Origin: Thermoflexus hugenholtzii JAD2
GTDB taxonomy: Bacteria; Pseudomonadota; Gammaproteobacteria; Burkholderiales; Burkholderiaceae
DNA length: 64,000 nt
Direction: 5' to 3'
Assembly: GCA_943325205.2 (NCBI GenBank)
Contig: CALPOM020000002.1
Coordinates: forward strand, 1-64,000
Every line of letters starts with the position of its first letter. Positions within the stretch are counted from its first letter, which is position 1. The notes under the pieces were generated by a model. It saw only the letters and a list, made by a program, of their open reading frames with translations, made no database searches and was not told the origin of the DNA. Shown here piece by piece: positions 1-64,000 of this stretch. The position numbers were made by a program, and so were the translations under genes.

Positions 1-346
1 ACATCCGAGCGATTTTGGCTGCCCCGATGGTAAAAATTAATACTATTAGAAGGCTTGGTGCAAGTCTTAAATAGCGATTTGTAATCCTAGCGCCAAAGCT
101 ATTCAACCTCTCATGGGCCTGAAAGCTTTTGCTTGATAGATACCCAGCAATTACTAAAAAGATAGGGACTGCATTTGCACCATAAAGATCAAACCAACTA
201 GCAATCTGGGTTAGTGGATATGTGATCATCTCAGATAGGATCCCATATCGACTGAGATGATGAAGGATGATTACTTGAGCAGCAAAAACTTTAAAAAAAT
301 CAATGGTCAATAACTGACGCTGTAAAGGAGTATGAGTTTTTGACAC
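1..346 (-). CDS. acyltransferase family 3 membrane protein, N-terminal part (truncated by window edge)
   Basis: This ORF is not in the supplied track because it runs off the window. Read on the minus strand from GTG at 346 it gives VSKTHTPLQRQLLTIDFFKV, then a hydrophobic helix, then VPIFLVIAGYLSS and RYLRLAPSLLIVL. The pattern (basic residue and D before helix 1, a histidine pair after it, an FLVIAGYL-like helix, then RY.RL.P) is that of integral-membrane O-acyltransferases (Pfam Acyl_transf_3, OafA/YrhL type), which transfer acetyl or other acyl groups to cell-surface sugars. About 115 residues of a protein normally near 340-380 residues are present. The GTG start has no obvious Shine-Dalgarno sequence, so an upstream rare start is possible. 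Confidence 0.7.
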   Translation of the reverse strand, partial: MSKTHTPLQRQLLTIDFFKVFAAQVIILHHLSRYGILSEMITYPLTQIASWFDLYGANAVPIFLVIAGYLSSKSFQAHERLNSFGARITNRYLRLAPSLLIVLIFTIGAAKIARM

Positions 347-367
347 TTTTTTAATATTTTTTAGGCA

Positions 368-422
368 ATGAAAATCTTTAGATCCGAGGGGGTGTTAGCG
401 AGGATAAAAAATAGATTTTCAT
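368..422. repeat. 10-bp perfect inverted repeat between two minus-strand genes
   Basis: ATGAAAATCT (368-377) and AGATTTTCAT (413-422) are exact inverse complements separated by 35 bases. They sit between the carboxymuconolactone decarboxylase-like gene and the acyltransferase. No T-run follows either arm, so it is a weak candidate terminator or a protein-binding site. A 14-codon ORF starting inside the right arm on the minus strand (MKIYFLSSLTPPRI) has a GGAG upstream, but I do not count it as a gene. Confidence 0.35.
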
Positions 423-466
423 GACTTAGTTCTCCAATATGTAGATTCCTATTATTTAAATTTCCT

Positions 467-844
467 TTAGATACCCATTTCTTTAAAAACCTCTTTAGCA
501 ATTTTGAAGCTATCCAGCGAGGCAGGCACTCCACAATAAACGGCGGCTTGTAAAAAGACTTCCTTGATTTCATCTTTAGTAAGGCCATTATTAATTGCGC
601 CTCGGACATGTAATTTGACCTCATTGGGTCGATTCAGGGCAGTCAGCATTGCCAAATTCAAAAAACTCCGGGTTTTACGATCCAGTCCGGGACGGCCCCA
701 GATTTCTCCCCAGCAATTTGCGGTAACAAACTCTTGCAAATCCTGCGTAAAGTCATCTGCATTGTTGATAGAAGCATCGACGTATTCTGATCCTAAAACT
801 TCACGACGGATTTTAAGACCTTTATCAAAGTTTGCGCTACTCAT
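467..844 (-). CDS. carboxymuconolactone decarboxylase family protein (PcaC-like)
   Basis: The 125-residue protein has the compact all-helical PcaC/AhpD fold size. The stretch LNLAMLTALNRPNEVKLHVRG followed by AVYCGVPAS is typical of 4-carboxymuconolactone decarboxylases. Only one cysteine is present in that motif, so the CxxC pair of AhpD peroxidase partners is missing. The family decarboxylates 4-carboxymuconolactone in protocatechuate breakdown, but many members act on other substrates, and no pca genes are near. The start at 844 is preceded by AAGGAG. The Bug-type receptor gene diverges from it about 110 bp away, which may indicate a shared aromatic or organic-acid role, but this is inference. 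Confidence 0.8.
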   Translation of the reverse strand: MSSANFDKGLKIRREVLGSEYVDASINNADDFTQDLQEFVTANCWGEIWGRPGLDRKTRSFLNLAMLTALNRPNEVKLHVRGAINNGLTKDEIKEVFLQAAVYCGVPASLDSFKIAKEVFKEMGI

Positions 845-956
845 ATTGAATCTCCTTAGGTTATCTATTAATAATCATTTATTCTAACTCTCTTCTAAAA
901 ATTGTCTGGTAAGTTGTGATAAATTCGAGAGAAGAAAACATCATTAGGAGGCGTAA

Positions 957-2006
957 GTGAAACAACTCGCGATTGTGACTACTATGAGTCATTCTGGTTC
1001 GCGCCAGAATTCGTATTGCAAAGATACTACTAAATATGTGACGATTATTTGTTTCATCTATCTCGCTGGCTTGCTTTTTTTTACTAGTAGCCGGACTCTG
1101 CATGCTCAAGCTTATCCGGATCGACCCGTGAAGATTGTTGTCCCTTATGGACCAGGGGGCGGTTCTGATATTGTCATTCGCGCCATTCAAGCAAATGTTT
1201 CAGCAAGCTTAGGACAGCCGATCGTCATCGAAAATAAGCCTGGTGCTAGCAGTACCTTAGGGACTGATTTGGTTGCCAAGAGTACTCCTGATGGCTATAC
1301 GATGTTGGTTGTAGATATGGCTATTTTGGTCAACCCCAGTTTGTTTACTAAATTACCATACGACACACTAAAGGATTTACAACCTGTTATTTTTCTAGCT
1401 TCAACTCCTTCGATTATGTTGATTTCATCTAAGTTGGGTATTAAAAATCTCAAGGAATTGATTGCCAGCGCAAGAGCGCAGCCTGGGAAGTTGAGTTATG
1501 GCTCAGCTGGTTTTGGAACAGGTGGGCATATGGCAAGTGAAATGCTCAAGATTGTCACTGGCGTGGATTTAATTCATATACCTTATAAGGGGGCAGGCCC
1601 AGCCATGGCTGATGCTTTAGGCGGGCACGTGACGACGATGTTCACAACTACAGGAGCTGCCAAGGGCGTGATCGAATCTGGCCAGATGATTGGCTTGGGG
1701 ATAACTAGCGATAAGCGGGTTGAATCTTTAGGGCAAGTACCAACCTTTTTAGAGTTGGGATATCCAGACATTAATGCCAGCATTACTTGGGGAATATTTT
1801 TACCAACGGGTACCGCAAAAGAAGTTACCCAAAAGATTAATTCTGCATTTAATATGGCACTGCAAGCGCCGGACTCTAGGCAACGATTGATCGACTTGGG
1901 TTTTATGCCTGGCGGTGGAACCTCGCAGGCCTGGTCTCATGAAGTAAGTAAGTCTATTCAAAGATGGTCTGCCATTGTGAAGCAGGCCAATATTCGGGTA
2001 GAGTAA
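957..2006 (+). CDS. Bug-family periplasmic solute receptor (tripartite tricarboxylate transport substrate-binding protein)
   Basis: A GTG start with a strong TAGGAGG upstream gives 349 residues. An unusually long polar N-region precedes a hydrophobic segment (about residues 27-44) and a likely cleavage at LHAQA. The mature part begins YPDRPVKIVVPYGPGGGSD, the signature start of Bug receptors, and continues with GQPIVIENKPGA and ATPDGYT-like motifs (STPDGYTML). The family binds carboxylates and similar small organic acids in the periplasm. No TctA/TctB membrane genes are adjacent, which is common for Bug genes in Burkholderiales. The ligand cannot be read from the sequence. Confidence 0.92.
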   Translation: MKQLAIVTTMSHSGSRQNSYCKDTTKYVTIICFIYLAGLLFFTSSRTLHAQAYPDRPVKIVVPYGPGGGSDIVIRAIQANVSASLGQPIVIENKPGASSTLGTDLVAKSTPDGYTMLVVDMAILVNPSLFTKLPYDTLKDLQPVIFLASTPSIMLISSKLGIKNLKELIASARAQPGKLSYGSAGFGTGGHMASEMLKIVTGVDLIHIPYKGAGPAMADALGGHVTTMFTTTGAAKGVIESGQMIGLGITSDKRVESLGQVPTFLELGYPDINASITWGIFLPTGTAKEVTQKINSAFNMALQAPDSRQRLIDLGFMPGGGTSQAWSHEVSKSIQRWSAIVKQANIRVE

Positions 2007-2017
2007 TTCAAAGCGGC

Positions 2018-3043
2018 TTAGAAAGATTGGTGGTACGCCAAAACGCGATCTACTTCATTTTTAGAACCTAGGATTACTGAAACGCGTTCGTGTAATTGTT
2101 TTGGTTGTATCTGCAGAATATGTTCTTGACCATTAATCGAAGCCCCACCGGCTTGTTCGATTAAAAAGCTCATTGGGTTAGCCTCGTACATCAGACGCAG
2201 TTTTCCTGGCTTATTGGGTTCTCGTTGATCCCAGGGGTACATAAAAATCCCCCCACGCGTGAGTATCCGGTGTACATCGGCCACCATAGACGCCACCCAG
2301 CGCATATTAAAGTCTTTTTGCAAAGGACCGGTTGTACCTGCTAAACATTCTGAGACATATTGTTGAATAGGTTTTGCCCAGTGCCGCATATTCGACATAT
2401 TAATTGCAAATTCTTTTGTATCGACTGGAATTTTAACTGCGCTGCGTGTTAGAAAAAAAGTTGCTTGGTGGCGATCAAGAGTAAACATCTGGACGCCATT
2501 GCCAGTTGTTAGGACGAGGATTGTTTGTGGTCCGTATAGAGCATATCCGGCAGCAACTTGTTGATAACCAGCCTGTAAAAAATCACTTTCGGTAATCGGT
2601 AAATCTTGTTGTGGTTTTTTCAGAATAGAGAAGATTGTACCAATAGAGACATTCACATCAATATTCGAGGAGCCATCTAAGGGGTCAAAAAGTAAGAGAT
2701 AATCACCTTGTTGAAGGTGCTCTGGAATTACATGAATCGTATCTAACTCTTCGGAGGCCATGGCCGCTAAAAGGCCACTTGATTCATTTGCTTGAATCAA
2801 CATATCATTGGCTAGGATATCCAACTTTTGTTGCGTTTCACCTTGGATATTGCCACTACCTGCAGAGCCCAATATATTATCAAGAGCCCCTTGATTAACC
2901 GCTTTACTAATCATTTGGCAAGATTGGCTAATGTTTTCGATTAGTGCGATTAGGGGCTTTGCAATTGGATTTGCTATTAAATTATCCGATCTTAAAAAAT
3001 TTCCTAGAGATATTTTTACTGACTCGGCTTTGGCGGTAGACAT
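2018..3043 (-). CDS. fbp: fructose-1,6-bisphosphatase, class I
   Basis: The enzyme hydrolyses fructose 1,6-bisphosphate to fructose 6-phosphate in gluconeogenesis in the cytosol. Class I metal and phosphate motifs are visible: [16 protein letters not shown] and [22 protein letters not shown]. The track start at 3121 adds a spurious N-terminal tail; the ATG at 3043 ([17 protein letters not shown]) is preceded by AGAAAGAGAA and gives 341 residues, the usual family length. It begins 13 bases after the pepN stop codon, so the two form an operon. Confidence 0.95.
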
Positions 3044-3056
3044 AGGTTCTCTTTCT

Positions 3057-5642
3057 TTAATCTGTAGATAACGCTTTATGGATGATTTCTGCCACATCAC
3101 TTGATAAGTTTTGTTGAGCAAGTTCTGCTAGAGTACTATGCATCATTTCTTGAAAGGGTGAGGCAAATTTTTTCCATCGATCAAGCCCCCGGGCAAGTCT
3201 TGCGGCGACTTGTGGATTGATGGCATTCAATTCTTTGACACACGCAATCCAAAAACCATAACCCCGACCTTGTTCGTCATGAAAACCTGCAGGATTATTA
3301 AGGCAAAAAGCATGTATCAGACTTCGCGTCCGGTTTGGGTTATTAATCTTAAAGGCGGGATGTTGTTTCAGTTGCAGAATATGATCCACTAAAGCGAAGT
3401 TTTCACGTGGTGGGACAGTTGCTTGAATTGCAAACCATTTATCCAGAGCGAGATCGTTATTTTTGTATTGCTCGTAAAAAATTTCTAGGCAAGGGGCTGC
3501 ATGCAAACTAGCGTGATGCACTAGTGCAGTCAGAGCAGCCAAGCGATCGGTCATATTGTGACAGGTTTTGAACTGTTGCTCCGCAAGAGCACTACCAAAC
3601 TCTAGATCATCAGCAATAAGCATCTGTAGTGCAAAGTTTTTAAGTGCTCTTTTTCCGGCTTGTTGCGCATTTGCTTGATAGGGCTCGTCAGTTTGGTATT
3701 TTTCGTAAGTTTCTTGCCAGGACTTTTTGAGGGACTTCGCTAGAGTACTTTGAAATTGTTTTTTTGAAGAATGAATGATGAGCGGGTTAACCCTGTCACA
3801 TTGCTCGTGCAGATAGGTTTCTGCTGGTAGGGTGAAAATGATTTCACGATAGGCCGGGTCAAGGCGATCGTCTAGTAGTAACTGTTCCCAAACAGATATG
3901 AGTTCCTGGCTTGGCGATGAATTATTTAAGATGGCCTGTAGGGCTAATTGTTGCCCGGCTTCCCATTGATTAAAAGGGTTGTCATCATATTGGAAAAGAT
4001 AGATCAGTTCACGCGTGGATTGCGTAAATTGCAGGATAACGGGGGCCGAGAAATCTCGGTTGATGGATAAGATGGGTTTTCTTGGAATTTTTTCTAGGCA
4101 AATTGTTTGGTTTACTTCTTTCAGTTCAATTAAAAATTCTTGGGTTTGTTGGTGTTCTATCAACAACTTTGTTTTAAGTGGAATATGAAAAGGCTTTTTA
4201 ATTGCTTGATTTGGTGTTGGGGGGCAGTATTGCGATAAGTTGATGGTGTAGGTTTGATCTTCGGAGTTGTAATTTTCTGTAATAGCAACCTGGGGTGTCC
4301 CAGCCTGACTATACCAATTCTTAAACTGTTCTAGATCGATAGCATTCGCATCCGACATGGCAGACACAAAGTCATCACAAGTGACAGCTTGGCCATCATG
4401 CCTTTGAAAGTACAGATCCATGCCTTTGCGAAAGCCGGGTTCTCCAAGCAGCGTATGTTGCATACGTACGACTTCAGCACCTTTTTCATACACTGTAACG
4501 GTATAAAAATTATTGATTTCTTGATAGCTATCGGGGCGAATAGGATGTGCCATTGGGCCGGCATCCTCTGGAAACTGGATTTGGCGAAGCAGTCTGACAT
4601 CTTCAATTCTTTTAACAGCTTTGCCCGATTCTGAGCCCATGAGGTCGGCTGAGAACTCTTGATCACGAAAAACCGTTAGGCCTTCTTTGAGGGAGAGTTG
4701 AAACCAGTCTTTGCAAGTGACGCGATTGCCGGTCCAATTATGAAAATATTCGTGACCAACGACACTTTCGATATTCGCAAAGTCGATATCTGTGGCGCTA
4801 TTTGGATCGGCAAGGACATATTTTGTATTAAAAATATTTAGGCCTTTATTTTCCATTGCGCCCATATTGAAGTCGCCTACCGCAACGATCATAAAGCGAT
4901 CCAAGTCTAGTTCTAAGCCAAATCGGTTTTCATCCCAAGTGATTGCTTTGATAAGCGAATCCATAGCATGCTGCGTTTTTGATAGATCTTTTTTTTCAAC
5001 CCAAATTTGTAGTAGTTTTTCTTTACCGGATTGCGTGGTGATTGTTTTTTCTAAAACGGATAATTGGCCTGCTACGATGGCAAACAAATAAGAGGGCTTT
5101 GGAAATGGATCTTCCCAAGTTGCGCTATGCCTATCATCACTTAGTTCCTCTTCTTGAATCAGGTTACCGTTACTTAATAAAATGGGATAGTCTTTTTTTG
5201 CAGCAGTTAATTTCACGGTAAAGAGTGTGAGGACGTCGGGTTGGTCAAGAAAGTAAGTAATTTTTCTAAAGCCTTCAGCTTCACATTGGGTAAAGAAATT
5301 TCCACTGGAGACATACAAGCCCATTAAGCTTGTATTTTCTAGAGGGTTATTCGAGCATGTGATTTCTAGATCAAACTCATTGGGCAGATCATGTAAGACC
5401 AATTCTTTTGCATGGAGTTCAAAATACCGATAGGCTTGCCCATTTACTAGGAGGGATAGGAGTTCTAAATCCTCCCCTTTGAGGACGAGAGGACCCGGGC
5501 TAAGTCGAGTTATTTTTAATGTTGACTGGACGATTGTTTTGATTGGATTGAGAGAAAAATCCAAAAAAACTGATTGAATCGCAAAATTTGGTGCTTGGTA
5601 GTCTGTCCGGTAGAAGGTCGGAGAATTTTCTGTTTTTAGCAT
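3057..5642 (-). CDS. pepN: aminopeptidase N (M1 zinc metallopeptidase)
   Basis: The 861-residue protein matches bacterial PepN in length. It carries the exopeptidase motif GAMENKGLN and the zinc site [14 protein letters not shown] with the downstream glutamate in [13 protein letters not shown] (HExxH-x18-E). The catalytic domain is followed by the M1 beta-sandwich and the helical C-terminal domain. It removes N-terminal residues from peptides in the cytosol. It lies upstream of fbp with a short spacer and presumably shares its transcript. The promoter must lie in the AT-rich 204-bp divergent region before the rubrerythrin gene. No clear ribosome-binding site precedes the ATG. Confidence 0.97.
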
Positions 5643-5789
5643 GAGAACATTGTATGAGACAAATAAATAGAGCGCATCAATAGGTTATTATTATGACAAA
5701 TTGATGAAACTATAGTTTTTAACTATCATTATATTAAATAAATACAATTTTCCTATTTAGGAAATTAGTTCTACACTGCGTTTGTCACT

Positions 5790-5810
5790 TGAGTGATTGT
5801 AATCATTCTA
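5790..5810 (+). promoter_or_regulatory. Fur-box-like dyad upstream of the rubrerythrin gene
   Basis: TGATTGTAATCATT contains the inverted repeat TGATT-GT-AATCA and aligns with the core and right half of the Fur consensus (GATAATGATAATCATTATC) at roughly 12 of 19 positions by eye. It lies 37-57 bases before the rubrerythrin ATG, where a promoter would sit. Iron- or peroxide-linked control would suit a diiron protein, but the match is only partial. Confidence 0.3.
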
Positions 5811-5846
5811 AAGACATCTTTTATTTAACTTACCTAGGAGTAAACA

Positions 5847-6269
5847 ATGCCTACTTTAAAAGGTTCTAAAACTGAGCAGTGCTTGAAAGACGCATTTGCT
5901 GGTGAATCACAAGCAAATCGTCGTTATTTGTATTTCGCGAACAAAGCGGATATCGAAGGACAGAATGATGTTGCTGCATTATTCCGCTCAACAGCTGAAG
6001 GTGAAACAGGTCATGCCCATGGTCACCTCGAATTTTTAGAGCAATCTGGTGATCCAGCAACTGGTTTATCGATTAAATCTTCTAAAGATTGTCTAGCTGC
6101 AGCAGTTGCTGGTGAGACACACGAATATACCGATATGTATCCTGGTATGGCTAAAACAGCCCGTGATGAAGGCTTTGATGAAGTTGCTGATTGGTTTGAA
6201 ACATTAGCTAAAGCTGAGCGTTCACACGCCAACCGTTATCAAAAGGCTTTAGACGCTTTTGTAGCTTAA
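5847..6269 (+). CDS. rubrerythrin-like diiron protein without a rubredoxin domain
   Basis: The 140 residues form a four-helix ferritin-like domain only. Two duplicated helix pairs are visible: [16 protein letters not shown] with [13 protein letters not shown], and [17 protein letters not shown] with [15 protein letters not shown], giving the ExxxxxxxY and ExxH ligands of a diiron site. The C-terminal rubredoxin zinc ribbon of classical rubrerythrin is missing, so an external electron donor is needed. Rubrerythrins reduce hydrogen peroxide. The start is preceded by CCTAGGAGT. The next two genes (Fe-S protein and DUF3501) run the same way and probably form a unit with it. Confidence 0.9.
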
Positions 6270-6288
6270 TCGTAGTAAGGTTTTTTTT

Positions 6289-6314
6289 AGATTCCTGATT
6301 CACATCGGGAATCT
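6289..6314 (+). terminator. stem-loop between rubrerythrin and Fe-S genes
   Basis: AGATTCC and GGAATCT pair around a 12-base loop just after the rubrerythrin stop. The T-run precedes rather than follows the stem, so full termination is unlikely. It may instead protect the upstream message or lower expression of the downstream genes. Confidence 0.3.
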
Positions 6315-6362
6315 TCTAAAGAATCTTTTAAACAACTACACATATATCCATGAAGGTAAAAA

Positions 6363-7706
6363 ATGAGTCGAGAAGGTAATTTGGAGGCGCCAACGCGTCA
6401 TCCTTTAGATTGGCAGAATCCTGAATTCTATAACCAAGTGAGCGTTGATAAAGAACTTGAACGCGTATTTGATATTTGTCATGGATGTCGCAGGTGCGTC
6501 AGTTTATGCGGGTCATTCCCAACACTTTTTGATTTGGTCGATGAGACCTCGGATGGTGAGGTGCATGGTATTCCCAAGTCGGCTTATGAAAGCGTTGTAG
6601 ATCAGTGTTATCTGTGTGATCTGTGTTACATGACTAAGTGCCCTTATGTACCACCCCATGAATGGAATCTTGATTTTCCGCATCTGATGTTGCGAGCTAA
6701 AGCCATTAAACATGAAAATGGGAAGACTAACTTTCGAGATAACTTGTTGTCATCAACGGATAAAATTGGTCGCTTTGCTGGTATTCCAGTAGTGACACAG
6801 ATAGTCAATCAAGTCAATAAGTCCCATTTGGCCAGAGGAGTTATGGAGTCGGCGCTAGGGGTTGATCAAAATGCTTGGTTACCCGAGTTTGCTGTGAAGA
6901 AATTTAAACAAGTTGCCACGCCATCAGCCAATTGGCCTGTTAAAGATGGCGCGAAGACGCCGGGCAAGGTTGCCGTCTATGCAACTTGTTACATTAACTA
7001 CAATGAGCCGGGCATTGGTCAGGATTTATTGCATATTCTCAATCATAACGAAATTCCTTATCAGCTGGTTGATAAAGAGGCCTGCTGTGGCATGCCAAAA
7101 CTAGAGCTTGGTGACTTAAAAGCAGTAGAAAAATTAAAAGAGATCAACATTCCGCAATTAGCTAAATTAGCTAAAGAAGGTTACGCAATCGTCACTCCGA
7201 TACCTTCATGCACGCTGATGTTTAAACAAGAATTACCTTTAATGTTCCCACAGGATGCCGATGTGCAATTAGTTAAAGAGGCGATGTGGGATCCCTTTGA
7301 ATACCTCATAGCCAGAAATAAGGATGGGCTCTTGAAAACGGATTTTCAAGAGGAACTTGGGCAGGTTAGTTATCACGTTCCGTGCCATTCACGTGTACAA
7401 AATGTAGGTAAAAAAACTGCCGAAATATTACAGATGATTCCTGGCACAACGGTGCATGTGGTGGAACGATGTTCTGGGCATTCAGGAACATGGGGTGTGA
7501 AGAAGGAATTTCATCAGACTGCTATGAAAATTGGAAAACCAGTATTTAAGAACATGGCAAGCGATGAGCCTAAATATATTAGCTCGGACTGCCAGTTGGC
7601 GGGGCATCACATCGAGCAGGGTATGGCTGAGGCGGGATTAAAAAAAGCGCAAATGGAACACCCCCTGTCGCTCGTTGCAATTGCTTATGGGATCCACCAA
7701 CAATAA
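6363..7706 (+). CDS. CCG-domain iron-sulfur oxidoreductase-like protein (GlpC/HdrB type)
   Basis: The 447-residue protein has an N-terminal ferredoxin part with CHGCRRCVSLCGSFP and CYLCDLCYMTKCPYVPP, followed by two cysteine-rich CCG domains (ACCGMPKLELGD, and CHSRVQNVGKKTAEIL with VVERCSGHSGTWG). This layout is shared with anaerobic glycerol-3-phosphate dehydrogenase subunit C, glycolate oxidase GlcF and heterodisulfide reductase subunits. It should bind [4Fe-4S] clusters and pass electrons. No flavoprotein partner is present. Its position directly after a rubrerythrin lacking its own rubredoxin suggests it is the electron donor, which is inference. A GAAGGT ribosome-binding site precedes the ATG. 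Confidence 0.85.
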   Translation: MSREGNLEAPTRHPLDWQNPEFYNQVSVDKELERVFDICHGCRRCVSLCGSFPTLFDLVDETSDGEVHGIPKSAYESVVDQCYLCDLCYMTKCPYVPPHEWNLDFPHLMLRAKAIKHENGKTNFRDNLLSSTDKIGRFAGIPVVTQIVNQVNKSHLARGVMESALGVDQNAWLPEFAVKKFKQVATPSANWPVKDGAKTPGKVAVYATCYINYNEPGIGQDLLHILNHNEIPYQLVDKEACCGMPKLELGDLKAVEKLKEINIPQLAKLAKEGYAIVTPIPSCTLMFKQELPLMFPQDADVQLVKEAMWDPFEYLIARNKDGLLKTDFQEELGQVSYHVPCHSRVQNVGKKTAEILQMIPGTTVHVVERCSGHSGTWGVKKEFHQTAMKIGKPVFKNMASDEPKYISSDCQLAGHHIEQGMAEAGLKKAQMEHPLSLVAIAYGIHQQ

Positions 7707-7722
7707 TGAGCTGTAATTTTTA

Positions 7723-8334
7723 ATGAATGAAGAAATGAAAGAAACGAAAATGCCAAAAATTAAACGCGAACAATTAATGAGTTTAGAGGCGTATCACAAA
7801 GCCAGGCCTCAAATGCGTGAGCAGGTTATCAAGATGCGCAAGATCAGAACGGTCAGTCTAGGCGAGCATCTCAACTTGATTTTTGAAAATGAATTTTTAA
7901 TGCAGTATCAAATTCAAGAAATGTTACGTGTCGAGAAAACATTCACAGATGAAGGGATTCATGATGAATTAGATGCTTATAATCCACTTATTCCGGACGG
8001 TTCAAACTTTAAAGCTACCATGATGCTTGAGTATCCTAATGAGGCTGATCGAAAAATTGCCTTAGGAAAAATGGTTGGTATTGAGCACAAAATGTTTATT
8101 GAAGTAGAGGGGCAGACTCGCGTTTACGGTATCGCTGACGAAGACCTAGAGCGTTCTACTGCTGATAAGACTTCAGCAGTGCACTTTATTCGGTTTGAAC
8201 TGACCAGTGATATGAAGCGCGCTTTGCAAGCTGGTGCGCAGATGATGGTAGGGTGCGAACATCCTGAATATCCGATGCACGTAGAGGTTTTAGAGCCAGA
8301 AACGTTGGCTTCTTTATTAACAGACCTGAGTTAG
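7723..8334 (+). CDS. DUF3501 family protein
   Basis: About 200 residues, soluble, starting with KREQLMSLEAYHKARPQMRE and containing a charged segment RTVSLGEHLNLIFENEFLMQYQIQEMLRVEK. I recognise this as the DUF3501 family, which in betaproteobacteria commonly follows a rubrerythrin and a CCG Fe-S gene. Its function is unknown. The ATG at 7750 (MPKIKREQ) fits homologue starts better than the track start at 7723; neither has a strong ribosome-binding site. Its coding sequence begins 16 bp after the Fe-S gene. Confidence 0.8.
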   Translation: MNEEMKETKMPKIKREQLMSLEAYHKARPQMREQVIKMRKIRTVSLGEHLNLIFENEFLMQYQIQEMLRVEKTFTDEGIHDELDAYNPLIPDGSNFKATMMLEYPNEADRKIALGKMVGIEHKMFIEVEGQTRVYGIADEDLERSTADKTSAVHFIRFELTSDMKRALQAGAQMMVGCEHPEYPMHVEVLEPETLASLLTDLS

Positions 8335-8382
8335 GTAGATCAAATTTCCCTAGCAGTTATCGCATTCGTGGATAATTGTTAG

Positions 8383-9288
8383 GTGAAGATTAAAAATATT
8401 ATCGATTTTGTTCTACTCAGTGCATTGTGGGGTGGTTCGTATGTTTTTATGCGGTTTACAGTAGGGCACTTTGAGGCAATTGTTGTCGCTCAGTCTCGAC
8501 TCTTGATAGGTGCCCTTTGCATTGGTCTTGTCATACTTTTTAGAAGAAGTCTGTGGCAACACCTGCAGTTGACGCGCTCAGATTTTGGTACGTTAAGTAT
8601 TATTTCAATCTTCAATTCCACGCTACCCTTTGCTCTATTTACTTATGCCTTGCAATATTTAAATGCTGGCGTTGGGGCAATACTTAATTCAACATCACCC
8701 ATTTGGACAGCAATTATTGGATCACTTTGGTTACACGACCATTTAAGTAATAGTCGTAAATTTGGGTTATTAATTGGTTTTTTAGGAATTGTATTTTTAA
8801 TGTGGGGTAAAACGAGCTTTGTTGCGGGTGGTTTAGGATTGCCAGTTTTGGCTAGTATCGGGGTCACTATTTCATATGGCTTTGCTACAAACTATGTCAA
8901 AAAATATGGCCAGGGTATACATCCTGTCGCGATGTCATTTGTCAGCTTAGCCATCGGCGCTTGTATTCTGGCAGTTCCTGCATATGCCCTTTATCCAACA
9001 GCGCCTATTCCTTGGAGTGCCTGGATGGGTATCGCAGGCCTTGGAATTGGATCAACCGGTATTGCGTACTTTTTGTATTATCGCTTGATGGAAAATACCA
9101 GTCCCACAACGGCAATTTCTACCACTTTTTTAGTGCCCGTTTTTAGTATTTTATGGGGCGATATTTTCCTCAATGAAGAGCCAACTTTGCAGATGGTCAT
9201 TGGCGGCTTAATTATTCTTTTTGGAACAGCCTTGGCTGTCGGTATTTTGCCTTTTGGGAGCAAGAAGGCGAAGTTAGTTAATACTTAG
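8383..9288 (+). CDS. DMT superfamily (EamA) transporter
   Basis: The 301-residue hydrophobic protein has about ten membrane helices arranged as two EamA repeats. Recognisable family motifs are LLSALWGGSYVFMR near the N-terminus, LNAGVGAILNSTSPIWTAI in repeat one, and LMENTSPTTAISTTFLVPV in repeat two. Members export metabolites or amino acids, and the substrate cannot be predicted. The start is GTG. It is separated from the DUF3501 gene by about 48 bp and may be independent. Confidence 0.9.
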   Translation: MKIKNIIDFVLLSALWGGSYVFMRFTVGHFEAIVVAQSRLLIGALCIGLVILFRRSLWQHLQLTRSDFGTLSIISIFNSTLPFALFTYALQYLNAGVGAILNSTSPIWTAIIGSLWLHDHLSNSRKFGLLIGFLGIVFLMWGKTSFVAGGLGLPVLASIGVTISYGFATNYVKKYGQGIHPVAMSFVSLAIGACILAVPAYALYPTAPIPWSAWMGIAGLGIGSTGIAYFLYYRLMENTSPTTAISTTFLVPVFSILWGDIFLNEEPTLQMVIGGLIILFGTALAVGILPFGSKKAKLVNT

Positions 9289-9309
9289 TTGGAGACTAAG
9301 AATCCCACC

Positions 9310-10005
9310 TTAAGCATGCCAACCTAAGTGGCGGGCCAGAAAGTGTTTGCCAAGTTGCGTTTGCGGCTGTTTAAAAAAAGATTCAGTAGAGTCTATTTCT
9401 GCAACTTGACCATCTACAATCAAGATGACATGTTGAGAGAGTCGTTGAACTTGACCCATATCGTGGGAAGCCATTAAAAATCGGGTACCCTGCTTAGCCA
9501 ACTGGAGTATTTGATCTTCAATAAAGTCAGCTGTTGCCGGATCCATATTAGCGGTTGGTTCATCTAACAAAATCAATGCTGCCTCCACGAGAACTGCCCG
9601 AGCTATAGCAACCCGTTGTTTTTCACCAGCGGAGAGTTTAGTCGCCGCTTGATTGGCAAGATGTCCTAGATGAAACCTTTGTAGGACATCATTAATCATC
9701 TGATCATGAATTCGTGGATAGGCATCCTGGAGAATTGCTAAATTGTCACGCACAGACATTTTTAAAAAAGTGACTTGATTGAGTAATAGGAAGATCGATT
9801 CAAAGGGGTGGTGAAGCTGCAAATTTTTATTGGTTTGTAGTCCAGATAACGTTTTTAATAAAGAGGTCTTACCAGAACCATTTGGTCCGATAATAGCGGT
9901 AATTTGATCAATCGGGATTGAGAGATTTTTAATATCCAAGATGGCTTTGTCATTAGGAGCAAGATACAGATTTTCTATCTCGATTGACTGAATTAGATTA
10001 GCCAT
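9310..10005 (-). CDS. tupC: ABC transporter ATP-binding protein, tungstate/molybdate type
   Basis: A single nucleotide-binding domain of 231 residues: Walker A GPNGSGKTSLLKTLSG, signature LSAGEKQRVAIARAV, Walker B LILLDEPTANMD and the H-loop ASHD. Size and coupling to a TupB-like permease indicate a TupC-type oxyanion importer ATPase. I place the start at ATG 10005 (MANLIQSIEIENLYL) instead of the track's TTG at 10020, because it overlaps the permease stop by a few bases, a normal coupling arrangement. Confidence 0.82.
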   Translation of the reverse strand: MANLIQSIEIENLYLAPNDKAILDIKNLSIPIDQITAIIGPNGSGKTSLLKTLSGLQTNKNLQLHHPFESIFLLLNQVTFLKMSVRDNLAILQDAYPRIHDQMINDVLQRFHLGHLANQAATKLSAGEKQRVAIARAVLVEAALILLDEPTANMDPATADFIEDQILQLAKQGTRFLMASHDMGQVQRLSQHVILIVDGQVAEIDSTESFFKQPQTQLGKHFLARHLGWHA

Positions 10006-10705
10006 AATTTTTCTCAGCAATATGTTTCATGACGCTGGCTAGTAAATTAATCATTAAAACGATACTAATCAATACAATGCCAAGAGCTAGTGCAAAGGGT
10101 AAGTCACCTTTACTTGTTTCTAAAGAAATTGCCGTAGTCAGAGTGCGCGTAGAGTTGGCAATATTGCCACCCACGATCATCACTGTCCCAACCTCCGAAA
10201 TGGCACGACCAAAACCAGCAAGGACTGCCAGTAGTAAAGAAAAGCGGCAATCCCAAAGAATCCACTTTATTTGTGATTGATTACTTAAGTGGAGTGTTTT
10301 TAAAGTTTCACCGTGGATTGCCCAGCCATCAGCAATAATTTGTCTTGAAATAGCCGCTATGAGTGGAATGGTAATGAGTGATTGGGCAATAATCATTCCT
10401 GTCGTGGAAAATAGTAGACCAAGGCTACCAAGGGGCCCAGACCTAGAAAGTAATAGATAGATCAGTACACCGATAATAACTGTAGGTACATTCATGAGCG
10501 AGTTTAAGATCGTGATTAGCCACTTTCTACCAACAAAGTCATTCGTTGCTAGGATCCCTCCTAATGGTAAGCCCAGGAATGTTCCGATAACTAATGCAGT
10601 AAGACTGACTTGTAATGAGACACCTACAATTTCCCAAACTTGTTGATCAAAATACAGGACAAGCTCAAAAGACTCTAAAAGGGTAGGCCACATTGATGGG
10701 ATCAC
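9998..10705 (-). CDS. tupB: ABC transporter permease, tungstate type (TupB-like)
   Basis: The 235-residue membrane protein has about five to six helices and the BPD_transp_1 loop GFGRAISEVGTVMIVGGNI, the EAA-like motif with the AISEVG core seen in tungstate and molybdate permeases. Its C-terminal end overlaps the ATPase gene. The GTG start at 10705 lies in a GTGA overlap with the stop of a 16-codon ORF just upstream, which favours this start over the ATG at 10693. The expected periplasmic binding protein TupA is not encoded next to it. Confidence 0.8.
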   Translation of the reverse strand: MIPSMWPTLLESFELVLYFDQQVWEIVGVSLQVSLTALVIGTFLGLPLGGILATNDFVGRKWLITILNSLMNVPTVIIGVLIYLLLSRSGPLGSLGLLFSTTGMIIAQSLITIPLIAAISRQIIADGWAIHGETLKTLHLSNQSQIKWILWDCRFSLLLAVLAGFGRAISEVGTVMIVGGNIANSTRTLTTAISLETSKGDLPFALALGIVLISIVLMINLLASVMKHIAEKNYG

Positions 10706-10752
10706 TTACTTTGAAAAATGAACCAACGCAGCGGATGTGAATATTGTTTCAT
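10702..10752 (-). CDS. 16-codon ORF translationally coupled to tupB
   Basis: On the minus strand ATG at 10752 encodes MKQYSHPLRWFIFQSK and ends with TGA overlapping the GTG of tupB. A GGAG lies six bases before the ATG, the strongest ribosome-binding site in this locus. The peptide looks like the start of a signal peptide (basic residues, then WFIF). It may be a leader peptide that feeds ribosomes to tupB or the remnant of a deleted tupA. It is too short for the ORF track. Confidence 0.4.
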   Translation of the reverse strand: MKQYSHPLRWFIFQSK

Positions 10753-10848
10753 AGGAACTCCATGATAAAACAATCAATTCAAAGATGCCAACTCCGAGTA
10801 AAATAGGGGATCAAGATGAAACTCGCAGTTGATTAAAAAAGGAATCAT

Positions 10849-11319
10849 ATGAAATTTTTTGCACAATGGATAGTTTTTATGAGTGTCTTCTTATGGACTC
10901 AGCAGGCACTTTCTCAAGCCAGTAATACTATTCAAATTTCAGATGCCTATGCCCGAGCAACTAGTCCGGGGCAGGTGGTTGGCGCTGGTTATTTGACGAT
11001 TTCTAATCTTGCTAATACCAATGACCGCTTACTTTCAGCCAGTTTTACGCGGTTAGGCCAGGTTCAAATCCATGAAATGAAAATGGAAGGTGATCGGATG
11101 ATGATGCGTGAGTTAAATGGGCTTGAGATTCCTGCTAAGGGGAGTGCGCAACTTAAACCTGGTGGTAATCATTTAATGTTTATGCAACTCAAAGAACCTT
11201 TCAAAGAAGGTGAAGTTTTACAAGTTCAATTGCAATTTGAAAAAGCCGGCAAGGTTGATATTAAGCTACCCGTTAAGGCTATGGGGCATTCTGGGATGGG
11301 GCACTCTAAAAATCACTAA
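10849..11319 (+). CDS. periplasmic copper chaperone PCu(A)C
   Basis: The 156-residue protein has a signal peptide (cleavage near QALSQA, residue 24) and a cupredoxin-like domain. The copper site of this family, H-x10-M-x21-H-x-M, is fully present: H75, M86, H108 and M110. A His/Met-rich tail (GHSGMGHSKNH) adds further copper ligands. PCu(A)C delivers Cu(I) to the CuA site of cytochrome c oxidase. No Sco or oxidase gene is adjacent. An AAGGAA ribosome-binding site precedes the ATG. Confidence 0.9.
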   Translation: MKFFAQWIVFMSVFLWTQQALSQASNTIQISDAYARATSPGQVVGAGYLTISNLANTNDRLLSASFTRLGQVQIHEMKMEGDRMMMRELNGLEIPAKGSAQLKPGGNHLMFMQLKEPFKEGEVLQVQLQFEKAGKVDIKLPVKAMGHSGMGHSKNH

Positions 11320-11361
11320 GTTCATACGACGTGCATCATGAATTTAAACCATCCAATCAAT

Positions 11362-11385
11362 CTAACGCTTTTCGCAAAGCGTTAG
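11362..11385. terminator. bidirectional hairpin between convergent genes
   Basis: CTAACGCTTT and AAAGCGTTAG are a perfect 10-bp inverted repeat around the tetraloop TCGC. It lies between the convergent PCu(A)C and ilvD genes, where it could terminate both. Neither side has a good T-run. Confidence 0.6.
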
Positions 11386-11398
11386 ATAATTAGCAAGA

Positions 11399-13108
11399 CT
11401 ATTTATCAAGTTCAAGATTCAGGTCTGTAACTGCCCCAAGACTAGCAGAACTAGCCAATTTAGCGTATTTGGCTAAGATCCCACGCGTGTAGCGCGGTTG
11501 AGGCTTTTTCCAAAGACTTCTTCTTCGAGCAATTTCTTCTTCGCTGACATTTAATTGGATCAATAGTTGATGTGCATCGATTGTGATGGAGTCATTTTCT
11601 TGTATCAGTGCGATCGTGCCACCGACATAAGCCTCTGGAGAAACGTGACCAACTACCATACCCCAAGTGCCTCCTGAAAAACGTCCATCAGTGATTAGCC
11701 CGACTGTTTCTCCTAAGCCTTGACCAATCAGAGCGGAAGTGGGAGAAAGCATTTCACGCATGCCAGGTCCACCCTTAGGTCCTTCATAACGAATAATAAC
11801 GACATCGCCATGTGTGATTTGGTTTTTCATAATTGCGGCCATCGCATCATCCTCGGAATCAAAGACTCTTGCTGGACCGGTAATACTTGGATTTTTAAGC
11901 CCAGAAATCTTGGCAACACATCCCTCTGGAGAAATATTACCCTTTAGAATCGCCAAGTGACCTTCGGCATACATTGGATTAGATATTGGGCGAATTACAA
12001 ATTGGTCTGCTCTTGGAGTTGAGGGGATATCTTGAAGTATTTGGCCAATTGTTTTACCCGTAATCGTTATACAGTCCGCGTGGAGTAGTCCTGCATCTAA
12101 GAGAATTTTCATGACTTGTGGAATTCCTCCCGCAAGGTGTAAATCTGTGGCGAGATATTTGCCGGAGGGCTTCATATCAACAAGGACTGGAACTTTGCGG
12201 CGAATGCGTTCAAAATCATCGATTGTCCAAGGCACCTCAGCGGCGCTAGCGATCGCGAGGAAATGCAGAACAGCGTTGGTTGAGCCACCCACAGCCATAA
12301 TGACACTAACGGCATTCTCAATGGATTTTTTAGTAATGATATCGCGTGGGCAGAGATTATTTTTTACTGCTTCGATGAGAACGCGGGCCGACTCAGCCGC
12401 ACTGGCGACCTTTTCATCATCAATATTTGACATGGTTGAAGAATAGGGTAAGCTCATTCCTAGAGCTTCAAACGCGGAGCTCATCGTATTTGCCGTATAC
12501 ATTCCACCGCAGGATCCGCTACTTGGGCAGGCATTTTGCTCGATGGCTTTAAAGTCCACTTCGTTCATCCTACCCGAGGTAAATTCTCCGACCGCTTCGA
12601 AGGCCGATACGATGTTCAGTTCGCGGCCCTGGTAGTGGCCAGGTTTAATGGTGCCACCATAGACATAAATACTAGGAACATTGGTTCTAGCCATGGCCAT
12701 CATGCCACCGGGCATATTTTTATCGCAGCCGCCGACTACGAGAACACCATCTTGCCAGAGGCCATTGACACATGTTTCGATACTATCGGCGATCACCTCG
12801 CGGGATATTAAGGAATATTTCATACCCTCGGTGCCCATTCCCATCCCATCGGATATTGTTGGTGTACCAAAGATTTGGGCATTGGCCCCGCCAGCCTCTA
12901 AGGCGTCTACGGCCGCATCGGCTAAACGTTGTAGCCCACTATTACAAGGAGTGATGGTTGAGTGCCCATTAGCAACCCCAATCATTGGTTTTTGAAAGTC
13001 CCCTTCTTGATAGCCCATGGCGTAGTACATCGATCGGTTAGGGGCTCTTGCGACACCTTCTGTAATATTTCGTGAACGACGATTGCTAGGGCTTGGGTCT
13101 TTAGACAT
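11399..13108 (-). CDS. ilvD: dihydroxy-acid dehydratase
   Basis: Catalyses dehydration of 2,3-dihydroxy-isovalerate and -methylvalerate, the third common step of valine and isoleucine synthesis, using an Fe-S cluster. Visible family motifs are [17 protein letters not shown] and [18 protein letters not shown], which hold the cluster cysteines, and the C-terminal [21 protein letters not shown] choose ATG 13108 ([13 protein letters not shown]) over the track start at 13210, because GGAG precedes it and the 569-residue product has normal length. It is unlinked to the ilvBHC cluster 15 kb away. Confidence 0.96.
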
Positions 13109-13252
13109 CTGGGTCTCCGAGAAGTTTAAGTAATATAAAACCGATAAAAATCGAATAAAAAATTTTTCTTTTTCTATTTTACTGTGCGCCATGAAATTCA
13201 TCGTGGACAATAGCTTTTTTAGTAGTATTTCACCAAATGGGTATGCTTAAGT

Positions 13253-14452
13253 ATGGAAAAATATGACGTAATCATCGTTGGTGCTGGAGCTGCTGGTCTT
13301 TTTTGTGCTGGGGTAGCTGGGCAATTAGGACGGCGGGTTCTGCTTTTGGATCATGCGGAGATTTTAGGGGAGAAAATCCGAATTAGTGGCGGTGGCAGGT
13401 GTAATTTTACGAATTTACACGCGAGTCCCAAGAATTTTTTATCCATGAACCCGCACTTTGTCAAAGGACCTTTAGCGAGGTATACAAGTCAACACTTCAT
13501 CAATTTAGTACAAGAGTATGGCATTGCTTTTCATGAAAAACATCAGGGGCAGTTATTTTGTGATGGGTCAGCCAAGGCAATCATTGATTTACTCCTCAAA
13601 GAATGCCAAATTGGTCATGTCGAGTTGCGCCATCCTATAGCAGTTCAAGCCATCAGGCAACACGAATTAAGTTGGCTTGTTAACACCCCTCAAGGAGATT
13701 TTTTAGGCAGTAATTTAGTCATTGCCACGGGTGGATTGCCTGTACCTGCAATTGGGGCGAGTGACTTTGCACTGCAATTTGCCAAGCAGCAAAATATTCC
13801 AATAGTTGATCCACGTCCAGCCTTAGTGCCTCTGGCATTTACGTCTGGAATTTTCTCATCGATGGAGGAATTTGCTGGTTTGAGCGTGACCGTTGAGATT
13901 AGCGCTGGGAGTGCAAAAAAGCATTATGGTCAGGGTCATTTTCGGGAGGATTTGTTAATTACCCACAAGGGTTTATCTGGCCCTGCAGTGTTGCAGGCTA
14001 GTTCATATTGGCGTGAAGGTGAGACTTTACAAATTGTTTGGTTTGACGAGTCGAAGTGGCGTGAGATCTGTGATGCTGATGCCAATCGCGCTCGCACGGT
14101 TGATAACTTATTAACCGAGTTTTTCCCAGCTCGACTAGCCCGTGAGTTTGCAAGGCAATTGGGTTTACAAGATAAAAAATGGGCTGAGGTATCTAGTAAA
14201 AACAAAGCAGCTTTACTGGATTTATTAGCGCGTTGGTCTGTCAAGCCTGCTGGAACTTTAGGTTGGAATAAGGCGGAGGTAATGGCTGGTGGGGTCGATA
14301 CTACGGCACTAGATAGTCGGACGATGATGGTGAAGAGTCAGCCGGGATTATTTTTTATTGGTGAGTGTGTTGATGTGACTGGGCACTTAGGCGGACATAA
14401 TTTTCAATGGGCCTGGTCTAGTGCGTATGTTTGTGCTCATGGGCTTCTTTAA
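13253..14452 (+). CDS. BaiN/HI0933-type NAD(P)/FAD-dependent oxidoreductase
   Basis: The 399-residue protein starts with the FAD dinucleotide fold motif DVIIVGAGAAGLFCAG, followed by the family hallmark KIRISGGGRCNFTN, and ends with the second FAD contact FFIGECVDVTGHLGGHNFQWAWSS. This is the HI0933/YhiN family of flavoproteins. Most members are uncharacterised, while BaiN reduces bile acid intermediates. The physiological substrate here is unknown. Its last bases overlap the end of the convergent LOG gene by four bases. Confidence 0.88.
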   Translation: MEKYDVIIVGAGAAGLFCAGVAGQLGRRVLLLDHAEILGEKIRISGGGRCNFTNLHASPKNFLSMNPHFVKGPLARYTSQHFINLVQEYGIAFHEKHQGQLFCDGSAKAIIDLLLKECQIGHVELRHPIAVQAIRQHELSWLVNTPQGDFLGSNLVIATGGLPVPAIGASDFALQFAKQQNIPIVDPRPALVPLAFTSGIFSSMEEFAGLSVTVEISAGSAKKHYGQGHFREDLLITHKGLSGPAVLQASSYWREGETLQIVWFDESKWREICDADANRARTVDNLLTEFFPARLAREFARQLGLQDKKWAEVSSKNKAALLDLLARWSVKPAGTLGWNKAEVMAGGVDTTALDSRTMMVKSQPGLFFIGECVDVTGHLGGHNFQWAWSSAYVCAHGLL

Positions 14453-14997
14453 GCCAATGATTTTTCAAGGTAAGAAAAAGTTTCTGGGACAGTTTGAACA
14501 ATTTGAATTTTTTCAAAGTGAGATTCACTCATGAGCCCATGTTGCACGCTTTGCTGTAAAAAATGGATGAGTCCATCATAGTAACCAGACCAATTGGCTA
14601 GGATTATCGGTTTTTTGTGAAAGCCTATCTGGGCCGTAGCCCAGACCTCAAATAGCTCATCAAAGGTTCCTATCCCGCCGGGAATAATTACAAATGCATT
14701 TGCCATATTCGACATCATTTCTTTACGTTCACTCATGGTTTGCACATAATGCACTTCGGTGAGTTGAGCCATATTGGCTTGTTCGGTTTGCAGGCCGTGG
14801 GGAGTAATCCCAATGACTCTGCCTTGTTGTTGGAGAGCACCTTGGGCTATTTGACCCATGAGACCATTCCCACCACCCCCGAAAACAAGAGTCCAATTGC
14901 GTGTAGCGATACCCTGACCAAGATCTTTTGCCCAAGTTGACCATTGGTCATTACTCCCTGGGCGAGAACCACAAAAAACACAAATATTTTTATTCAT
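14449..14997 (-). CDS. LOG family protein (cytokinin riboside 5'-monophosphate phosphoribohydrolase type)
   Basis: The 182-residue Rossmann-fold protein carries the LOG catalytic motif PGGIGTFDELFEVW (PGGxGTxxE) and the N-terminal ICVFCGSRPG. Members hydrolyse the N-glycosidic bond of nucleoside monophosphates, and several bacterial proteins once called lysine decarboxylases belong here. Length matches the TIGR00730 group. It is transcribed alone, convergent with the BaiN-like gene and divergent from the nitroreductase gene. Confidence 0.88.
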   Translation of the reverse strand: MNKNICVFCGSRPGSNDQWSTWAKDLGQGIATRNWTLVFGGGGNGLMGQIAQGALQQQGRVIGITPHGLQTEQANMAQLTEVHYVQTMSERKEMMSNMANAFVIIPGGIGTFDELFEVWATAQIGFHKKPIILANWSGYYDGLIHFLQQSVQHGLMSESHFEKIQIVQTVPETFSYLEKSLA

Positions 14998-15058
14998 GGC
15001 GATAGGATAACCTGTTTAGTTAACGAATAAAAGAGTTGCCTGTGTCAGTTAATCAAGA

Positions 15059-15089
15059 TTGGGTACAAGTCAAACGACTTGTTTACAAT
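15059..15089 (+). promoter_or_regulatory. promoter with an 18-bp palindrome in a 19-bp spacer (MerR-type layout)
   Basis: TTGGGT (15059-15064) and TACAAT (15084-15089) are separated by 19 bases. The spacer contains the exact palindrome ACAAGTC-AAAC-GACTTGT (15065-15082). Palindromes centred in 19-20-bp spacers are the hallmark of MerR-family activated promoters. It is 70 bases before the nitroreductase ATG. The -35 match is only moderate. Confidence 0.45.
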
Positions 15090-15158
15090 GGAGTCAGAAT
15101 ATGGCTTTTTTAGTGAAAAAAAGTCAATCTTTGTTTTGTAACCTTTTGATAAGAAGAA

Positions 15159-15758
15159 ATGATAATGACTAGTAAATTAAATGATGCTGCACTGAACCAA
15201 TTATTTATTGATGGCAGAACTGTGCACGGTTTTTTGCCTGACGAGATTACTGATGCTCAGATCCACGAAATTTATGATCTCATCAAATGGGCGCCAACAG
15301 CGTTCAATTTACAAGCTGCCAGATTTGTTTTTTTAAAATCCAAGGAAGCCAAGGCCCGATTGATGCCAGCATTAACTCCTGGTAATGTCCCGCAAGTTGA
15401 GAGTGCTGGAGTGACTGTCATTATTGCTTACGACACACAGTTTTATGAGCATTTACCCACCCAATTTACAGCGATGGATGCCAAAGCTATTTTTGATAAA
15501 AACCCAGAGGCTGCGAATATTGCCGGCTTTCGAAATGGTTCTATGCAGGGTGGTTATTTAATCTTAGGTGCTCGAGCACTTGGTTATGCCTGTGGTGCTA
15601 TGTCGGGTTTTGATAATGCGAAAGTGAATGCCGAGTTTTTTGCTGATGGTCGTTTTAAATCCAATTTTTTACTCAATATTGGACATCAGGCTGACACTAC
15701 TAAAATTTGGCCACGTGGTCCGCGTTTAGCGTTTGATCAGGTTGCTCAAATCTTGTAA
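15159..15758 (+). CDS. rutE: malonic semialdehyde reductase RutE/HadB-type nitroreductase family protein
   Basis: The 199-residue protein has the FMN-dependent nitroreductase fold. The motifs IKWAPTAFNLQAARFVF, MQGGYLILGARALGYACGAMSGFD and a conserved C-terminal NIGHQAD.TKIWPRGPRL-like segment match the RutE/HadB branch, whose best-known member reduces malonic semialdehyde in uracil breakdown. No other rut genes are near, so the symbol marks similarity only. ATG at 15159 or 15165 (MTSKLND) could both be used; AAGAAG lies just upstream. The preceding region holds a palindromic promoter. Confidence 0.78.
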   Translation: MIMTSKLNDAALNQLFIDGRTVHGFLPDEITDAQIHEIYDLIKWAPTAFNLQAARFVFLKSKEAKARLMPALTPGNVPQVESAGVTVIIAYDTQFYEHLPTQFTAMDAKAIFDKNPEAANIAGFRNGSMQGGYLILGARALGYACGAMSGFDNAKVNAEFFADGRFKSNFLLNIGHQADTTKIWPRGPRLAFDQVAQIL

Positions 15759-15785
15759 TAGTAATGAGTTGACCTATTTGGTTAT

Positions 15786-15836
15786 CTCAATGTTTACGGT
15801 TACTCAATACTTACGGTAACTCAATGCTTATAGGAT
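15786..15836 (+). repeat. three imperfect 17-bp tandem repeats upstream of crcB
   Basis: CTCAATGTTTACGGTTA, CTCAATACTTACGGTAA and CTCAATGCTTATAGGAT follow each other exactly (15786, 15803, 15820). They fill the gap between the nitroreductase stop and crcB. They do not resemble the fluoride riboswitch. Confidence 0.7.
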
Positions 15837-15869
15837 GGATTGGTTTGTATAGCAACGAGAGGGCGAGTG

Positions 15870-16247
15870 ATGTGGCAATCGATAGCAGCAATTAGCCTTG
15901 GCGCTTCCTTAGGAGCTGTATTGCGATGGACTTTTGGTATTTTGCTCAATCCCATATATTTTGCTATTCCGCTTGGCACCGTATTCGCTAATTTATTGGG
16001 GGGCTATTTGATTGGCTTAGCCATGGCGGTTTTTGAGCAACACGCTGAAATAGTTCCTGAGTGGCGTCTACTCATCATTACGGGTTTTTTGGGAGGATTA
16101 ACCACTTTTTCGACATTTTCCGCAGAGGTCACAAAAATGTTGCATGATGGTTTGTTCACTTTAGCGCTTGGAACGATTTTGATTCATGTAGTTGGGTCGA
16201 TTATGTTGACAATCTTAGGTATTTATACCTACCAATTTTTTAAATAA
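15870..16247 (+). CDS. crcB: fluoride-specific ion channel Fluc/CrcB
   Basis: The 125-residue, four-helix protein carries CrcB motifs: [15 protein letters not shown] at the N-terminus, [17 protein letters not shown], and the central [16 protein letters not shown] that lines the pore. Fluc dimers let fluoride leave the cytosol. The track start (TTG 15840) adds ten residues; ATG 15870 is preceded by GAGGG and gives standard length. The gamma carbonic anhydrase gene follows after 12 bp and is probably cotranscribed. Confidence 0.93.
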
Positions 16248-16259
16248 AGGATTTATCGA

Positions 16260-16784
16260 ATGGCAATTTATCAATTAGGCGATTTAGTCCCAGAAATTGA
16301 TCCAACGGCATTTATTGCCCCTGAGGCAACGATCATTGGAAAAGTAATTGTTGGAACGTATTCAACAGTGTGGGCTGGTGTTGTTATCCGGGGAGATAAT
16401 GAACCAATAACGATTGGGAACTCCACTAATATTCAAGAGGGTGCAGTTTTGCACGTTGACAAGGGCTTTCCATTAACGCTCGGCAATGATGTCACAATTG
16501 GTCATCAGGTCATGTTGCATGGCTGCACGATTGAAGATGGGGCATTGATTGGAATTCAAGCTGTTATTTTAAATAACGCGGTAATTGGTAAAGAATCTTT
16601 GGTGGGGGCTGGAGCGGTAGTCACTGAAGGCAAGGTATTTCCGCCGAGGTCCCTGATTCTAGGCTCGCCAGCAAAGGTGGTTCGGGCATTAACGGATGAG
16701 GATATTGCTCGAATGTCGAAGGCTGCCCAGGGATATGCGAAGAGAGCAACTGTATTTAAAGAGACGTTAAAGAAAATTGGATAA
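16260..16784 (+). CDS. gamma-class carbonic anhydrase-like hexapeptide repeat protein (YrdA type)
   Basis: The 174-residue left-handed beta-helix protein has tandem hexapeptides (VIGKVIVGTYSTVWAGVVIRGD) and the zinc ligand histidines in GAVLHVDKG, TIGHQVMLHGCTIED. This is the YrdA/CaiE group of gamma carbonic anhydrase-like proteins. Enzymatic activity in this branch is often weak or unproven. It follows crcB and is followed after 10 bp by a small monooxygenase-fold protein. Confidence 0.88.
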   Translation: MAIYQLGDLVPEIDPTAFIAPEATIIGKVIVGTYSTVWAGVVIRGDNEPITIGNSTNIQEGAVLHVDKGFPLTLGNDVTIGHQVMLHGCTIEDGALIGIQAVILNNAVIGKESLVGAGAVVTEGKVFPPRSLILGSPAKVVRALTDEDIARMSKAAQGYAKRATVFKETLKKIG

Positions 16785-16794
16785 GGATTAAAAA

Positions 16795-17091
16795 ATGATT
16801 TTAGAAATAGCGGATATTACGATTGGGGCAGGTAAAAATGTTGAATTTGAAGAGGCCATTGAGCGAGGTGTACGAGAGGTTATTCAAAACGCCAAGGGAT
16901 TCTTAGGTTTTCATATCCAAAAGGGGATAGAAAGTCCGAATCGATACATATTGATGATTCAGTGGCAGACTTTAGAAAACCATACTGTTGACTTTCGTGA
17001 GTCGCCTGCTTTTGCTGTCTGGCGCGGCATCGTTGGGCCTTACTTTGAAAAGCCACCATCGGTCGAGCATTTCAGTTTATTGGCTAGTTAA
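16795..17091 (+). CDS. antibiotic biosynthesis monooxygenase (ABM) domain protein
   Basis: The 98-residue single-domain protein starts MILEIADITIGAGKNVEFE and has GFLGFHIQKGIESPNRYILMIQWQTLENH, the dimeric ferredoxin-like ABM pattern. Such proteins include quinol monooxygenases and heme-degrading enzymes, but most are uncharacterised. It is the last gene of the crcB group and converges with trhO, with only five bases between the stops. Confidence 0.85.
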   Translation: MILEIADITIGAGKNVEFEEAIERGVREVIQNAKGFLGFHIQKGIESPNRYILMIQWQTLENHTVDFRESPAFAVWRGIVGPYFEKPPSVEHFSLLAS

Positions 17092-17096
17092 GTTGC

Positions 17097-17891
17097 TCAG
17101 GGCTTTGAGGGCTGTAAGGGCTCCAAGGGCTTTTTAGCGATTGATTGATCGGAGTTCAGTTGAATTTCTTGCAGGCTTGGTGTTAGGGCCAAACGTTCAT
17201 CAAACACAAAACAGTCTCCTTGATAAAAAGTTTGACCAACCTGCTCGAAATAATTGAGAATACCACCCTCCAGTTGAAGGGTGTTTTCTATTCCAACCTC
17301 TTGCATTAACAGGTTGGCCTTTTCGCAGCGGATACCTCCAGTACAAAAACTGATCACGGTTTTATCTTTGAGTACAGCTTGATTTTTTTCTAGAGCAGAT
17401 GGGAATTCGCTAAATTGTTTTAAATCAAAATGGACGGCATTTTTAAAAGTGCCAAATGCTACCTCAAAGCTGTTACGAGTATCTAATAAGAGAATTGGAC
17501 GATTTGCATCATCATGTCCTTGTCTAAGCCATTGTTGAAGTTTTTCGGGTGTAATACTAGGTGCTCGTTTTTCATAGGCATGAATCGTCGGATGATTCAT
17601 GCGAATAATTTCAGGTTTGATTTTAACAAGCATTTTTTTATAGGGTTGGTACTCAGACCAGCTATTTTTAGTGGTCATATTTTCAAATGCTGGGATTTTA
17701 CAAAGCCATTCTAACCAAGTAGTAATATTTTCTTTTGGTGCTGCCAAGAAAAGATTAATCCCCTCAGAGGCAATGATTATCGTACCTTTGATGCCTTGAT
17801 TGATAGCTTGTTCAAGTAAATCATCCCGCAGCGTAGAAAGATTTTCTAGAACACCAAAGCGATAGGCTGAAATATTCAGAATCGGCTGCAT
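17097..17891 (-). CDS. trhO: tRNA uridine(34) hydroxylase TrhO (rhodanese-fold, YceA family)
   Basis: Installs the 5-hydroxyuridine at the wobble position of several tRNAs with oxygen. The N-terminal acylphosphatase-like part (GIKGTIIIASEGINLFLA) and the rhodanese domain with the active cysteine in SFCTGGIRCEKAN are both present. ATG 17891 (MQPILNISAYRF) gives 264 residues; the track start runs back into the upstream gene. It begins seven bases after the pseudouridine synthase stop, so both RNA-modifying genes form an operon. The C-terminal tail is made of nine-base tandem repeats (see repeat entry). Confidence 0.9.
   Translation of the reverse strand: MQPILNISAYRFGVLENLSTLRDDLLEQAINQGIKGTIIIASEGINLFLAAPKENITTWLEWLCKIPAFENMTTKNSWSEYQPYKKMLVKIKPEIIRMNHPTIHAYEKRAPSITPEKLQQWLRQGHDDANRPILLLDTRNSFEVAFGTFKNAVHFDLKQFSEFPSALEKNQAVLKDKTVISFCTGGIRCEKANLLMQEVGIENTLQLEGGILNYFEQVGQTFYQGDCFVFDERLALTPSLQEIQLNSDQSIAKKPLEPLQPSKP
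17099..17134. repeat. four 9-bp tandem repeats forming the trhO C-terminus
   Basis: AGGGCTTTG, AGGGCTGTA, AGGGCTCCA and AGGGCTTTT run without a gap. Read on the minus strand they encode the tail KKPLEPLQPSKP and reach to the stop codon, so the end of the protein appears to have grown by in-frame duplication. Confidence 0.75.
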
Positions 17892-17898
17892 GGGTAGT

Positions 17899-18633
17899 TT
17901 AAAACTTTTCGTTAGCTCGCAAATACCGCCAAGCACCAACTGGTAGATTGCCAAGTGGTATTTGCCCAATGCGAATCCGTTTGAGACCTACAACATGAAG
18001 TCCTACTAATTCGCACATACGGCGTATTTGTCTTTTCTTGCCCTCCTTGAGAACGAAGCGTAGTTGATTCTCATTTTGCCAGCTCACCTTTGCTGGTTGC
18101 AGTGCTTGTCCATCTAGACTTAATCCATGGCATAAAGTGGCTAGTCCGGATGGGGGAAGTTTTCCTTCGACACGAACTAGATACTCCTTTTCGATCGGGC
18201 TATTTTCACCGATGAGTAATTTAGCAATCCGCCCATCTTGGGTAAGTATTAATAATCCGGATGAATCGATATCCAGTCGACCGGCTGGGGCTAGTCCGCG
18301 GGTATTGAATTTTGCATTTTTAGTACTATCTAAATGCGTCTGAAAGAAATTCTCAGGCACTACTAGACTAGCAGCCGGTGGGTAATCTTTGTCTTCATCC
18401 AGATGTGAGATATAGCCGATTGGTTTATTGAGAAGGATGGTGACACGTGCACTTTGCTGAAGTTGCGCAGCTTTTTTCAGCTCAATTTTTTGATGAGCAA
18501 AAGCACGGGTACCCAGCTCTGTGACCACTTCACCATCAACTGTCACAAGACCTTGTTCAATATAGAGATCGGCTTCTCGACGAGAACAAAGACCTTGGGT
18601 TGAGAGTAATTTAGAGATTCGTATTTTTTCCAC
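17899..18633 (-). CDS. 23S rRNA pseudouridine synthase, RsuA/RluB/E/F family
   Basis: The 244-residue protein has an N-terminal S4 RNA-binding domain (RISKLLSTQGLCSRREADLYIEQG) and the catalytic segment GLAPAGRLDIDSSGLLILTQDG containing the essential aspartate. The closing motif EGKKRQIRRMCELVG is typical of RluB/RluF. It is closest in feel to RluF, but the exact target uridine cannot be assigned by eye. The start is GTG. It precedes trhO and diverges from uup. Confidence 0.87.
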   Translation of the reverse strand: MEKIRISKLLSTQGLCSRREADLYIEQGLVTVDGEVVTELGTRAFAHQKIELKKAAQLQQSARVTILLNKPIGYISHLDEDKDYPPAASLVVPENFFQTHLDSTKNAKFNTRGLAPAGRLDIDSSGLLILTQDGRIAKLLIGENSPIEKEYLVRVEGKLPPSGLATLCHGLSLDGQALQPAKVSWQNENQLRFVLKEGKKRQIRRMCELVGLHVVGLKRIRIGQIPLGNLPVGAWRYLRANEKF

Positions 18634-18739
18634 TTAGATATTATCAGGCAATTGCGCTGAAGAAGGCTTAAAATTAGAAGTTGAAGACAAAATACGCCAA
18701 TTCTTGGCAATGTCACCCACTTTTAAAAGATTGATTTTC

Positions 18740-20662
18740 ATGGCTTTATTTGTATTAAGTAATGCTAACTTAGCATATGGGCACGTTGATTTATTGGCGA
18801 ATACAGCATTTTCTTTAGAAGAGGGGGAGCGGGTTGGGTTAATTGGACGCAATGGTGCGGGTAAATCTTCTTTATTAAAAATCATTGCTGAGATAGAAAA
18901 ATTAGATTCCGGCCTCATTCAAAAGCAACAAAAAATTCGTATTACTTATGTAGCTCAGGAGCCTATTTTTGCGTCATCAGCTACCGTTTTTGAAACTGTC
19001 GCTTTGGGTTTGGAGAATATTAAGCGTTTGCGAGAGGAGTATGAATCGCTCAGTATGCAAGAGTGGACCGATCAAATCGGATCTCAAATGGATTTGTTAT
19101 ACACCCAAATAGATGCACAACAGGGGTGGGCTTGGGAGCAGCAAATTACCGAAGTATTACAAAAATTACATTTAGATAGTCATCTGCAGATATCTGAGTT
19201 ATCTGGCGGAAATAAAAAACGGGTTGCCTTAGCACAAGCTTTAGTTACTCAACCGGATGTCTTGTTGTTGGATGAGCCCACGAACCATTTAGATATGGAT
19301 TCGATTGAATGGTTAGAACAGTTTTTAATTAGTATGAACCGTGCACTCATTTTTATTACGCATGATCGGGCTTTTCTTGATCAAGTAGCAACCCGTATCA
19401 TTGAATTAGACCGGGGAATGATACGGAGTTATCCTGGGAATTTTCAGTCTTATTTAGACTTAAAAGAAAAGCAGTTAATTGATGAGTCTTTAGCTAATGC
19501 GCGCGCTGATAAATTATTAGCTCAGGAAGAAGTTTGGATTCGGCAAGGTGTCGAAGCAAGAAGAACGCGAAGCGTTGGTCGTATTGCAAGACTTGAGGTC
19601 TTAAGAGAGCAGCGAAGTGCCAGGCGAGAGTTGGTTGGTCAAGTGAAATTAGATATTCATGCTGGTCAGCGAACTGGCAAGATTGTCGCTAGTTTAGAGA
19701 ATGTATGTTTTTCCTTTGGAGAAAAACGCATTGTGAATGACTTTACAGCGACAATTTTGCGTGGTGATAAAGTAGGTATCTTAGGTCCGAATGGTGCTGG
19801 GAAATCGACTTTATTAAAAATTATTTTAGGCCAATTGCAAGCGCAGTCTGGTGAGGTAAGGCAAGGCAGCATGATTGAAATTGCTTATTTTGATCAATTA
19901 CGTGAGGCCCTTGATCTAGAGTCGAGTCTTGAAGACTTCATTAGCCCAGGTAGTGAGTGGGTAGAAATTGGTGGTCAGCGAAAGCATGTGAAAAGCTATT
20001 TAAACGATTTTTTGTTCTCACCAGAGCGTGCTAGGTCGCCAGTTAAAACTTTATCAGGCGGGGAGCGGAATCGATTACTACTAGCCAGATTGTTTGCTAA
20101 GCCAGCGAATGTATTAGTCTTAGACGAGCCGACCAATGATTTAGATATTGATACCCTAGATTTGTTAGAGGAATTTTTGCAAAATTATGGTGGAACAGTT
20201 TTTTTAGTAAGCCATGATCGCCAATTCTTAGACCATGTGGTCACTAGTATGATTGCATTTGAAGGTGCCGGTACTTGGCGCGAATATGAGGGTGGGTATG
20301 AGGATTGGAAGATCCAAAACCAGCGCCGACTAGCCTATTTAGGCGCTAGTCAAAAGGTGATTACAAATCCTGCGAAGTCGCGTAGTAATCAACCATCATC
20401 AGCTAATAAGTTGGCCGAGGGAAGTTCGGGCCTGAATAAATATGAAAAAAAGGAACTTGACGAATTAGTTCTTCAAATTGAAGCTTTAGAGTGTGAACAA
20501 AGTGATTTAAGCGCAAAATTAAGTGATGCTCAGTTGTATATGAATCGTCCGACGGAGGCGCAGGCTCTGCAAGAGAGGGCTACACAAGTGAGTGAGACAC
20601 TCAATCAATTATTAGTTCGGTGGGAAACATTACTGCAACGGCAGGAGCAGGCTTGGCAATGA
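18740..20662 (+). CDS. uup: ABC-F family ATPase (Uup-like)
   Basis: The 640-residue protein holds two ATP-binding cassettes (Walker A GLIGRNGAGKSSLLK and GILGPNGAGKSTLLK; signatures LSGGNKKRVALAQAL and LSGGERNRLLLARLF; Walker B VLLLDEPTNHLDMD and VLVLDEPTNDLDID), an inter-domain linker and a C-terminal coiled coil (LVLQIEALECEQSDLSAKL). No membrane segments are present. ABC-F proteins bind the ribosome; the C-terminal coiled coil points to Uup. The ATG at 18740 (MALFVLSNANLAYG) matches family starts; the track's earlier start adds 12 residues. Confidence 0.93.
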   Translation: MALFVLSNANLAYGHVDLLANTAFSLEEGERVGLIGRNGAGKSSLLKIIAEIEKLDSGLIQKQQKIRITYVAQEPIFASSATVFETVALGLENIKRLREEYESLSMQEWTDQIGSQMDLLYTQIDAQQGWAWEQQITEVLQKLHLDSHLQISELSGGNKKRVALAQALVTQPDVLLLDEPTNHLDMDSIEWLEQFLISMNRALIFITHDRAFLDQVATRIIELDRGMIRSYPGNFQSYLDLKEKQLIDESLANARADKLLAQEEVWIRQGVEARRTRSVGRIARLEVLREQRSARRELVGQVKLDIHAGQRTGKIVASLENVCFSFGEKRIVNDFTATILRGDKVGILGPNGAGKSTLLKIILGQLQAQSGEVRQGSMIEIAYFDQLREALDLESSLEDFISPGSEWVEIGGQRKHVKSYLNDFLFSPERARSPVKTLSGGERNRLLLARLFAKPANVLVLDEPTNDLDIDTLDLLEEFLQNYGGTVFLVSHDRQFLDHVVTSMIAFEGAGTWREYEGGYEDWKIQNQRRLAYLGASQKVITNPAKSRSNQPSSANKLAEGSSGLNKYEKKELDELVLQIEALECEQSDLSAKLSDAQLYMNRPTEAQALQERATQVSETLNQLLVRWETLLQRQEQAWQ

Positions 20663-20710
20663 GAGAGTATGTTTTGTAATGCTAAAAATAATTAACTCGG
20701 GGAGAAAAAG

Positions 20711-21496
20711 ATGGATTTAGGAATACAGGGTAAAGTCGCTTTGGTCTTGGCTTCGAGTAAGGGTTTAGGCCAAGCGATTGCAGTTTCCTTAGCCAAGGAG
20801 GGAGCGCGAGTTGTTCTGACGGGTAGAACGGTCGAGGCGCTTGAACGGACCGCCAAGCAGATTATAGAAGCTGGCGGAAGTGCAACTGTTTTGCCATGGG
20901 ACTTACATCAATTAAACGAGATTGATCTAAAGATTTCGCAGATTGAAAAAGAGGTAGGTCCGGTTGATATATTGATCAACAATACAGGTGGACCGCCGCC
21001 AACGTCAGCGGCAAATCAATCGATTGAATTATGGCAGTCCAACTTTAATCATTTAGTTTTGCTGTTAATGAAGGTGACTGATCGGGTGTTGCCGCATATG
21101 AAAGCAAAAGCTTGGGGAAGAATTATTACGAGCACCAGTTCAGGGATGATCTCTCCTATTCCAGGTTTAGCGATTTCAAACACGTTGCGTGCTGCAATTA
21201 TGGGATGGTCTAAAACCTTAGCGAGCGAAGTAGCTAAAGATGGTGTGACGGTGAACATTGTTTTACCTGGCAGGATTGCGACCGACCGGTTGCATGAATT
21301 AGATCAAATTCGTGCACAGAAAGAATCAAAGACAGTTGCTGAAATTAGCGCCCGCTTACTGGCGGCAATTCCGATTGGTCGTTACGGTGATCCACAGGAA
21401 TATGCTGCTGCGGTAACATTTTTAGCGAGCCAGCAAGCGTCATATATTACTGGTGCGACACTGCGGATTGATGGTGGCAGTTATGCTGGCCACTAA
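20711..21496 (+). CDS. SDR family protein with an altered catalytic motif
   Basis: The 261-residue Rossmann protein has the NADP-binding motif ASSKGLGQAIA, the NNTGG structural motif and a C-terminal ITGATLRIDGGSYAG like FabG-type reductases. At the position of the catalytic YxxxK the sequence reads GLAISNTLRAAIMG, so the Tyr appears replaced by Ser and the Lys by Arg. I recall a subgroup of 3-oxoacyl-ACP reductase homologues with a SN.LRA motif. Activity and substrate are therefore uncertain. GGGGAGAA precedes the ATG. The YbbP-type gene follows 31 bp downstream. Confidence 0.85.
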   Translation: MDLGIQGKVALVLASSKGLGQAIAVSLAKEGARVVLTGRTVEALERTAKQIIEAGGSATVLPWDLHQLNEIDLKISQIEKEVGPVDILINNTGGPPPTSAANQSIELWQSNFNHLVLLLMKVTDRVLPHMKAKAWGRIITSTSSGMISPIPGLAISNTLRAAIMGWSKTLASEVAKDGVTVNIVLPGRIATDRLHELDQIRAQKESKTVAEISARLLAAIPIGRYGDPQEYAAAVTFLASQQASYITGATLRIDGGSYAGH

Positions 21497-21527
21497 AAGC
21501 ATTTGAGATAGGCATCATTACGATTGC

Positions 21528-24020
21528 ATGAGTAACTCTATTTACAGGCGGATTACTGGATCACGGGAATTAGTTTGGCTTTTCTGTGCTCTAGTTCTAT
21601 CTGTTACGGCTTTAACTAGTGTGACTTTTTTATCGGATCGCCTATCCCAAACTTTTGAAAATAATGCTCTAGAATTGATTGCCTCAGACGCAATTATTCG
21701 CAGTGATAAGCCAATTAGGCCAGTTTTTTTAGAAAAAGCGCTTGCCGATGGACTACGTATTGGCCAAACGACTGTGTTTCCGACCATGGCGCAATTTAAG
21801 GAGCAGGCCAAGCTTGTTTCATTGAAAGCCGTTTCAAGTAGTTACCCACTGCGCGGTATGTTGCGACTGAAAAATGGTTCAACAGTTTTGCAGCGTGGGC
21901 AAGTTTGGATAGATCCTCAATTAGCAAAGATTCTGCAAATTGAAATTGGAGACAAGATCCAATTAGGGGAAATCAAATTTACAGTAAGTGACTTCATCGA
22001 TCGTGAATTAGATCGCGGCGCATCTTTTATGAATTTTTCACCGCGCGTAATGATGCATGAAGATGATTTGGCGGCAACAAAGCTATTAGGACTTGGTAGT
22101 CGTGCAAGCTATCGTTTGTTATTAGCTGGGCCTGCCGATATGTCCCTGAAGCAAGCTCAAATAAATGTAAAAAAATATACCGAGTGGGCCCTTAATTTTA
22201 TTGAAAAGGAAGATTTGAGGGGGGTGCAAATCGAAGGGATGGAGAACGGTCAACCTTTGATGCGTAAGACACTGGATCAAGCTAATCGATTCTTATCTTT
22301 GGTTGCACTGTTAACAGCCATGATTGCGGCTGTAGGTATTGCGTTAACTTCGCAGCGATATGTGGAGCGACAGAGCATCACTGCGGCAGTCTGGCGATGC
22401 TTTGGGGCGTCGCGTGGACAAATTTTATGGAGTCATGCCAAGCATTTCATTGTGGTGGCTATTTTAGGAGGTCTCTTAGGAATTCTGTTTGGATGGGTTT
22501 TTCATGAGCTATTTATTTGGGGAATGCGAAACTTGATTGATCAAGACTTACCAAACCCATCTTGGTGGCCAGTTTGGTGGGGTTTACTCGTCTCGATCAC
22601 GTTACTCTTTGGATTTTCGGGGCCACCGTTACTTGCCTTGACTCAAGTATCGCCATTACAAGCATTACGAAGTGTTGGTGGTAGGCGGACATTAGGTTAT
22701 ATCACTACAGCGCTATTTGGACTGGGTAGTTATGTGGTTTTACTATTTTGGATTTCACAAAACTTCAAACTAGCAGGCATTATTTTAGGAGCATTTATTG
22801 GTGGTGTGATTTTGTTTGGGGGAGTAGGATATTTCTTGGCGCGGTATTTAGGAGAGGTCTTCGCTAATCGGGTTCGCTTACCTGCGGGCATTCGATTTGC
22901 AGCGCAGCGTTTCAAAGGGAAGCCTCAATTTGCTGCCCAACAAATTACTACCCTAGCAGTGGCAATGATGGCATTGCTTTTATTGATCGTCCTGCAGATC
23001 GACGTTTTAGGTGCTTGGCGGTCTAGCATTCCTCAAAACTCACCTAATCGTTTTTTAATAAATATCCAGCCTGATCAAAAAGAGGGAGTGTTACAGTTAT
23101 TAACTGCGAATCAAGCTCAGTTAGATTTTGATTTATATCCCATGATTCGGGGTAGGTTAGTACGAATTAACCAACGCGAGATCAGTTCAAAAGATTATCA
23201 AGCAGATAATGCCAAGCGTTTAATTGATCGTGAATTTAATCTATCCTATGCTGATAAGATACCCCAAAAAAATCAGATTGTAGATGGTGTATGGTTCTCG
23301 CCGGGCGGGGATATTAAACAGGTATCGATTGAGTCAGGCTTAATGAAAACTCTTCAACTTCGCTTAGGAGATGTCCTTGAATTTGATGTGGCAGGATTGC
23401 GTTATGAGGCGAAGATTACTTCGGTTCGTAAACTAGATTGGAATACGATGCGCGTCAATTTTTTTGCAATGACGCCATCAGAACTATTATCAGATGCACC
23501 ACAAAGTTGGATTGTGGCGTATCGGCAAGAGCAGAATCAACGTATTGATATGGATATTATTGCGGCCTATCCAAATATCACTGTTGTTGATACTGAGCAA
23601 TCCTTAGCGCAAGCTAGTCGTGTACTAATGCAATTAGTTTTTGCGATACAGATCCTTTTTTTATTAACCTTAATAGCTGGTTTGTTAGTTTTATTGATTG
23701 TTTTAGCAGGCGTTCAAGATCGACGCGTACGTGAGGCTGCTGTATTAAAGACAATGGGCGCTAGTCAGGCTTTTTTAGCACGAACTTGGTTAGTTGAGTT
23801 TGTTTTTTGTGGTGGAGTTGGTGGTTTATTAAGTGGGCTCTGCGCGAGTACCACAGCGTGGTTTTTGGCAAATAATGCCTTAGAAATATCTATGCCATTT
23901 CCAGCATGGATTATTTTTCTTGGGTTTGTCATGGGAGTAATCTTGAGTGGTTTATCGAGTTGGTTTTTACACGTCAAGATTTTTAAGGTTTCTCCAGTTC
24001 ATATTTTACAAACCAATTAA
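21528..24020 (+). CDS. YbbP-type FtsX/MacB permease
   Basis: The 830-residue protein starts with a transmembrane helix and a large periplasmic domain, then three FtsX helices (near residues 255-370), a second membrane pair, a second periplasmic domain and a final FtsX domain (ASRVLMQLVFAIQILFLLTLIAGLLVLL...GASQAFLARTWLVEF). The duplicated layout matches YbbP/LolC-like permeases which pair with a LolD-type ATPase (YbbA). No such ATPase gene is adjacent here. A role in moving lipids or other hydrophobic molecules across the envelope is inferred from the family. Confidence 0.88.
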   Translation: MSNSIYRRITGSRELVWLFCALVLSVTALTSVTFLSDRLSQTFENNALELIASDAIIRSDKPIRPVFLEKALADGLRIGQTTVFPTMAQFKEQAKLVSLKAVSSSYPLRGMLRLKNGSTVLQRGQVWIDPQLAKILQIEIGDKIQLGEIKFTVSDFIDRELDRGASFMNFSPRVMMHEDDLAATKLLGLGSRASYRLLLAGPADMSLKQAQINVKKYTEWALNFIEKEDLRGVQIEGMENGQPLMRKTLDQANRFLSLVALLTAMIAAVGIALTSQRYVERQSITAAVWRCFGASRGQILWSHAKHFIVVAILGGLLGILFGWVFHELFIWGMRNLIDQDLPNPSWWPVWWGLLVSITLLFGFSGPPLLALTQVSPLQALRSVGGRRTLGYITTALFGLGSYVVLLFWISQNFKLAGIILGAFIGGVILFGGVGYFLARYLGEVFANRVRLPAGIRFAAQRFKGKPQFAAQQITTLAVAMMALLLLIVLQIDVLGAWRSSIPQNSPNRFLINIQPDQKEGVLQLLTANQAQLDFDLYPMIRGRLVRINQREISSKDYQADNAKRLIDREFNLSYADKIPQKNQIVDGVWFSPGGDIKQVSIESGLMKTLQLRLGDVLEFDVAGLRYEAKITSVRKLDWNTMRVNFFAMTPSELLSDAPQSWIVAYRQEQNQRIDMDIIAAYPNITVVDTEQSLAQASRVLMQLVFAIQILFLLTLIAGLLVLLIVLAGVQDRRVREAAVLKTMGASQAFLARTWLVEFVFCGGVGGLLSGLCASTTAWFLANNALEISMPFPAWIIFLGFVMGVILSGLSSWFLHVKIFKVSPVHILQTN

Positions 24021-24038
24021 ATACAATACGACAGGTAT

Positions 24039-24935
24039 TTAGGCTTGGAAAAATGGCCTATCACCAGCCACGGTAATGCGATGGCCACTTCGTGTATTTG
24101 GCCAATAGTCCCACATGGCCCGATGTTGAACACAGCGATTATCCCAAAAAGCAATAGAGTTTTTTTGCCATTTAAAGCGGCATTGAAATAATGGGTTTTC
24201 CATATGTTCGAATAGATAATTGAGAATACCATCGCTTTCATCGATAGGCACTCCAACTAGGTGGGTAGTAAATCCCTTATTGATATAGAGTGCTTTTTTT
24301 AAAGTTATTGGATGAGTACGAATTACTGGATGTTCAGCATGCGGGTAATTCGTTTTATCTTGTACACCAAAATTAGCATAAGTTCCGCGATACACGGGCT
24401 CGCCATCATGGAAGGCTGTTAAGCCGTGCAGATAAGTTTTCATTCGGTCTGACAAGGCATCATACGCAGCGTACATACTTGCAAATAAAGTATCACCACC
24501 ATTTTCTGGGCATTCGTAAATATGTAGAATACTTCCCATGGGAGGTTCTTGATCACAACTGACATCTGTATGCCAGACTTCACCATTTGCACGGGGTGAG
24601 TTTCTATCTGCCTGGATAAGCATCATTTCGGGGATATTGGCAACGTGTGGTGCGGCGGGATGAATATGCAGATCGCCAAAGATCTGTCCAAACGCCACAT
24701 GATTTTCTTTACTAATATTTTGATCGCGAAAGAAAATAACTTGATTTTCTGCCAGCGCGCGGTGGAGTTCTTCTTGTTGTTTTGCCAGAATGGGCTTGCT
24801 CAGGTCGATTTGATAAATTTCAGCCCCAATGACTGGAGTGAGTTTTTTAACTTCGATTGTTTCAAAGGGTTTTTGGGCATGGGTTTCATGACGGTATCTT
24901 GGCCCGTTATGACCTTTTAATTGGTTTGTACGCAT
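24039..24935 (-). CDS. TauD/TfdA-type 2-oxoglutarate-dependent dioxygenase
   Basis: The 298-residue enzyme has the iron site WHTDVSC (H122, D124) with the distal histidine in CVQHRAMWDYW and the 2-oxoglutarate arginine in TRSGHRITV. DTLFASMYAAYDALS and FRDQNIS also match the TauD family. Such enzymes open sulfonates, phenoxyacetates or similar compounds by hydroxylation. It lies 9 bases after a Bug receptor gene with AGGAA before its ATG, so import and breakdown of one organic substrate seem linked. The substrate is unknown. Confidence 0.9.
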   Translation of the reverse strand: MRTNQLKGHNGPRYRHETHAQKPFETIEVKKLTPVIGAEIYQIDLSKPILAKQQEELHRALAENQVIFFRDQNISKENHVAFGQIFGDLHIHPAAPHVANIPEMMLIQADRNSPRANGEVWHTDVSCDQEPPMGSILHIYECPENGGDTLFASMYAAYDALSDRMKTYLHGLTAFHDGEPVYRGTYANFGVQDKTNYPHAEHPVIRTHPITLKKALYINKGFTTHLVGVPIDESDGILNYLFEHMENPLFQCRFKWQKNSIAFWDNRCVQHRAMWDYWPNTRSGHRITVAGDRPFFQA

Positions 24936-24944
24936 CTTGGATTC

Positions 24945-25916
24945 CTAATCTAATTTCACATTGGTACTTCGGATAATTTTTCCCCAGCGTTCTATTTCTG
25001 CGACGGTAAAGGCGGCAAACTCTTCTGGGGTAGACGTGATTGGTGCACCACCAAGCCCATCAAATCGTTTGAGAACGAGGGGGTCAGTACACGCCGTAAC
25101 GATATCTTTATTAATTTTTCGAATAATTTCTTTCGGAGTACCTTTAGGTGCATAAAAACCTGTCCAAGTCCATATCTGGAAGCCAGTTAACCCAGCTTCT
25201 ATCGCGGAGGGAACTTTTGGAATCAGGTTATCTCTGGTGGGTAGACTAACTGCTAGGCCACGCATTTTCCCACCATCGATTTGTAAGCGTCCATTGGTTG
25301 TGTCGATAGTCATGAAGCTTAGCAGACCAGATAGAAGGTCCGGGAATGCCTGTGGATTACTTTTGTAGCCAATGGCACGGGCTGAGGCTTGCGCTTGTTG
25401 TAAATATAGTTCAGAGGCAATTCTAGCGGGCAACGAACCAGCACCAAAACTATGCTTATCAGGCTCAGACTGAAGGAGTGCAGTTAAGTCGCCAAGTGTT
25501 TTAATGGGCGAGTCAGCGCGTACGAGGACCACAAAAGACAATTTTCCAAACAAAGAAATTGCCTCAAAATCCTCAATAGGTCGATAGGGCAGTTTGGGGT
25601 AGAGTGCTGGATTAACAGCATGCGTCATAGCAGAGGTTAAAAACAGATGGTGACCATCTGGTTTAGATCTGGCGGCTGCTTCTGCACCTGGAATGCCATT
25701 ACCACCCCCACGATTATCAATTGTGACGGCTTGGCCCCACATTTGGGAGAGTTTTGCGGCGATTACTCGGCCGGTAATATCTGTGGCTGCTCCTGCGGGA
25801 AATGGCACGATAATATTGACTCTAGACTCAGGCCAAGTTTGCCCGAATGACGCATTGGGTAGAACTAATCCAAGGCTACTCGTTACTAGGCCTTTGTTAA
25901 AAAGACGTCGGTCCAA
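24945..25916 (-). CDS. Bug-family periplasmic solute receptor
   Basis: The 323-residue protein begins DRRLFNKGLVTSSLGLVLP, a Tat-like twin-arginine signal (RRxFxKG), with cleavage near NASFGQ. The mature start TWPESRVNIIVPFPAGAATDITGR and RGGGNGIPGAEAAARSKPDGHHL are Bug signatures. It is likely the capture protein for the substrate of the TauD-like enzyme encoded 9 bases downstream. The TTG start has CGGAGA at proper distance. No TctA/TctB genes are present. Confidence 0.9.
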   Translation of the reverse strand: MDRRLFNKGLVTSSLGLVLPNASFGQTWPESRVNIIVPFPAGAATDITGRVIAAKLSQMWGQAVTIDNRGGGNGIPGAEAAARSKPDGHHLFLTSAMTHAVNPALYPKLPYRPIEDFEAISLFGKLSFVVLVRADSPIKTLGDLTALLQSEPDKHSFGAGSLPARIASELYLQQAQASARAIGYKSNPQAFPDLLSGLLSFMTIDTTNGRLQIDGGKMRGLAVSLPTRDNLIPKVPSAIEAGLTGFQIWTWTGFYAPKGTPKEIIRKINKDIVTACTDPLVLKRFDGLGGAPITSTPEEFAAFTVAEIERWGKIIRSTNVKLD

Positions 25917-25945
25917 AATGATCTCCGGTTGTAATCCACTATTGG

Positions 25946-25969
25946 ATTAACTACAGCATTAACTACTGC
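25946..25969. repeat. 12-bp tandem duplication
   Basis: ATTAACTACAGC is followed directly by ATTAACTACTGC, one mismatch apart. It lies in the 161-bp gap upstream of the Bug gene and downstream of the RDD gene. The same gap holds CTTGACAA (26002-26009) and TTGTCAAG (26046-26053), a perfect inverted pair. Confidence 0.6.
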
Positions 25970-26077
25970 ATATTATTTTTATGATGGCGGTTGACGGTAT
26001 CCTTGACAACCTTTTGCACCTTTAGGTTAGTCAGAACTGCAGGAATTGTCAAGAAGTCCTCCAAGGATCACCTGGCT

Positions 26078-26632
26078 TTAGGCTGAAGGATTGACTTCAT
26101 CTATCGGTGACTTGGGTAGTTGTATTAGGCGGGTTTTGGCAAGGCGATCAGCTAGAGACTGTTTTCCAAGTTGATTATTTTGATCGAGTAGGCAAGTCAA
26201 AGGCCAGAAAAAGAGAGCCATGACAAATAGCAGTTCTAACGTAGGCCAGTTGCCCATGGGGTATCCGAGAAGCAATTTATAAGCGCCATAGATGATAACT
26301 GCTGGAATCAGCCAGAGCGAACCGATCGCAAAGCGAATCAGAGCTTGTGAGCGATTTAAATGCTTGCCAGACAAGTTAACCATTTTGACTCTCCAAGTCT
26401 GCATAGCAAGGGTTTGTCCGGTATTTGTCCAATACCAAACAAAGTAGAGTCCGAATAATAAGTAGACATGCGCAAAAGCTAGCCAAGGTGGGACTTGGAT
26501 TTGGAGCATGACTCCAAGGGCAAGGGATGGCACTAGGTAGCCCAAAGCCCAAACTCCCAGGAGCATGAGCATTTCATAAAGACCCACACAAATTCTGCGA
26601 CGAATACTAGGTGCTACGAGGATATTTTCCAA
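26078..26632 (-). CDS. RDD family membrane protein
   Basis: The 184-residue protein has about four membrane helices, APSIRRRICVGLYEM at the N-terminus and GQTLAMQTWRVKMVN, the usual RDD signature after helix 2. The aspartate of helix 1 that gives the family its name is replaced by glutamate (GLYEM). Function of RDD proteins is mostly unknown; some are Na+/H+ antiporters. It is last in a minus-strand set with DUF3106, DUF3619 and an ECF sigma factor. Confidence 0.83.
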   Translation of the reverse strand: MENILVAPSIRRRICVGLYEMLMLLGVWALGYLVPSLALGVMLQIQVPPWLAFAHVYLLFGLYFVWYWTNTGQTLAMQTWRVKMVNLSGKHLNRSQALIRFAIGSLWLIPAVIIYGAYKLLLGYPMGNWPTLELLFVMALFFWPLTCLLDQNNQLGKQSLADRLAKTRLIQLPKSPIDEVNPSA

Positions 26633-26643
26633 GGAGTAACAGC

Positions 26644-27120
26644 TTAATTGGGTTTTAAGGAAGGGGCGTTAACAAGGGACGGTTTTTTTTGTTTCGAGTT
26701 AGCCTCGTCGGCTAACTGTTTTTTTTCTTCAGGAGATAGCTGTTGATAAGCCTCCCAGGCTTCGGCTTTTTTTTCATTTGGGATAGATTGACTTTTAATG
26801 AAATTTGCTCGGGCAGTCCGGCGTTCCTTGATGGATAGTTTGGACCAGTCTAACATTCGGATTTTTAAGCGTTCTTTTTCCGTATCTGAAAACTGATCAT
26901 ACCGATTTGCCAGTTGGGCCCATTTCGATTTTTGCTCGGAAGTTAGGCTTGCCCAGTCCTCCTCCAGTGAGGCTAAGACTTCTTTTTGGGGAGTTGAAAG
27001 TTCTGCCCAGCCAGGTGCTTTAGAGCCAATCGCATTCACAGAAGAGGATTGGGCATAGGCGAAATGTGCTGCAGGGGTAGAGAGAAGCCCAGTTAATAAT
27101 AAAATAGTTAATAATTTCAT
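26644..27120 (-). CDS. DUF3106 family secreted protein
   Basis: The 158-residue protein has a signal peptide (cleavage near FAYAQ, residue 24) and a helical, Trp- and Lys-rich body with repeats such as PGWAELSTPQKEVL, EDWASLTSEQKSKWAQL and LDWSKLSIKERRTAR. This is the DUF3106 pattern, thought to form a periplasmic helical protein. The repeating W-xx-L-xx-x-Q/R-K spacing resembles LTXXQ-type stress sensors such as CpxP/Spy, but this is only a resemblance. It ends 11 bases before the RDD gene. Confidence 0.83.
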   Translation of the reverse strand: MKLLTILLLTGLLSTPAAHFAYAQSSSVNAIGSKAPGWAELSTPQKEVLASLEEDWASLTSEQKSKWAQLANRYDQFSDTEKERLKIRMLDWSKLSIKERRTARANFIKSQSIPNEKKAEAWEAYQQLSPEEKKQLADEANSKQKKPSLVNAPSLKPN

Positions 27121-27208
27121 ATACTTATATCGGTTCGCAAGGTTTTAATACCGATCCAATTGAACCATTGAGCATGCTGCAATAGTTAGGGGAAGCAGAA
27201 TGGCCAAT

Positions 27209-27733
27209 CTACTGATTGAGGCTTGGGTCGGGCGCTTTTTCACGATTTTTTTCAGTTGAGTTAGCAACTGCAGCCGGGTCATCTTGCTCATTCGCTTTTT
27301 CAGCCCGGGCAAGCATATTTTTTAAGAATAGCTTAAAGCCATCATCGGCATAGGCATCTGGCGGCACTGAATCGCTCAAAATGGCCGCATCAACTTCGAC
27401 AATATCACTCAAACGGGCTTGTTGTTGCCAATCAGCAATTAAAAAGACTGTTATACAGATGAGTAATAGGGTACCAAGCCAATTAAAGGACTCGTAATTC
27501 ATATTGAAAAATCCAGTAGAAAGAGTTTGGCTCGATTTTTTTTGCACAGAAAGTGCTTTTTCTCGCGATTTTTCAAGGTTTTTTAACACTTTAGGAGAAA
27601 GGTGGGCCAATTCTTTATCGAGTGAGCGAGCCACTGTCTTACCAATTTGGTCGATTAATAGGTCATTCATGCTGCTTTTCTGAGCAAAATGCGGATTTAT
27701 CGTGGTAGACGGGTTTTGATTTAAGGTATTCAT
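27209..27733 (-). CDS. DUF3619 family single-pass membrane protein, possible anti-sigma factor
   Basis: The 174-residue protein has a cytoplasmic N-terminal half with HLSPKVLKNLEKSREKAL, one membrane helix near residues 85-100 (WLGTLLLICITVFLIADW), and a periplasmic tail with ILSDSVPPDAYADDGFKLFL. I recognise it as DUF3619. The position directly after an ECF sigma gene and the one-helix topology suggest an anti-sigma role, but no zinc anti-sigma motif (HxxxCxxC) is present. It is followed by DUF3106. Confidence 0.8.
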   Translation of the reverse strand: MNTLNQNPSTTINPHFAQKSSMNDLLIDQIGKTVARSLDKELAHLSPKVLKNLEKSREKALSVQKKSSQTLSTGFFNMNYESFNWLGTLLLICITVFLIADWQQQARLSDIVEVDAAILSDSVPPDAYADDGFKLFLKNMLARAEKANEQDDPAAVANSTEKNREKAPDPSLNQ

Positions 27734-27803
27734 CGATTACTCGCTTCTTTTTAGGGTGAGGCTTAAAGGTAAAACATCAATTCAATTAATTAGAAATTAC
27801 AAT

Positions 27804-28370
27804 TTAAAAACTAATTCCAAGCTTTTTTAATGCTAAAGCCAAAGTATGACAAGCTCGAGAACAATGTGTTTTAACACTTCCTTCACTACAACCCATCGCC
27901 GAGGCCGTCTCAGAAATGTCTAACTCCTCCCAATAACGCATGAGGAAGGCTTCGCGTTGACGATTTGGTAACTTTTCTATTTCTTTTTCTAATATTGTTG
28001 ATAATTCCATTCTTTCAAGCTGTTTTGATGATTCTTGCCCAAAACTAGAGGTCTCTGGATTTTCCAAGAAGTCTTCTGGGTGAGCATCCTCATCCGCATC
28101 ATTTTTTTTAAACTTAGAGAATAGAGTAACCCAAGTGTTTCTGACCTTTTGCCGTCTAAACCAGTCCTTGGTGCAGTTTTGCACAATTCTTGTGAAAAGT
28201 AATGGTAATTCTTCAATATTTTTATCGCCATAACTTTGCGAGAGTTTAATCATGGCATCCTGTACGATATCTAAAGCTGCATCCTCATCGCGAACCGCAT
28301 AAAGAACTTGCTTAAAAGCGCGCTTTTCACTAGATTTGAGGAAGTCAGAAAGTTCTTTTGCAGAAGCCAT
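27804..28370 (-). CDS. ECF-type RNA polymerase sigma factor
   Basis: The 188-residue protein has region 2 (VRDEDAALDIVQDAMIKLSQSYG) and region 4 (LPNRQREAFLMRYWEELDISETASAMGCSEGSVKTHCSRA, a helix-turn-helix), with no region 1 or 3. It is acidic in the linker. It heads the set DUF3619-DUF3106-RDD and diverges from ilvB with 198 bp between. Regulon and signal are unknown. Confidence 0.9.
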   Translation of the reverse strand: MASAKELSDFLKSSEKRAFKQVLYAVRDEDAALDIVQDAMIKLSQSYGDKNIEELPLLFTRIVQNCTKDWFRRQKVRNTWVTLFSKFKKNDADEDAHPEDFLENPETSSFGQESSKQLERMELSTILEKEIEKLPNRQREAFLMRYWEELDISETASAMGCSEGSVKTHCSRACHTLALALKKLGISF

Positions 28371-28427
28371 GATTGAATTTTAAACACCAAACCAATATTT
28401 TTGTTCAATAAAAGACTTGAAATGTAA

Positions 28428-28433
28428 TATAAT
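28428..28433 (+). promoter_or_regulatory. probable -10 element of the ilvB promoter
   Basis: A perfect TATAAT lies 135 bases before ilvB. No good -35 hexamer is found at 16-18 bases, so an activator may be needed. The implied leader of about 129 bases holds no ATG, so no attenuation peptide like that of leuA is seen. Confidence 0.45.
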
Positions 28434-28532
28434 TTAAAGTTCGCTTACACGAAACCTTTTAAAAGAAGGGTTTGAATCCGCAAGCATAGCCGCACGAAGT
28501 CACGCCACAAGCTGGGCAGAGAGCAGACCAAC

Positions 28533-28552
28533 CAATTTTTTGCCGAAAATTG
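28533..28552 (+). repeat. hairpin in the ilvB leader next to the ribosome-binding site
   Basis: CAATTTT and AAAATTG pair around TTGCCG. The right arm abuts AAAGGA, the ilvB ribosome-binding site. It could influence ilvB translation; AT-rich, so weak. Confidence 0.35.
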
Positions 28553-28568
28553 CAAAGGACTATTAGAA

Positions 28569-30374
28569 ATGAATACTGTCAATGAAGTTGTAAATACCCC
28601 GTTTAAGTCAAACGAACAACTAGCACCCAATCCAGCATCAAATTCTGAAGTGCCATCTTCCGCCCAAATAATTGGTGCCGAAATTTTGGTTCGAGCTTTA
28701 GCCGAGGAGGGGGTTGAATACGTCTGGGGTTACCCTGGCGGTTCAGTTTTATACATATATGACGAAATTCACAAACAAGAAAAATTCGAGCATATTTTAG
28801 TGCGTCATGAGCAGGGTGCTGTGCACGCTGCTGATGGCTTTGCCCGCGCTTCTGGTAAGGTGGGCGTTGCTCTAGTTACGTCCGGACCGGGCGTCACAAA
28901 TGCTGTTACCGGTATTGCCACGGCCTATATGGACTCTGTACCACTTGTGGTGATTACTGGCAACGTGCCTTCGCACATGATTGGCGAGGACGCTTTTCAG
29001 GAGTGTGACACCGTTGGTATTACTAGGCCAATTGTCAAACATAATTTTTTAGTAAAAGATGTAAAAGACTTAGCAGTAACGATAAAAAAAGCCTTTCACA
29101 TTGCTCAAACTGGTCGGCCTGGACCTGTGGTCATCGACATTCCCAAAGATATTTCTTTTCACAAAGCCGTTTATGAATATCCAAAAGAAATTGAAATGCG
29201 TTCGTATAACCCAGTGCTGCGGGGGCATTCTGGCCAAATTCGTAAAGCCATTCAGTTATTGCTAGATGCGAAGCGCCCATATATTTATAGTGGTGGGGGC
29301 GTTATTTTGGCAAACGCTGCGCCGCAACTCAAGGAATTTGCTGAATTATTAGGTTATCCGGTTACCAATACGTTAATGGGCCTCGGTGGATTTCCTGGTT
29401 CCAACCCTCAGTTTGTTGGGATGCTTGGTATGCATGGCACTTACGAAGCCAATATGGCTATGCAAAATGCAGATGTAGTGATCGCGATTGGTGCGCGCTT
29501 TGATGACCGAGTGATTGGTAATCCTCAGCATTATATGAGTGTGCCGCGCAAGGTGATTCACGTGGATATTGATCCATCGGTGATTTCCAAAAGAGTCCAC
29601 GCTGACGTGCCGATTGTTGGCAATCTTAAGGACGTTTTGACAGAGATGACGGCACAGATTCGCTCGATGGGTCCTATTAAAAACCAGTCCGACGTTCAAA
29701 TTTGGTGGCAGCAAATTAAAGAATGGCAAAAAACAGATTGCTTGAAATATGATCGCCAATCTGAAATCGTCAAACCACAATATGTCGTTGAGAAGTTGTA
29801 CGAATTGACTGGTGGAGACGCATTCATCTGCTCGGATGTAGGGCAGCATCAAATGTGGGCAGCGCAGTTTTATAAATTCAACAAGCCTAGAAGATGGATT
29901 AATTCTGGTGGACTAGGCACCATGGGAGTTGGGTTGCCTTATGCGATGGGAATTAAAAAGGCTTTTCCTAATGAAGAAGTGTGTACGATTACTGGCGAGG
30001 GGTCGATTCAAATGTGTAGTCAGGAATTGTCGACCTGTTTGCAATATGACACGCCGATTAAGATCATTTCCCTCAATAATCGGTATTTGGGAATGGTCAG
30101 ACAATGGCAGGAGTTAAGTTACAGTAAGAGATACTCCCATTCTTATATGGATTCCTTACCCGATTTTGTGAAGTTAGCGGAAGCTTATGGTCATGTCGGG
30201 ATGCGGATTGAAAAAACTGCAGACGTCGAGGGGGCTTTGCGTGAGGCCTTGAAATTAAAAAAACGCACAGTCTTCATGGACTTTCAGACTGACCCAACAG
30301 AGAATGTTTGGCCGATGGTTGAAGCCGGCAAGGGAATTACAGAAATGTTGCTCGGTGGGGAGAATGATGAATGA
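28569..30374 (+). CDS. ilvB: acetolactate synthase large (catalytic) subunit
   Basis: The 601-residue ThDP enzyme joins two pyruvates, or pyruvate and 2-oxobutyrate, in the first common step of valine, leucine and isoleucine synthesis. The catalytic glutamate motif RHEQGAVHAADGFARASGK, the FAD region and the ThDP motif GEGSIQMCSQELSTCLQYDTPIKIISLNN (GDGx25-30NN type) are visible. An N-terminal extension of about 30 polar residues (SNEQLAPNPASNSEVPS) precedes the conserved start. Its stop overlaps the ilvH start by ATGA. Confidence 0.96.
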   Translation: MNTVNEVVNTPFKSNEQLAPNPASNSEVPSSAQIIGAEILVRALAEEGVEYVWGYPGGSVLYIYDEIHKQEKFEHILVRHEQGAVHAADGFARASGKVGVALVTSGPGVTNAVTGIATAYMDSVPLVVITGNVPSHMIGEDAFQECDTVGITRPIVKHNFLVKDVKDLAVTIKKAFHIAQTGRPGPVVIDIPKDISFHKAVYEYPKEIEMRSYNPVLRGHSGQIRKAIQLLLDAKRPYIYSGGGVILANAAPQLKEFAELLGYPVTNTLMGLGGFPGSNPQFVGMLGMHGTYEANMAMQNADVVIAIGARFDDRVIGNPQHYMSVPRKVIHVDIDPSVISKRVHADVPIVGNLKDVLTEMTAQIRSMGPIKNQSDVQIWWQQIKEWQKTDCLKYDRQSEIVKPQYVVEKLYELTGGDAFICSDVGQHQMWAAQFYKFNKPRRWINSGGLGTMGVGLPYAMGIKKAFPNEEVCTITGEGSIQMCSQELSTCLQYDTPIKIISLNNRYLGMVRQWQELSYSKRYSHSYMDSLPDFVKLAEAYGHVGMRIEKTADVEGALREALKLKKRTVFMDFQTDPTENVWPMVEAGKGITEMLLGGENDE

Positions 30375-30862
30375 GGCATATTATTTCGGTTTTGTTAGAA
30401 AATGAGCCTGGAGCATTATCAAGGGTAGTTGGATTATTTTCTGCGCGCGGTTACAACATCGAAAGTTTGACTGTTGCCCCGACTGAAGACGCCTCGTTAT
30501 CACGTATGACAATAGTGACAACTGGGTCTGATGAGGTCATTGAGCAGATCACGAAGCATTTAAACCGCTTAGTTGAGGTTGTTAAGGTTTATGATTTGAG
30601 TGAAGGCTTGCATATTGAGCGCGAATTGATGCTCATTAAAGTTCGAGCAGTTGGAAAAGAGCGCGAGGAAATGAAGCGAACGACTGATATCTTCAGGGGT
30701 CGGGTAATTGATGTAACGGATAAAAGTTATACGATTGAGTTAACGGGTGACTCGGCTAAGTTAGATGCTTTTATTGAAGCAATTGATCAAGCATCCATCT
30801 TGGAAACCGTTCGAACGGGTGCCTCTGGCGTAGGGCGAGGCGAGAGAGTTTTACGGGTTTAG
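30371..30862 (+). CDS. ilvH: acetolactate synthase small (regulatory) subunit
   Basis: The 163-residue protein has an N-terminal ACT domain (HIISVLLENEPGALSRVVGLFSARGYNIESLTV) for valine binding and a C-terminal ACT-like domain (ELMLIKVRAVGKEREEMKRT). It activates IlvB and makes it valine-sensitive. The ATG overlaps the ilvB stop by four bases, so translation is coupled and the subunits are made in step. Confidence 0.96.
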   Translation: MRHIISVLLENEPGALSRVVGLFSARGYNIESLTVAPTEDASLSRMTIVTTGSDEVIEQITKHLNRLVEVVKVYDLSEGLHIERELMLIKVRAVGKEREEMKRTTDIFRGRVIDVTDKSYTIELTGDSAKLDAFIEAIDQASILETVRTGASGVGRGERVLRV

Positions 30863-31951
<1,089 letters not shown>

Positions 31952-31982
31952 TTGGATTGAAGTTTGAAAAATAAAGGTAGCC

Positions 31983-32633
31983 ATGTCATATAACCACCCA
32001 CTAATTGCCCGCGAAGGTTGGCCTTATTTAGCTGGTATTGGGGCAGTAACTTTGCTTGTGCAAAGCCTGGGCGGATTTATTTTTGCATGGCCCTTTTGGT
32101 TGACTTTTCTGTTTGTTTTACAGTTCTTTCGAGACCCTCCACGACTAGTACCCTTAGCAGAAAATGCTGTTTTAGCCCCAGCCGATGGCAGAATTGTTGT
32201 GGTGGAAAAGACGACCGATCCATATGCTGATCGTCAAGCATTAAAAATTAGCATCTTTATGAATGTTTTCAATGTGCATTCAAATCGTATTGCTGTAAAT
32301 GGTCGGATAAAAAAAATTCAATACTTCGAGGGAAAGTTTGTTAACGCTGACTTAGATAAAGCCTCTACTGAAAATGAGCGTAATGCGATCGTACTAGAGG
32401 CGAATGGGCATGACATTACATTAGTTCAAGTTGCTGGACTCATTGCTAGGCGAATTCTTTGTTACGTGCGGGTTGGTGATCAGGTAAAAAAAGGCGAGCG
32501 GTATGGTTTTATCCGTTTTGGATCGCGCGTTGATGTGTATTTGCCGCTAACTGCTGAGCCACTCGTCACTGTAGGCGACCGTGTTAGTGCAACTTCAACG
32601 ATCCTTGCTACATTGCCCAACCTGGATGGTTAA
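31983..32633 (+). CDS. psd: phosphatidylserine decarboxylase proenzyme (short type)
   Basis: The 216-residue protein belongs to the short, archaeal-type PSD class, with one N-terminal hydrophobic region. [28 protein letters not shown] and the self-cleavage site [15 protein letters not shown] (Gly-Ser, the serine becoming the pyruvoyl group) are visible. It decarboxylates phosphatidylserine to phosphatidylethanolamine at the inner membrane. pssA, which makes the substrate, begins ten bases after its stop. Confidence 0.94.
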
Positions 32634-32642
32634 GGGTTGCTC

Positions 32643-33572
32643 ATGGCGCAATTTCGCAAAAATAGAATTTCTCGGCCAAAAGTTTTTAAGCAAGCCCGAT
32701 TGCGTTCTTCCGAAAATGAATCAAGCCAGCATTTGGATATTTCCGCCCCTCCAGAACCGTTAAAAGAGTTTTATCCAAAGCCGCGCAATAAGGCGATTTA
32801 TTTACTACCGAATGCCTTTACGACAGCCGCTTTGTTTTGTGGTTTTTTTGCGATAGTGCAAGCCATGAACCAGCGTTGGGAAGTGGCCGCAATTGCCATA
32901 TTTTGCTCGATGGTTTTAGATGGTATGGATGGACGAGTAGCCAGAATGACGCGCACGCAAAGCGCTTTTGGGGAGCAGTATGACTCGTTAGCTGACATGG
33001 TGTCATTCGGAGTTGCCCCAGCACTAGTAGCCTATGAGTGGACTTTAAAAGGGCTTGGGAAATGGGGTTGGTTAGCAGCATTTATATATTGCGCTGGGGC
33101 GGCACTGCGTTTAGCCCGTTTTAACATCATGACAGGAGAAGCCGATAAGCGTTTCTTCCAAGGTCTTCCAAGTCCGGCTGCGGCGGCAATTATCGCGGGT
33201 TTTGTTTGGTTAGCCGAGGATAATAAATTACCTGTTGCGAACCTAGCTATTCCTTGGACGATGTTCTTTTTGACAATTTATGCTGGTATTACGATGGTTT
33301 CGAATGTGCGGTTTTATAGTGGTAAGACTTTGGATATTCGCTATCACGTCCCTTTTGGAATGATGGTACTTCTTATTTTGTTATTTGTTTTAGTCTCTAG
33401 TGATCCTCCATTGACGCTATTTGGATTATTTGTTTTATACGCCTTATCTGGATATGTGACATGGTTTTGGGGCATTTTGCCATTTAGTAAAAAGGTGGGC
33501 CGTGCGAAGACTACAATTATCTCTAAAGCCCCTTCGGGCTCTGATGAAAAATTAGATGTAGTGAACAAGTGA
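32643..33572 (+). CDS. pssA: CDP-diacylglycerol-serine O-phosphatidyltransferase
   Basis: Makes phosphatidylserine from CDP-diacylglycerol and serine at the inner membrane. The CDP-alcohol phosphotransferase motif DGMDGRVARMTRTQSAFGEQYDSLAD is complete, with about seven helices around it. ATG 32643 with AAGGG upstream is preferred to the TTG at 32637. A polar N-terminal extension of about 45 residues precedes helix 1. Its stop codon overlaps the -35 element of the leuA leader promoter. Confidence 0.94.
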   Translation: MAQFRKNRISRPKVFKQARLRSSENESSQHLDISAPPEPLKEFYPKPRNKAIYLLPNAFTTAALFCGFFAIVQAMNQRWEVAAIAIFCSMVLDGMDGRVARMTRTQSAFGEQYDSLADMVSFGVAPALVAYEWTLKGLGKWGWLAAFIYCAGAALRLARFNIMTGEADKRFFQGLPSPAAAAIIAGFVWLAEDNKLPVANLAIPWTMFFLTIYAGITMVSNVRFYSGKTLDIRYHVPFGMMVLLILLFVLVSSDPPLTLFGLFVLYALSGYVTWFWGILPFSKKVGRAKTTIISKAPSGSDEKLDVVNK

Positions 33573-33597
33573 CATAAAAATTAATTCGGTGTATAGT
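33569..33597 (+). promoter_or_regulatory. promoter of the leuA leader transcript
   Basis: GTGACA (33569-33574) and TATAGT (33592-33597) each match the sigma-70 consensus at five of six positions with an ideal 17-base spacer. The -35 overlaps the pssA stop codon. Transcription would start about six or seven bases after the -10, at or next to the A of the leader-peptide ATG (33604). Confidence 0.7.
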
Positions 33598-33603
33598 ATT
33601 TAT

Positions 33604-33687
33604 ATGAAATTCAATAAGCAATTATTTTTAATACTGAACCTTCTGGCACTGGATCATTTGACCGGGGCTAGAGATCGAGTTTGCTAA
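33604..33687 (+). CDS. leuL: leuA leader peptide (leucine attenuator)
   Basis: ATG at 33604 opens a 27-codon ORF, MKFNKQLFLILNLLALDHLT, ending TAA at 33685. Seven of codons 7-19 specify leucine (TTA, TTA, CTG, CTT, CTG, CTG, TTG), far above expectation. It lies between a good promoter and an intrinsic terminator in front of leuA. This is the classic layout of transcription attenuation by ribosome stalling on scarce leucyl-tRNA. No Shine-Dalgarno sequence is seen, and the promoter spacing suggests a leaderless start. The ORF is too short for the supplied track. Confidence 0.85.
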   Translation: MKFNKQLFLILNLLALDHLTGARDRVC

Positions 33688-33733
33688 ACAGCATTTATTT
33701 AAAAAGACATACATAACGAATCTTACTAACCCC
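33664..33733 (+). promoter_or_regulatory. leuA antiterminator (alternative pairing)
   Basis: GGGGCTAGAGATCG (33664-33677) can pair with CGAATCTTACTAACCCC (33717-33733): GGGG/CCCC, TAG/CTA, AGA/TCT and TCG/CGA, with one mismatch and two small bulges, 13 base pairs in all. It uses the left arm of the terminator, so the two structures exclude each other. The 5' segment lies in the last codons of the leader peptide, where a ribosome at the stop codon would cover it. Confidence 0.65.
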
Positions 33734-33758
33734 AGCCAAGTTGCTGGGGTTTTGTTTT
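33728..33758 (+). terminator. intrinsic terminator of the leuA attenuator
   Basis: AACCCCAGC and GCTGGGGTT form a perfect 9-bp stem around CAAGTT, followed by TTGTTTTAT. It lies 40 bases before leuA and after the leucine-rich leader ORF. Confidence 0.88.
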
Positions 33759-33797
33759 ATATGAGTGAGTAAATTAAGCACAATTAGGAGAAAGAAG

Positions 33798-35348
33798 ATG
33801 GCAATGGACAAACTAATCATTTTTGACACCACTTTGAGGGATGGCGAACAGTCGCCAGGCGCTTCCATGAGTAAAGATGAGAAAGTTCGAATTGCAAGAC
33901 AACTAGAGCGATTACATGTCGATGTCATTGAAGCTGGGTTTGCCGCGAGTTCCCCGGGTGATTTTGCGGCCATTCAAGCCGTTGCAGCAGCGGTCAAGGA
34001 CGCGACGATTTGTTCATTAGCACGTGCGAATGAGTACGATATCACGCAAGCTGCAAAGGCTCTAGAGGGTGCCAATTCAAAAAGAATCCATACTTTTATT
34101 GCCACCAGTGCTTTGCATATGGAAAAAAAGTTGCGCATGACACCAGAACAGGTCATGGAGCAAGCCATTGCATCAATCCGGCTAGCACGGCAGTTTACCG
34201 ATGATATTGAATTCTCACCAGAGGATGGTTACCGTTCAGATCCGGAATTTTTATACCGTGTCTTAGAGGCCGTGATTCGGGAAGGTGCTACAACTATAAA
34301 CGTACCAGACACTGTGGGTTATGCTGTGCCGGAGTTATATGGTCAGTTCATTCTCGATTTACGGCAAAAGATTCCTAATTCCGATAAAGCGATTTGGTCG
34401 GTACATTGCCATAATGATTTAGGTTTAGGGGTAGCAAACTCCTTAGCGGGCATACATATTGGCGGAGCACGTCAAGTCGAATGTACTATTAATGGTTTAG
34501 GTGAGCGAGCAGGAAATACTTCCTTAGAAGAGATTGTGATGGCTGTTAAAACACGTCGCGATTTTTATAACTTACAAGTTGGCATCGATGCCACACAAAT
34601 TGTTTCTAGTTCGAAGATGGTTTCACAAATTACTGGGTTTGTGGTGCAGCCAAATAAGGCTGTAGTAGGAGCTAATGCCTTCGCACATGCCTCAGGTATC
34701 CATCAAGATGGGGTTTTAAAGGCGCGCGATACTTATGAAATTATGCGTGCTGAGGATGTGGGCTGGAGTGCTAATAAGATTGTTCTTGGGAAGCTGTCTG
34801 GCAGAAACGCTTTTAAGCAAAGATTACAAGAGCTTGGTGTATCGATGGATTCTGAGGTTGATTTGAACGCTGCTTTTACCAGGTTTAAAAGCTTAGCTGA
34901 TCAAAAATCTGAGATTTTTGATGAAGATATCATGTCTATTTTGTCAAACTCGCAACAGCAACAGGGCGCTGATTTTTACCGATTTGTTTCTTTATCGCAG
35001 CACTCCGAGACGGGGGAGGTGCCTCGGGCGAAGATTGTTTTACAAATGGGCGGTATTGAACAAAGTAGTTCAAGCGAGGGAAATGGCCCAGTAGATGCCA
35101 CTTTAAATGCGATTGAAGTTCAAGCCCAAAGTGGTGCTGAGTTACTGCTCTATTCCGTCAATGCGATTACTGCGGGGACGCAGTCGCAAGGTGAGGTCAC
35201 GGTTCGTTTAACCAGAGCTGGCCGGGTCGTGAATGGGGTTGGTACGGATCCTGACATCGTTGCGGCCTCGGCTAAGGCGTATTTGGCCGCATTAAACCGT
35301 TTACATGACCCAGCTGGAGAGAAGATCAACGCGCAAATGGCACCTTAA
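33798..35348 (+). CDS. leuA: 2-isopropylmalate synthase
   Basis: Condenses acetyl-CoA with 2-oxoisovalerate, the first step specific to leucine. The catalytic motif [19 protein letters not shown] and metal ligands in [19 protein letters not shown] are present, with a C-terminal leucine-binding regulatory domain (residues about 390-510). ATG 33798 ([10 protein letters not shown]) follows AGGAGAAAG and gives 516 residues; the track start at 33765 lies inside the attenuator. Control is by the leader peptide and terminator upstream, in addition to expected feedback inhibition. Confidence 0.96.
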
Positions 35349-35416
35349 TAATTTCTGCAATATCAATCAATTAGAGTTTTTTTGATTAGTTTGCTACAAT
35401 AGAAGGCTAAGTAAGC

Positions 35417-35488
35417 ATGGATGTTGTTGATCAGTGGTATGACCATTGTTTTACGAGTAAAAAGTTGTTTTTTGAATATTTTGATTAA
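35417..35488 (+). CDS. possible 23-codon ORF in the rpsO leader
   Basis: ATG at 35417 opens MDVVDQWYDHCFTSKKLFFE and ends at TAA 35486, after a likely -10 element TACAAT (35395-35400). The ribosome-binding site is poor and the composition unremarkable. It may be chance; the 5' leader of rpsO (about 170 bases) is otherwise without a gene. Confidence 0.15.
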   Translation: MDVVDQWYDHCFTSKKLFFEYFD

Positions 35489-35572
35489 TCACGACACAGA
35501 AGTGGTTAGCCCAATTTGCAGGGATTTGTCTCAGATTGGTTAGCTGCAGTGTTCGCAAGTAAGGAGTTTTTT

Positions 35573-35842
35573 ATGGCTGTTAACACGCAAGCAAAAGCAG
35601 GTATTGTTAAAGAGCACGCCCGTGCCCAAAACGATACTGGTAGTCCAGAGGTGCAAGTTGCCCTCCTGACTGCACGTATCAACGATCTCACCACACACTT
35701 TAAGGCCAACGCTAAAGACCATCATAGCCGTCGAGGGCTTTTGAAAATGGTTTCACGTCGGCGTCGTTTATTAGATTACTTGAAGGGTAAAGACTTTGAT
35801 CGTTATCGTGTTTTGATTGAGAAACTGGGCTTACGTAAGTAA
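35573..35842 (+). CDS. rpsO: 30S ribosomal protein S15
   Basis: The 89-residue protein from ATG 35573 ([16 protein letters not shown]) is canonical S15, with [21 protein letters not shown] and [21 protein letters not shown]. It binds 16S rRNA h20-h22 early in small-subunit assembly. The track start at 35516 adds 19 spurious residues; AAGGAG precedes the ATG. S15 of many bacteria represses its own leader, and the long leader here would allow that. Confidence 0.97.
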
Positions 35843-35849
35843 GGTCAAA

Positions 35850-35882
35850 ATGCCCGCTGTAATTTTGGCGGGCATGTTTGTT
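35850..35882 (+). terminator. intrinsic terminator after rpsO
   Basis: ATGCCCGC and GCGGGCAT form a perfect 8-bp GC-rich stem with a 10-base loop, followed by GTTTGTTTGG. It lies seven bases after the rpsO stop and separates it from pnp. Confidence 0.8.
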
Positions 35883-35974
35883 TGGTAGGGTTCTTTTATA
35901 GTAGTTTTTTAGAGGGACTGTTTGAAGAGGTAGTCTTTTAGGGTGTGTGTTTAGAAATGAAATAATTGGGTATG

Positions 35975-36060
35975 TGTCATTCCAATTGTGATTTTTGGGT
36001 GTGGATATTGATCTTGACAGCCTCAGGTTCATTGATCTCAAGACCACAGTTGGAATGGCA
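35975..36060 (+). ncRNA. long hairpin in the pnp 5' leader (likely RNase III/PNPase autoregulation element)
   Basis: TGTCATTCCAATTGTG (35975-35990) pairs with CACAGTTGGAATGGCA (36045-36060) over 16 continuous base pairs, two of them G-U. G-U pairs indicate that the RNA, not the DNA, is the functional form. A second stem inside, TCTTGA (36012-36017) with TCAAGA (36038-36043), extends the structure. It occupies part of the 332-base rpsO-pnp gap. In E. coli a leader hairpin cut by RNase III lets PNPase repress its own mRNA; the same role is inferred here. The rest of the gap (35883-35974 and 36061-36174) holds no gene that I can see, only T-rich sequence and the pnp ribosome-binding site TTGGAG. 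Confidence 0.55.
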
Positions 36061-36174
36061 TGCCCTCTCATGTCAATTTCATTAGCTAACTCACTCTCGG
36101 GTGTTTCTGCGGCACTTGAATCCGTGGAAAATTAGCGCATGACTTCTTGCGCTGATTAACTATTTGGAGAAAAT

Positions 36175-38337
36175 ATGAGTTTATTTAATAAGGTTACAAA
36201 AACGTTTCAATGGGGTAAGCATACAGTTCGGTTAGAGACTGGCGAGATTGCTCGCCAATCTGGCGGTGCTGTTTTAGTAGATATGGACGATACAGTTGTT
36301 TTAGCAACAGTAGTTGGCGCAAAAAATGCCAAGCCCGGTCAGGATTTCTTTCCTTTGACGGTTGACTACATTGAGAAGACATATGCTGCGGGTAAGATCC
36401 CTGGAGGCTTTTTTCGCCGTGAAGGTCGACCATCAGAAGGTGAGACATTAACATCGCGTTTAATCGATCGGCCGATTCGTCCACTTTTCCCTGAGGACTT
36501 TTATAACGAAGTGCAGATTGTGATTCATGTGATGTCGATTAACCCAGATGTGCCAGCTGATATCGCTGCCTTGATAGGTGCATCGGCTGCCTTAGCTATA
36601 TCGGGTATTCCTTTTAATGGGCCTTTGGGCGCTGCTCGCGTAGGCTATAAGGATGGTGAATATCTTTTAAACCCAACGCGTTCAGAGCAGTTGGATAGCC
36701 AATTAGATTTGATCGTAGCTGGGACACAAAATGCTGTTTTAATGGTTGAATCTGAAGCGCACGAATTGTCCGAAGAGATCATGCTAGGCGGAGTTGTTTT
36801 TGGGCATGAACAAGCGCAAGTGGCAATTACTGCGATTCAGGAATTAGTCCGTGACGCTGGCAAGCCGGAGTGGGATTGGAAGCCTGCTGAGAAAAATGAA
36901 GCGCTCATTGCGAAGGTTGCGCAGATTGCTGAGCAGGGTCTGAAGGATGCATATCAAATTCGACAAAAGCAAGCGCGTTCATCTAAGCTCAAAGAGGTAA
37001 GTGCTGACTTGATGACTAAATTGGCCGCTGACGGTGAGGTTGATGAAGTTGCTGTTGGCAACATTCTCTTTGGTTTGGAATCGAAGATTGTTCGTGGACA
37101 GGTTTTAAGTGGTGAGCCAAGAATTGATGGGCGTGACACAAGAACTGTCAGGCCAATTGAAATCCGCACGGGAGTCTTACCCCGAACGCATGGCTCGGCA
37201 TTATTTACAAGGGGAGAAACACAAGCCTTAGTTGTGGCCACGTTGGGTACTGCGCGGGATGAGCAAATTATTGATGCTCTTGAAGGAGAGTACCGTGATC
37301 GTTTCATGTTCCACTACAACATGCCCCCTTTTGCAACTGGCGAGACAGGTCGAGTTGGTACGCCCAAGCGGCGTGAGATTGGTCATGGCCGTTTAGCCAA
37401 GCGTGCTTTAGTGCCGGTTTTACCAAAGGCTGACGAATTTGCTTATAGCATTCGTTTAGTCTCAGAAATTACTGAATCCAATGGTTCATCCTCGATGGCA
37501 TCGGTTTGCGGTGGTTGCTTGGCTCTCATGGATGCTGGCGTCCCCGTTAAAGCGCACGTCGCTGGTGTTGCAATGGGTTTAATTTTGGATGGTAATCGCT
37601 TTGCAGTTTTAACGGATATTTTAGGTGATGAAGATCACTTAGGTGATATGGACTTTAAAGTTGCTGGAACGGCCAGTGGTGTTACAGCCTTGCAAATGGA
37701 CATCAAAGTACAGGGTATTACGAAGGAAATTATGCAAGTTGCTTTAGAGCAAGCCAAAGAGGGGCGTTTGCACATTCTTTCGAAAATGCAAGAGTCGATG
37801 TCGAGTATTCGTACTGAATTGTCAGAGCATGCTCCACGCATGGTCACAATTAAGATTCATCCCGATAAGATTCGTGAGGTCATTGGTAAAGGTGGCGCGA
37901 CGATACAAGCATTAACCAAGGAAACGGGATGCAGCATCGATATTAAAGACGATGGCACGGTCACAATTGCTTCGACGAGCGCCTCTGGTATGGAGGAAGC
38001 TAAGCGTCAAATTGAGGGTATAACTGCCGAGGCTGAAGTTGGTAAAACATACGAAGGTCCAGTAGTAAAAATCTTAGAGTTTGGTGCGCTTGTAAATATT
38101 CTTCCTGGTAAAGACGGCCTTTTGCATATTTCGGAGATCGCCCATGAACGTGTGAAGGAAGTAAAAGATTTTTTACAAGAGGGGCAAATTGTTAAAGTCA
38201 AGTTGTTAGCCGCAGACGATCGTGGCCGCTTAAAACTTTCGATGAAAGCTCTCTCACCTGAAGAGGGTGGACCGGCTTTAGCTCAACCAGCGCCAGTTGC
38301 TTCTAATCATGAAGCTTCGGGCAATACTGAGCAGTAA
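36175..38337 (+). CDS. pnp: polyribonucleotide nucleotidyltransferase (PNPase)
   Basis: The 720-residue phosphorolytic 3'-5' exoribonuclease has two RNase PH domains ([22 protein letters not shown] in the first, [26 protein letters not shown] in the second), a KH domain ([20 protein letters not shown]) and an S1 domain ([20 protein letters not shown]) near the C-terminus. It trims RNA in the degradosome. A TTTGGAGAA ribosome-binding site precedes ATG. The leader contains a long hairpin suitable for autoregulation. Confidence 0.97.
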
Positions 38338-38355
38338 TTTACTGAGGACGGTGGG

Positions 38356-39117
38356 ATGCGCACGCAATTAGTTGTTGCTAATTGGAAGTTAAATGGTAAT
38401 TGGGCTTTTAATGAAGCGATGGTGGGTGCGCTAACCCAAAGTTTAAGCAAGGAACAATTACAGCAGCGGGATGTTGTTTTGTGTCCGCCTGCCGTCTATT
38501 TACATCACGTAAGTGGTCTTTTAGGAAGTTCATCGATTTGGTTGGGCGCGCAGGATCTTTCAGAGCAAGTCTGTGGAGCATTTACCGGAGAGATATCTGG
38601 GCAGATGATCAAAGAATTAGGATGTCGCTATGTTTTAGTTGGACATTCTGAAAGAAGACAGCGGCATGTTGAGGGTGATTCCTTGGTGGGAAAAAAAGCC
38701 TTGGCGGCGATTGTTGCGGGTTTAACGCCTATTATTTGTCTTGGCGAGACCTTCAATGTTCGTCAGTCAGGCTCGATGCAGGGAGTTATTGAAGGACAGT
38801 TAGATAGTATCTATGCGGTTTTAAAAGACGATATTTTCAAGGCAGTGATTGCTTACGAGCCGATTTGGGCGATTGGCACGGGTTTAACTGCCACAAGTGA
38901 GCAAGCGCAAGAAGCGCATCGTATTTTAAGAAAAAAACTAGCATTGATTGATTCGATGTATGCCCAAAGAGTCTTGATAATCTATGGTGGCAGTGTGAAA
39001 GCTAGTAATGCAGCGGAGTTATTGAGTATGTCTGATATTGATGGTCTTTTAGTCGGAGGGGCTTCTTTAGTCTCTGAGGAATTTATAACAATTTGTCAAG
39101 CTGGCTTGAATTTGTAA
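38356..39117 (+). CDS. tpiA: triosephosphate isomerase
   Basis: Interconverts glyceraldehyde 3-phosphate and dihydroxyacetone phosphate. LVVANWKLNGN holds the catalytic lysine, LVGHSERRQ the electrophilic histidine, AYEPIWAIGTG the base glutamate and IYGGSVKASNA the phosphate-binding loop. At 253 residues it is of standard length. It follows pnp by 18 bp and precedes secG by 16 bp. Confidence 0.96.
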   Translation: MRTQLVVANWKLNGNWAFNEAMVGALTQSLSKEQLQQRDVVLCPPAVYLHHVSGLLGSSSIWLGAQDLSEQVCGAFTGEISGQMIKELGCRYVLVGHSERRQRHVEGDSLVGKKALAAIVAGLTPIICLGETFNVRQSGSMQGVIEGQLDSIYAVLKDDIFKAVIAYEPIWAIGTGLTATSEQAQEAHRILRKKLALIDSMYAQRVLIIYGGSVKASNAAELLSMSDIDGLLVGGASLVSEEFITICQAGLNL

Positions 39118-39133
39118 GGAAAAGAGAGAAATT

Positions 39134-39496
39134 ATGGAATGGTTAAAAACTGTATTAATGATTGTGCAAATTATTTCTGCGCTGGGCGTTATTGCACTGG
39201 TTTTAGTTCAACAAGGTAAGGGTGCTGATATGGGCGCTGCTTTTGGCTCTGGATCCTCGGGGAGTATTTTTGGTGCGACCGGTTCGTCGAATTTCCTTTC
39301 AAGGACTACGGGTATTTTAGCGGCAGTTTTTTTCCTCAGCACACTCTCGATTAGTTATCTAGGGACTGATCACTCCAAGGATGCGGGAGTACTCTCAAAG
39401 CCTGCTAGTGGCGTTCCAACTGATCGAACGACAGACGCTTTGCCATCGCCTGTGAAAGAAGTTGCTCCCCCATCGGGATCGACAGTACCAAAGTAG
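39134..39496 (+). CDS. secG: preprotein translocase subunit SecG
   Basis: The 120-residue protein has two membrane helices (residues about 4-24 and 56-74) with the conserved VLVQQGKGADMGAAFGSGSSGSIFGATGSSNFLSR between them, and a Pro/Thr-rich tail. It is the small accessory subunit of the SecYEG channel. The arrangement tpiA-secG-tRNA-Leu-nuo is usual in Burkholderiales. Confidence 0.95.
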   Translation: MEWLKTVLMIVQIISALGVIALVLVQQGKGADMGAAFGSGSSGSIFGATGSSNFLSRTTGILAAVFFLSTLSISYLGTDHSKDAGVLSKPASGVPTDRTTDALPSPVKEVAPPSGSTVPK

Positions 39497-39526
39497 TGCT
39501 TATAGGCTTTTTTTTAGGTGATTTTT

Positions 39527-39555
39527 TTGCCACATCGTTAGGAAAAGGCTAAAAT
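39527..39555 (+). promoter_or_regulatory. promoter of tRNA-Leu
   Basis: TTGCCA (39527-39532) and TAAAAT (39550-39555) each match consensus at five of six positions with a 17-base spacer. Expected transcription start near 39562, 17 bases before the tRNA. It may also feed the nuo operon, since no terminator is seen after the tRNA. Confidence 0.7.
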
Positions 39556-39578
39556 ATCGATTATGTTTGTAGTTTTAT

Positions 39579-39664
39579 GCCGACGTGGTGGAATTGGTAG
39601 ACACGCTATCTTGAGGGGGTAGTGGCGTAAAGCTGTGCGAGTTCGAGTCTCGCCGTCGGCACCA
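39579..39664 (+). tRNA. tRNA-Leu (GAG anticodon), CCA encoded
   Basis: The 86-base gene has a perfect acceptor stem GCCGACG/CGTCGGC, D arm TGGTGGAATTGGTAGACAC, anticodon arm CTATC-TTGAGGG-GGTAG with GAG in the loop, a long variable arm as in class II tRNAs, the T arm GCGAGTTCGAGTCTCGC, discriminator A and a genomic CCA. GAG reads CTC/CTT leucine codons. Confidence 0.95.
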
Positions 39665-39735
39665 AGTAATTTTTGTCATAGAACTGTTTTACAATTCAGA
39701 TGATTATGATATTTTGAATTTAATTTGGAAGCCAA

Positions 39736-40095
39736 TTGGACCTATCTAACTACCTCCCAGTTTTCTTATTTATCCTAGTAGGGATTGCTGTTGGTTTTGT
39801 GCCCATGTTTTTGGGAAAGATCATTGGCCCATCCAATCCGGATGCGGAAAAAATTTCGCCATACGAGTGTGGCTTTGACGCATTTGAAGATGCGCGAATG
39901 AAGTTTGATGTGCGCTATTACCTGATTGCTATCTTATTTATTTTATTTGACTTAGAAACTGCTTTTTTATTCCCATGGGGAGTCGCACTCAAAGAAATTG
40001 GTTGGGCTGGTTATTTTTCAATGATTGTATTTCTTTTGGAATTTGTCGTTGGCTTTGTTTATATATGGAAAAAGGGCGCTTTGAACTGGGAATAG
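39736..40095 (+). CDS. nuoA: NADH-quinone oxidoreductase subunit A
   Basis: The 119-residue protein has three membrane helices and the conserved loop [22 protein letters not shown] before helix 2. It lies at the junction of the membrane and peripheral arms of complex I, next to the quinone site. The start is TTG ([12 protein letters not shown] in the raw reading), supported by GGAAG upstream and by the position relative to homologues. It opens the 14-gene nuo operon. A possible weak promoter (TTTACA, 16 bases, TATTTT) lies just before it. Confidence 0.95.
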
Positions 40096-40116
40096 TTTTA
40101 AGCGCAAATTGAATCT

Positions 40117-40599
40117 ATGGCATTAGAGGGATTACTCAAAGAAGGTTTTGTTACAACTTCAGCTGATAAGTTGATTAACTGGACTAGGACAGGTTCGCTT
40201 TGGCCAATGACCTTTGGTCTAGCTTGCTGTGCTGTAGAAATGATGCATGCAGGGGCGGCGCGATATGACCTAGACCGATTTGGCGTTGTTTTCAGACCAT
40301 CGCCTAGGCAGTCTGATTTAATGATTGTGGCTGGGACTTTGTGTAATAAAATGGCGCCTGCACTGCGGAAGGTTTATGATCAGATGCCAGAGCCGAGGTG
40401 GGTTTTATCAATGGGCTCTTGTGCTAACGGTGGTGGTTACTACCATTACTCTTACTCGGTTGTGCGCGGTTGTGATCGCATTGTGCCGGTCGATGTGTAT
40501 GTTCCTGGATGTCCGCCAACAGCAGAAGCCTTGATTTATGGAATTATCCAGTTACAAGCGAAGATTCGTCGCACCTCAACCATTGCTAGAAAAGCGTAA
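40117..40599 (+). CDS. nuoB: NADH-quinone oxidoreductase subunit B
   Basis: The 160-residue subunit carries the terminal cluster N2. The ligand cysteines are in [29 protein letters not shown] and [14 protein letters not shown]. It sits in the connecting module and hands electrons to quinone. It lies 21 bp after nuoA and 8 bp before nuoC. Confidence 0.97.
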
Positions 40600-40607
40600 A
40601 TGATTCG

Positions 40608-41198
40608 ATGAATGAGCGTTTAGTCCATTTAGAGCAACTTCTTCAAAAGCGATTTTCTGGGATAGCAAATATTGAATGTGCGCTCAATGAAGTGACTATG
40701 ACTGTCCAGTCCGTAAATTATTTAGAAATTGCCAAACAGATAAAAGTTTTACCTGAATTTGGTTTTGAGCAATTAATGGATTTATGTGGCGTAGACTACC
40801 AGTCCTATGGGGATGGTCTTTGGACAGGGCGACGATTTGCCGCAGTATCGCATCTTTTATCGGTTCAGAATAACTGGCGTTTGCGATTTCGGGTGATGGC
40901 AGAGCAAGATGACTTTCCAGTGTTGCCGAGTTTGACGGGAGTTTGGAGTTCGGCGAATTGGTACGAGCGCGAGGCTTTTGATTTATTCGGGATTATTTTT
41001 GATGGCCATGATGATTTAAGACGGATCCTCACCGATTATGGCTTTATTGGGCATCCATTTCGGAAAGATTTTCCAGTTTCTGGTCAAGTTGAAATGCGTT
41101 ATGATCCTGAGCAAAAAAGAGTCATTTATCAAGCCATTACGATTGAGCCTAGAGAGTTAACACCTCGGGTAATTCGGGAAGAGAACTACGGAACCTAG
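40608..41198 (+). CDS. nuoC: NADH-quinone oxidoreductase subunit C
   Basis: The 196-residue 30-kDa subunit has the family motif [40 protein letters not shown]. It is separate from nuoD, as in betaproteobacteria and unlike the fused nuoCD of E. coli. Only one base separates it from nuoD. Confidence 0.96.
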
Positions 41199-41199
41199 T

Positions 41200-42453
41200 A
41201 TGGCGGAGATTAAAAACTACACGATCAATTTTGGGCCACAGCACCCTGCAGCTCATGGAGTTTTGCGTTTAGTTCTAGAGTTGGACGGGGAAGTTATTCA
41301 GCGGGCGGATCCGCACATTGGGTTATTGCACCGAGCTACTGAGAAATTAGCAGAGACCAGAACTTGGATCCAAAATGTGCCTTACATGGATCGTTTGGAT
41401 TATGTCTCCATGATGGCCAATGAGCATGCCTATGTCATGGCGATTGAAAAGCTCTTACAGATTGAAGTTCCTCTGCGGGCACAATATATTCGTGTGATGT
41501 TTGATGAGATCACGCGCTTACTCAATCATTTGTTGTGGATTGGTTGTCACGGTTTAGATGTGGGAGCCATGGCAGTATTTTTGTATGCCTTTAGAGAACG
41601 TGAAGATTTATTTGATATGTATGAGGCGGTTTCAGGTGCAAGGATGCATGCTGCCTACTACAGGCCTGGCGGGGTTTATCGGGACTTACCGGAACAAATG
41701 CCACAATATAGTGCCAATAAAATTCGTGGTCAAAAAGCCATGGATAAAATGAATGCCAATCGTCAAGGATCACTACTTGATTTTATTGAAGATTTTACAA
41801 ACCGCTTTCCTCATTATGTAGATGAGTATGAGACTTTATTAACGGATAATCGTATTTGGAAGCAACGTTTAGTGGGAATTGGAGTGGTATCACCCGAGCG
41901 TGCTTTACAGTTAGGATTTTCTGGAGCGATGTTGCGCGGCTCTGGGATTGAGTGGGATTTGCGTAAGAAGCAACCTTATGAAGTTTATGATCAATTGAAA
42001 TTTGATATTCCGGTAGGAGTCAATGGCGATAGTTACGATCGTTATTTAGTCCGGGTAGAAGAAATGCGTCAATCGAACCATTTAATTCAGCAATGTATTG
42101 CTTGGTTGCGCGTTAATCCTGGGCCGGTTATCACGGACAATCACAAGGTGGCACTACCAACTCGGGTTGACATGAAGTCGAATATGGAGGAGTTGATCCA
42201 TCACTTTAAATTAGCCACTGAAGGAATGCACGTACCCACTGGTCAGGCGTATGCTGCCATTGAACACCCCAAAGGTGAATTTGGAATTTATGCGATCTCA
42301 GATGGAGCGAATAAACCTTATCGACTCAAGATTCGAGCCCCAGGATTTGCACATCTTGCCGCCTTAGATGAGATGGCTAGGGGTCATATGATTGCGGACG
42401 CAGTCACAATTATTGGTACACAAGACATCGTTTTTGGTGAAATTGATCGTTAG
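41200..42453 (+). CDS. nuoD: NADH-quinone oxidoreductase subunit D
   Basis: The 417-residue 49-kDa subunit starts [26 protein letters not shown] and has the quinone-site segments [12 protein letters not shown] and [10 protein letters not shown]. It forms the quinone cavity together with NuoB. No metal ligands of its hydrogenase ancestors remain. The stop is three bases before nuoE. Confidence 0.97.
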
Positions 42454-42456
42454 GGC

Positions 42457-43035
42457 ATGAGCATGGTAGAGCTTTCAGAAAAATCGGTCCAAGAAATTCA
42501 TCGCAATATTGCGAAGTACCCGGCTGATCAAAAACAAGCAGCAGTGATGGCGGTCTTGACGATTGTTCAGGATGAAACTGGTTGGTTAGATGCTAGTGCC
42601 ATAGCACAAGTGGCTCAGATATTGGATATGCCACCAATTGCTGTGCAGGAGGTAGCGACTTTTTATAATATGTACAACACCAAACCGATTGGTGCTTTTA
42701 AGTTATCTGTGTGTACCAATTTACCCTGTGAACTATCTGGGGGTTTGCGAGCTGCGCTGTATCTCAAAGAAAAGTTAGGGATTGGTTTTAATGAGACCAC
42801 ACCCTGCGGCACTTTTACATTGGTTGAGGGTGAGTGCATGGGCGCTTGCGCAGATGCGCCTGTTGCTCTCGTCAATAATAAGCGGATGTGTAGTTGGTTA
42901 AGTAATGATCGTATTGATCAGTTATTAGCGGAGTTATCGGCTAGCCAAGGAGTAAGTCAGGTAGCTCATACTTCTGAGAAAACTAGTGCAATGCAAGAAT
43001 TCAATGAAACCAAAGAAATGGGTAATCGAGCATGA
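42457..43035 (+). CDS. nuoE: NADH-quinone oxidoreductase subunit E
   Basis: The 192-residue 24-kDa subunit binds the off-path cluster N1a through cysteines in [11 protein letters not shown] and [11 protein letters not shown]. The thioredoxin-like domain ends near residue 165; a polar tail of about 25 residues ([19 protein letters not shown]) is longer than I expect for the family. The gene overlaps nuoF by ATGA. Confidence 0.95.
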
Positions 43036-44327
43036 GTTCATTACACACCCTGCATATCAACCCGTTGATCTTAGCCGGGTTAAATGGTAGTAATTGGCAT
43101 TTAGCTGACTATGAGTCACGTGGCGGCTATACACAATTAAAAAATATCCTTGAGCAGAAAATTCCTCCCGAAGAGGTGATTGCAAGAGTGAAAGCCTCCG
43201 GACTTCGAGGTCGGGGTGGAGCTGGTTTTCCGACTGGTTTGAAATGGAGTTTTATGCCACGTCAGTTACCGGGTGATAAATATTTAGTCTGTAATTCGGA
43301 TGAGGGTGAGCCTGGCACCTTTAAAGATCGGGATATTTTGCGGTATAACCCCCATGCTTTAATTGAGGGCATGGCCATTGGCGCTTACGCCATGGGAATT
43401 CCGGTTGGTTACAACTATATTCACGGCGAGATTTGGCAAGAATATACAATCTTCGAGCAAGCGCTTGAAGAGGCGCGTTCTGCGGGATATTTAGGCAAGC
43501 AAATTTTAGGATCAGACTTTTCTTTTGAGTTGCATGCGCATCATGGCTACGGCGCTTACATTTGTGGTGAGGAGACTGCCTTACTAGAATCTTTAGAAGG
43601 AAAAAAGGGGCAGCCTAGATTTAAACCACCGTTTCCTGCCAGTTATGGATTATTTGGTAAGCCAACAACCATCAATAACACGGAAACTTTTGCTGCGGTA
43701 CCTTTTTTATTGCAAGTTGGGCCTGAAGCCTATTTAAAATTAGGTAAACCAAATAATGGCGGTACAAAAATATTTTCTATTTCAGGGGACGTTGTAAGAC
43801 CTGGAAATTATGAGATTCCTCTGGGTACACCATTTGCAAAGTTATTAGAGTTAGCTGGGGGAATGCGAGACGGTATCAAGATTAAAGCGGTCATTCCTGG
43901 GGGGTCATCTGCGCCGGTAATACCTGGAGAGATGATGATGTCTACGGACATGGATTATGACAGTATTTCTAAAGCTGGTTCAATGCTTGGATCTGGCGCT
44001 GTGATTGTAATGAATGAGACGCGTTGTATGGTGAAGTCATTACTTCGCTTATCGTATTTTTACCATGAAGAATCCTGTGGACAGTGCACACCTTGCCGAG
44101 AGGGGACTGGTTGGTTATGGCGGATGGTAAATCGGATTGAGCACGGCCAAGGTCGACTAGAAGATTTAGAGATGTTGGGTGATGTGGCTGGCAACATTAT
44201 GGGTCGAACGATTTGCGCTCTTGGGGACGCTGCTGCGATGCCAGTCCGAGGAATGTTAAAGCATTATATGAGTGAGTTTGAATATCACGTCGAGCATAAG
44301 AAATGTTTAGTGCCTGAATATGTATAG
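43032..44327 (+). CDS. nuoF: NADH-quinone oxidoreductase subunit F
   Basis: The 431-residue NADH- and FMN-binding subunit has the glycine-rich site [18 protein letters not shown], the FMN region [15 protein letters not shown] and [23 protein letters not shown], and the N3 [4Fe-4S] motif [15 protein letters not shown]. It accepts hydride from NADH. The next gene, nuoG, starts 40 bases later. Confidence 0.97.
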
Positions 44328-44367
44328 GGTCACTAGACTGTAATTCTGGATGAGGGTGGGTTAAAGA

Positions 44368-46716
44368 ATGGTTCAAATCGAGATTGATGGTAAGCCTGTA
44401 GAGGTTAAAGAGGGGACGACGGTCATTCAGGCGGCCCATCAATTAGGCACATATATCCCGCATTTTTGTTATCACAAAAAATTAACAATTGCTGCGAATT
44501 GTCGGATGTGCTTGGTGGAGGTTGAAAAAGCTCCCAAGCCTTTACCTGCTTGTGCGACTCCGGTCAATGCTGGGATGAAAATTTTTACGAAGTCGGCCAA
44601 AACTGTGGCGGCTCAAAAATCTGTCATGGAATTTTTACTGATTAACCATCCTTTAGACTGTCCAATTTGTGATCAGGGTGGCGAATGTCAATTACAGGAT
44701 TTGACGGTTGGTTATGGTAAATCGAATTCGCGATATCAAGAAGAAAAGCGGGTTGTATTTCACAAAAATATTGGCCCGTTGATTTCTATGGAGGAGATGA
44801 GTCGTTGTATTCATTGCACGCGATGTGTTCGCTTTGGTCAGGAGATTGCTGGCGTGATGGAGTTAGGAATGCTCAATCGTGGTGAGCATTCAGAGATTAC
44901 TGCTTTTGTAGGTCAAACGGTTGATTCAGAGTTATCTGGCAATATGATTGATATTTGCCCAGTTGGTGCTCTAACTAGTAAGCCATTTCGATACGCTGCT
45001 AGAACATGGGAACTTGGGCGGAAGAAGTCAATTAGTCCGCACGACTCCTTGGGAAGCAATATTATTGTGCAGACCAAGGCTGAACAAGTGAAGCGTGTTG
45101 TGCCATTAGAAAACGAAGCGATTAATGAATGTTGGATATCTGACAAGGATCGCTTTGCTTATGAAGGTTTAAATAGTTCGGAGCGGATTTTGCAGCCAAT
45201 GGTCAAGCAAAATGGCCAGTGGTTAGAGTGCGATTGGCAGACGGCCTTAGATTATGTCGTGGATGGTTTAAAAGGCGTTAAGCAAGACCATGGCGCAGGT
45301 AGTATTGCGTCACTAGCCCACCCTATATCGACGGTTGAAGAATTATTTTTATTACAAAAGCTGGCTCTTGGGTTAGGTTCTTCGCAAGTTCAGACCCGCT
45401 TACGCCAGTCAGATTTTCGGGCTAAGCCACAAGTGAGTTGGTTAGGTTTACCGGTTGAGGCTATTGATCGCTTAGACCGAGCATTAGTGATTGGCAGTTT
45501 TTTACGTAAAGATCATCCCATTCTTGCAGCGCGCTTTCGAAAAGCATCCAAGACTGGTTTGCGCTTAATGCGAATTGATAGTGGGGGAGATGACTGGCTT
45601 ATTCCAACAGCGAGTGCACAAGCACTTGCCCCTTCGCTTTGGTTGCAGGCTTTAGAGCATTTAGCTGTAGCGATTGCTCAGCAAAAAGGGATTACAGCGC
45701 CGGTTGGTGCGACGCAAACCGACCCAATTGCTCAGGCTTTAGCCAAGTCGATGATTTCTGGTAAGAGCTCTGCCATTTTTCTTGGGAACACCGTTTTAGC
45801 GCATCCGGACTTTTCGCAAATGCATGCTTGGTCGGCATGGATTGCAAAAGAAACTAGCTCTAGTTTAGGCTTTTTAGGCGATGGGGCAAACTTTGTAGGT
45901 GCTCAGGTGTTATCTGCAAACGGCAATTCGGATTCCGTAGATTCGAAGATATCGTCGGCAACGGACGGACAAGCTCGGGCAGTGATTTTATTAAATGTTG
46001 AACCCACCGCCGACTTAGTCAATCCAATGCAAGCCCAATTAGCTTTGCGCCAAGCCGCCACAGTGATTGCTCTATCTCCTTATATGACTAGTGATTTACT
46101 CGATTTAGCGGATGTGATTTTACCGATAACACCCTATGCCGAACAAGCTGGAACATATATCAATATTGCGGGAGATGTCCAGTTTTCGCAAGCAACCGTA
46201 AGGCCGATGGGCCAGGCAAGACCAGCTTGGAAAGTTTTGCGTGTTTTAGGCGACTCTTTAGGAATAGACGGATTTAATTTCAACACTGTTGAAGAGGTGA
46301 AAAATTCTGCTTTAGACGGCTTAGAAATAAAAGCGCTTTTTAATAACGAAGCGAGCTGTGAAATATTACCTGTAGGATCTCATTCCTTATCATCGGTTGG
46401 CTTGGGGCAGGATTTGGAGCGTTTAGCAGATGTGCCAATTTATTTTACTGATGCGATTGTACGGCGTGCGCCATCTTTACAATTAACGGTTGATAGTAAA
46501 AGAGCGATGAAGGTAGGTTTACCGGTGGGTTTATTTAAGCAGATGGATTTACAGGAAGGCGATTCAGTTCGTGTGTTGCAAGATGGTTTGCAAGTTGTCA
46601 TGCCAGCCACGATGCAGCAAGGGCTTGCTGAGGGAGTTGTCCGAGTTTCTGCGGGCACTGCGGCGAGTGCTTTATTAGGCTCCATGTTTGGTCGCTTAGA
46701 GGTGCAACGGGCATGA
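44368..46716 (+). CDS. nuoG: NADH-quinone oxidoreductase subunit G
   Basis: The 782-residue 75-kDa subunit has the N-terminal N1b ferredoxin ([16 protein letters not shown]), N5 ([19 protein letters not shown] with an upstream His), and N4 ([18 protein letters not shown] with DICPVGALT). The molybdopterin oxidoreductase-like remainder is catalytically silent. No extra N7 cluster motif is seen. It overlaps nuoH by four bases. Confidence 0.96.
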
Positions 46717-47777
46717 TTGAGATAATAACCACAGAGGGAGAGGCGATCTTTGGTGCTCTTTGGCCGCTTGTTTGGGCTATGGTTCGAATTGTCATTATTG
46801 TTTTGCCGATGTTTGCTTGTGTAGCCTATTTAACCTTATGGGAACGCAAGTTAATTGGTTGGATGCATACCAGACTTGGCCCGAATCGGGTTGGTCCTTT
46901 AGGACTGTTTCAGCCAATTGCAGACGCCTTAAAATTACTGTTAAAAGAAGTTATATCGCCGGTACGAGCCAACAGAATACTATTTTTGGTTGGTCCGATT
47001 ATGGTAATTGCTCCGGCATTTGCGGCTTGGGCAGTTGTGCCATTTCAGGCGGACATGATACTTGCCGACATTAACGCTGGATTATTGTATGTCATGGCAA
47101 TTACATCGGTTGGTGTTTATGGGGTGATTTTGTCTGGTTGGGCATCAAATTCTAAATATGCTTTTTTAGGAGCGATGCGTGCCTCAGCGCAGATGGTTTC
47201 GTATGAGATTGCAATGGGTTTTGCGCTCGTTTCGGTGTTAATGATTTCGGGGTCATTAAATTTAGGGGATATTGTCCGGTCGCAATCACAAGGGTTTTTC
47301 GCTGAGCACGGCTTGAATTTTTTATCATGGAATTGGTTGCCTTTATTGCCCATGTTTATGATTTATTTTATTTCTGGTGTGGCAGAGACAAATCGTCATC
47401 CATTTGATGTGGTTGAAGGAGAGTCGGAGATTGTTGCAGGTCATATGATTGAGTATTCTGGCATGGCCTTTGCCATGTTTTTTTTGGCGGAATACGCCAA
47501 TATGATTTTAATTACCACGCTATGCGCCACGATGTTTTTAGGTGGTTGGTTACCGATTCTTGATTTACCTATTTTGCGAGATATACCCGGATTTTTTTGG
47601 TTGTTTGCTAAAACATTTTTCTTACTATCTGTTTTTATTTGGTTAAGAGCTTCGCTACCGCGTTACCGGTTTGACCAGATCATGCGTTTAGGTTGGAAGG
47701 TGTTTATACCTATTTCGGTTTTTTGGATAGTGGTTGTTGGCGCATGGGTAGTATCCCCTTGGAGTGTGTGGAACTAA
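46713..47777 (+). CDS. nuoH: NADH-quinone oxidoreductase subunit H
   Basis: The 354-residue membrane subunit has eight helices, with [37 protein letters not shown] and the acidic loop [20 protein letters not shown] lining the quinone entry and start of the proton path. ATG lies inside the end of nuoG. Confidence 0.97.
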
Positions 47778-47816
47778 TGAAAAGTAAGACATCAATTAGC
47801 GAATGGAAATCGATCG

Positions 47817-48308
47817 ATGCTTAAGAAGATTCGTGAATTTTTAAACAGTTTGTTATTGAAAGAAGTTTTCAAGGGGATGAGTTTGACGGGTAAATACCTG
47901 TTTTCTCCCAAGACAACGATTCAATATCCAGAGGAAAAGACGCCGATGTCTCCGAGATTTCGCGGATTACATGCATTGCGTCGTTACCCGAATGGCGAAG
48001 AGCGCTGTATTGCCTGTAAATTATGTGAAGCGGTTTGCCCGGCTTTGGCAATCACGATTGAGTCAGACCAGCGCGATGATGGAACTCGAAGAACTACCCG
48101 TTACGACATTGACTTAACAAAATGTATATTTTGTGGATTTTGCGAAGAAGCCTGTCCAGTGGATGCAATTGTTGAAACGCATATTCATGAATATCATGGA
48201 GAAAAGCGTGGCGACTTATATTTTACGAAGGACATGTTGTTATCAGTAGGTGATCAATTTGAAAAAGAGATCGCCATGCACAAGACTTCTGATGCCAAGT
48301 TCCGATAA
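47817..48308 (+). CDS. nuoI: NADH-quinone oxidoreductase subunit I
   Basis: The 163-residue subunit carries two [4Fe-4S] clusters, N6a and N6b, by [14 protein letters not shown] and [17 protein letters not shown], after an amphipathic N-terminal helix. The central segment [15 protein letters not shown] is close to Burkholderiales NuoI. A 39-bp gap to nuoH contains a 15-codon overlapping ORF that I regard as chance. Confidence 0.97.
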
Positions 48309-48317
48309 AGCGACTTT

Positions 48318-48947
48318 ATGACATTTGATCCACAATCTATTTTCTTTTACGCCTTTGCCACAGTTTTGGTCATTGCTGCACTGCGCGTCATTACTGCCAA
48401 AAATCCTGTCCATGCAGCGCTTTTTTTAGTATTAGCTTTTTTTAATGCCGCTGGCATATGGATGTTATTGAAGGCAGAATTTTTGTCCATCGCCTTGATT
48501 TTGGTGTATGTTGGCGCCGTGATGGTTTTATTTTTGTTTGTGGTGATGATGCTCGATTTAGACGTGGCCCATTTACGGAGTCAATTTAAGCAGTTTATTC
48601 CAGTCGCATCGATTGTAGGCGCGGTGATTGTGGCGGAGATGACCCTCGTCTTGGTTCGGGGATTTGTTGGGACTACAAGGCCTTATCCGATGGCAGTTCC
48701 GCCAGGCGAGAGTAATACGATGAGTCTTGGTAAATTAATTTATGGCGAGTACGTTTTTGCATTTGAAATAGCTGGGGTGATTTTACTCGTGGCGATTGTT
48801 GCGGCGGTTGCCTTAACGCTTCGTCGACGCAAAGATCACAAGACACAAGATATTGGATCGCAAGTTCGAACCCAAGCGAGCGATCGCTTGCGGATCGTAT
48901 CCATGGCTTCTGAAAACCAGAATCGGCAGATTGAGAAAAATAAATGA
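48318..48947 (+). CDS. nuoJ: NADH-quinone oxidoreductase subunit J
   Basis: The 209-residue subunit has five membrane helices, with [23 protein letters not shown] (helix 3, with the pi-bulge region) and [23 protein letters not shown] basic, polar C-terminal tail of about 35 residues follows the last helix. It overlaps nuoK by ATGA. Confidence 0.95.
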
Positions 48948-49252
48948 CAATTACACTCGCGCACTATTTGGTACTTGGAGCAATACTATTCGCCATTGGC
49001 ATTATTGGTATTTTTCTAAATCGAAAAAACATCATTGTTTTATTAATGTCAATCGAGCTGATGTTGCTTGCAGTGAATACTAATTTTATTGCTTTCTCCC
49101 ATTATTTGGGGGATATGTTGGGTCAAGTATTTGTATTTTTCATACTCACCGTAGCTGCTGCTGAGGCGGCTATTGGTTTGGCAATTTTAGTCATTTTATT
49201 CCGCAGTAGTGATACCGTCAGTACTGAGGATCTTGGGCAGTTAAAAGGTTAG
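48944..49252 (+). CDS. nuoK: NADH-quinone oxidoreductase subunit K
   Basis: The 102-residue subunit has three helices with the buried glutamates in [16 protein letters not shown] and [16 protein letters not shown], part of the central proton route. Length and motifs are standard for the family. Confidence 0.97.
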
Positions 49253-49260
49253 GGTGTATT

Positions 49261-51315
49261 TTGATAGATAAGACAATGACTGCTGCTTTGAATACAACTT
49301 TATTAATTGCTATTCCATTAGCACCTTTATTCGGTGCAATCATTGCTGGCTTTTTTGGCACGAAGTTCTTGGGGAATTTATTAGGGCGTAAAGCCTGTCA
49401 TCGAATCACCATATTTGGTGTAGCGGTTGCTTGTGGCTTATCGATCACGGTCCTGCTCGATGTCTTGGCTGGGGCGCGATTTAATGGCAACTTGTATGAG
49501 TGGATGCGCCTTGGCGACGAATTGGTTTTATCGATTGGATTTTTAATTGATCCCTTATCAGCGATGATGATGGTGGTGGTGACATTTGTGTCATTAATGG
49601 TGCACATTTATACCATTGGTTATATGTCTGAAGATGAGGGGTATAACCGGTTTTTTGCCTATATATCGCTATTTACTTTTGCCATGTTGATGTTGGTCAT
49701 GAGTAATAATTTTTTACAGTTATTTTTTGGTTGGGAAGCGGTCGGCTTAGTGTCTTATTTGTTAATTGGTTTTTGGTATACAAGACCGACGGCCATTTTT
49801 GCCAACATGAAAGCATTTCTGGTTAATCGGGTTGGAGATTTTGGGTTTATTTTAGGAATTGGTTTAATTTTAGCTTCGACTGGTACGATGGATTATCAAG
49901 AGGCTTTTGGACAAGCTGAAAATATTTTGGCGCAAAACTTACCTGGGACTTCTTGGAACTTGATGACAGTTGCTTGTATTTGTTTGTTTATCGGGGCGAT
50001 GGGTAAATCAGCGCAATTTCCCTTACATGTTTGGTTGCCAGATTCGATGGAAGGCCCAACACCGATTTCCGCTTTAATCCACGCCGCAACGATGGTCACG
50101 GCGGGTATTTTCATGGTGAGTCGGATGTCACCCTTCTTTGAATTATCTGACGCCGCGTTATCCTTCATATTAATTATTGGTTCTATTACCGCTTTATTCA
50201 TGGGGTTTTTAGGGATTGTACAAAACGACATCAAGCGTGTTGTTGCCTATTCCACGCTCTCGCAGCTAGGTTATATGACGATTGCTTTAGGTGTATCGGC
50301 TTATCCAGCCGCAATTTTTCACTTAATGACACATGCTTTTTTTAAAGCATTACTCTTTTTAGGTGCGGGAAGTGTGATTATGGGGATGCATCATGATCAG
50401 GATATGCGACGAATGGGGGGCTTATACAAATATATGCCCATCACATGGTTTACTTCTTTAGTCGGTAGTTTGGCCCTCATTGGAACGCCATTTTTCTCAG
50501 GATTTTACTCCAAGGATTCGATTATTGAAGCGGTTGCGGCTAGTTCAATTTACGGGTCCACTTTTGCTTATTGGTCAGTAATGATTGGGGTTTTTGTGAC
50601 GGCGTTTTACTCCTTCCGAATGTACTTTTTAGTATTTCATGGAAAAGAGCGATTTGGCCATCATGACCATTTATCCGAGCATGGCCATGATGAGGATCAT
50701 CATGGCTTAGCGGCTGGCCAAAAGCCACACGAGTCACCTTGGGTAGTTACATTGCCACTGGTTTTGTTAGCGATACCATCAGCAGTTCTTGGGTTTTATA
50801 CGATCGAGCCGATGTTAATTGGGGACTTTTTTAAAGAATCGATTTTGGTTGATTCGGAAGTACATCCGGCGATGACAGAGTTATCTGGCATGTTTCACGG
50901 AGCCGTTGCGATGGCCTTGCACGCCACCTCGACAGCTGTATTTTGGTTAGCCTTTGCGGGTGTTCTTTGTGCAGCGTTATTTTACTTATGGATGCCGCAG
51001 ATCCCCACTGCATTAGCGCGTATTTTCTCGCCATTAAAAATCGTATTAGACAATAAATATTATTTAGATACTTTGAATCAGGTTGTATTTGCCAAAGGTG
51101 CCCTCTTCATTGGGGGAAGTTTTTGGCGTAGCGGTGATCAGAAAATCATTGACGGATGGTTTGTTAATGGTAGTGCCAAGCTTGTTTCTTGGATTGCTAG
51201 CATAGTCAGACAGGTTCAATCAGGGTACTTATATCACTACGCATTTGCCATGATTGTTTGTGTCATTGGAATAATGACTTGGACTCTTTATACCCATTTG
51301 GGTTCAATTAAATAA
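49261..51315 (+). CDS. nuoL: NADH-quinone oxidoreductase subunit L
   Basis: The 684-residue antiporter-like subunit is the distal proton pump, with about 16 helices and the long lateral helix at the C-terminus. NFLQLFFGWEAVGLVSYLLIGF and the lysine-bearing SAQFPLHVWLPDSMEGPTPISALIHAATMV are clear. A His-rich loop (GHHDHLSEHGHDEDHHG) near residue 460 lies between helices. TTG 49261 has AGGGTG upstream, but the ATG at 49276 (MTAALNTTLLIAIPLAP) fits homologues as well. Confidence 0.95.
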   Translation: MIDKTMTAALNTTLLIAIPLAPLFGAIIAGFFGTKFLGNLLGRKACHRITIFGVAVACGLSITVLLDVLAGARFNGNLYEWMRLGDELVLSIGFLIDPLSAMMMVVVTFVSLMVHIYTIGYMSEDEGYNRFFAYISLFTFAMLMLVMSNNFLQLFFGWEAVGLVSYLLIGFWYTRPTAIFANMKAFLVNRVGDFGFILGIGLILASTGTMDYQEAFGQAENILAQNLPGTSWNLMTVACICLFIGAMGKSAQFPLHVWLPDSMEGPTPISALIHAATMVTAGIFMVSRMSPFFELSDAALSFILIIGSITALFMGFLGIVQNDIKRVVAYSTLSQLGYMTIALGVSAYPAAIFHLMTHAFFKALLFLGAGSVIMGMHHDQDMRRMGGLYKYMPITWFTSLVGSLALIGTPFFSGFYSKDSIIEAVAASSIYGSTFAYWSVMIGVFVTAFYSFRMYFLVFHGKERFGHHDHLSEHGHDEDHHGLAAGQKPHESPWVVTLPLVLLAIPSAVLGFYTIEPMLIGDFFKESILVDSEVHPAMTELSGMFHGAVAMALHATSTAVFWLAFAGVLCAALFYLWMPQIPTALARIFSPLKIVLDNKYYLDTLNQVVFAKGALFIGGSFWRSGDQKIIDGWFVNGSAKLVSWIASIVRQVQSGYLYHYAFAMIVCVIGIMTWTLYTHLGSIK

Positions 51316-51325
51316 GCGATTAGTT

Positions 51326-52792
51326 ATGAATTTATCTTTAGCCATTTGGATGCCGATTGTATTTGGGATCATCCTGCTTGGGAGCGGCTCTGATCGCAAT
51401 ACAAAGTATGTTCGTTATTTTGCTTTAATTGCAGCTCTGCTCAGTTTTATGGTCACTCTGCCCTTGGTAATTGATTTTGATGTAACCAAGACGGGCATGC
51501 AATTTGTTGAAAACGTGCCTTGGGTTGCCCGTTACGATTTGCGTTATCACTTGGGTGTTGATGGCATCTCTGTTTGGTTTGTAGTGCTCACTGCGCTCAT
51601 TACCGTATTGGTTATTTTAGCTGGTTGGGAGGTAATACGAGAACGTGTTAGCCAGTATATGGCTGCATTTTTAATTTTATCTGGCTTAATGATTGGGGTA
51701 TTTGCCTCATTAGATGGCATGTTGTTTTATGTTTTCTTTGAATCTACCCTGATACCGATGTACGTGATTATTGGTGTGTGGGGTGGTCATCAGCGCATTT
51801 ATGCCGCATTCAAATTCTTCCTGTACACCTTAATGGGATCCTTATTAACGTTAGTTGCCATTTTGTATTTATATAACGCCACGGATACTTTTGATGTTCT
51901 ATCTTGGCATACAGCGCAATTAGACTTTAAAGAACAAGTATTTATTTTCATCGCATTTTTTATGGCTTTTGCTGTCAAAGTTCCGATGTGGCCTGTACAC
52001 ACCTGGTTGCCGGATGCGCACGTAGAGGCGCCAACTGGCGGTTCGATTGTGTTAGCGGCCATCATGTTAAAGCTAGGCGCATATGGATTTTTACGGTTTT
52101 CATTACCGATTGCGCCTGATGCAAGTATTTACTTAGCCCCAGTTGTTATTACTTTGTCTTTAATTGCGGTGATTTATGTTGGCTTAGTTGCTTTAGTCCA
52201 AAAGGATATGAAAAAGCTTGTGGCTTACTCTTCGATCGCCCACATGGGTTTTGTTACTTTAGGGTTTTTCATTTTTAATCCCATGGGTATTGAGGGCGGT
52301 ATTGTGCAGATGATTTCGCATGGCTTTGTATCTGGGGCGATGTTCTTTTCGATTGGTGTGTTGTACGACCGGATGCATACGCGTCAAATTGTGGATTATG
52401 GTGGTGTAGTACAGACCATGCCAAGGTTTACTGCCTTTGCGGTATTTTTTGCGATGGCCAATTGTGGCTTGCCTGCAACCTCTGGCTTTGTGGGTGAATT
52501 TATGGTGATTTTAGGTGCGATTGATTATGATTTTCTGATTGGATTCTTAGCAGCCACGGCATTGATATTAGGCGCAGCTTATTCCTTGTGGATGACTAAA
52601 CGTGTATTTTTTGGTGCGATCACTAATACGCACGTTGCCGAATTGCTAGACATCAATAAGCGTGAATTTTTCATCTTAAGTATTTTTGCTCTATTAACCA
52701 TTGCGATGGGCGTTTATCCAAAGCCATTTACTGATTTGATTCATCCATCGGTCATTGCATTACTCAAGCATATTGCAATTAGTAAGATTTAA
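51326..52792 (+). CDS. nuoM: NADH-quinone oxidoreductase subunit M
   Basis: The 488-residue antiporter-like subunit has FYVFFESTLIPMYVIIGVWGG with its key glutamate, VKVPMWPVHTWLPDAHVEAPTGGSIVLAAIMLKLG and VAYSSIAHMGFVTLG. It forms the middle distal proton pump. It lies 10 bp after nuoL and 15 bp before nuoN. Confidence 0.97.
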   Translation: MNLSLAIWMPIVFGIILLGSGSDRNTKYVRYFALIAALLSFMVTLPLVIDFDVTKTGMQFVENVPWVARYDLRYHLGVDGISVWFVVLTALITVLVILAGWEVIRERVSQYMAAFLILSGLMIGVFASLDGMLFYVFFESTLIPMYVIIGVWGGHQRIYAAFKFFLYTLMGSLLTLVAILYLYNATDTFDVLSWHTAQLDFKEQVFIFIAFFMAFAVKVPMWPVHTWLPDAHVEAPTGGSIVLAAIMLKLGAYGFLRFSLPIAPDASIYLAPVVITLSLIAVIYVGLVALVQKDMKKLVAYSSIAHMGFVTLGFFIFNPMGIEGGIVQMISHGFVSGAMFFSIGVLYDRMHTRQIVDYGGVVQTMPRFTAFAVFFAMANCGLPATSGFVGEFMVILGAIDYDFLIGFLAATALILGAAYSLWMTKRVFFGAITNTHVAELLDINKREFFILSIFALLTIAMGVYPKPFTDLIHPSVIALLKHIAISKI

Positions 52793-52807
52793 TTAACTGG
52801 AACAAGC

Positions 52808-54292
52808 ATGGAAGCCATTGACCTCATTGAAATACTCCCCGAGCTTTGTTTACTATTGATTGTCTGTTTTATTTTGTTAGTAACGCCATTTATCAAAGAG
52901 CCTTTAGCGAAGGACGAAGATGTTTTCTTTACGCCTAGGGGGGCGAACTTAGCTTACTACGTTGCCTTAGTAGTACTTTTAATACTGAGTATAGTTTTTG
53001 CATTAAAAGCCAATGATATGCCGCAGTTGTTAATGAATGGCTTATATCAAGTTGATCCCTTATCTAATATTTTGAAGAGTGTTTCGTCATTAGCGGTTTT
53101 AGTTACCTTGATTTATTCAAAACAATATCTGATTGATCGGGATTTGTTTCGAACGGACTATATTTCATTAGCATTGTTAGCTCTTCTAGGGCAATTCGTG
53201 ATGATATCTGGCGCTAATTTATTGACCTTATATTTAGGTTTAGAACTACTCGCCTTATCGACATATACCTTAACGGCGATGCGGCCGAATTATCCAAGAG
53301 GTATAGAGGCGGGTATGAAGTATTTTATTTTAGGAGCGTTGTCTTCGGGTTTCTTACTCTATGGTATGTCGATGATATATGGCGCAACGGGTTCATTAGA
53401 CTTAGACGATATTTACCGGGCGACTGTAACTGGTGGCGTGATGCGTCTGGTATTAGCTTTCGGACTAGTTTTTTTACTAGCCGGTTTAGCATTTAAATTA
53501 GGTGTAGCGCCATTTCATATGTGGGTACCAGATGTGTACCATGGTGCGCCGACATCCGTTACCCTATTAATTGGTGGAGCGCCCAAGATTGCTGCCTTTG
53601 CCTTGATGTTCCGATTGTTGGTTGATGGCTTACAACCATTACAGCTTGATTGGCAACCGATACTGATCTTTTTAGCAGTTACTTCTTTAGCGATTGGTAA
53701 CTTTACAGCGATTGCGCAGACGAATATCAAGCGGATGTTGGCATACTCCACGATTTCGCATATGGGTTTTATGGTGTTGGGCTTTTTATCGGTATTTGAC
53801 GAGCACGCCTATAGTGCTGCATTTTTCTATGCGATCACGTATGTGTTATCCACCTTAGGAAGTTTTGGTTTACTGATGATTTTGTCGCGCAAGGGATTTG
53901 AGTGTGAAACGATTGAGGATTTAAAGGGGCTCAATCATAAAAGCCCATTGTTAGCATTTGTGATGCTTTTACTCATGTTTTCATTAGCGGGGATTCCACC
54001 GACAGTGGGATTCATCGCTAAGTTGTCAATTCTAGAGGCGTTGGTAGATGCGGGTTATGTTAGTTTGGCGGTAGTTGCAGTAGCGGCCTCATTGATTGGA
54101 GCATTTTATTATTTACGCGTTGTAAAGACGATGTATTTTGAAGAGCCGACTGACCATGTGGCGATTACAGGTAATACGTTTGCCAAAGGTGTTTTAACTT
54201 GTAATGGATTATTTATTTTATTAGCTGGCATTTTTCCGGCCACTTTAACTGCCCTTTGCTTATCGGCGATGCGTTTAACGATGCAAGGTTAA
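52808..54292 (+). CDS. nuoN: NADH-quinone oxidoreductase subunit N
   Basis: The 494-residue antiporter-like subunit has [51 protein letters not shown] and [15 protein letters not shown]. It closes the complete nuo set in the order A-N with no foreign gene between. The stop TAA shares its last base with the ATG of the Nudix gene (TAATG). Confidence 0.97.
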
Positions 54293-54891
54293 TGGTAAAA
54301 GTACCCAATTGTCCAGGTGATTTTGCGTCTTTAGTAGATGGAGACGATCATTTAAAAGAAACCCAGCAGAGCAGTCGTTTAATTCATGCTGGTTATTATT
54401 TAAAGCTCTATCAAGACCAAGTTAGCTTGCCTAACGGAGATATTGTTGGCCGAGAGTATTTAGTTCATCCTGGCGCAGTAGCCATCTTGCCATTATTGGA
54501 TGATGGGCGCATTTTGATGGAGAGGCAGTATAGGTATCCCTTGAAGCAGGCTATTTTAGAAATCCCTGCTGGCAAATTAGATCCCGAAGAGAGTACATTA
54601 GTATGCGCTCAAAGGGAGTTAAAAGAGGAGACGGGGTATACCGCCAAGTATTGGGATTTCTTAGGAAAGATCCATCCAGTTATCTCACACTCTACAGAAT
54701 TTATTGATATTTATCTGGCTAGAGGGTTAAGTTTTGTGGAGGCGCAGTTAGATGATGGAGAGTTTTTAGATGTTTTTGCGGTAGAACCTAGGCAGGTTCA
54801 CGATTGGATCAAATCGGGTTTAATTACTGACGTAAAAACAATTATTAGCTGGTACTGGCTGATGGAGTTTTTAGAGTCTAATCCCAGATAA
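54292..54891 (+). CDS. Nudix hydrolase, ADP-ribose pyrophosphatase type
   Basis: The 199-residue protein (start ATG 54292, [11 protein letters not shown], with AAGG upstream) has the complete Nudix box GKLDPEESTLVCAQRELKEETGY and NudF-like features: VGREYLVHPGAVAILPLLDDG and RQYRYPLKQAILEIPAGKL. It should split ADP-ribose to AMP and ribose 5-phosphate. The TAATG junction with nuoN implies coupled translation; NADH turnover products as substrate would fit, but this is inference. Confidence 0.88.
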   Translation: MVKVPNCPGDFASLVDGDDHLKETQQSSRLIHAGYYLKLYQDQVSLPNGDIVGREYLVHPGAVAILPLLDDGRILMERQYRYPLKQAILEIPAGKLDPEESTLVCAQRELKEETGYTAKYWDFLGKIHPVISHSTEFIDIYLARGLSFVEAQLDDGEFLDVFAVEPRQVHDWIKSGLITDVKTIISWYWLMEFLESNPR

Positions 54892-54977
54892 GTGTCAAAA
54901 GTTCTTTATACGATAGAATGTTAAGAATTTGCCACCTTTGGCATTGAAATTACAAGAATCGGCACAACATACAGATT

Positions 54978-55484
54978 ATGAAAGTTTACAATTTAGCTTG
55001 TTCGATGAATCACCGCTTTGAGGGGTGGTTTAGTTCTGAGGATGATTTTGTATCGCAACAAAAAAAATCAATTCTTTCCTGTCCGCTTTGCGAGAGTTTA
55101 GACATCACTCGGATGCCTTCGGCGCCTTATTTAGCATCTCATGTTCGGGAAAGTCACCCGGTACATGAAGTGAAAGAGGAGCAAAAGCCTGCTGATTTTC
55201 CACCGGCTGTGAATGACACGATGCATTTAACGCCTGATCAAAAAGTAGTTTTTCAGGAAAAGATGCAAGCGACCATGTTACAAGTGGTTCGAGAGATCAT
55301 GACTAAAACTGAGGATGTGGGAGAGTCTTTTGCTGAAGAGGCAAGAAAGATTCACTATAAAGAGAGTCCACAAAGAAGTATCCGTGGTGTAGCTACATCG
55401 GATCAGGCTGCTGATTTGATTGAAGAGGGTATTGAGGTATTTTCTTTACCCGCTTCTCCTCTTTTAAAGTCAACCTTGCAGTAG
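54978..55484 (+). CDS. DUF1178 family protein
   Basis: The 168-residue protein starts MKVYNLACSMNHRFEGWFSS and has CPLCESLDITRMPSAPYLA, with cysteines and histidine that look like a small zinc ribbon. The central part is polar. A helical C-terminal half (FQEKMQATMLQVVREIMTKTEDVGESFAEEARKIHY) and TSDQAADLIEEGIEVFSLP follow; these are DUF1178 features. Function is unknown. It is the last gene of the forward block after the Nudix gene. Confidence 0.88.
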   Translation: MKVYNLACSMNHRFEGWFSSEDDFVSQQKKSILSCPLCESLDITRMPSAPYLASHVRESHPVHEVKEEQKPADFPPAVNDTMHLTPDQKVVFQEKMQATMLQVVREIMTKTEDVGESFAEEARKIHYKESPQRSIRGVATSDQAADLIEEGIEVFSLPASPLLKSTLQ

Positions 55485-55521
55485 TATTTTGAGATCCTGA
55501 GTTTTGCAATGCGTTTATGTT

Positions 55522-55533
55522 GCGACATGTCGC
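55522..55533. repeat. 12-bp perfect palindrome GCGACATGTCGC
   Basis: An uninterrupted palindrome 38 bp after the DUF1178 stop, in the 248-bp gap before ydcF-like. With no loop it cannot be an RNA hairpin of note, so a protein-binding site is more likely. Confidence 0.4.
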
Positions 55534-55550
55534 GAAGTAACGCTCAGTAT

Positions 55551-55602
55551 GCTCAAGTAAACCTAATTAAGCCCAAGTAAAGCCCAAGTAAAGCCTAGCA
55601 AG
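55551..55602 (+). repeat. degenerate 10-11-bp tandem repeats (GCCCAAGTAAA)
   Basis: GCTCAAGTAA, ACCTAATTAA, GCCCAAGTAA, AGCCCAAGTA, AAGCCTAGCA follow each other, with AGCCCAAGTAA present twice exactly. Nothing else is recognised in the gap apart from the palindrome upstream. Confidence 0.65.
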
Positions 55603-55732
55603 TATGCGTTACTATTATTAACCATTACTCATGAGTAGATACGTATTTAGTACTCAGGTTTAAAGTACTCGAGCCACTCCATCAAGATTGACATGAACCT
55701 TAGATCAATTCCTCTAAGGATAAACTGACAGT

Positions 55733-56488
55733 ATGATTTACATTCATAAAGTTTTACCGTATTTTTTTTACCCGATCACCATCATATTATTGCTGATGAT
55801 CATTGCTGTGATTTATAAAAAGAGAATGCCGTTAGTGGCTGCTATTTTTTTATTATTAGTGACATCTTCCCCCATTTTTTCAGATGCTTTATGGGACGCT
55901 TTAGAAGAGGGGCAATTACGCAAATTGCCTAGTGCAGTCCAAGCAGCGGACGCTGTTGTGGTTCTGAGTGGCATGATGGGAGTTGTGAAGTCAGCCAACG
56001 GCTCGGTATTTGAATGGAGTGACCCAGACAGATTTTTTGGCGGCATAGAATTAATGCGCGCTGGTAAAGCGCCAAGCATTATTTTTACAGGTGGTAAATT
56101 ACCTTGGCAAGGGGATGTGAAGACTGAGGGTGAGATTTTGTCGGATTATGCGATAACTTATGGTATCAAGCCTGAGCAGATTCAAATCACGAAGGATGTA
56201 GAGAACACCAAAGATGAGGCTATTGCTGTAAAAGAAATCCTCAGAAAAAATAATCTCAACCGAATTATCTTAGTGACGTCAAGCTTTCATATGCCGCGAG
56301 CCAGTCGTTTATTTGTTCAAGAAGGCATGGAGGTACAAGAATATGGAGTTGACTCGAAGGTAGACGTGCGTAGTAGAACCCCGATGGACTTTTTACCCAG
56401 TGCGCATGCTTTTAGGGGGACTCAAGAGGCTGTTCGCGAATTCATTGGTAGAGGGTATTACTTGGCCAGAGAAAATTTAGCATTTTAA
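55733..56488 (+). CDS. YdcF/ElyC/SanA family (DUF218) membrane protein
   Basis: The 251-residue protein has two N-terminal membrane helices (residues about 10-30 and 34-50) and a DUF218 domain with AADAVVVLSGMMG, GKAPSIIFTGGKL, NTKDEAIAVKEIL and LVTSSFHMPRASRLFVQEG. ElyC-type proteins of this family affect peptidoglycan assembly or lipid carrier recycling. The exact function here is unknown. Confidence 0.87.
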   Translation: MIYIHKVLPYFFYPITIILLLMIIAVIYKKRMPLVAAIFLLLVTSSPIFSDALWDALEEGQLRKLPSAVQAADAVVVLSGMMGVVKSANGSVFEWSDPDRFFGGIELMRAGKAPSIIFTGGKLPWQGDVKTEGEILSDYAITYGIKPEQIQITKDVENTKDEAIAVKEILRKNNLNRIILVTSSFHMPRASRLFVQEGMEVQEYGVDSKVDVRSRTPMDFLPSAHAFRGTQEAVREFIGRGYYLARENLAF

Positions 56489-56497
56489 ATGTAGTCT

Positions 56498-56554
56498 AAC
56501 CAAGTCCCACGAACCAAGTTCCACTCAGTAAGTTCCTCGAACTAAGCCCTAATC
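56498..56554 (+). repeat. degenerate 13-15-bp tandem repeats
   Basis: AACCAAGTCCCACG, AACCAAGTTCCACTC, AGTAAGTTCCTCG and AACTAAGCCCTAATC lie side by side in the short gap between the convergent ydcF-like and mmsA genes. Confidence 0.5.
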
Positions 56555-56585
56555 AAGCAGACTTAAAAAGTGGACTGAGGACAAC

Positions 56586-58103
56586 TTACTTAATGGTTGG
56601 CATAACAAACTCATTACCTTTAGAGATGCTTTCAGGCCAGCGTTGCATGATACTTTTCTGTTTGGTATAAAAGCGCACGCCCTCTCTGCCGTAAGCATGC
56701 ATATCTCCAAAAAGAGATTTTTTCCAACCACCAAAACCATGCCAAGCCATTGGGACAGGGATTGGGACATTGATGCCGACCATCCCAACTTGAATACGTC
56801 TGGCAAACTCACGGGCAATATTGCCATCGCTCGTAAAGCAAGAAACCCCATTACCGAACTCATGGGCATTAATCAGTTCGACTGCGTCACTAAAGGTTTC
56901 TAATCGCACACACGATAAAACAGGGCCAAAGATTTCTTCTTGATAGATTTTCATATGGGGTTTGACATGATCAAAGAGGGTTCCGCCCAACCAAAAACCT
57001 GCTGCAAATTCGGGCAGTTGAAAGTTTCTGCCATCAACTAAGATGGCAGCACCTTCATTAATACCATCTTGGATATAACCACTAATTCTTGTTTTAGCGG
57101 CGGCTGTTACGATTGGGCCCATTTCCGCATCGAGTTCCATACCATTCTTAATTTTTAAAGTTTTTGTTCGCTCGATTAATGCTGGCATTACTTTATCGGC
57201 TGCTGAACCAACTAGGACCGCAACCGAAATGGCCATACATCGCTCCCCCGCAGAGCCATAGGCCGCACCAACTAGAGCATCTACCGCCTTATCGATATCG
57301 GCATCAGGCATGATCACCATATGATTTTTAGCCCCGCCTAAGGCTTGAACGCGCTTGCCAAAGTGCGCACTGCGTTCATAAATATAGTTGGCAATGGGCG
57401 TAGAGCCAACAAAACTGAGTGCTTTGACATCGGGGTGTTCAATGAGGGCGTCAACCGCCTCTTTATCGCCTTGGACGACATTAAAAACGCCATCGGGAAG
57501 ACCCGCTTCTTGAAAGAGGCGCGCAATGAATATCGCAGCTGAAGGATCTGTTGGGCTTGGCTTGAGGATAAAAGTATTCCCAGCAGCAATGGCCATTGGA
57601 AACATCCACATAGGGACCATGACAGGAAAATTAAAAGGGGTAATTCCGGCGACAACACCAAGGGGTTGTCGCATTGTCCAGTTATCGATGTTAGTCGATA
57701 CTTGGTCGGTATACTCCCCTTTTAACAGTTCTGGGATGCCGCACGCAAATTCGACGATTTCAATACCGCGGACCACCTCACCTTGCGCATCGGTAAAGAC
57801 TTTACCATGCTCGGCTGTAATAATTGCCGCCAATTCGTTTTGATGCAGATTTAAGAGTTCTAAAAATTTGAACATAATACGAGCCCGTTTGAGGGGGGGG
57901 GTGTCAGCCCATTGCCCAAATGCTTTTTGCGCAGCCGTTACAGCCGTGGCGACATCAGCGGCACTAGCCAGTGCGACCCGACGACTTTTAAGTCCGGTAG
58001 CTGGATTAAAAACATCACTAAAGCGGGTCGATTTTGCTGGGGTAGCCTGACCTGCAATAAAGTGCACGATATCATCTGATGCTGTGAAAGCTGGTGTTGA
58101 CAT
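56586..58103 (-). CDS. mmsA: methylmalonate-semialdehyde dehydrogenase (CoA-acylating)
   Basis: The 505-residue aldehyde dehydrogenase converts (methyl)malonate semialdehyde to acyl-CoA, CO2 and NADH in valine and thymine or inositol breakdown. The family motifs [39 protein letters not shown], the active cysteine in [12 protein letters not shown] and [21 protein letters not shown] (substrate CoA branch) are present. GGAG precedes ATG 58103. It is alone on the minus strand, divergent from the SprT-like gene. Confidence 0.95.
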
Positions 58104-58255
58104 GAAGTCTCCAAATAGGGGTTATATGTACAGTGGTTTTGTATTATTTTACATAGGCTTGAGAAGGTTTGCGAAGAATTGTTTTTGGGAAGAATTATTG
58201 GGGTGTTTTCAGAACAGGCGATAATAGAATTTTGGTGAAATTTTAAATATTTTGT

Positions 58256-58906
58256 ATGAGTGCCTCTATTTTGAATCGTGAAAGTTGGCTGCAAGAAGCT
58301 GTTGGTATTCTTGCGCCAATATTTTCTGCTGTGGGGTATGGTATTCCGCCGTTGAAAGTATCCTGTGGGTTTGCCGCGTCCAGTAGTCCGAGGACCACCC
58401 TTGGCCAGTGTTGGCCACGCGAACGCTCGGGTGATTTAGTGAATGAAATTTTTATTTCACCAAAAATTGATGATCCAGTTGAGGTTTTAGACACCTTGGT
58501 ACATGAAATCTGTCATGCGATTGATGACTGTCAAAGCGGCCACGGCGCGGATTTTCAGGGGATTGCCCAAGTCGTTGGGTTAGAGGGCCCTGCTCGTATG
58601 GCGCACGCAGGCGAGTCATTAAAGGTCCGTTTAATGACGATCAGTAAAACCTTAGGGCCATACCCCCATCGTGCTTTAAACTTCCCCCCACCTAGGCCGA
58701 GTAATGCTAGTCGAAACAAGGCAAAATGTATGCAGTGCGGATTTGAGGTGACACTATTGAAGCGCTGGGAGAGTTATGGTGCTCCGATTTGTCCGAAAGA
58801 TCATATTCGGATGGAGCAAACCCAACCAGAAGTCATTGAGGCAGAAGATAGTCCAGACGATTCCATTAAAACTAAAGAAATCAGAAGAGCGGTGAGTAAA
58901 AAATGA
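58256..58906 (+). CDS. SprT-like putative zinc metallopeptidase
   Basis: The 216-residue protein has the HExxH site in LDTLVHEICHAIDDCQSGHGADFQ and a C-terminal zinc ribbon (KCMQCGFEVTLLKRW...ICPKDH), the domain pair of SprT/Spartan-like proteins. Spartan removes protein-DNA crosslinks, but bacterial SprT proteins are poorly known. It overlaps the next gene by ATGA. Confidence 0.8.
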   Translation: MSASILNRESWLQEAVGILAPIFSAVGYGIPPLKVSCGFAASSSPRTTLGQCWPRERSGDLVNEIFISPKIDDPVEVLDTLVHEICHAIDDCQSGHGADFQGIAQVVGLEGPARMAHAGESLKVRLMTISKTLGPYPHRALNFPPPRPSNASRNKAKCMQCGFEVTLLKRWESYGAPICPKDHIRMEQTQPEVIEAEDSPDDSIKTKEIRRAVSKK

Positions 58907-59979
58907 CAGAAAAATATCAAATAGCAGTAATTCCTGGAGACGGCATTGGTGTAGAGGTCATGCCTGAGGGGCTCAGAGTATTAGAGGCCGTAGCTAGCAA
59001 GTTTAGTATTGACATTCAGTTCAATCATCATGATTTTGCGTGTTGCGACTATTATCTAAAGCATGGCCAAATGATGCCAGATAACTGGTTTGACACTTTA
59101 GTTACACAAGATGCGATATTTTTTGGCGCAGTTGGGATGCCTAAGTTAGTACCAGATCATATTAGCCTATGGGGCAGTTTAATTCAGTTTCGTAAGCGTT
59201 TTGATCAATACGTTAATTTAAGGCCGGTGAAGTTGATACAGGGTGTACCGAGTCCTTTAGCGAATCGTCAACCTGGCGAAATCGATTTTTATGTGGTTCG
59301 TGAGAATACCGAGGGTGAGTATTCTAATGCTGGGGGAATTTTGTTTGCTGGCACTGATCGGGAGTTCGCTATTCAAGAGACGGTCATGACTAGGCAGGGG
59401 GTGGATCGAATTTTAAAATATGCCTTTGAATTGGCCAGTAAGCGCCCCAAAAAACATGTCACAAGTGCTACAAAGTCCAATGGTATTTCTATCACGATGC
59501 CATATTGGGATACGCGTGTAGCAAATATGGCGCAGTCTTATCCGGATATTCGGGTAGATCAGTACCACATTGATATTCTGACAGCATTTTTTGTTTTAAA
59601 GCCACATCTGTTTGATGTGGTTGTGGGAAGTAATTTATTTGGTGATATTTTGTCGGACCTTGGACCGGCATGTACAGGCACGATCGGCATAGCGCCATCG
59701 GGTAATATCAATCCAGAGCGTATTTATCCGTCTTTATTTGAGCCGGTTCACGGTTCTGCACCGGACATTGCTGGTCAAGGAATTGCTAATCCGATAGGAC
59801 AGATTTGGAGTGCGGCAATGATGCTAGAGCACCTTGGCCACCCGTTGGCAAGTAAAGCTATCGTAGACGCTTTCGAAAAAATTCTTGCAGCCGGACCGCT
59901 GCATGCACCATTTACTCCTGATATGGGTGGCACTGGTAATACTAGCGATTTTGGAAAAGCGATTGCGCAAGCCATTTAA
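58903..59979 (+). CDS. tartrate/D-malate dehydrogenase (isopropylmalate dehydrogenase superfamily)
   Basis: The 358-residue beta-decarboxylating dehydrogenase begins AVIPGDGIGVEVMPEGL and has the substrate arginines in FRKRFDQYVNLRPVK, FYVVRENTEGEYSNAGG and GPACTGTIGIAPSGNINPERIYPSLFEPVHGSAPDIAGQG. NLRPVK followed by FYVVRENTEGEY fits tartrate dehydrogenase/decarboxylase or D-malate dehydrogenase (TtuC/DmlA) better than LeuB. Its start overlaps the SprT-like gene, and it is followed by an LLM flavoprotein gene 13 bp later. Confidence 0.85.
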   Translation: MTEKYQIAVIPGDGIGVEVMPEGLRVLEAVASKFSIDIQFNHHDFACCDYYLKHGQMMPDNWFDTLVTQDAIFFGAVGMPKLVPDHISLWGSLIQFRKRFDQYVNLRPVKLIQGVPSPLANRQPGEIDFYVVRENTEGEYSNAGGILFAGTDREFAIQETVMTRQGVDRILKYAFELASKRPKKHVTSATKSNGISITMPYWDTRVANMAQSYPDIRVDQYHIDILTAFFVLKPHLFDVVVGSNLFGDILSDLGPACTGTIGIAPSGNINPERIYPSLFEPVHGSAPDIAGQGIANPIGQIWSAAMMLEHLGHPLASKAIVDAFEKILAAGPLHAPFTPDMGGTGNTSDFGKAIAQAI

Positions 59980-59992
59980 TGGACACACCTTC

Positions 59993-61051
59993 ATGAATCT
60001 TCAAAGTTTATCTGTTCTTGATCAGTCCGCGGTTGGTTTTGGTAATAGCCAAGCGGCGGTGATTCGGGAGACATTAAGCTTAGCGCAGCGATGTGAAGAG
60101 TGGGGTTATGAGAGGTTTTGGGTTTCTGAACATCATAGTCATCCGACGATTGTTGGCACTGCCCCAGAAATTTTAATGGCTGCCATCGCAACCCAAACCA
60201 AAAAAATTCGCATTGGCAGTGCTGGGGTAATGTTGCCACATTACAGTGCTTTAAAAGTTGCTGAGCAATTTCGGGTACTTGATGCTTTAGCTCCTGGCCG
60301 AATTGATTTAGGTGTTGGGCGTGCCCCTGGTAGTGATGGTCGAACAGCGCAGTTGCTGAACCCAGACTTGCGATCTGCGGCGAGGTTTCCTGAGCAAATT
60401 CAGGATTTGCAGCACTGGCTTGGTGATATTCCATTTGAACCTGGTCATCCGGCCCGGGGGATTCATGCTTATCCTCTGGGTGAGACGGCTCCAGAAGTAT
60501 GGGTTTTAGGAAGTTCCGACTATGGCGCACAGGTTGCGGCGCATTTTGGCCTACCTTATGTTTTTGCGCACTTTATTACAGAGGGGCAGGGTGCTCAAGA
60601 AGCGATTGAATTATATCGAGCGCGCTTTACACCTTCGCGTTATTTATCTGAACCTAAGGTATTGATTTGTGTTTGGGCGTTAACGGCCAGGACGGAAGAA
60701 GAGGCTTTTTTTCAATTTCGTAGTCGAGCTAGATTTAAAATGGATCGAGGCATGGGGGTGATGGGTGCAATTAAGCCTCCCAAAGAGGCGCTGGAAGGCT
60801 TAGATTCTGCACAGCGGGCTCAATTTGATCAACTCTGTCAACGGGGACTCGTTGGCAATCCTGAGCAGGTTTACACCAAACTCAATACTCTTTCGCAGGA
60901 TTTAGGGGTGAGTGAATGTGCGGTCATTACTTGGACGCATGAATTTGCGGCGCGATTAGACTCTTATGAGTTATTAGCTCGGCAGCATCACACACAAGCC
61001 ACATTGAAAAAAAACCTTCATGAACCAGATGTGCAGACTATTTCTTCTTAG
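59993..61051 (+). CDS. LLM class flavin-dependent oxidoreductase (luciferase-like, MsnO8 type)
   Basis: From ATG 59993 (MNLQSLSVLDQSAVGFG) the 352-residue TIM-barrel protein shows ERFWVSEHHSHPTIVGTAPEILMAAIA and LAPGRIDLGVGRAPGSDGRTAQLL, typical of the FMN-dependent luciferase-like monooxygenases. The track start at 59885 reads back into the dehydrogenase gene. The substrate is unknown. An unrecognised gene starts 20 bp after the stop. Confidence 0.88.
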   Translation: MNLQSLSVLDQSAVGFGNSQAAVIRETLSLAQRCEEWGYERFWVSEHHSHPTIVGTAPEILMAAIATQTKKIRIGSAGVMLPHYSALKVAEQFRVLDALAPGRIDLGVGRAPGSDGRTAQLLNPDLRSAARFPEQIQDLQHWLGDIPFEPGHPARGIHAYPLGETAPEVWVLGSSDYGAQVAAHFGLPYVFAHFITEGQGAQEAIELYRARFTPSRYLSEPKVLICVWALTARTEEEAFFQFRSRARFKMDRGMGVMGAIKPPKEALEGLDSAQRAQFDQLCQRGLVGNPEQVYTKLNTLSQDLGVSECAVITWTHEFAARLDSYELLARQHHTQATLKKNLHEPDVQTISS

Positions 61052-61071
61052 AATTGTTGGTTGTCTTAAAA

Positions 61072-62292
61072 ATGCGTCCATTTAAACCGGTCCAGCTTGT
61101 TAGTATTTTTAATTTTTTAGTGGCAATAGCAGCTTTAACCATTTGTGTGCAATGGCTCACGCAAAGCCCCATGATTGCGAAATCAGAAAAAGAACTGCCC
61201 AGATTACCTGTAGAATCCGCCCATCATCCAGTAAAAGATGTGCGCTTAGTTGGCGGTGACCAGACTCGCCAACAAGAGCCTAATTCTCCTCAGCGCTCCG
61301 CGCCATCGACCTATGACCAAGTTGCTGTATTACTAACTGGCAAAGCTGAACTAGGGCCAAAAAATATCGATGCCCAAGACTGGGCTAATTACGTTAAATT
61401 GATTCAGGTTAACTGGGAACAATATCAACAGTCAATTGGACAACCGATGATGGCATGGTCGGCTACAGAAATTAAAGATCAGCATCCTACAGTTTTTTAC
61501 CCATTTTCAGGGCCGGACTTTACGACTCTGTATCAAATGTATCCCGACAAGGATTATTACGTGATGGCTGCCTTACAACGCGCGGAGAGGCTCGTTGATT
61601 TAAATCAACTGAGCCCAAAAGCATCAGCTCAAACTTTGGAGGTTTTAGGCTCAGCATGGAATAGCTTTGGTCAATATGGTTATTTCATTACAGAATATTT
61701 ATACAAATACCTCTCGCAGAATAATGTCAAGATTGGTGCCACAACCTTAATTAGTTCATTTTTACAATTACATCAGTTTTCAATACAAAAAATTGTGCCC
61801 ATTCAAATAGCTGACAACGGCAGTATTATTGAAATACTTGAGGATCAAAACTGGGACTCGGTCCGTTTTTATTTAGTAAAAGATGGGCGAGAGGTGAAGT
61901 TGGATTATTTAAAGATGGATTTATCCAATGCCGGGCTACTCAAGATACCTAAAAATAATCTTTTTTTGAAGCAGGCAACCACCAACCCCGTGCTATTAAA
62001 AGCCGCATCGCATCTTCCCCAGCATCCCAATTTTACAAAAGTGCGCGATACTATTTTAGAAAATGCCCCAGTCATTGTGCAAGATGAGACGGGGATTGAT
62101 TATGCCCCATTGAACATGCGTTTTGACACGACTCTCTATGGTGAATTTAACAAGGCGTATCGCGTTTTTTCAGGCTATAACAAGGACTTAGCAAAAGCAT
62201 ATGTAACGCGTGATGATGAAAAGATATTACCATTTCGGGTTGGTTATTTCAAAGATGGTAACTATGCTTTGATTGTTGCTCGGCGAAAATAA
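61072..62292 (+). CDS. unrecognised membrane-anchored protein
   Basis: From ATG 61072 (MRPFKPVQLVSIFNFLVAIA) the product has 406 residues: one N-terminal membrane helix (residues about 9-28) and a large, probably periplasmic, soluble part with a Pro/Gln-rich linker (to about residue 75). A motif FYPFSGPDFTTLYQMYPDKDYYVMAALQ and GQYGYFITEYLYKYL are conspicuous. I do not recognise a family with certainty; similar YPFSGPD motifs occur, from memory, in other bacterial secreted proteins. The TTG at 61054 is an alternative start. No function can be given. Confidence 0.75.
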   Translation: MRPFKPVQLVSIFNFLVAIAALTICVQWLTQSPMIAKSEKELPRLPVESAHHPVKDVRLVGGDQTRQQEPNSPQRSAPSTYDQVAVLLTGKAELGPKNIDAQDWANYVKLIQVNWEQYQQSIGQPMMAWSATEIKDQHPTVFYPFSGPDFTTLYQMYPDKDYYVMAALQRAERLVDLNQLSPKASAQTLEVLGSAWNSFGQYGYFITEYLYKYLSQNNVKIGATTLISSFLQLHQFSIQKIVPIQIADNGSIIEILEDQNWDSVRFYLVKDGREVKLDYLKMDLSNAGLLKIPKNNLFLKQATTNPVLLKAASHLPQHPNFTKVRDTILENAPVIVQDETGIDYAPLNMRFDTTLYGEFNKAYRVFSGYNKDLAKAYVTRDDEKILPFRVGYFKDGNYALIVARRK

Positions 62293-62315
62293 CGCAGATC
62301 CTATTGATACATCTT

Positions 62316-63176
62316 TTAGGTGAAGCGATGTTGTAAGACTTGCAGATCTAAATCATTGAGGAGTGCTTCTAAATGAAGTTTTGCAGCCTTTGCCTTCTTC
62401 GGGTTCGTTATCTGAGAGGCCATGATGAGTTCGTTTTTCATCGAGTGTTCCCAGCCGACTAGTTCAGTAACCGTGACCTCATAGCCATAAGATTCTAGTT
62501 GGAGGCAGCGGAGCACATTGGTGATATGGCTACCAAACTCTCTGGCATGGATTGGATGTCGCCACATTTGCAGGAGGTGTTTTTCTGAAGTGGTTTGACT
62601 GCGCGATTTTTTGAGTAAAGAGGCAACCTCTGCTTGACAGCATGGCACTAAGACGAGGTGTTTTACCTTTCTAGTGAGAGCAAAACGAATGGCGTCATCT
62701 GTGGCTGTATTACAAGCATGCAGAGCGGTTACTAAGTCAATTTGGTGAGGGAGATTGGGGTCGATTAAAGCCTCTTCAGCAGAGAGATGCCTAAACTCCA
62801 TCTGCTCAAAATTTAATTGCTTGGCTAAGTTTTTTGAGTAAGTGACTAATTCCTCGCGGATTTCAATACCAATGATGTGGCATGGTTTACTTTGAAGTTT
62901 ACAAACAAGGTCTTGCAGAATGAAACCAAGATAGGATTTGCCTGCGCCAAAATCTACCATATTCATTTGGGATTGATTCTCTAGGATTTGTTTGATGAGA
63001 GGTTCAATCAGTTGGGTCAGGTGGAATACTTGTTTGAGTTTGCGTCGACTGTCTTGATTCATTTTGCCATCTTGAGTCAAGATGTGTAATTCTTGCAGCA
63101 AACGCGTCGACTGATGATCCCGAATAGCATAGGGTTCAATTGCTTGTTGAGTTATTTGAGGTGAGTTGTTGCGCAT
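62316..63176 (-). CDS. class I SAM-dependent methyltransferase
   Basis: The 286-residue protein has an SAM-binding glycine motif MVDFGAGKSYLGFILQDL, motif IGIEIREEL and an unusual motif IV region LVTALHACNTATDDAIRFAL followed by LVLVPCCQAEVA. These are features of the METTL25/Methyltransf_32-like RNA or small-molecule methyltransferases, where the H-x-C and P-C-C are conserved. The substrate is unknown. It lies 35 bp after the dnaQ stop. Confidence 0.82.
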   Translation of the reverse strand: MRNNSPQITQQAIEPYAIRDHQSTRLLQELHILTQDGKMNQDSRRKLKQVFHLTQLIEPLIKQILENQSQMNMVDFGAGKSYLGFILQDLVCKLQSKPCHIIGIEIREELVTYSKNLAKQLNFEQMEFRHLSAEEALIDPNLPHQIDLVTALHACNTATDDAIRFALTRKVKHLVLVPCCQAEVASLLKKSRSQTTSEKHLLQMWRHPIHAREFGSHITNVLRCLQLESYGYEVTVTELVGWEHSMKNELIMASQITNPKKAKAAKLHLEALLNDLDLQVLQHRFT

Positions 63177-63211
63177 CAGTGCTAAAGAACGCAGGAATAT
63201 TTGAGGGGATT

Positions 63212-63907
63212 TTACTGAAGCCAGCTTGGAGGCTGCTTCGATTTTTTAGCAATTGCTTGGAGTAATTGCTCATGCAGATGTATTTCTGCATCGTTGGCCA
63301 GCAGAACTTTTAAATCAGTGGGCAGAAGCGTTTTTTGAAGGTTCATTTGAGAGCTTAGCAATTCTTGGGGATGATCCATGCCAAGATCATTTTGGCCGCG
63401 CGTCATGGCTAAAAAGACATCAGCTAAAAGTTCGGCGTCTAAGAGTGCACCGTGTAATTTTCGGTGATCGTTACGAATTCCGAAGCGTTGGCATAAATCG
63501 TCTAGTCGGTTGCGTTTACCTGGAAACATCCGCTGCGCATCGATTAGTGTATCGACTACACCAGATATCCTTTGAGTGAATGGCGGTTGCCCTAAGCGCT
63601 GATATTCCATATCAAGAAAACCGAGGTCAAAGGGTGCGTTATGGATGACGACATGCGCATCTTTTATAAAATCGGATATTTCCAAAGCGACAGATGCAAA
63701 AATAGGTTTATCAGCCAGAAAATCCGAGCGTAGGCCATGGATTGCAGCCGCAGCTTCAGGCATATCTCTTTCTGGGTTCATATAAAAATGCAGTGTTTTA
63801 CCGGTAGGTCGGCGATTTTCTAATTCGATACAACCAATTTCAACAATACGATCACCCTGATTAGGGTGGAGTCCCGTTGTTTCTGTATCAAGAATAATAT
63901 GTCGCAT
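63212..63907 (-). CDS. dnaQ: DNA polymerase III subunit epsilon
   Basis: The 231-residue proofreading 3'-5' exonuclease has DEDDh motifs: RHIILDTETTGLHPNQGDRIVEIG (ExoI), VIHNAPFDLGFLDMEYQRLG (ExoII) and LHGALLDAELLADVFLAM (ExoIII with the catalytic H). The C-terminal 60 residues should bind the polymerase alpha subunit. ATG 63907 has no strong ribosome-binding site. A gene whose last codons are in 63922-64000 lies upstream. Confidence 0.95.
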   Translation of the reverse strand: MRHIILDTETTGLHPNQGDRIVEIGCIELENRRPTGKTLHFYMNPERDMPEAAAAIHGLRSDFLADKPIFASVALEISDFIKDAHVVIHNAPFDLGFLDMEYQRLGQPPFTQRISGVVDTLIDAQRMFPGKRNRLDDLCQRFGIRNDHRKLHGALLDAELLADVFLAMTRGQNDLGMDHPQELLSSQMNLQKTLLPTDLKVLLANDAEIHLHEQLLQAIAKKSKQPPSWLQ

Positions 63908-63921
63908 GATTAAGGTAAGAA

Positions 63922-64000
63922 CTAGTTTGGTAGCATTTCAGGAGGAATATCTAATGGTCCATCGCCAGCAAAACGATCTAGATAAATATAGATAATGGGG
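63922..64000 (-). CDS. C-terminal end of an unidentified gene (cut by window edge)
   Basis: The minus-strand frame reads ...IIYIYLDRFAGDGPLDIPPE and ends MLPN-stop at TAG (63922-63924), 14 bases before the dnaQ ATG. The reading is open to the window end. The segment is too short to identify, but its composition looks coding and the short spacing suggests that it shares an operon with dnaQ. Confidence 0.4.
   Translation of the reverse strand, partial: PIIYIYLDRFAGDGPLDIPPEMLPN

Follow-up and report, generated by a model that had tools for sequence, protein, structure and literature searches.

Organization of the pssA-leuA locus

The DNA analyzed here, a window of 64,000 nucleotides assigned to the genus Polynucleobacter, carries a candidate attenuator in the gap between pssA and leuA (Table 1). 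The pssA gene is the upstream neighbor and lies outside the switch; the gap itself accommodates a sigma-70-type promoter, a short Leu-rich ORF (leuL), and a set of alternative RNA hairpins ahead of leuA, whose Shine-Dalgarno sequence falls in none of the predicted stems. The sole tRNA gene of the window, encoding a tRNA-Leu with a GAG anticodon, is found at 39579-39664, ~4 kb downstream of leuA. In contrast to leuA, no obvious leader peptide with a terminator is seen at 28371-28568, the stretch preceding the ORFs (28569-30862) that lie before ilvC, where acetolactate synthase genes are usually located.

Table 1. Features of the pssA-leuA region, in coordinates of the window
Feature	Position	Strand	Basis or remark
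pssA, CDP-diacylglycerol-serine O-phosphatidyltransferase	32637..33572	+	TIGR00473, 120.7 bits, above cut-off
-35-like hexamer GTGACA	33569..33574	+	overlaps pssA stop codon; GTGACA/ATGACA also in related Polynucleobacter
-10 hexamer TATAGT	33592..33597	+	17-nt spacer from -35
Predicted transcription start	33603..33604	+	A of leader ATG or 1 base earlier; inferred from 6-nt -10 distance
Leader ORF leuL, MKFNKQLFLILNLLALDHLTGARDRVC*	33604..33687	+	27 codons, TAA stop at 33685-33687, no Shine-Dalgarno
1:2 protector hairpin	33641..33673	+	-14.5 kcal/mol, z -4.1
Antiterminator 5' strand (region 2), GGGGCTAGAGATCG	33664..33677	+	leader codons 21-25; equivalent stem in 32 relatives
Antiterminator 3' strand	33717..33733	+	overlaps terminator 5' arm
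Intrinsic terminator	33728..33758	+	stem 33728-33751 (AACCCCAGC/GCTGGGGTT), then U-rich tail TTGTTTTA
Shine-Dalgarno of leuA, AGGAG	33786..33790	+	sequence reading and Shine-Dalgarno count
leuA, 2-isopropylmalate synthase	33798..35348	+	NF002087, 864 bits, and TIGR00973, 686 bits, both above cut-off

The initial annotation had described a GTGACA-17-TATAGT promoter followed by a 27-codon ORF with seven Leu codons between codons 7 and 19, and reading of the sequence reproduces both exactly. The leader is enriched in codons for the end-product amino acid, with Leu at codons 7, 9, 11, 13, 14, 16, and 19 (7/27), and the hexanucleotide ATTTAT (6 nt) separates the -10 hexamer from the leader ATG. Downstream, the 13-bp antiterminator that had been proposed is returned with identical pairs by RNAfold, at -12.7 kcal/mol compared with about -28 kcal/mol in relatives. 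The terminator stem (9 pairs, -15.5 kcal/mol, z -3.9) shares 33728-33733 with the antiterminator, and the two structures are therefore mutually exclusive, as had also been claimed. A further element, absent from the first reading, is the 1:2 protector hairpin, which ties the 5' strand of the antiterminator to the region of Leu codons 13-16 and completes the classical attenuator design.

Taken alone, the window offers few grounds for judgment. Its antiterminator is weak (z -1.6, with 18/200 shuffles equally good), a consensus promoter scan found 2 sites versus 2.6 expected by chance, and a scan for terminator-like sites recovered them at the chance rate for such a stretch. Relatives were gathered because the promoter count and antiterminator score were near chance; the promoter or the antiterminator by itself is unconvincing in the window, and the comparative data put the whole far beyond chance. 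The window has 59 short ORFs whose start lies 5-8 nt past a -10 with 5/6 matches, and the leuA leader is the only one with a strong GC-rich terminator behind it; the rest of the window thus yielded no further leaderless attenuator candidate of this strength. Moreover, a promoter scan of the interval between terminator and leuA found none, and transcription of leuA must therefore pass through the terminator.

Conservation of the leader peptide

Loci collected for comparison comprised 94 from Polynucleobacter, ~40 from other Burkholderiaceae, 80 named ones drawn Burkholderiales-wide, and 60 mostly from other betaproteobacterial families. A leader followed by a GC-rich terminator, 22-43 nt past the leader stop and hence between leader and structural gene, was present in 94/94 of the Polynucleobacter loci. 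The alignment that the initial annotation had called for shows Leu retained through synonymous changes. Across 88 distinct leaders, the best columns hold Leu in, e.g., 88/88, 87/88, and 86/88 sequences, and columns 12, 17, 18, 19, and 21 hold it in 74-88 of 85-88 sequences, each with 3-6 different codons. Since pN/pS is also lowest in the leader frame (0.63, versus 1.07 and 1.34 for the alternative frames), it is the amino acid that is selected and not the RNA alone. Selection on the RNA may be visible in one Polynucleobacter locus (L172, 209-362), where a one-base deletion alters the C-terminus of the leader and the region 2 RNA is retained, which points to conservation of region 2 at the RNA level.

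The choice of Leu codons is also unusual. CTA makes up 30% of the Leu codons in the 94 leaders versus 9% in the genes of the window, the Polynucleobacter share being about 30-36% in leaders versus 2-9%. The share reaches 44% in leaders of non-Polynucleobacter Burkholderiaceae, 50% in those of Comamonadaceae, and 40% in those of Oxalobacteraceae, compared with 0-2% in their leuA genes (Fisher p about 1e-60 for the non-Polynucleobacter Burkholderiaceae and 3e-89 for Comamonadaceae, as calculated from rounded counts of related sequences). The leader of the window has 0 CTA, and three of its seven Leu codons are CTG, the least used of all Leu codons in neighboring genes (5.1%; P = 0.004). The Salmonella leu leader likewise depends on rare CUA codons.

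A predicted leaderless start

The initial annotation regarded the leader as apparently leaderless, and the comparison agrees, with a conserved distance between -10 and ATG and the lack of a Shine-Dalgarno sequence; the start itself is predicted. A 5/6-match -10 sits 6-8 nt before the ATG in 93/94 Polynucleobacter leuA leaders. Larger distances tabulated for Polynucleobacter correspond to in-frame Met codons just downstream, with the exception of L188 (208-349), the sole leader of the 94 with ATA at the leaderless position and an ATG 3 nt later. The -35 is weak and TTAGCT-like in the main Polynucleobacter clade.

The strongest evidence for leaderlessness, with the 5' end itself predicted, is an unbiased test in which the upstream ORF was picked by Leu density alone. 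The -10 lay at 6-7 nt in 80/94 Polynucleobacter loci, versus 1 among reverse complements and 1-2 among shuffles. In 181 loci outside that set, 10 of them named Polynucleobacter records, a 5/6-match -10 lay at 6-7 nt in 53 (reverse complements 0, dinucleotide shuffles 0-2), and a 4/6-match -10 did so in 89 (reverse complements 1, shuffles 4-7). The distance profile accordingly has a sharp peak at 6 and 7 nt. Shine-Dalgarno-like 4-mers precede 11/94 Polynucleobacter leaders versus 91/94 leuA starts, and they occur in 0/111 leaders of the non-Polynucleobacter groups.

Conservation and predicted switching of the RNA structures

In the main Polynucleobacter clade (32 sequences), the antiterminator is 96.7% paired with 3 doubly changed pairs, the protector hairpin and terminator together are 99.1% paired with 2, and the protector-equivalent hairpin is 99.6% paired with 1, so that the pause hairpin is also conserved in relatives. 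Shifting the 3' strands abolishes pairing. Compensatory changes, which had been proposed as a check, are thus present in the 1:2, antiterminator, and terminator stems, and the covariation is supportive and not overwhelming because the counts reflect few evolutionary events. For the exact antiterminator stem of the window there is no covariation, its own clade yielding near-identical sequences only. An RNAalifold consensus fails over all 55 Polynucleobacter leaders and works in a 33-member main clade, because antiterminator sequences differ between clades; when the 5' strand of one clade was combined with the 3' strand of another, the duplex was not weakened consistently.

Equilibrium folding was rejected as a readout of the switch, since the terminator is preferred nearly always. 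Only nascent RNA extending to the 5' arm of the terminator is therefore informative, and the model requires co-transcriptional kinetics, on which such attenuators generally rely. The nascent RNA was folded with a ribosome masking the transcript through 12 nt past its A-site codon. With the ribosome at the middle Leu codon, 100% of loci formed the antiterminator. The share was 99% for a ribosome at the third-last Leu codon, fell to 32% at the second-last and to 2% at the last, and reached 0% at the stop codon. In the window, a ribosome at codon 16 still leaves the antiterminator available, and one at codon 19 abolishes it. The nascent folds thus switch in the manner first claimed, with a ribosome at the stop codon masking the 5' strand of the terminator-excluding antiterminator and an early stall leaving it free.

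Proposed mechanism

The leader ORF, its conserved Leu codons, the -10 to ATG distance, the terminator, and the alternative folds, all read from sequence and comparison, make it highly probable that the gap holds a ribosome-mediated transcription attenuator of leuA with a leaderless, Leu-rich leader. For the start site, ribosome stalling, and response to leucine, we infer the following course. RNA polymerase would start at or within 1-2 bases of the leader ATG, and the 27-codon leader would be translated as a leaderless RNA. With ample Leu-tRNA, the ribosome would reach the stop codon at 33685 and cover region 2, upon which the terminator stem would form and transcription would halt ahead of leuA. 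With scarce Leu-tRNA, the ribosome would stall at the middle Leu codons and open the 1:2 protector hairpin, and the freed region 2 would pair with the 3' strand at 33717-33733, allowing polymerase to continue into leuA. Finally, were the leader left untranslated, the 1:2 hairpin would favor termination.

Leaders beyond Polynucleobacter

A leaderless Leu leader was found in 41/51 loci of Comamonadaceae and relatives, followed by a terminator in 40/41. The stem of this terminator (..GCCCGT..GCGGGC plus a T-run) is unrelated to that of Polynucleobacter, and its 5' arm is complementary to an ACGGGC in the leader that encodes a conserved HGR/NGR. Similarly, Cupriavidus-type leaders end in CAGGTCGGGACGCG, complementary to CGCCCCGGCCTG of their own terminator. 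Because duplexes between leader and terminator 5' arm were mostly not significant against shuffles outside Polynucleobacter (5/40 in Comamonadaceae), the antiterminators of these groups are proposed from visible complementarity only.

Burkholderia, Paraburkholderia, Oxalobacteraceae, and many other betaproteobacterial families also possess the leader, and the same test mostly found no intrinsic terminator after it. In non-Burkholderiaceae families (L223-L273), leaders often end GLLLR(L/P)AR* or GLLLRGRAH* (the asterisk marking the stop; e.g., L232, L246, and L258), and a C-rich, G-poor stretch lies past the leader stop, with a GCAGTA/AGTAG motif in 18/42 leaders versus 3 expected. It is possible that such terminator-free leaders use a second expression platform, involving Rho, translation, or a protein. 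Pairing of the Leu-codon run with the downstream GCAGUA was considered and is not claimed, since overall the strength of the duplex did not exceed chance (14% at p<=0.05). Five sampled betaproteobacterial families (f5, f13, f27, f31, and f50) with a LeuA frame of ~600+ codons seemingly lack a Leu leader.

We lean somewhat towards the view that control of leuA by a leaderless Leu peptide is ancient and betaproteobacteria-wide and has passed through several expression platforms: intrinsic terminators with unrelated stems in Polynucleobacter, Cupriavidus, and Comamonadaceae, and, in many other families, a terminator-free arrangement in which the leader has the conserved end GLLLR(L/P)AR* and a C-rich, GCAGTA-like motif lies downstream. 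It may also be that the translation start at the 5' end was selected as part of the switch, tightly coupling the first ribosome to RNA polymerase.

Alternative explanations

An attenuator could be real and its leader not leaderless, if transcription began farther upstream, within pssA or at a distal promoter, with translation of the leader starting at an internal ATG that lacks a Shine-Dalgarno sequence. The predicted nature of the 5' end, the weak -35 of the main clade, and the chance-level promoter count would all suit such an arrangement. Yet the 6-7 nt distance is kept across betaproteobacterial families with otherwise unlike leader peptides, and an internal start calls for no fixed distance from a -10 and no loss of the ribosome-binding site, both of which these leaders show; together these points make this reading unlikely. 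It is less likely still that the leader senses leucine and acts mainly through Rho-dependent termination or through translation of leuA, with the hairpin an accessory. The lack of a clear intrinsic terminator in most families outside Polynucleobacter, Comamonadaceae, and Cupriavidus would fit this idea, as would the C-rich, G-poor stretch after the stop and the leuA leader of Streptomyces, which also lacks a typical terminator (PMC8079986). In Polynucleobacter, however, every locus has the terminator, which competes with an alternative stem, and the Shine-Dalgarno sequence of leuA is outside every predicted stem.

The least credible reading, to which we give almost no weight, takes the hairpin as the terminator of pssA only and the short ORF as a chance reading frame. 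The hairpin does lie downstream of pssA, and the scan recovered terminator-like sites at chance rates; nevertheless, the scan found no promoter between hairpin and leuA, and transcription of leuA would thus have to read through it. A chance frame would also sit poorly with Leu kept via synonymous codons, with the enrichment of rare codons, and with the leader/terminator pair of Comamonadaceae, whose stem sequence is unrelated. A leucine attenuator of leuA with a leaderless leader thus remains the preferred reading.

Relation to known systems

No Rfam 15 family matches the window, the region 33400-33900 (E<=10), or the relatives scanned (E<=1), namely 16 further leuA leaders, most of them of the same family, and 16 belonging to other families; RyhB, Trp_leader, and similar matches were rejected as sub-threshold look-alikes. 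The initial annotation had mentioned a published leuA-associated RNA motif in Burkholderia; no counterpart was found in Rfam 15, where no family matches the leader or its relatives in Cupriavidus, Burkholderia/Paraburkholderia, and other families. The enterobacterial Leu_leader (RF00512) is absent among the E<=10 matches of 33400-33900, and other genera and families are unmatched at E<=1. Likewise, cmscan returned no match to the T-box covariance model, either for the window or for this region at E<=10.

A close likeness is nonetheless seen to leuL of E. coli and Salmonella (RF00512), which shares a Leu-rich leader, the 1:2/2:3/3:4 logic, a terminator before leuA, and rare Leu codons. The present betaproteobacterial element differs in being apparently leaderless, in spreading its Leu codons over 13 codons, and in preceding leuA alone, behind pssA, rather than leuABCD. 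The E. coli leader peptide is 28 aa in length with 4 Leu (PMC6123439).

Leaderless leader peptides have been described in other settings. In the alphaproteobacterium Sinorhizobium meliloti, the 5' end of trpL RNA is the ATG of the leader ORF (peTrpL), and a classical attenuator follows (PMC7298713); that system concerns tryptophan, trpE(G), and a known 5' end, whereas the present one concerns leucine, leuA, and a predicted 5' end. Upstream of leuA in Streptomyces and other actinobacteria is a leaderless, Leu-rich leader (LeuL1, LEU element) (PMC8079986, PMC1262725), and leuL of Streptomyces lividans lacks a typical terminator (PMC8079986). For the LEU element, a pseudoknot has been proposed, as has pairing between the Leu run and the leuA Shine-Dalgarno sequence; the Polynucleobacter locus instead has a terminator/antiterminator pair and a leuA Shine-Dalgarno sequence free of predicted stems. 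Mycobacterial poly-cysteine leaderless sORFs (Canestrari 2020, as cited in PMC13236596) are, on that secondary account, similarly rich in codons for the regulated amino acid, but they are cysteine-responsive, with unrelated genes and sequences. Leaderless mRNAs as such have been documented in Burkholderia cenocepacia (PMC4603805) and Cupriavidus metallidurans (PMC7563307).

In 255 genomes surveyed for Rfam-type regulators, Burkholderia and Ralstonia among them, amino-acid attenuators were placed essentially in gammaproteobacteria, and the conclusion was that they may have arisen there, with few transfers (PMC3766115); the main text of a structured-RNA survey covering Polynucleobacter necessarius leaves leuA and leucine unmentioned (PMC8632094). 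In partial coverage of the literature, no account of a leu attenuator in betaproteobacteria came to light, and an earlier prediction in a survey of proteobacterial attenuators (Vitreschak et al. 2004) is possible. The mechanism is an ordinary one and its setting new: a leucine attenuator of the classical kind, its leader peptide predicted to be leaderless, in a widespread and apparently uncatalogued betaproteobacterial family.

Implications

Short-ORF gene finders that demand a Shine-Dalgarno sequence will overlook peptides of this kind, and leuA promoters taken from Cupriavidus or Comamonas would bring a hidden leucine switch with them. The present leaders point to a wide distribution of Leu attenuation among betaproteobacteria, overlooked because stem sequences vary by family and the leaders lack a ribosome-binding site. 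Two questions have now become testable: whether attenuators favor translation of leaderless RNA, and what accounts for the use of CUA, the rare codon also found in the Salmonella leader.
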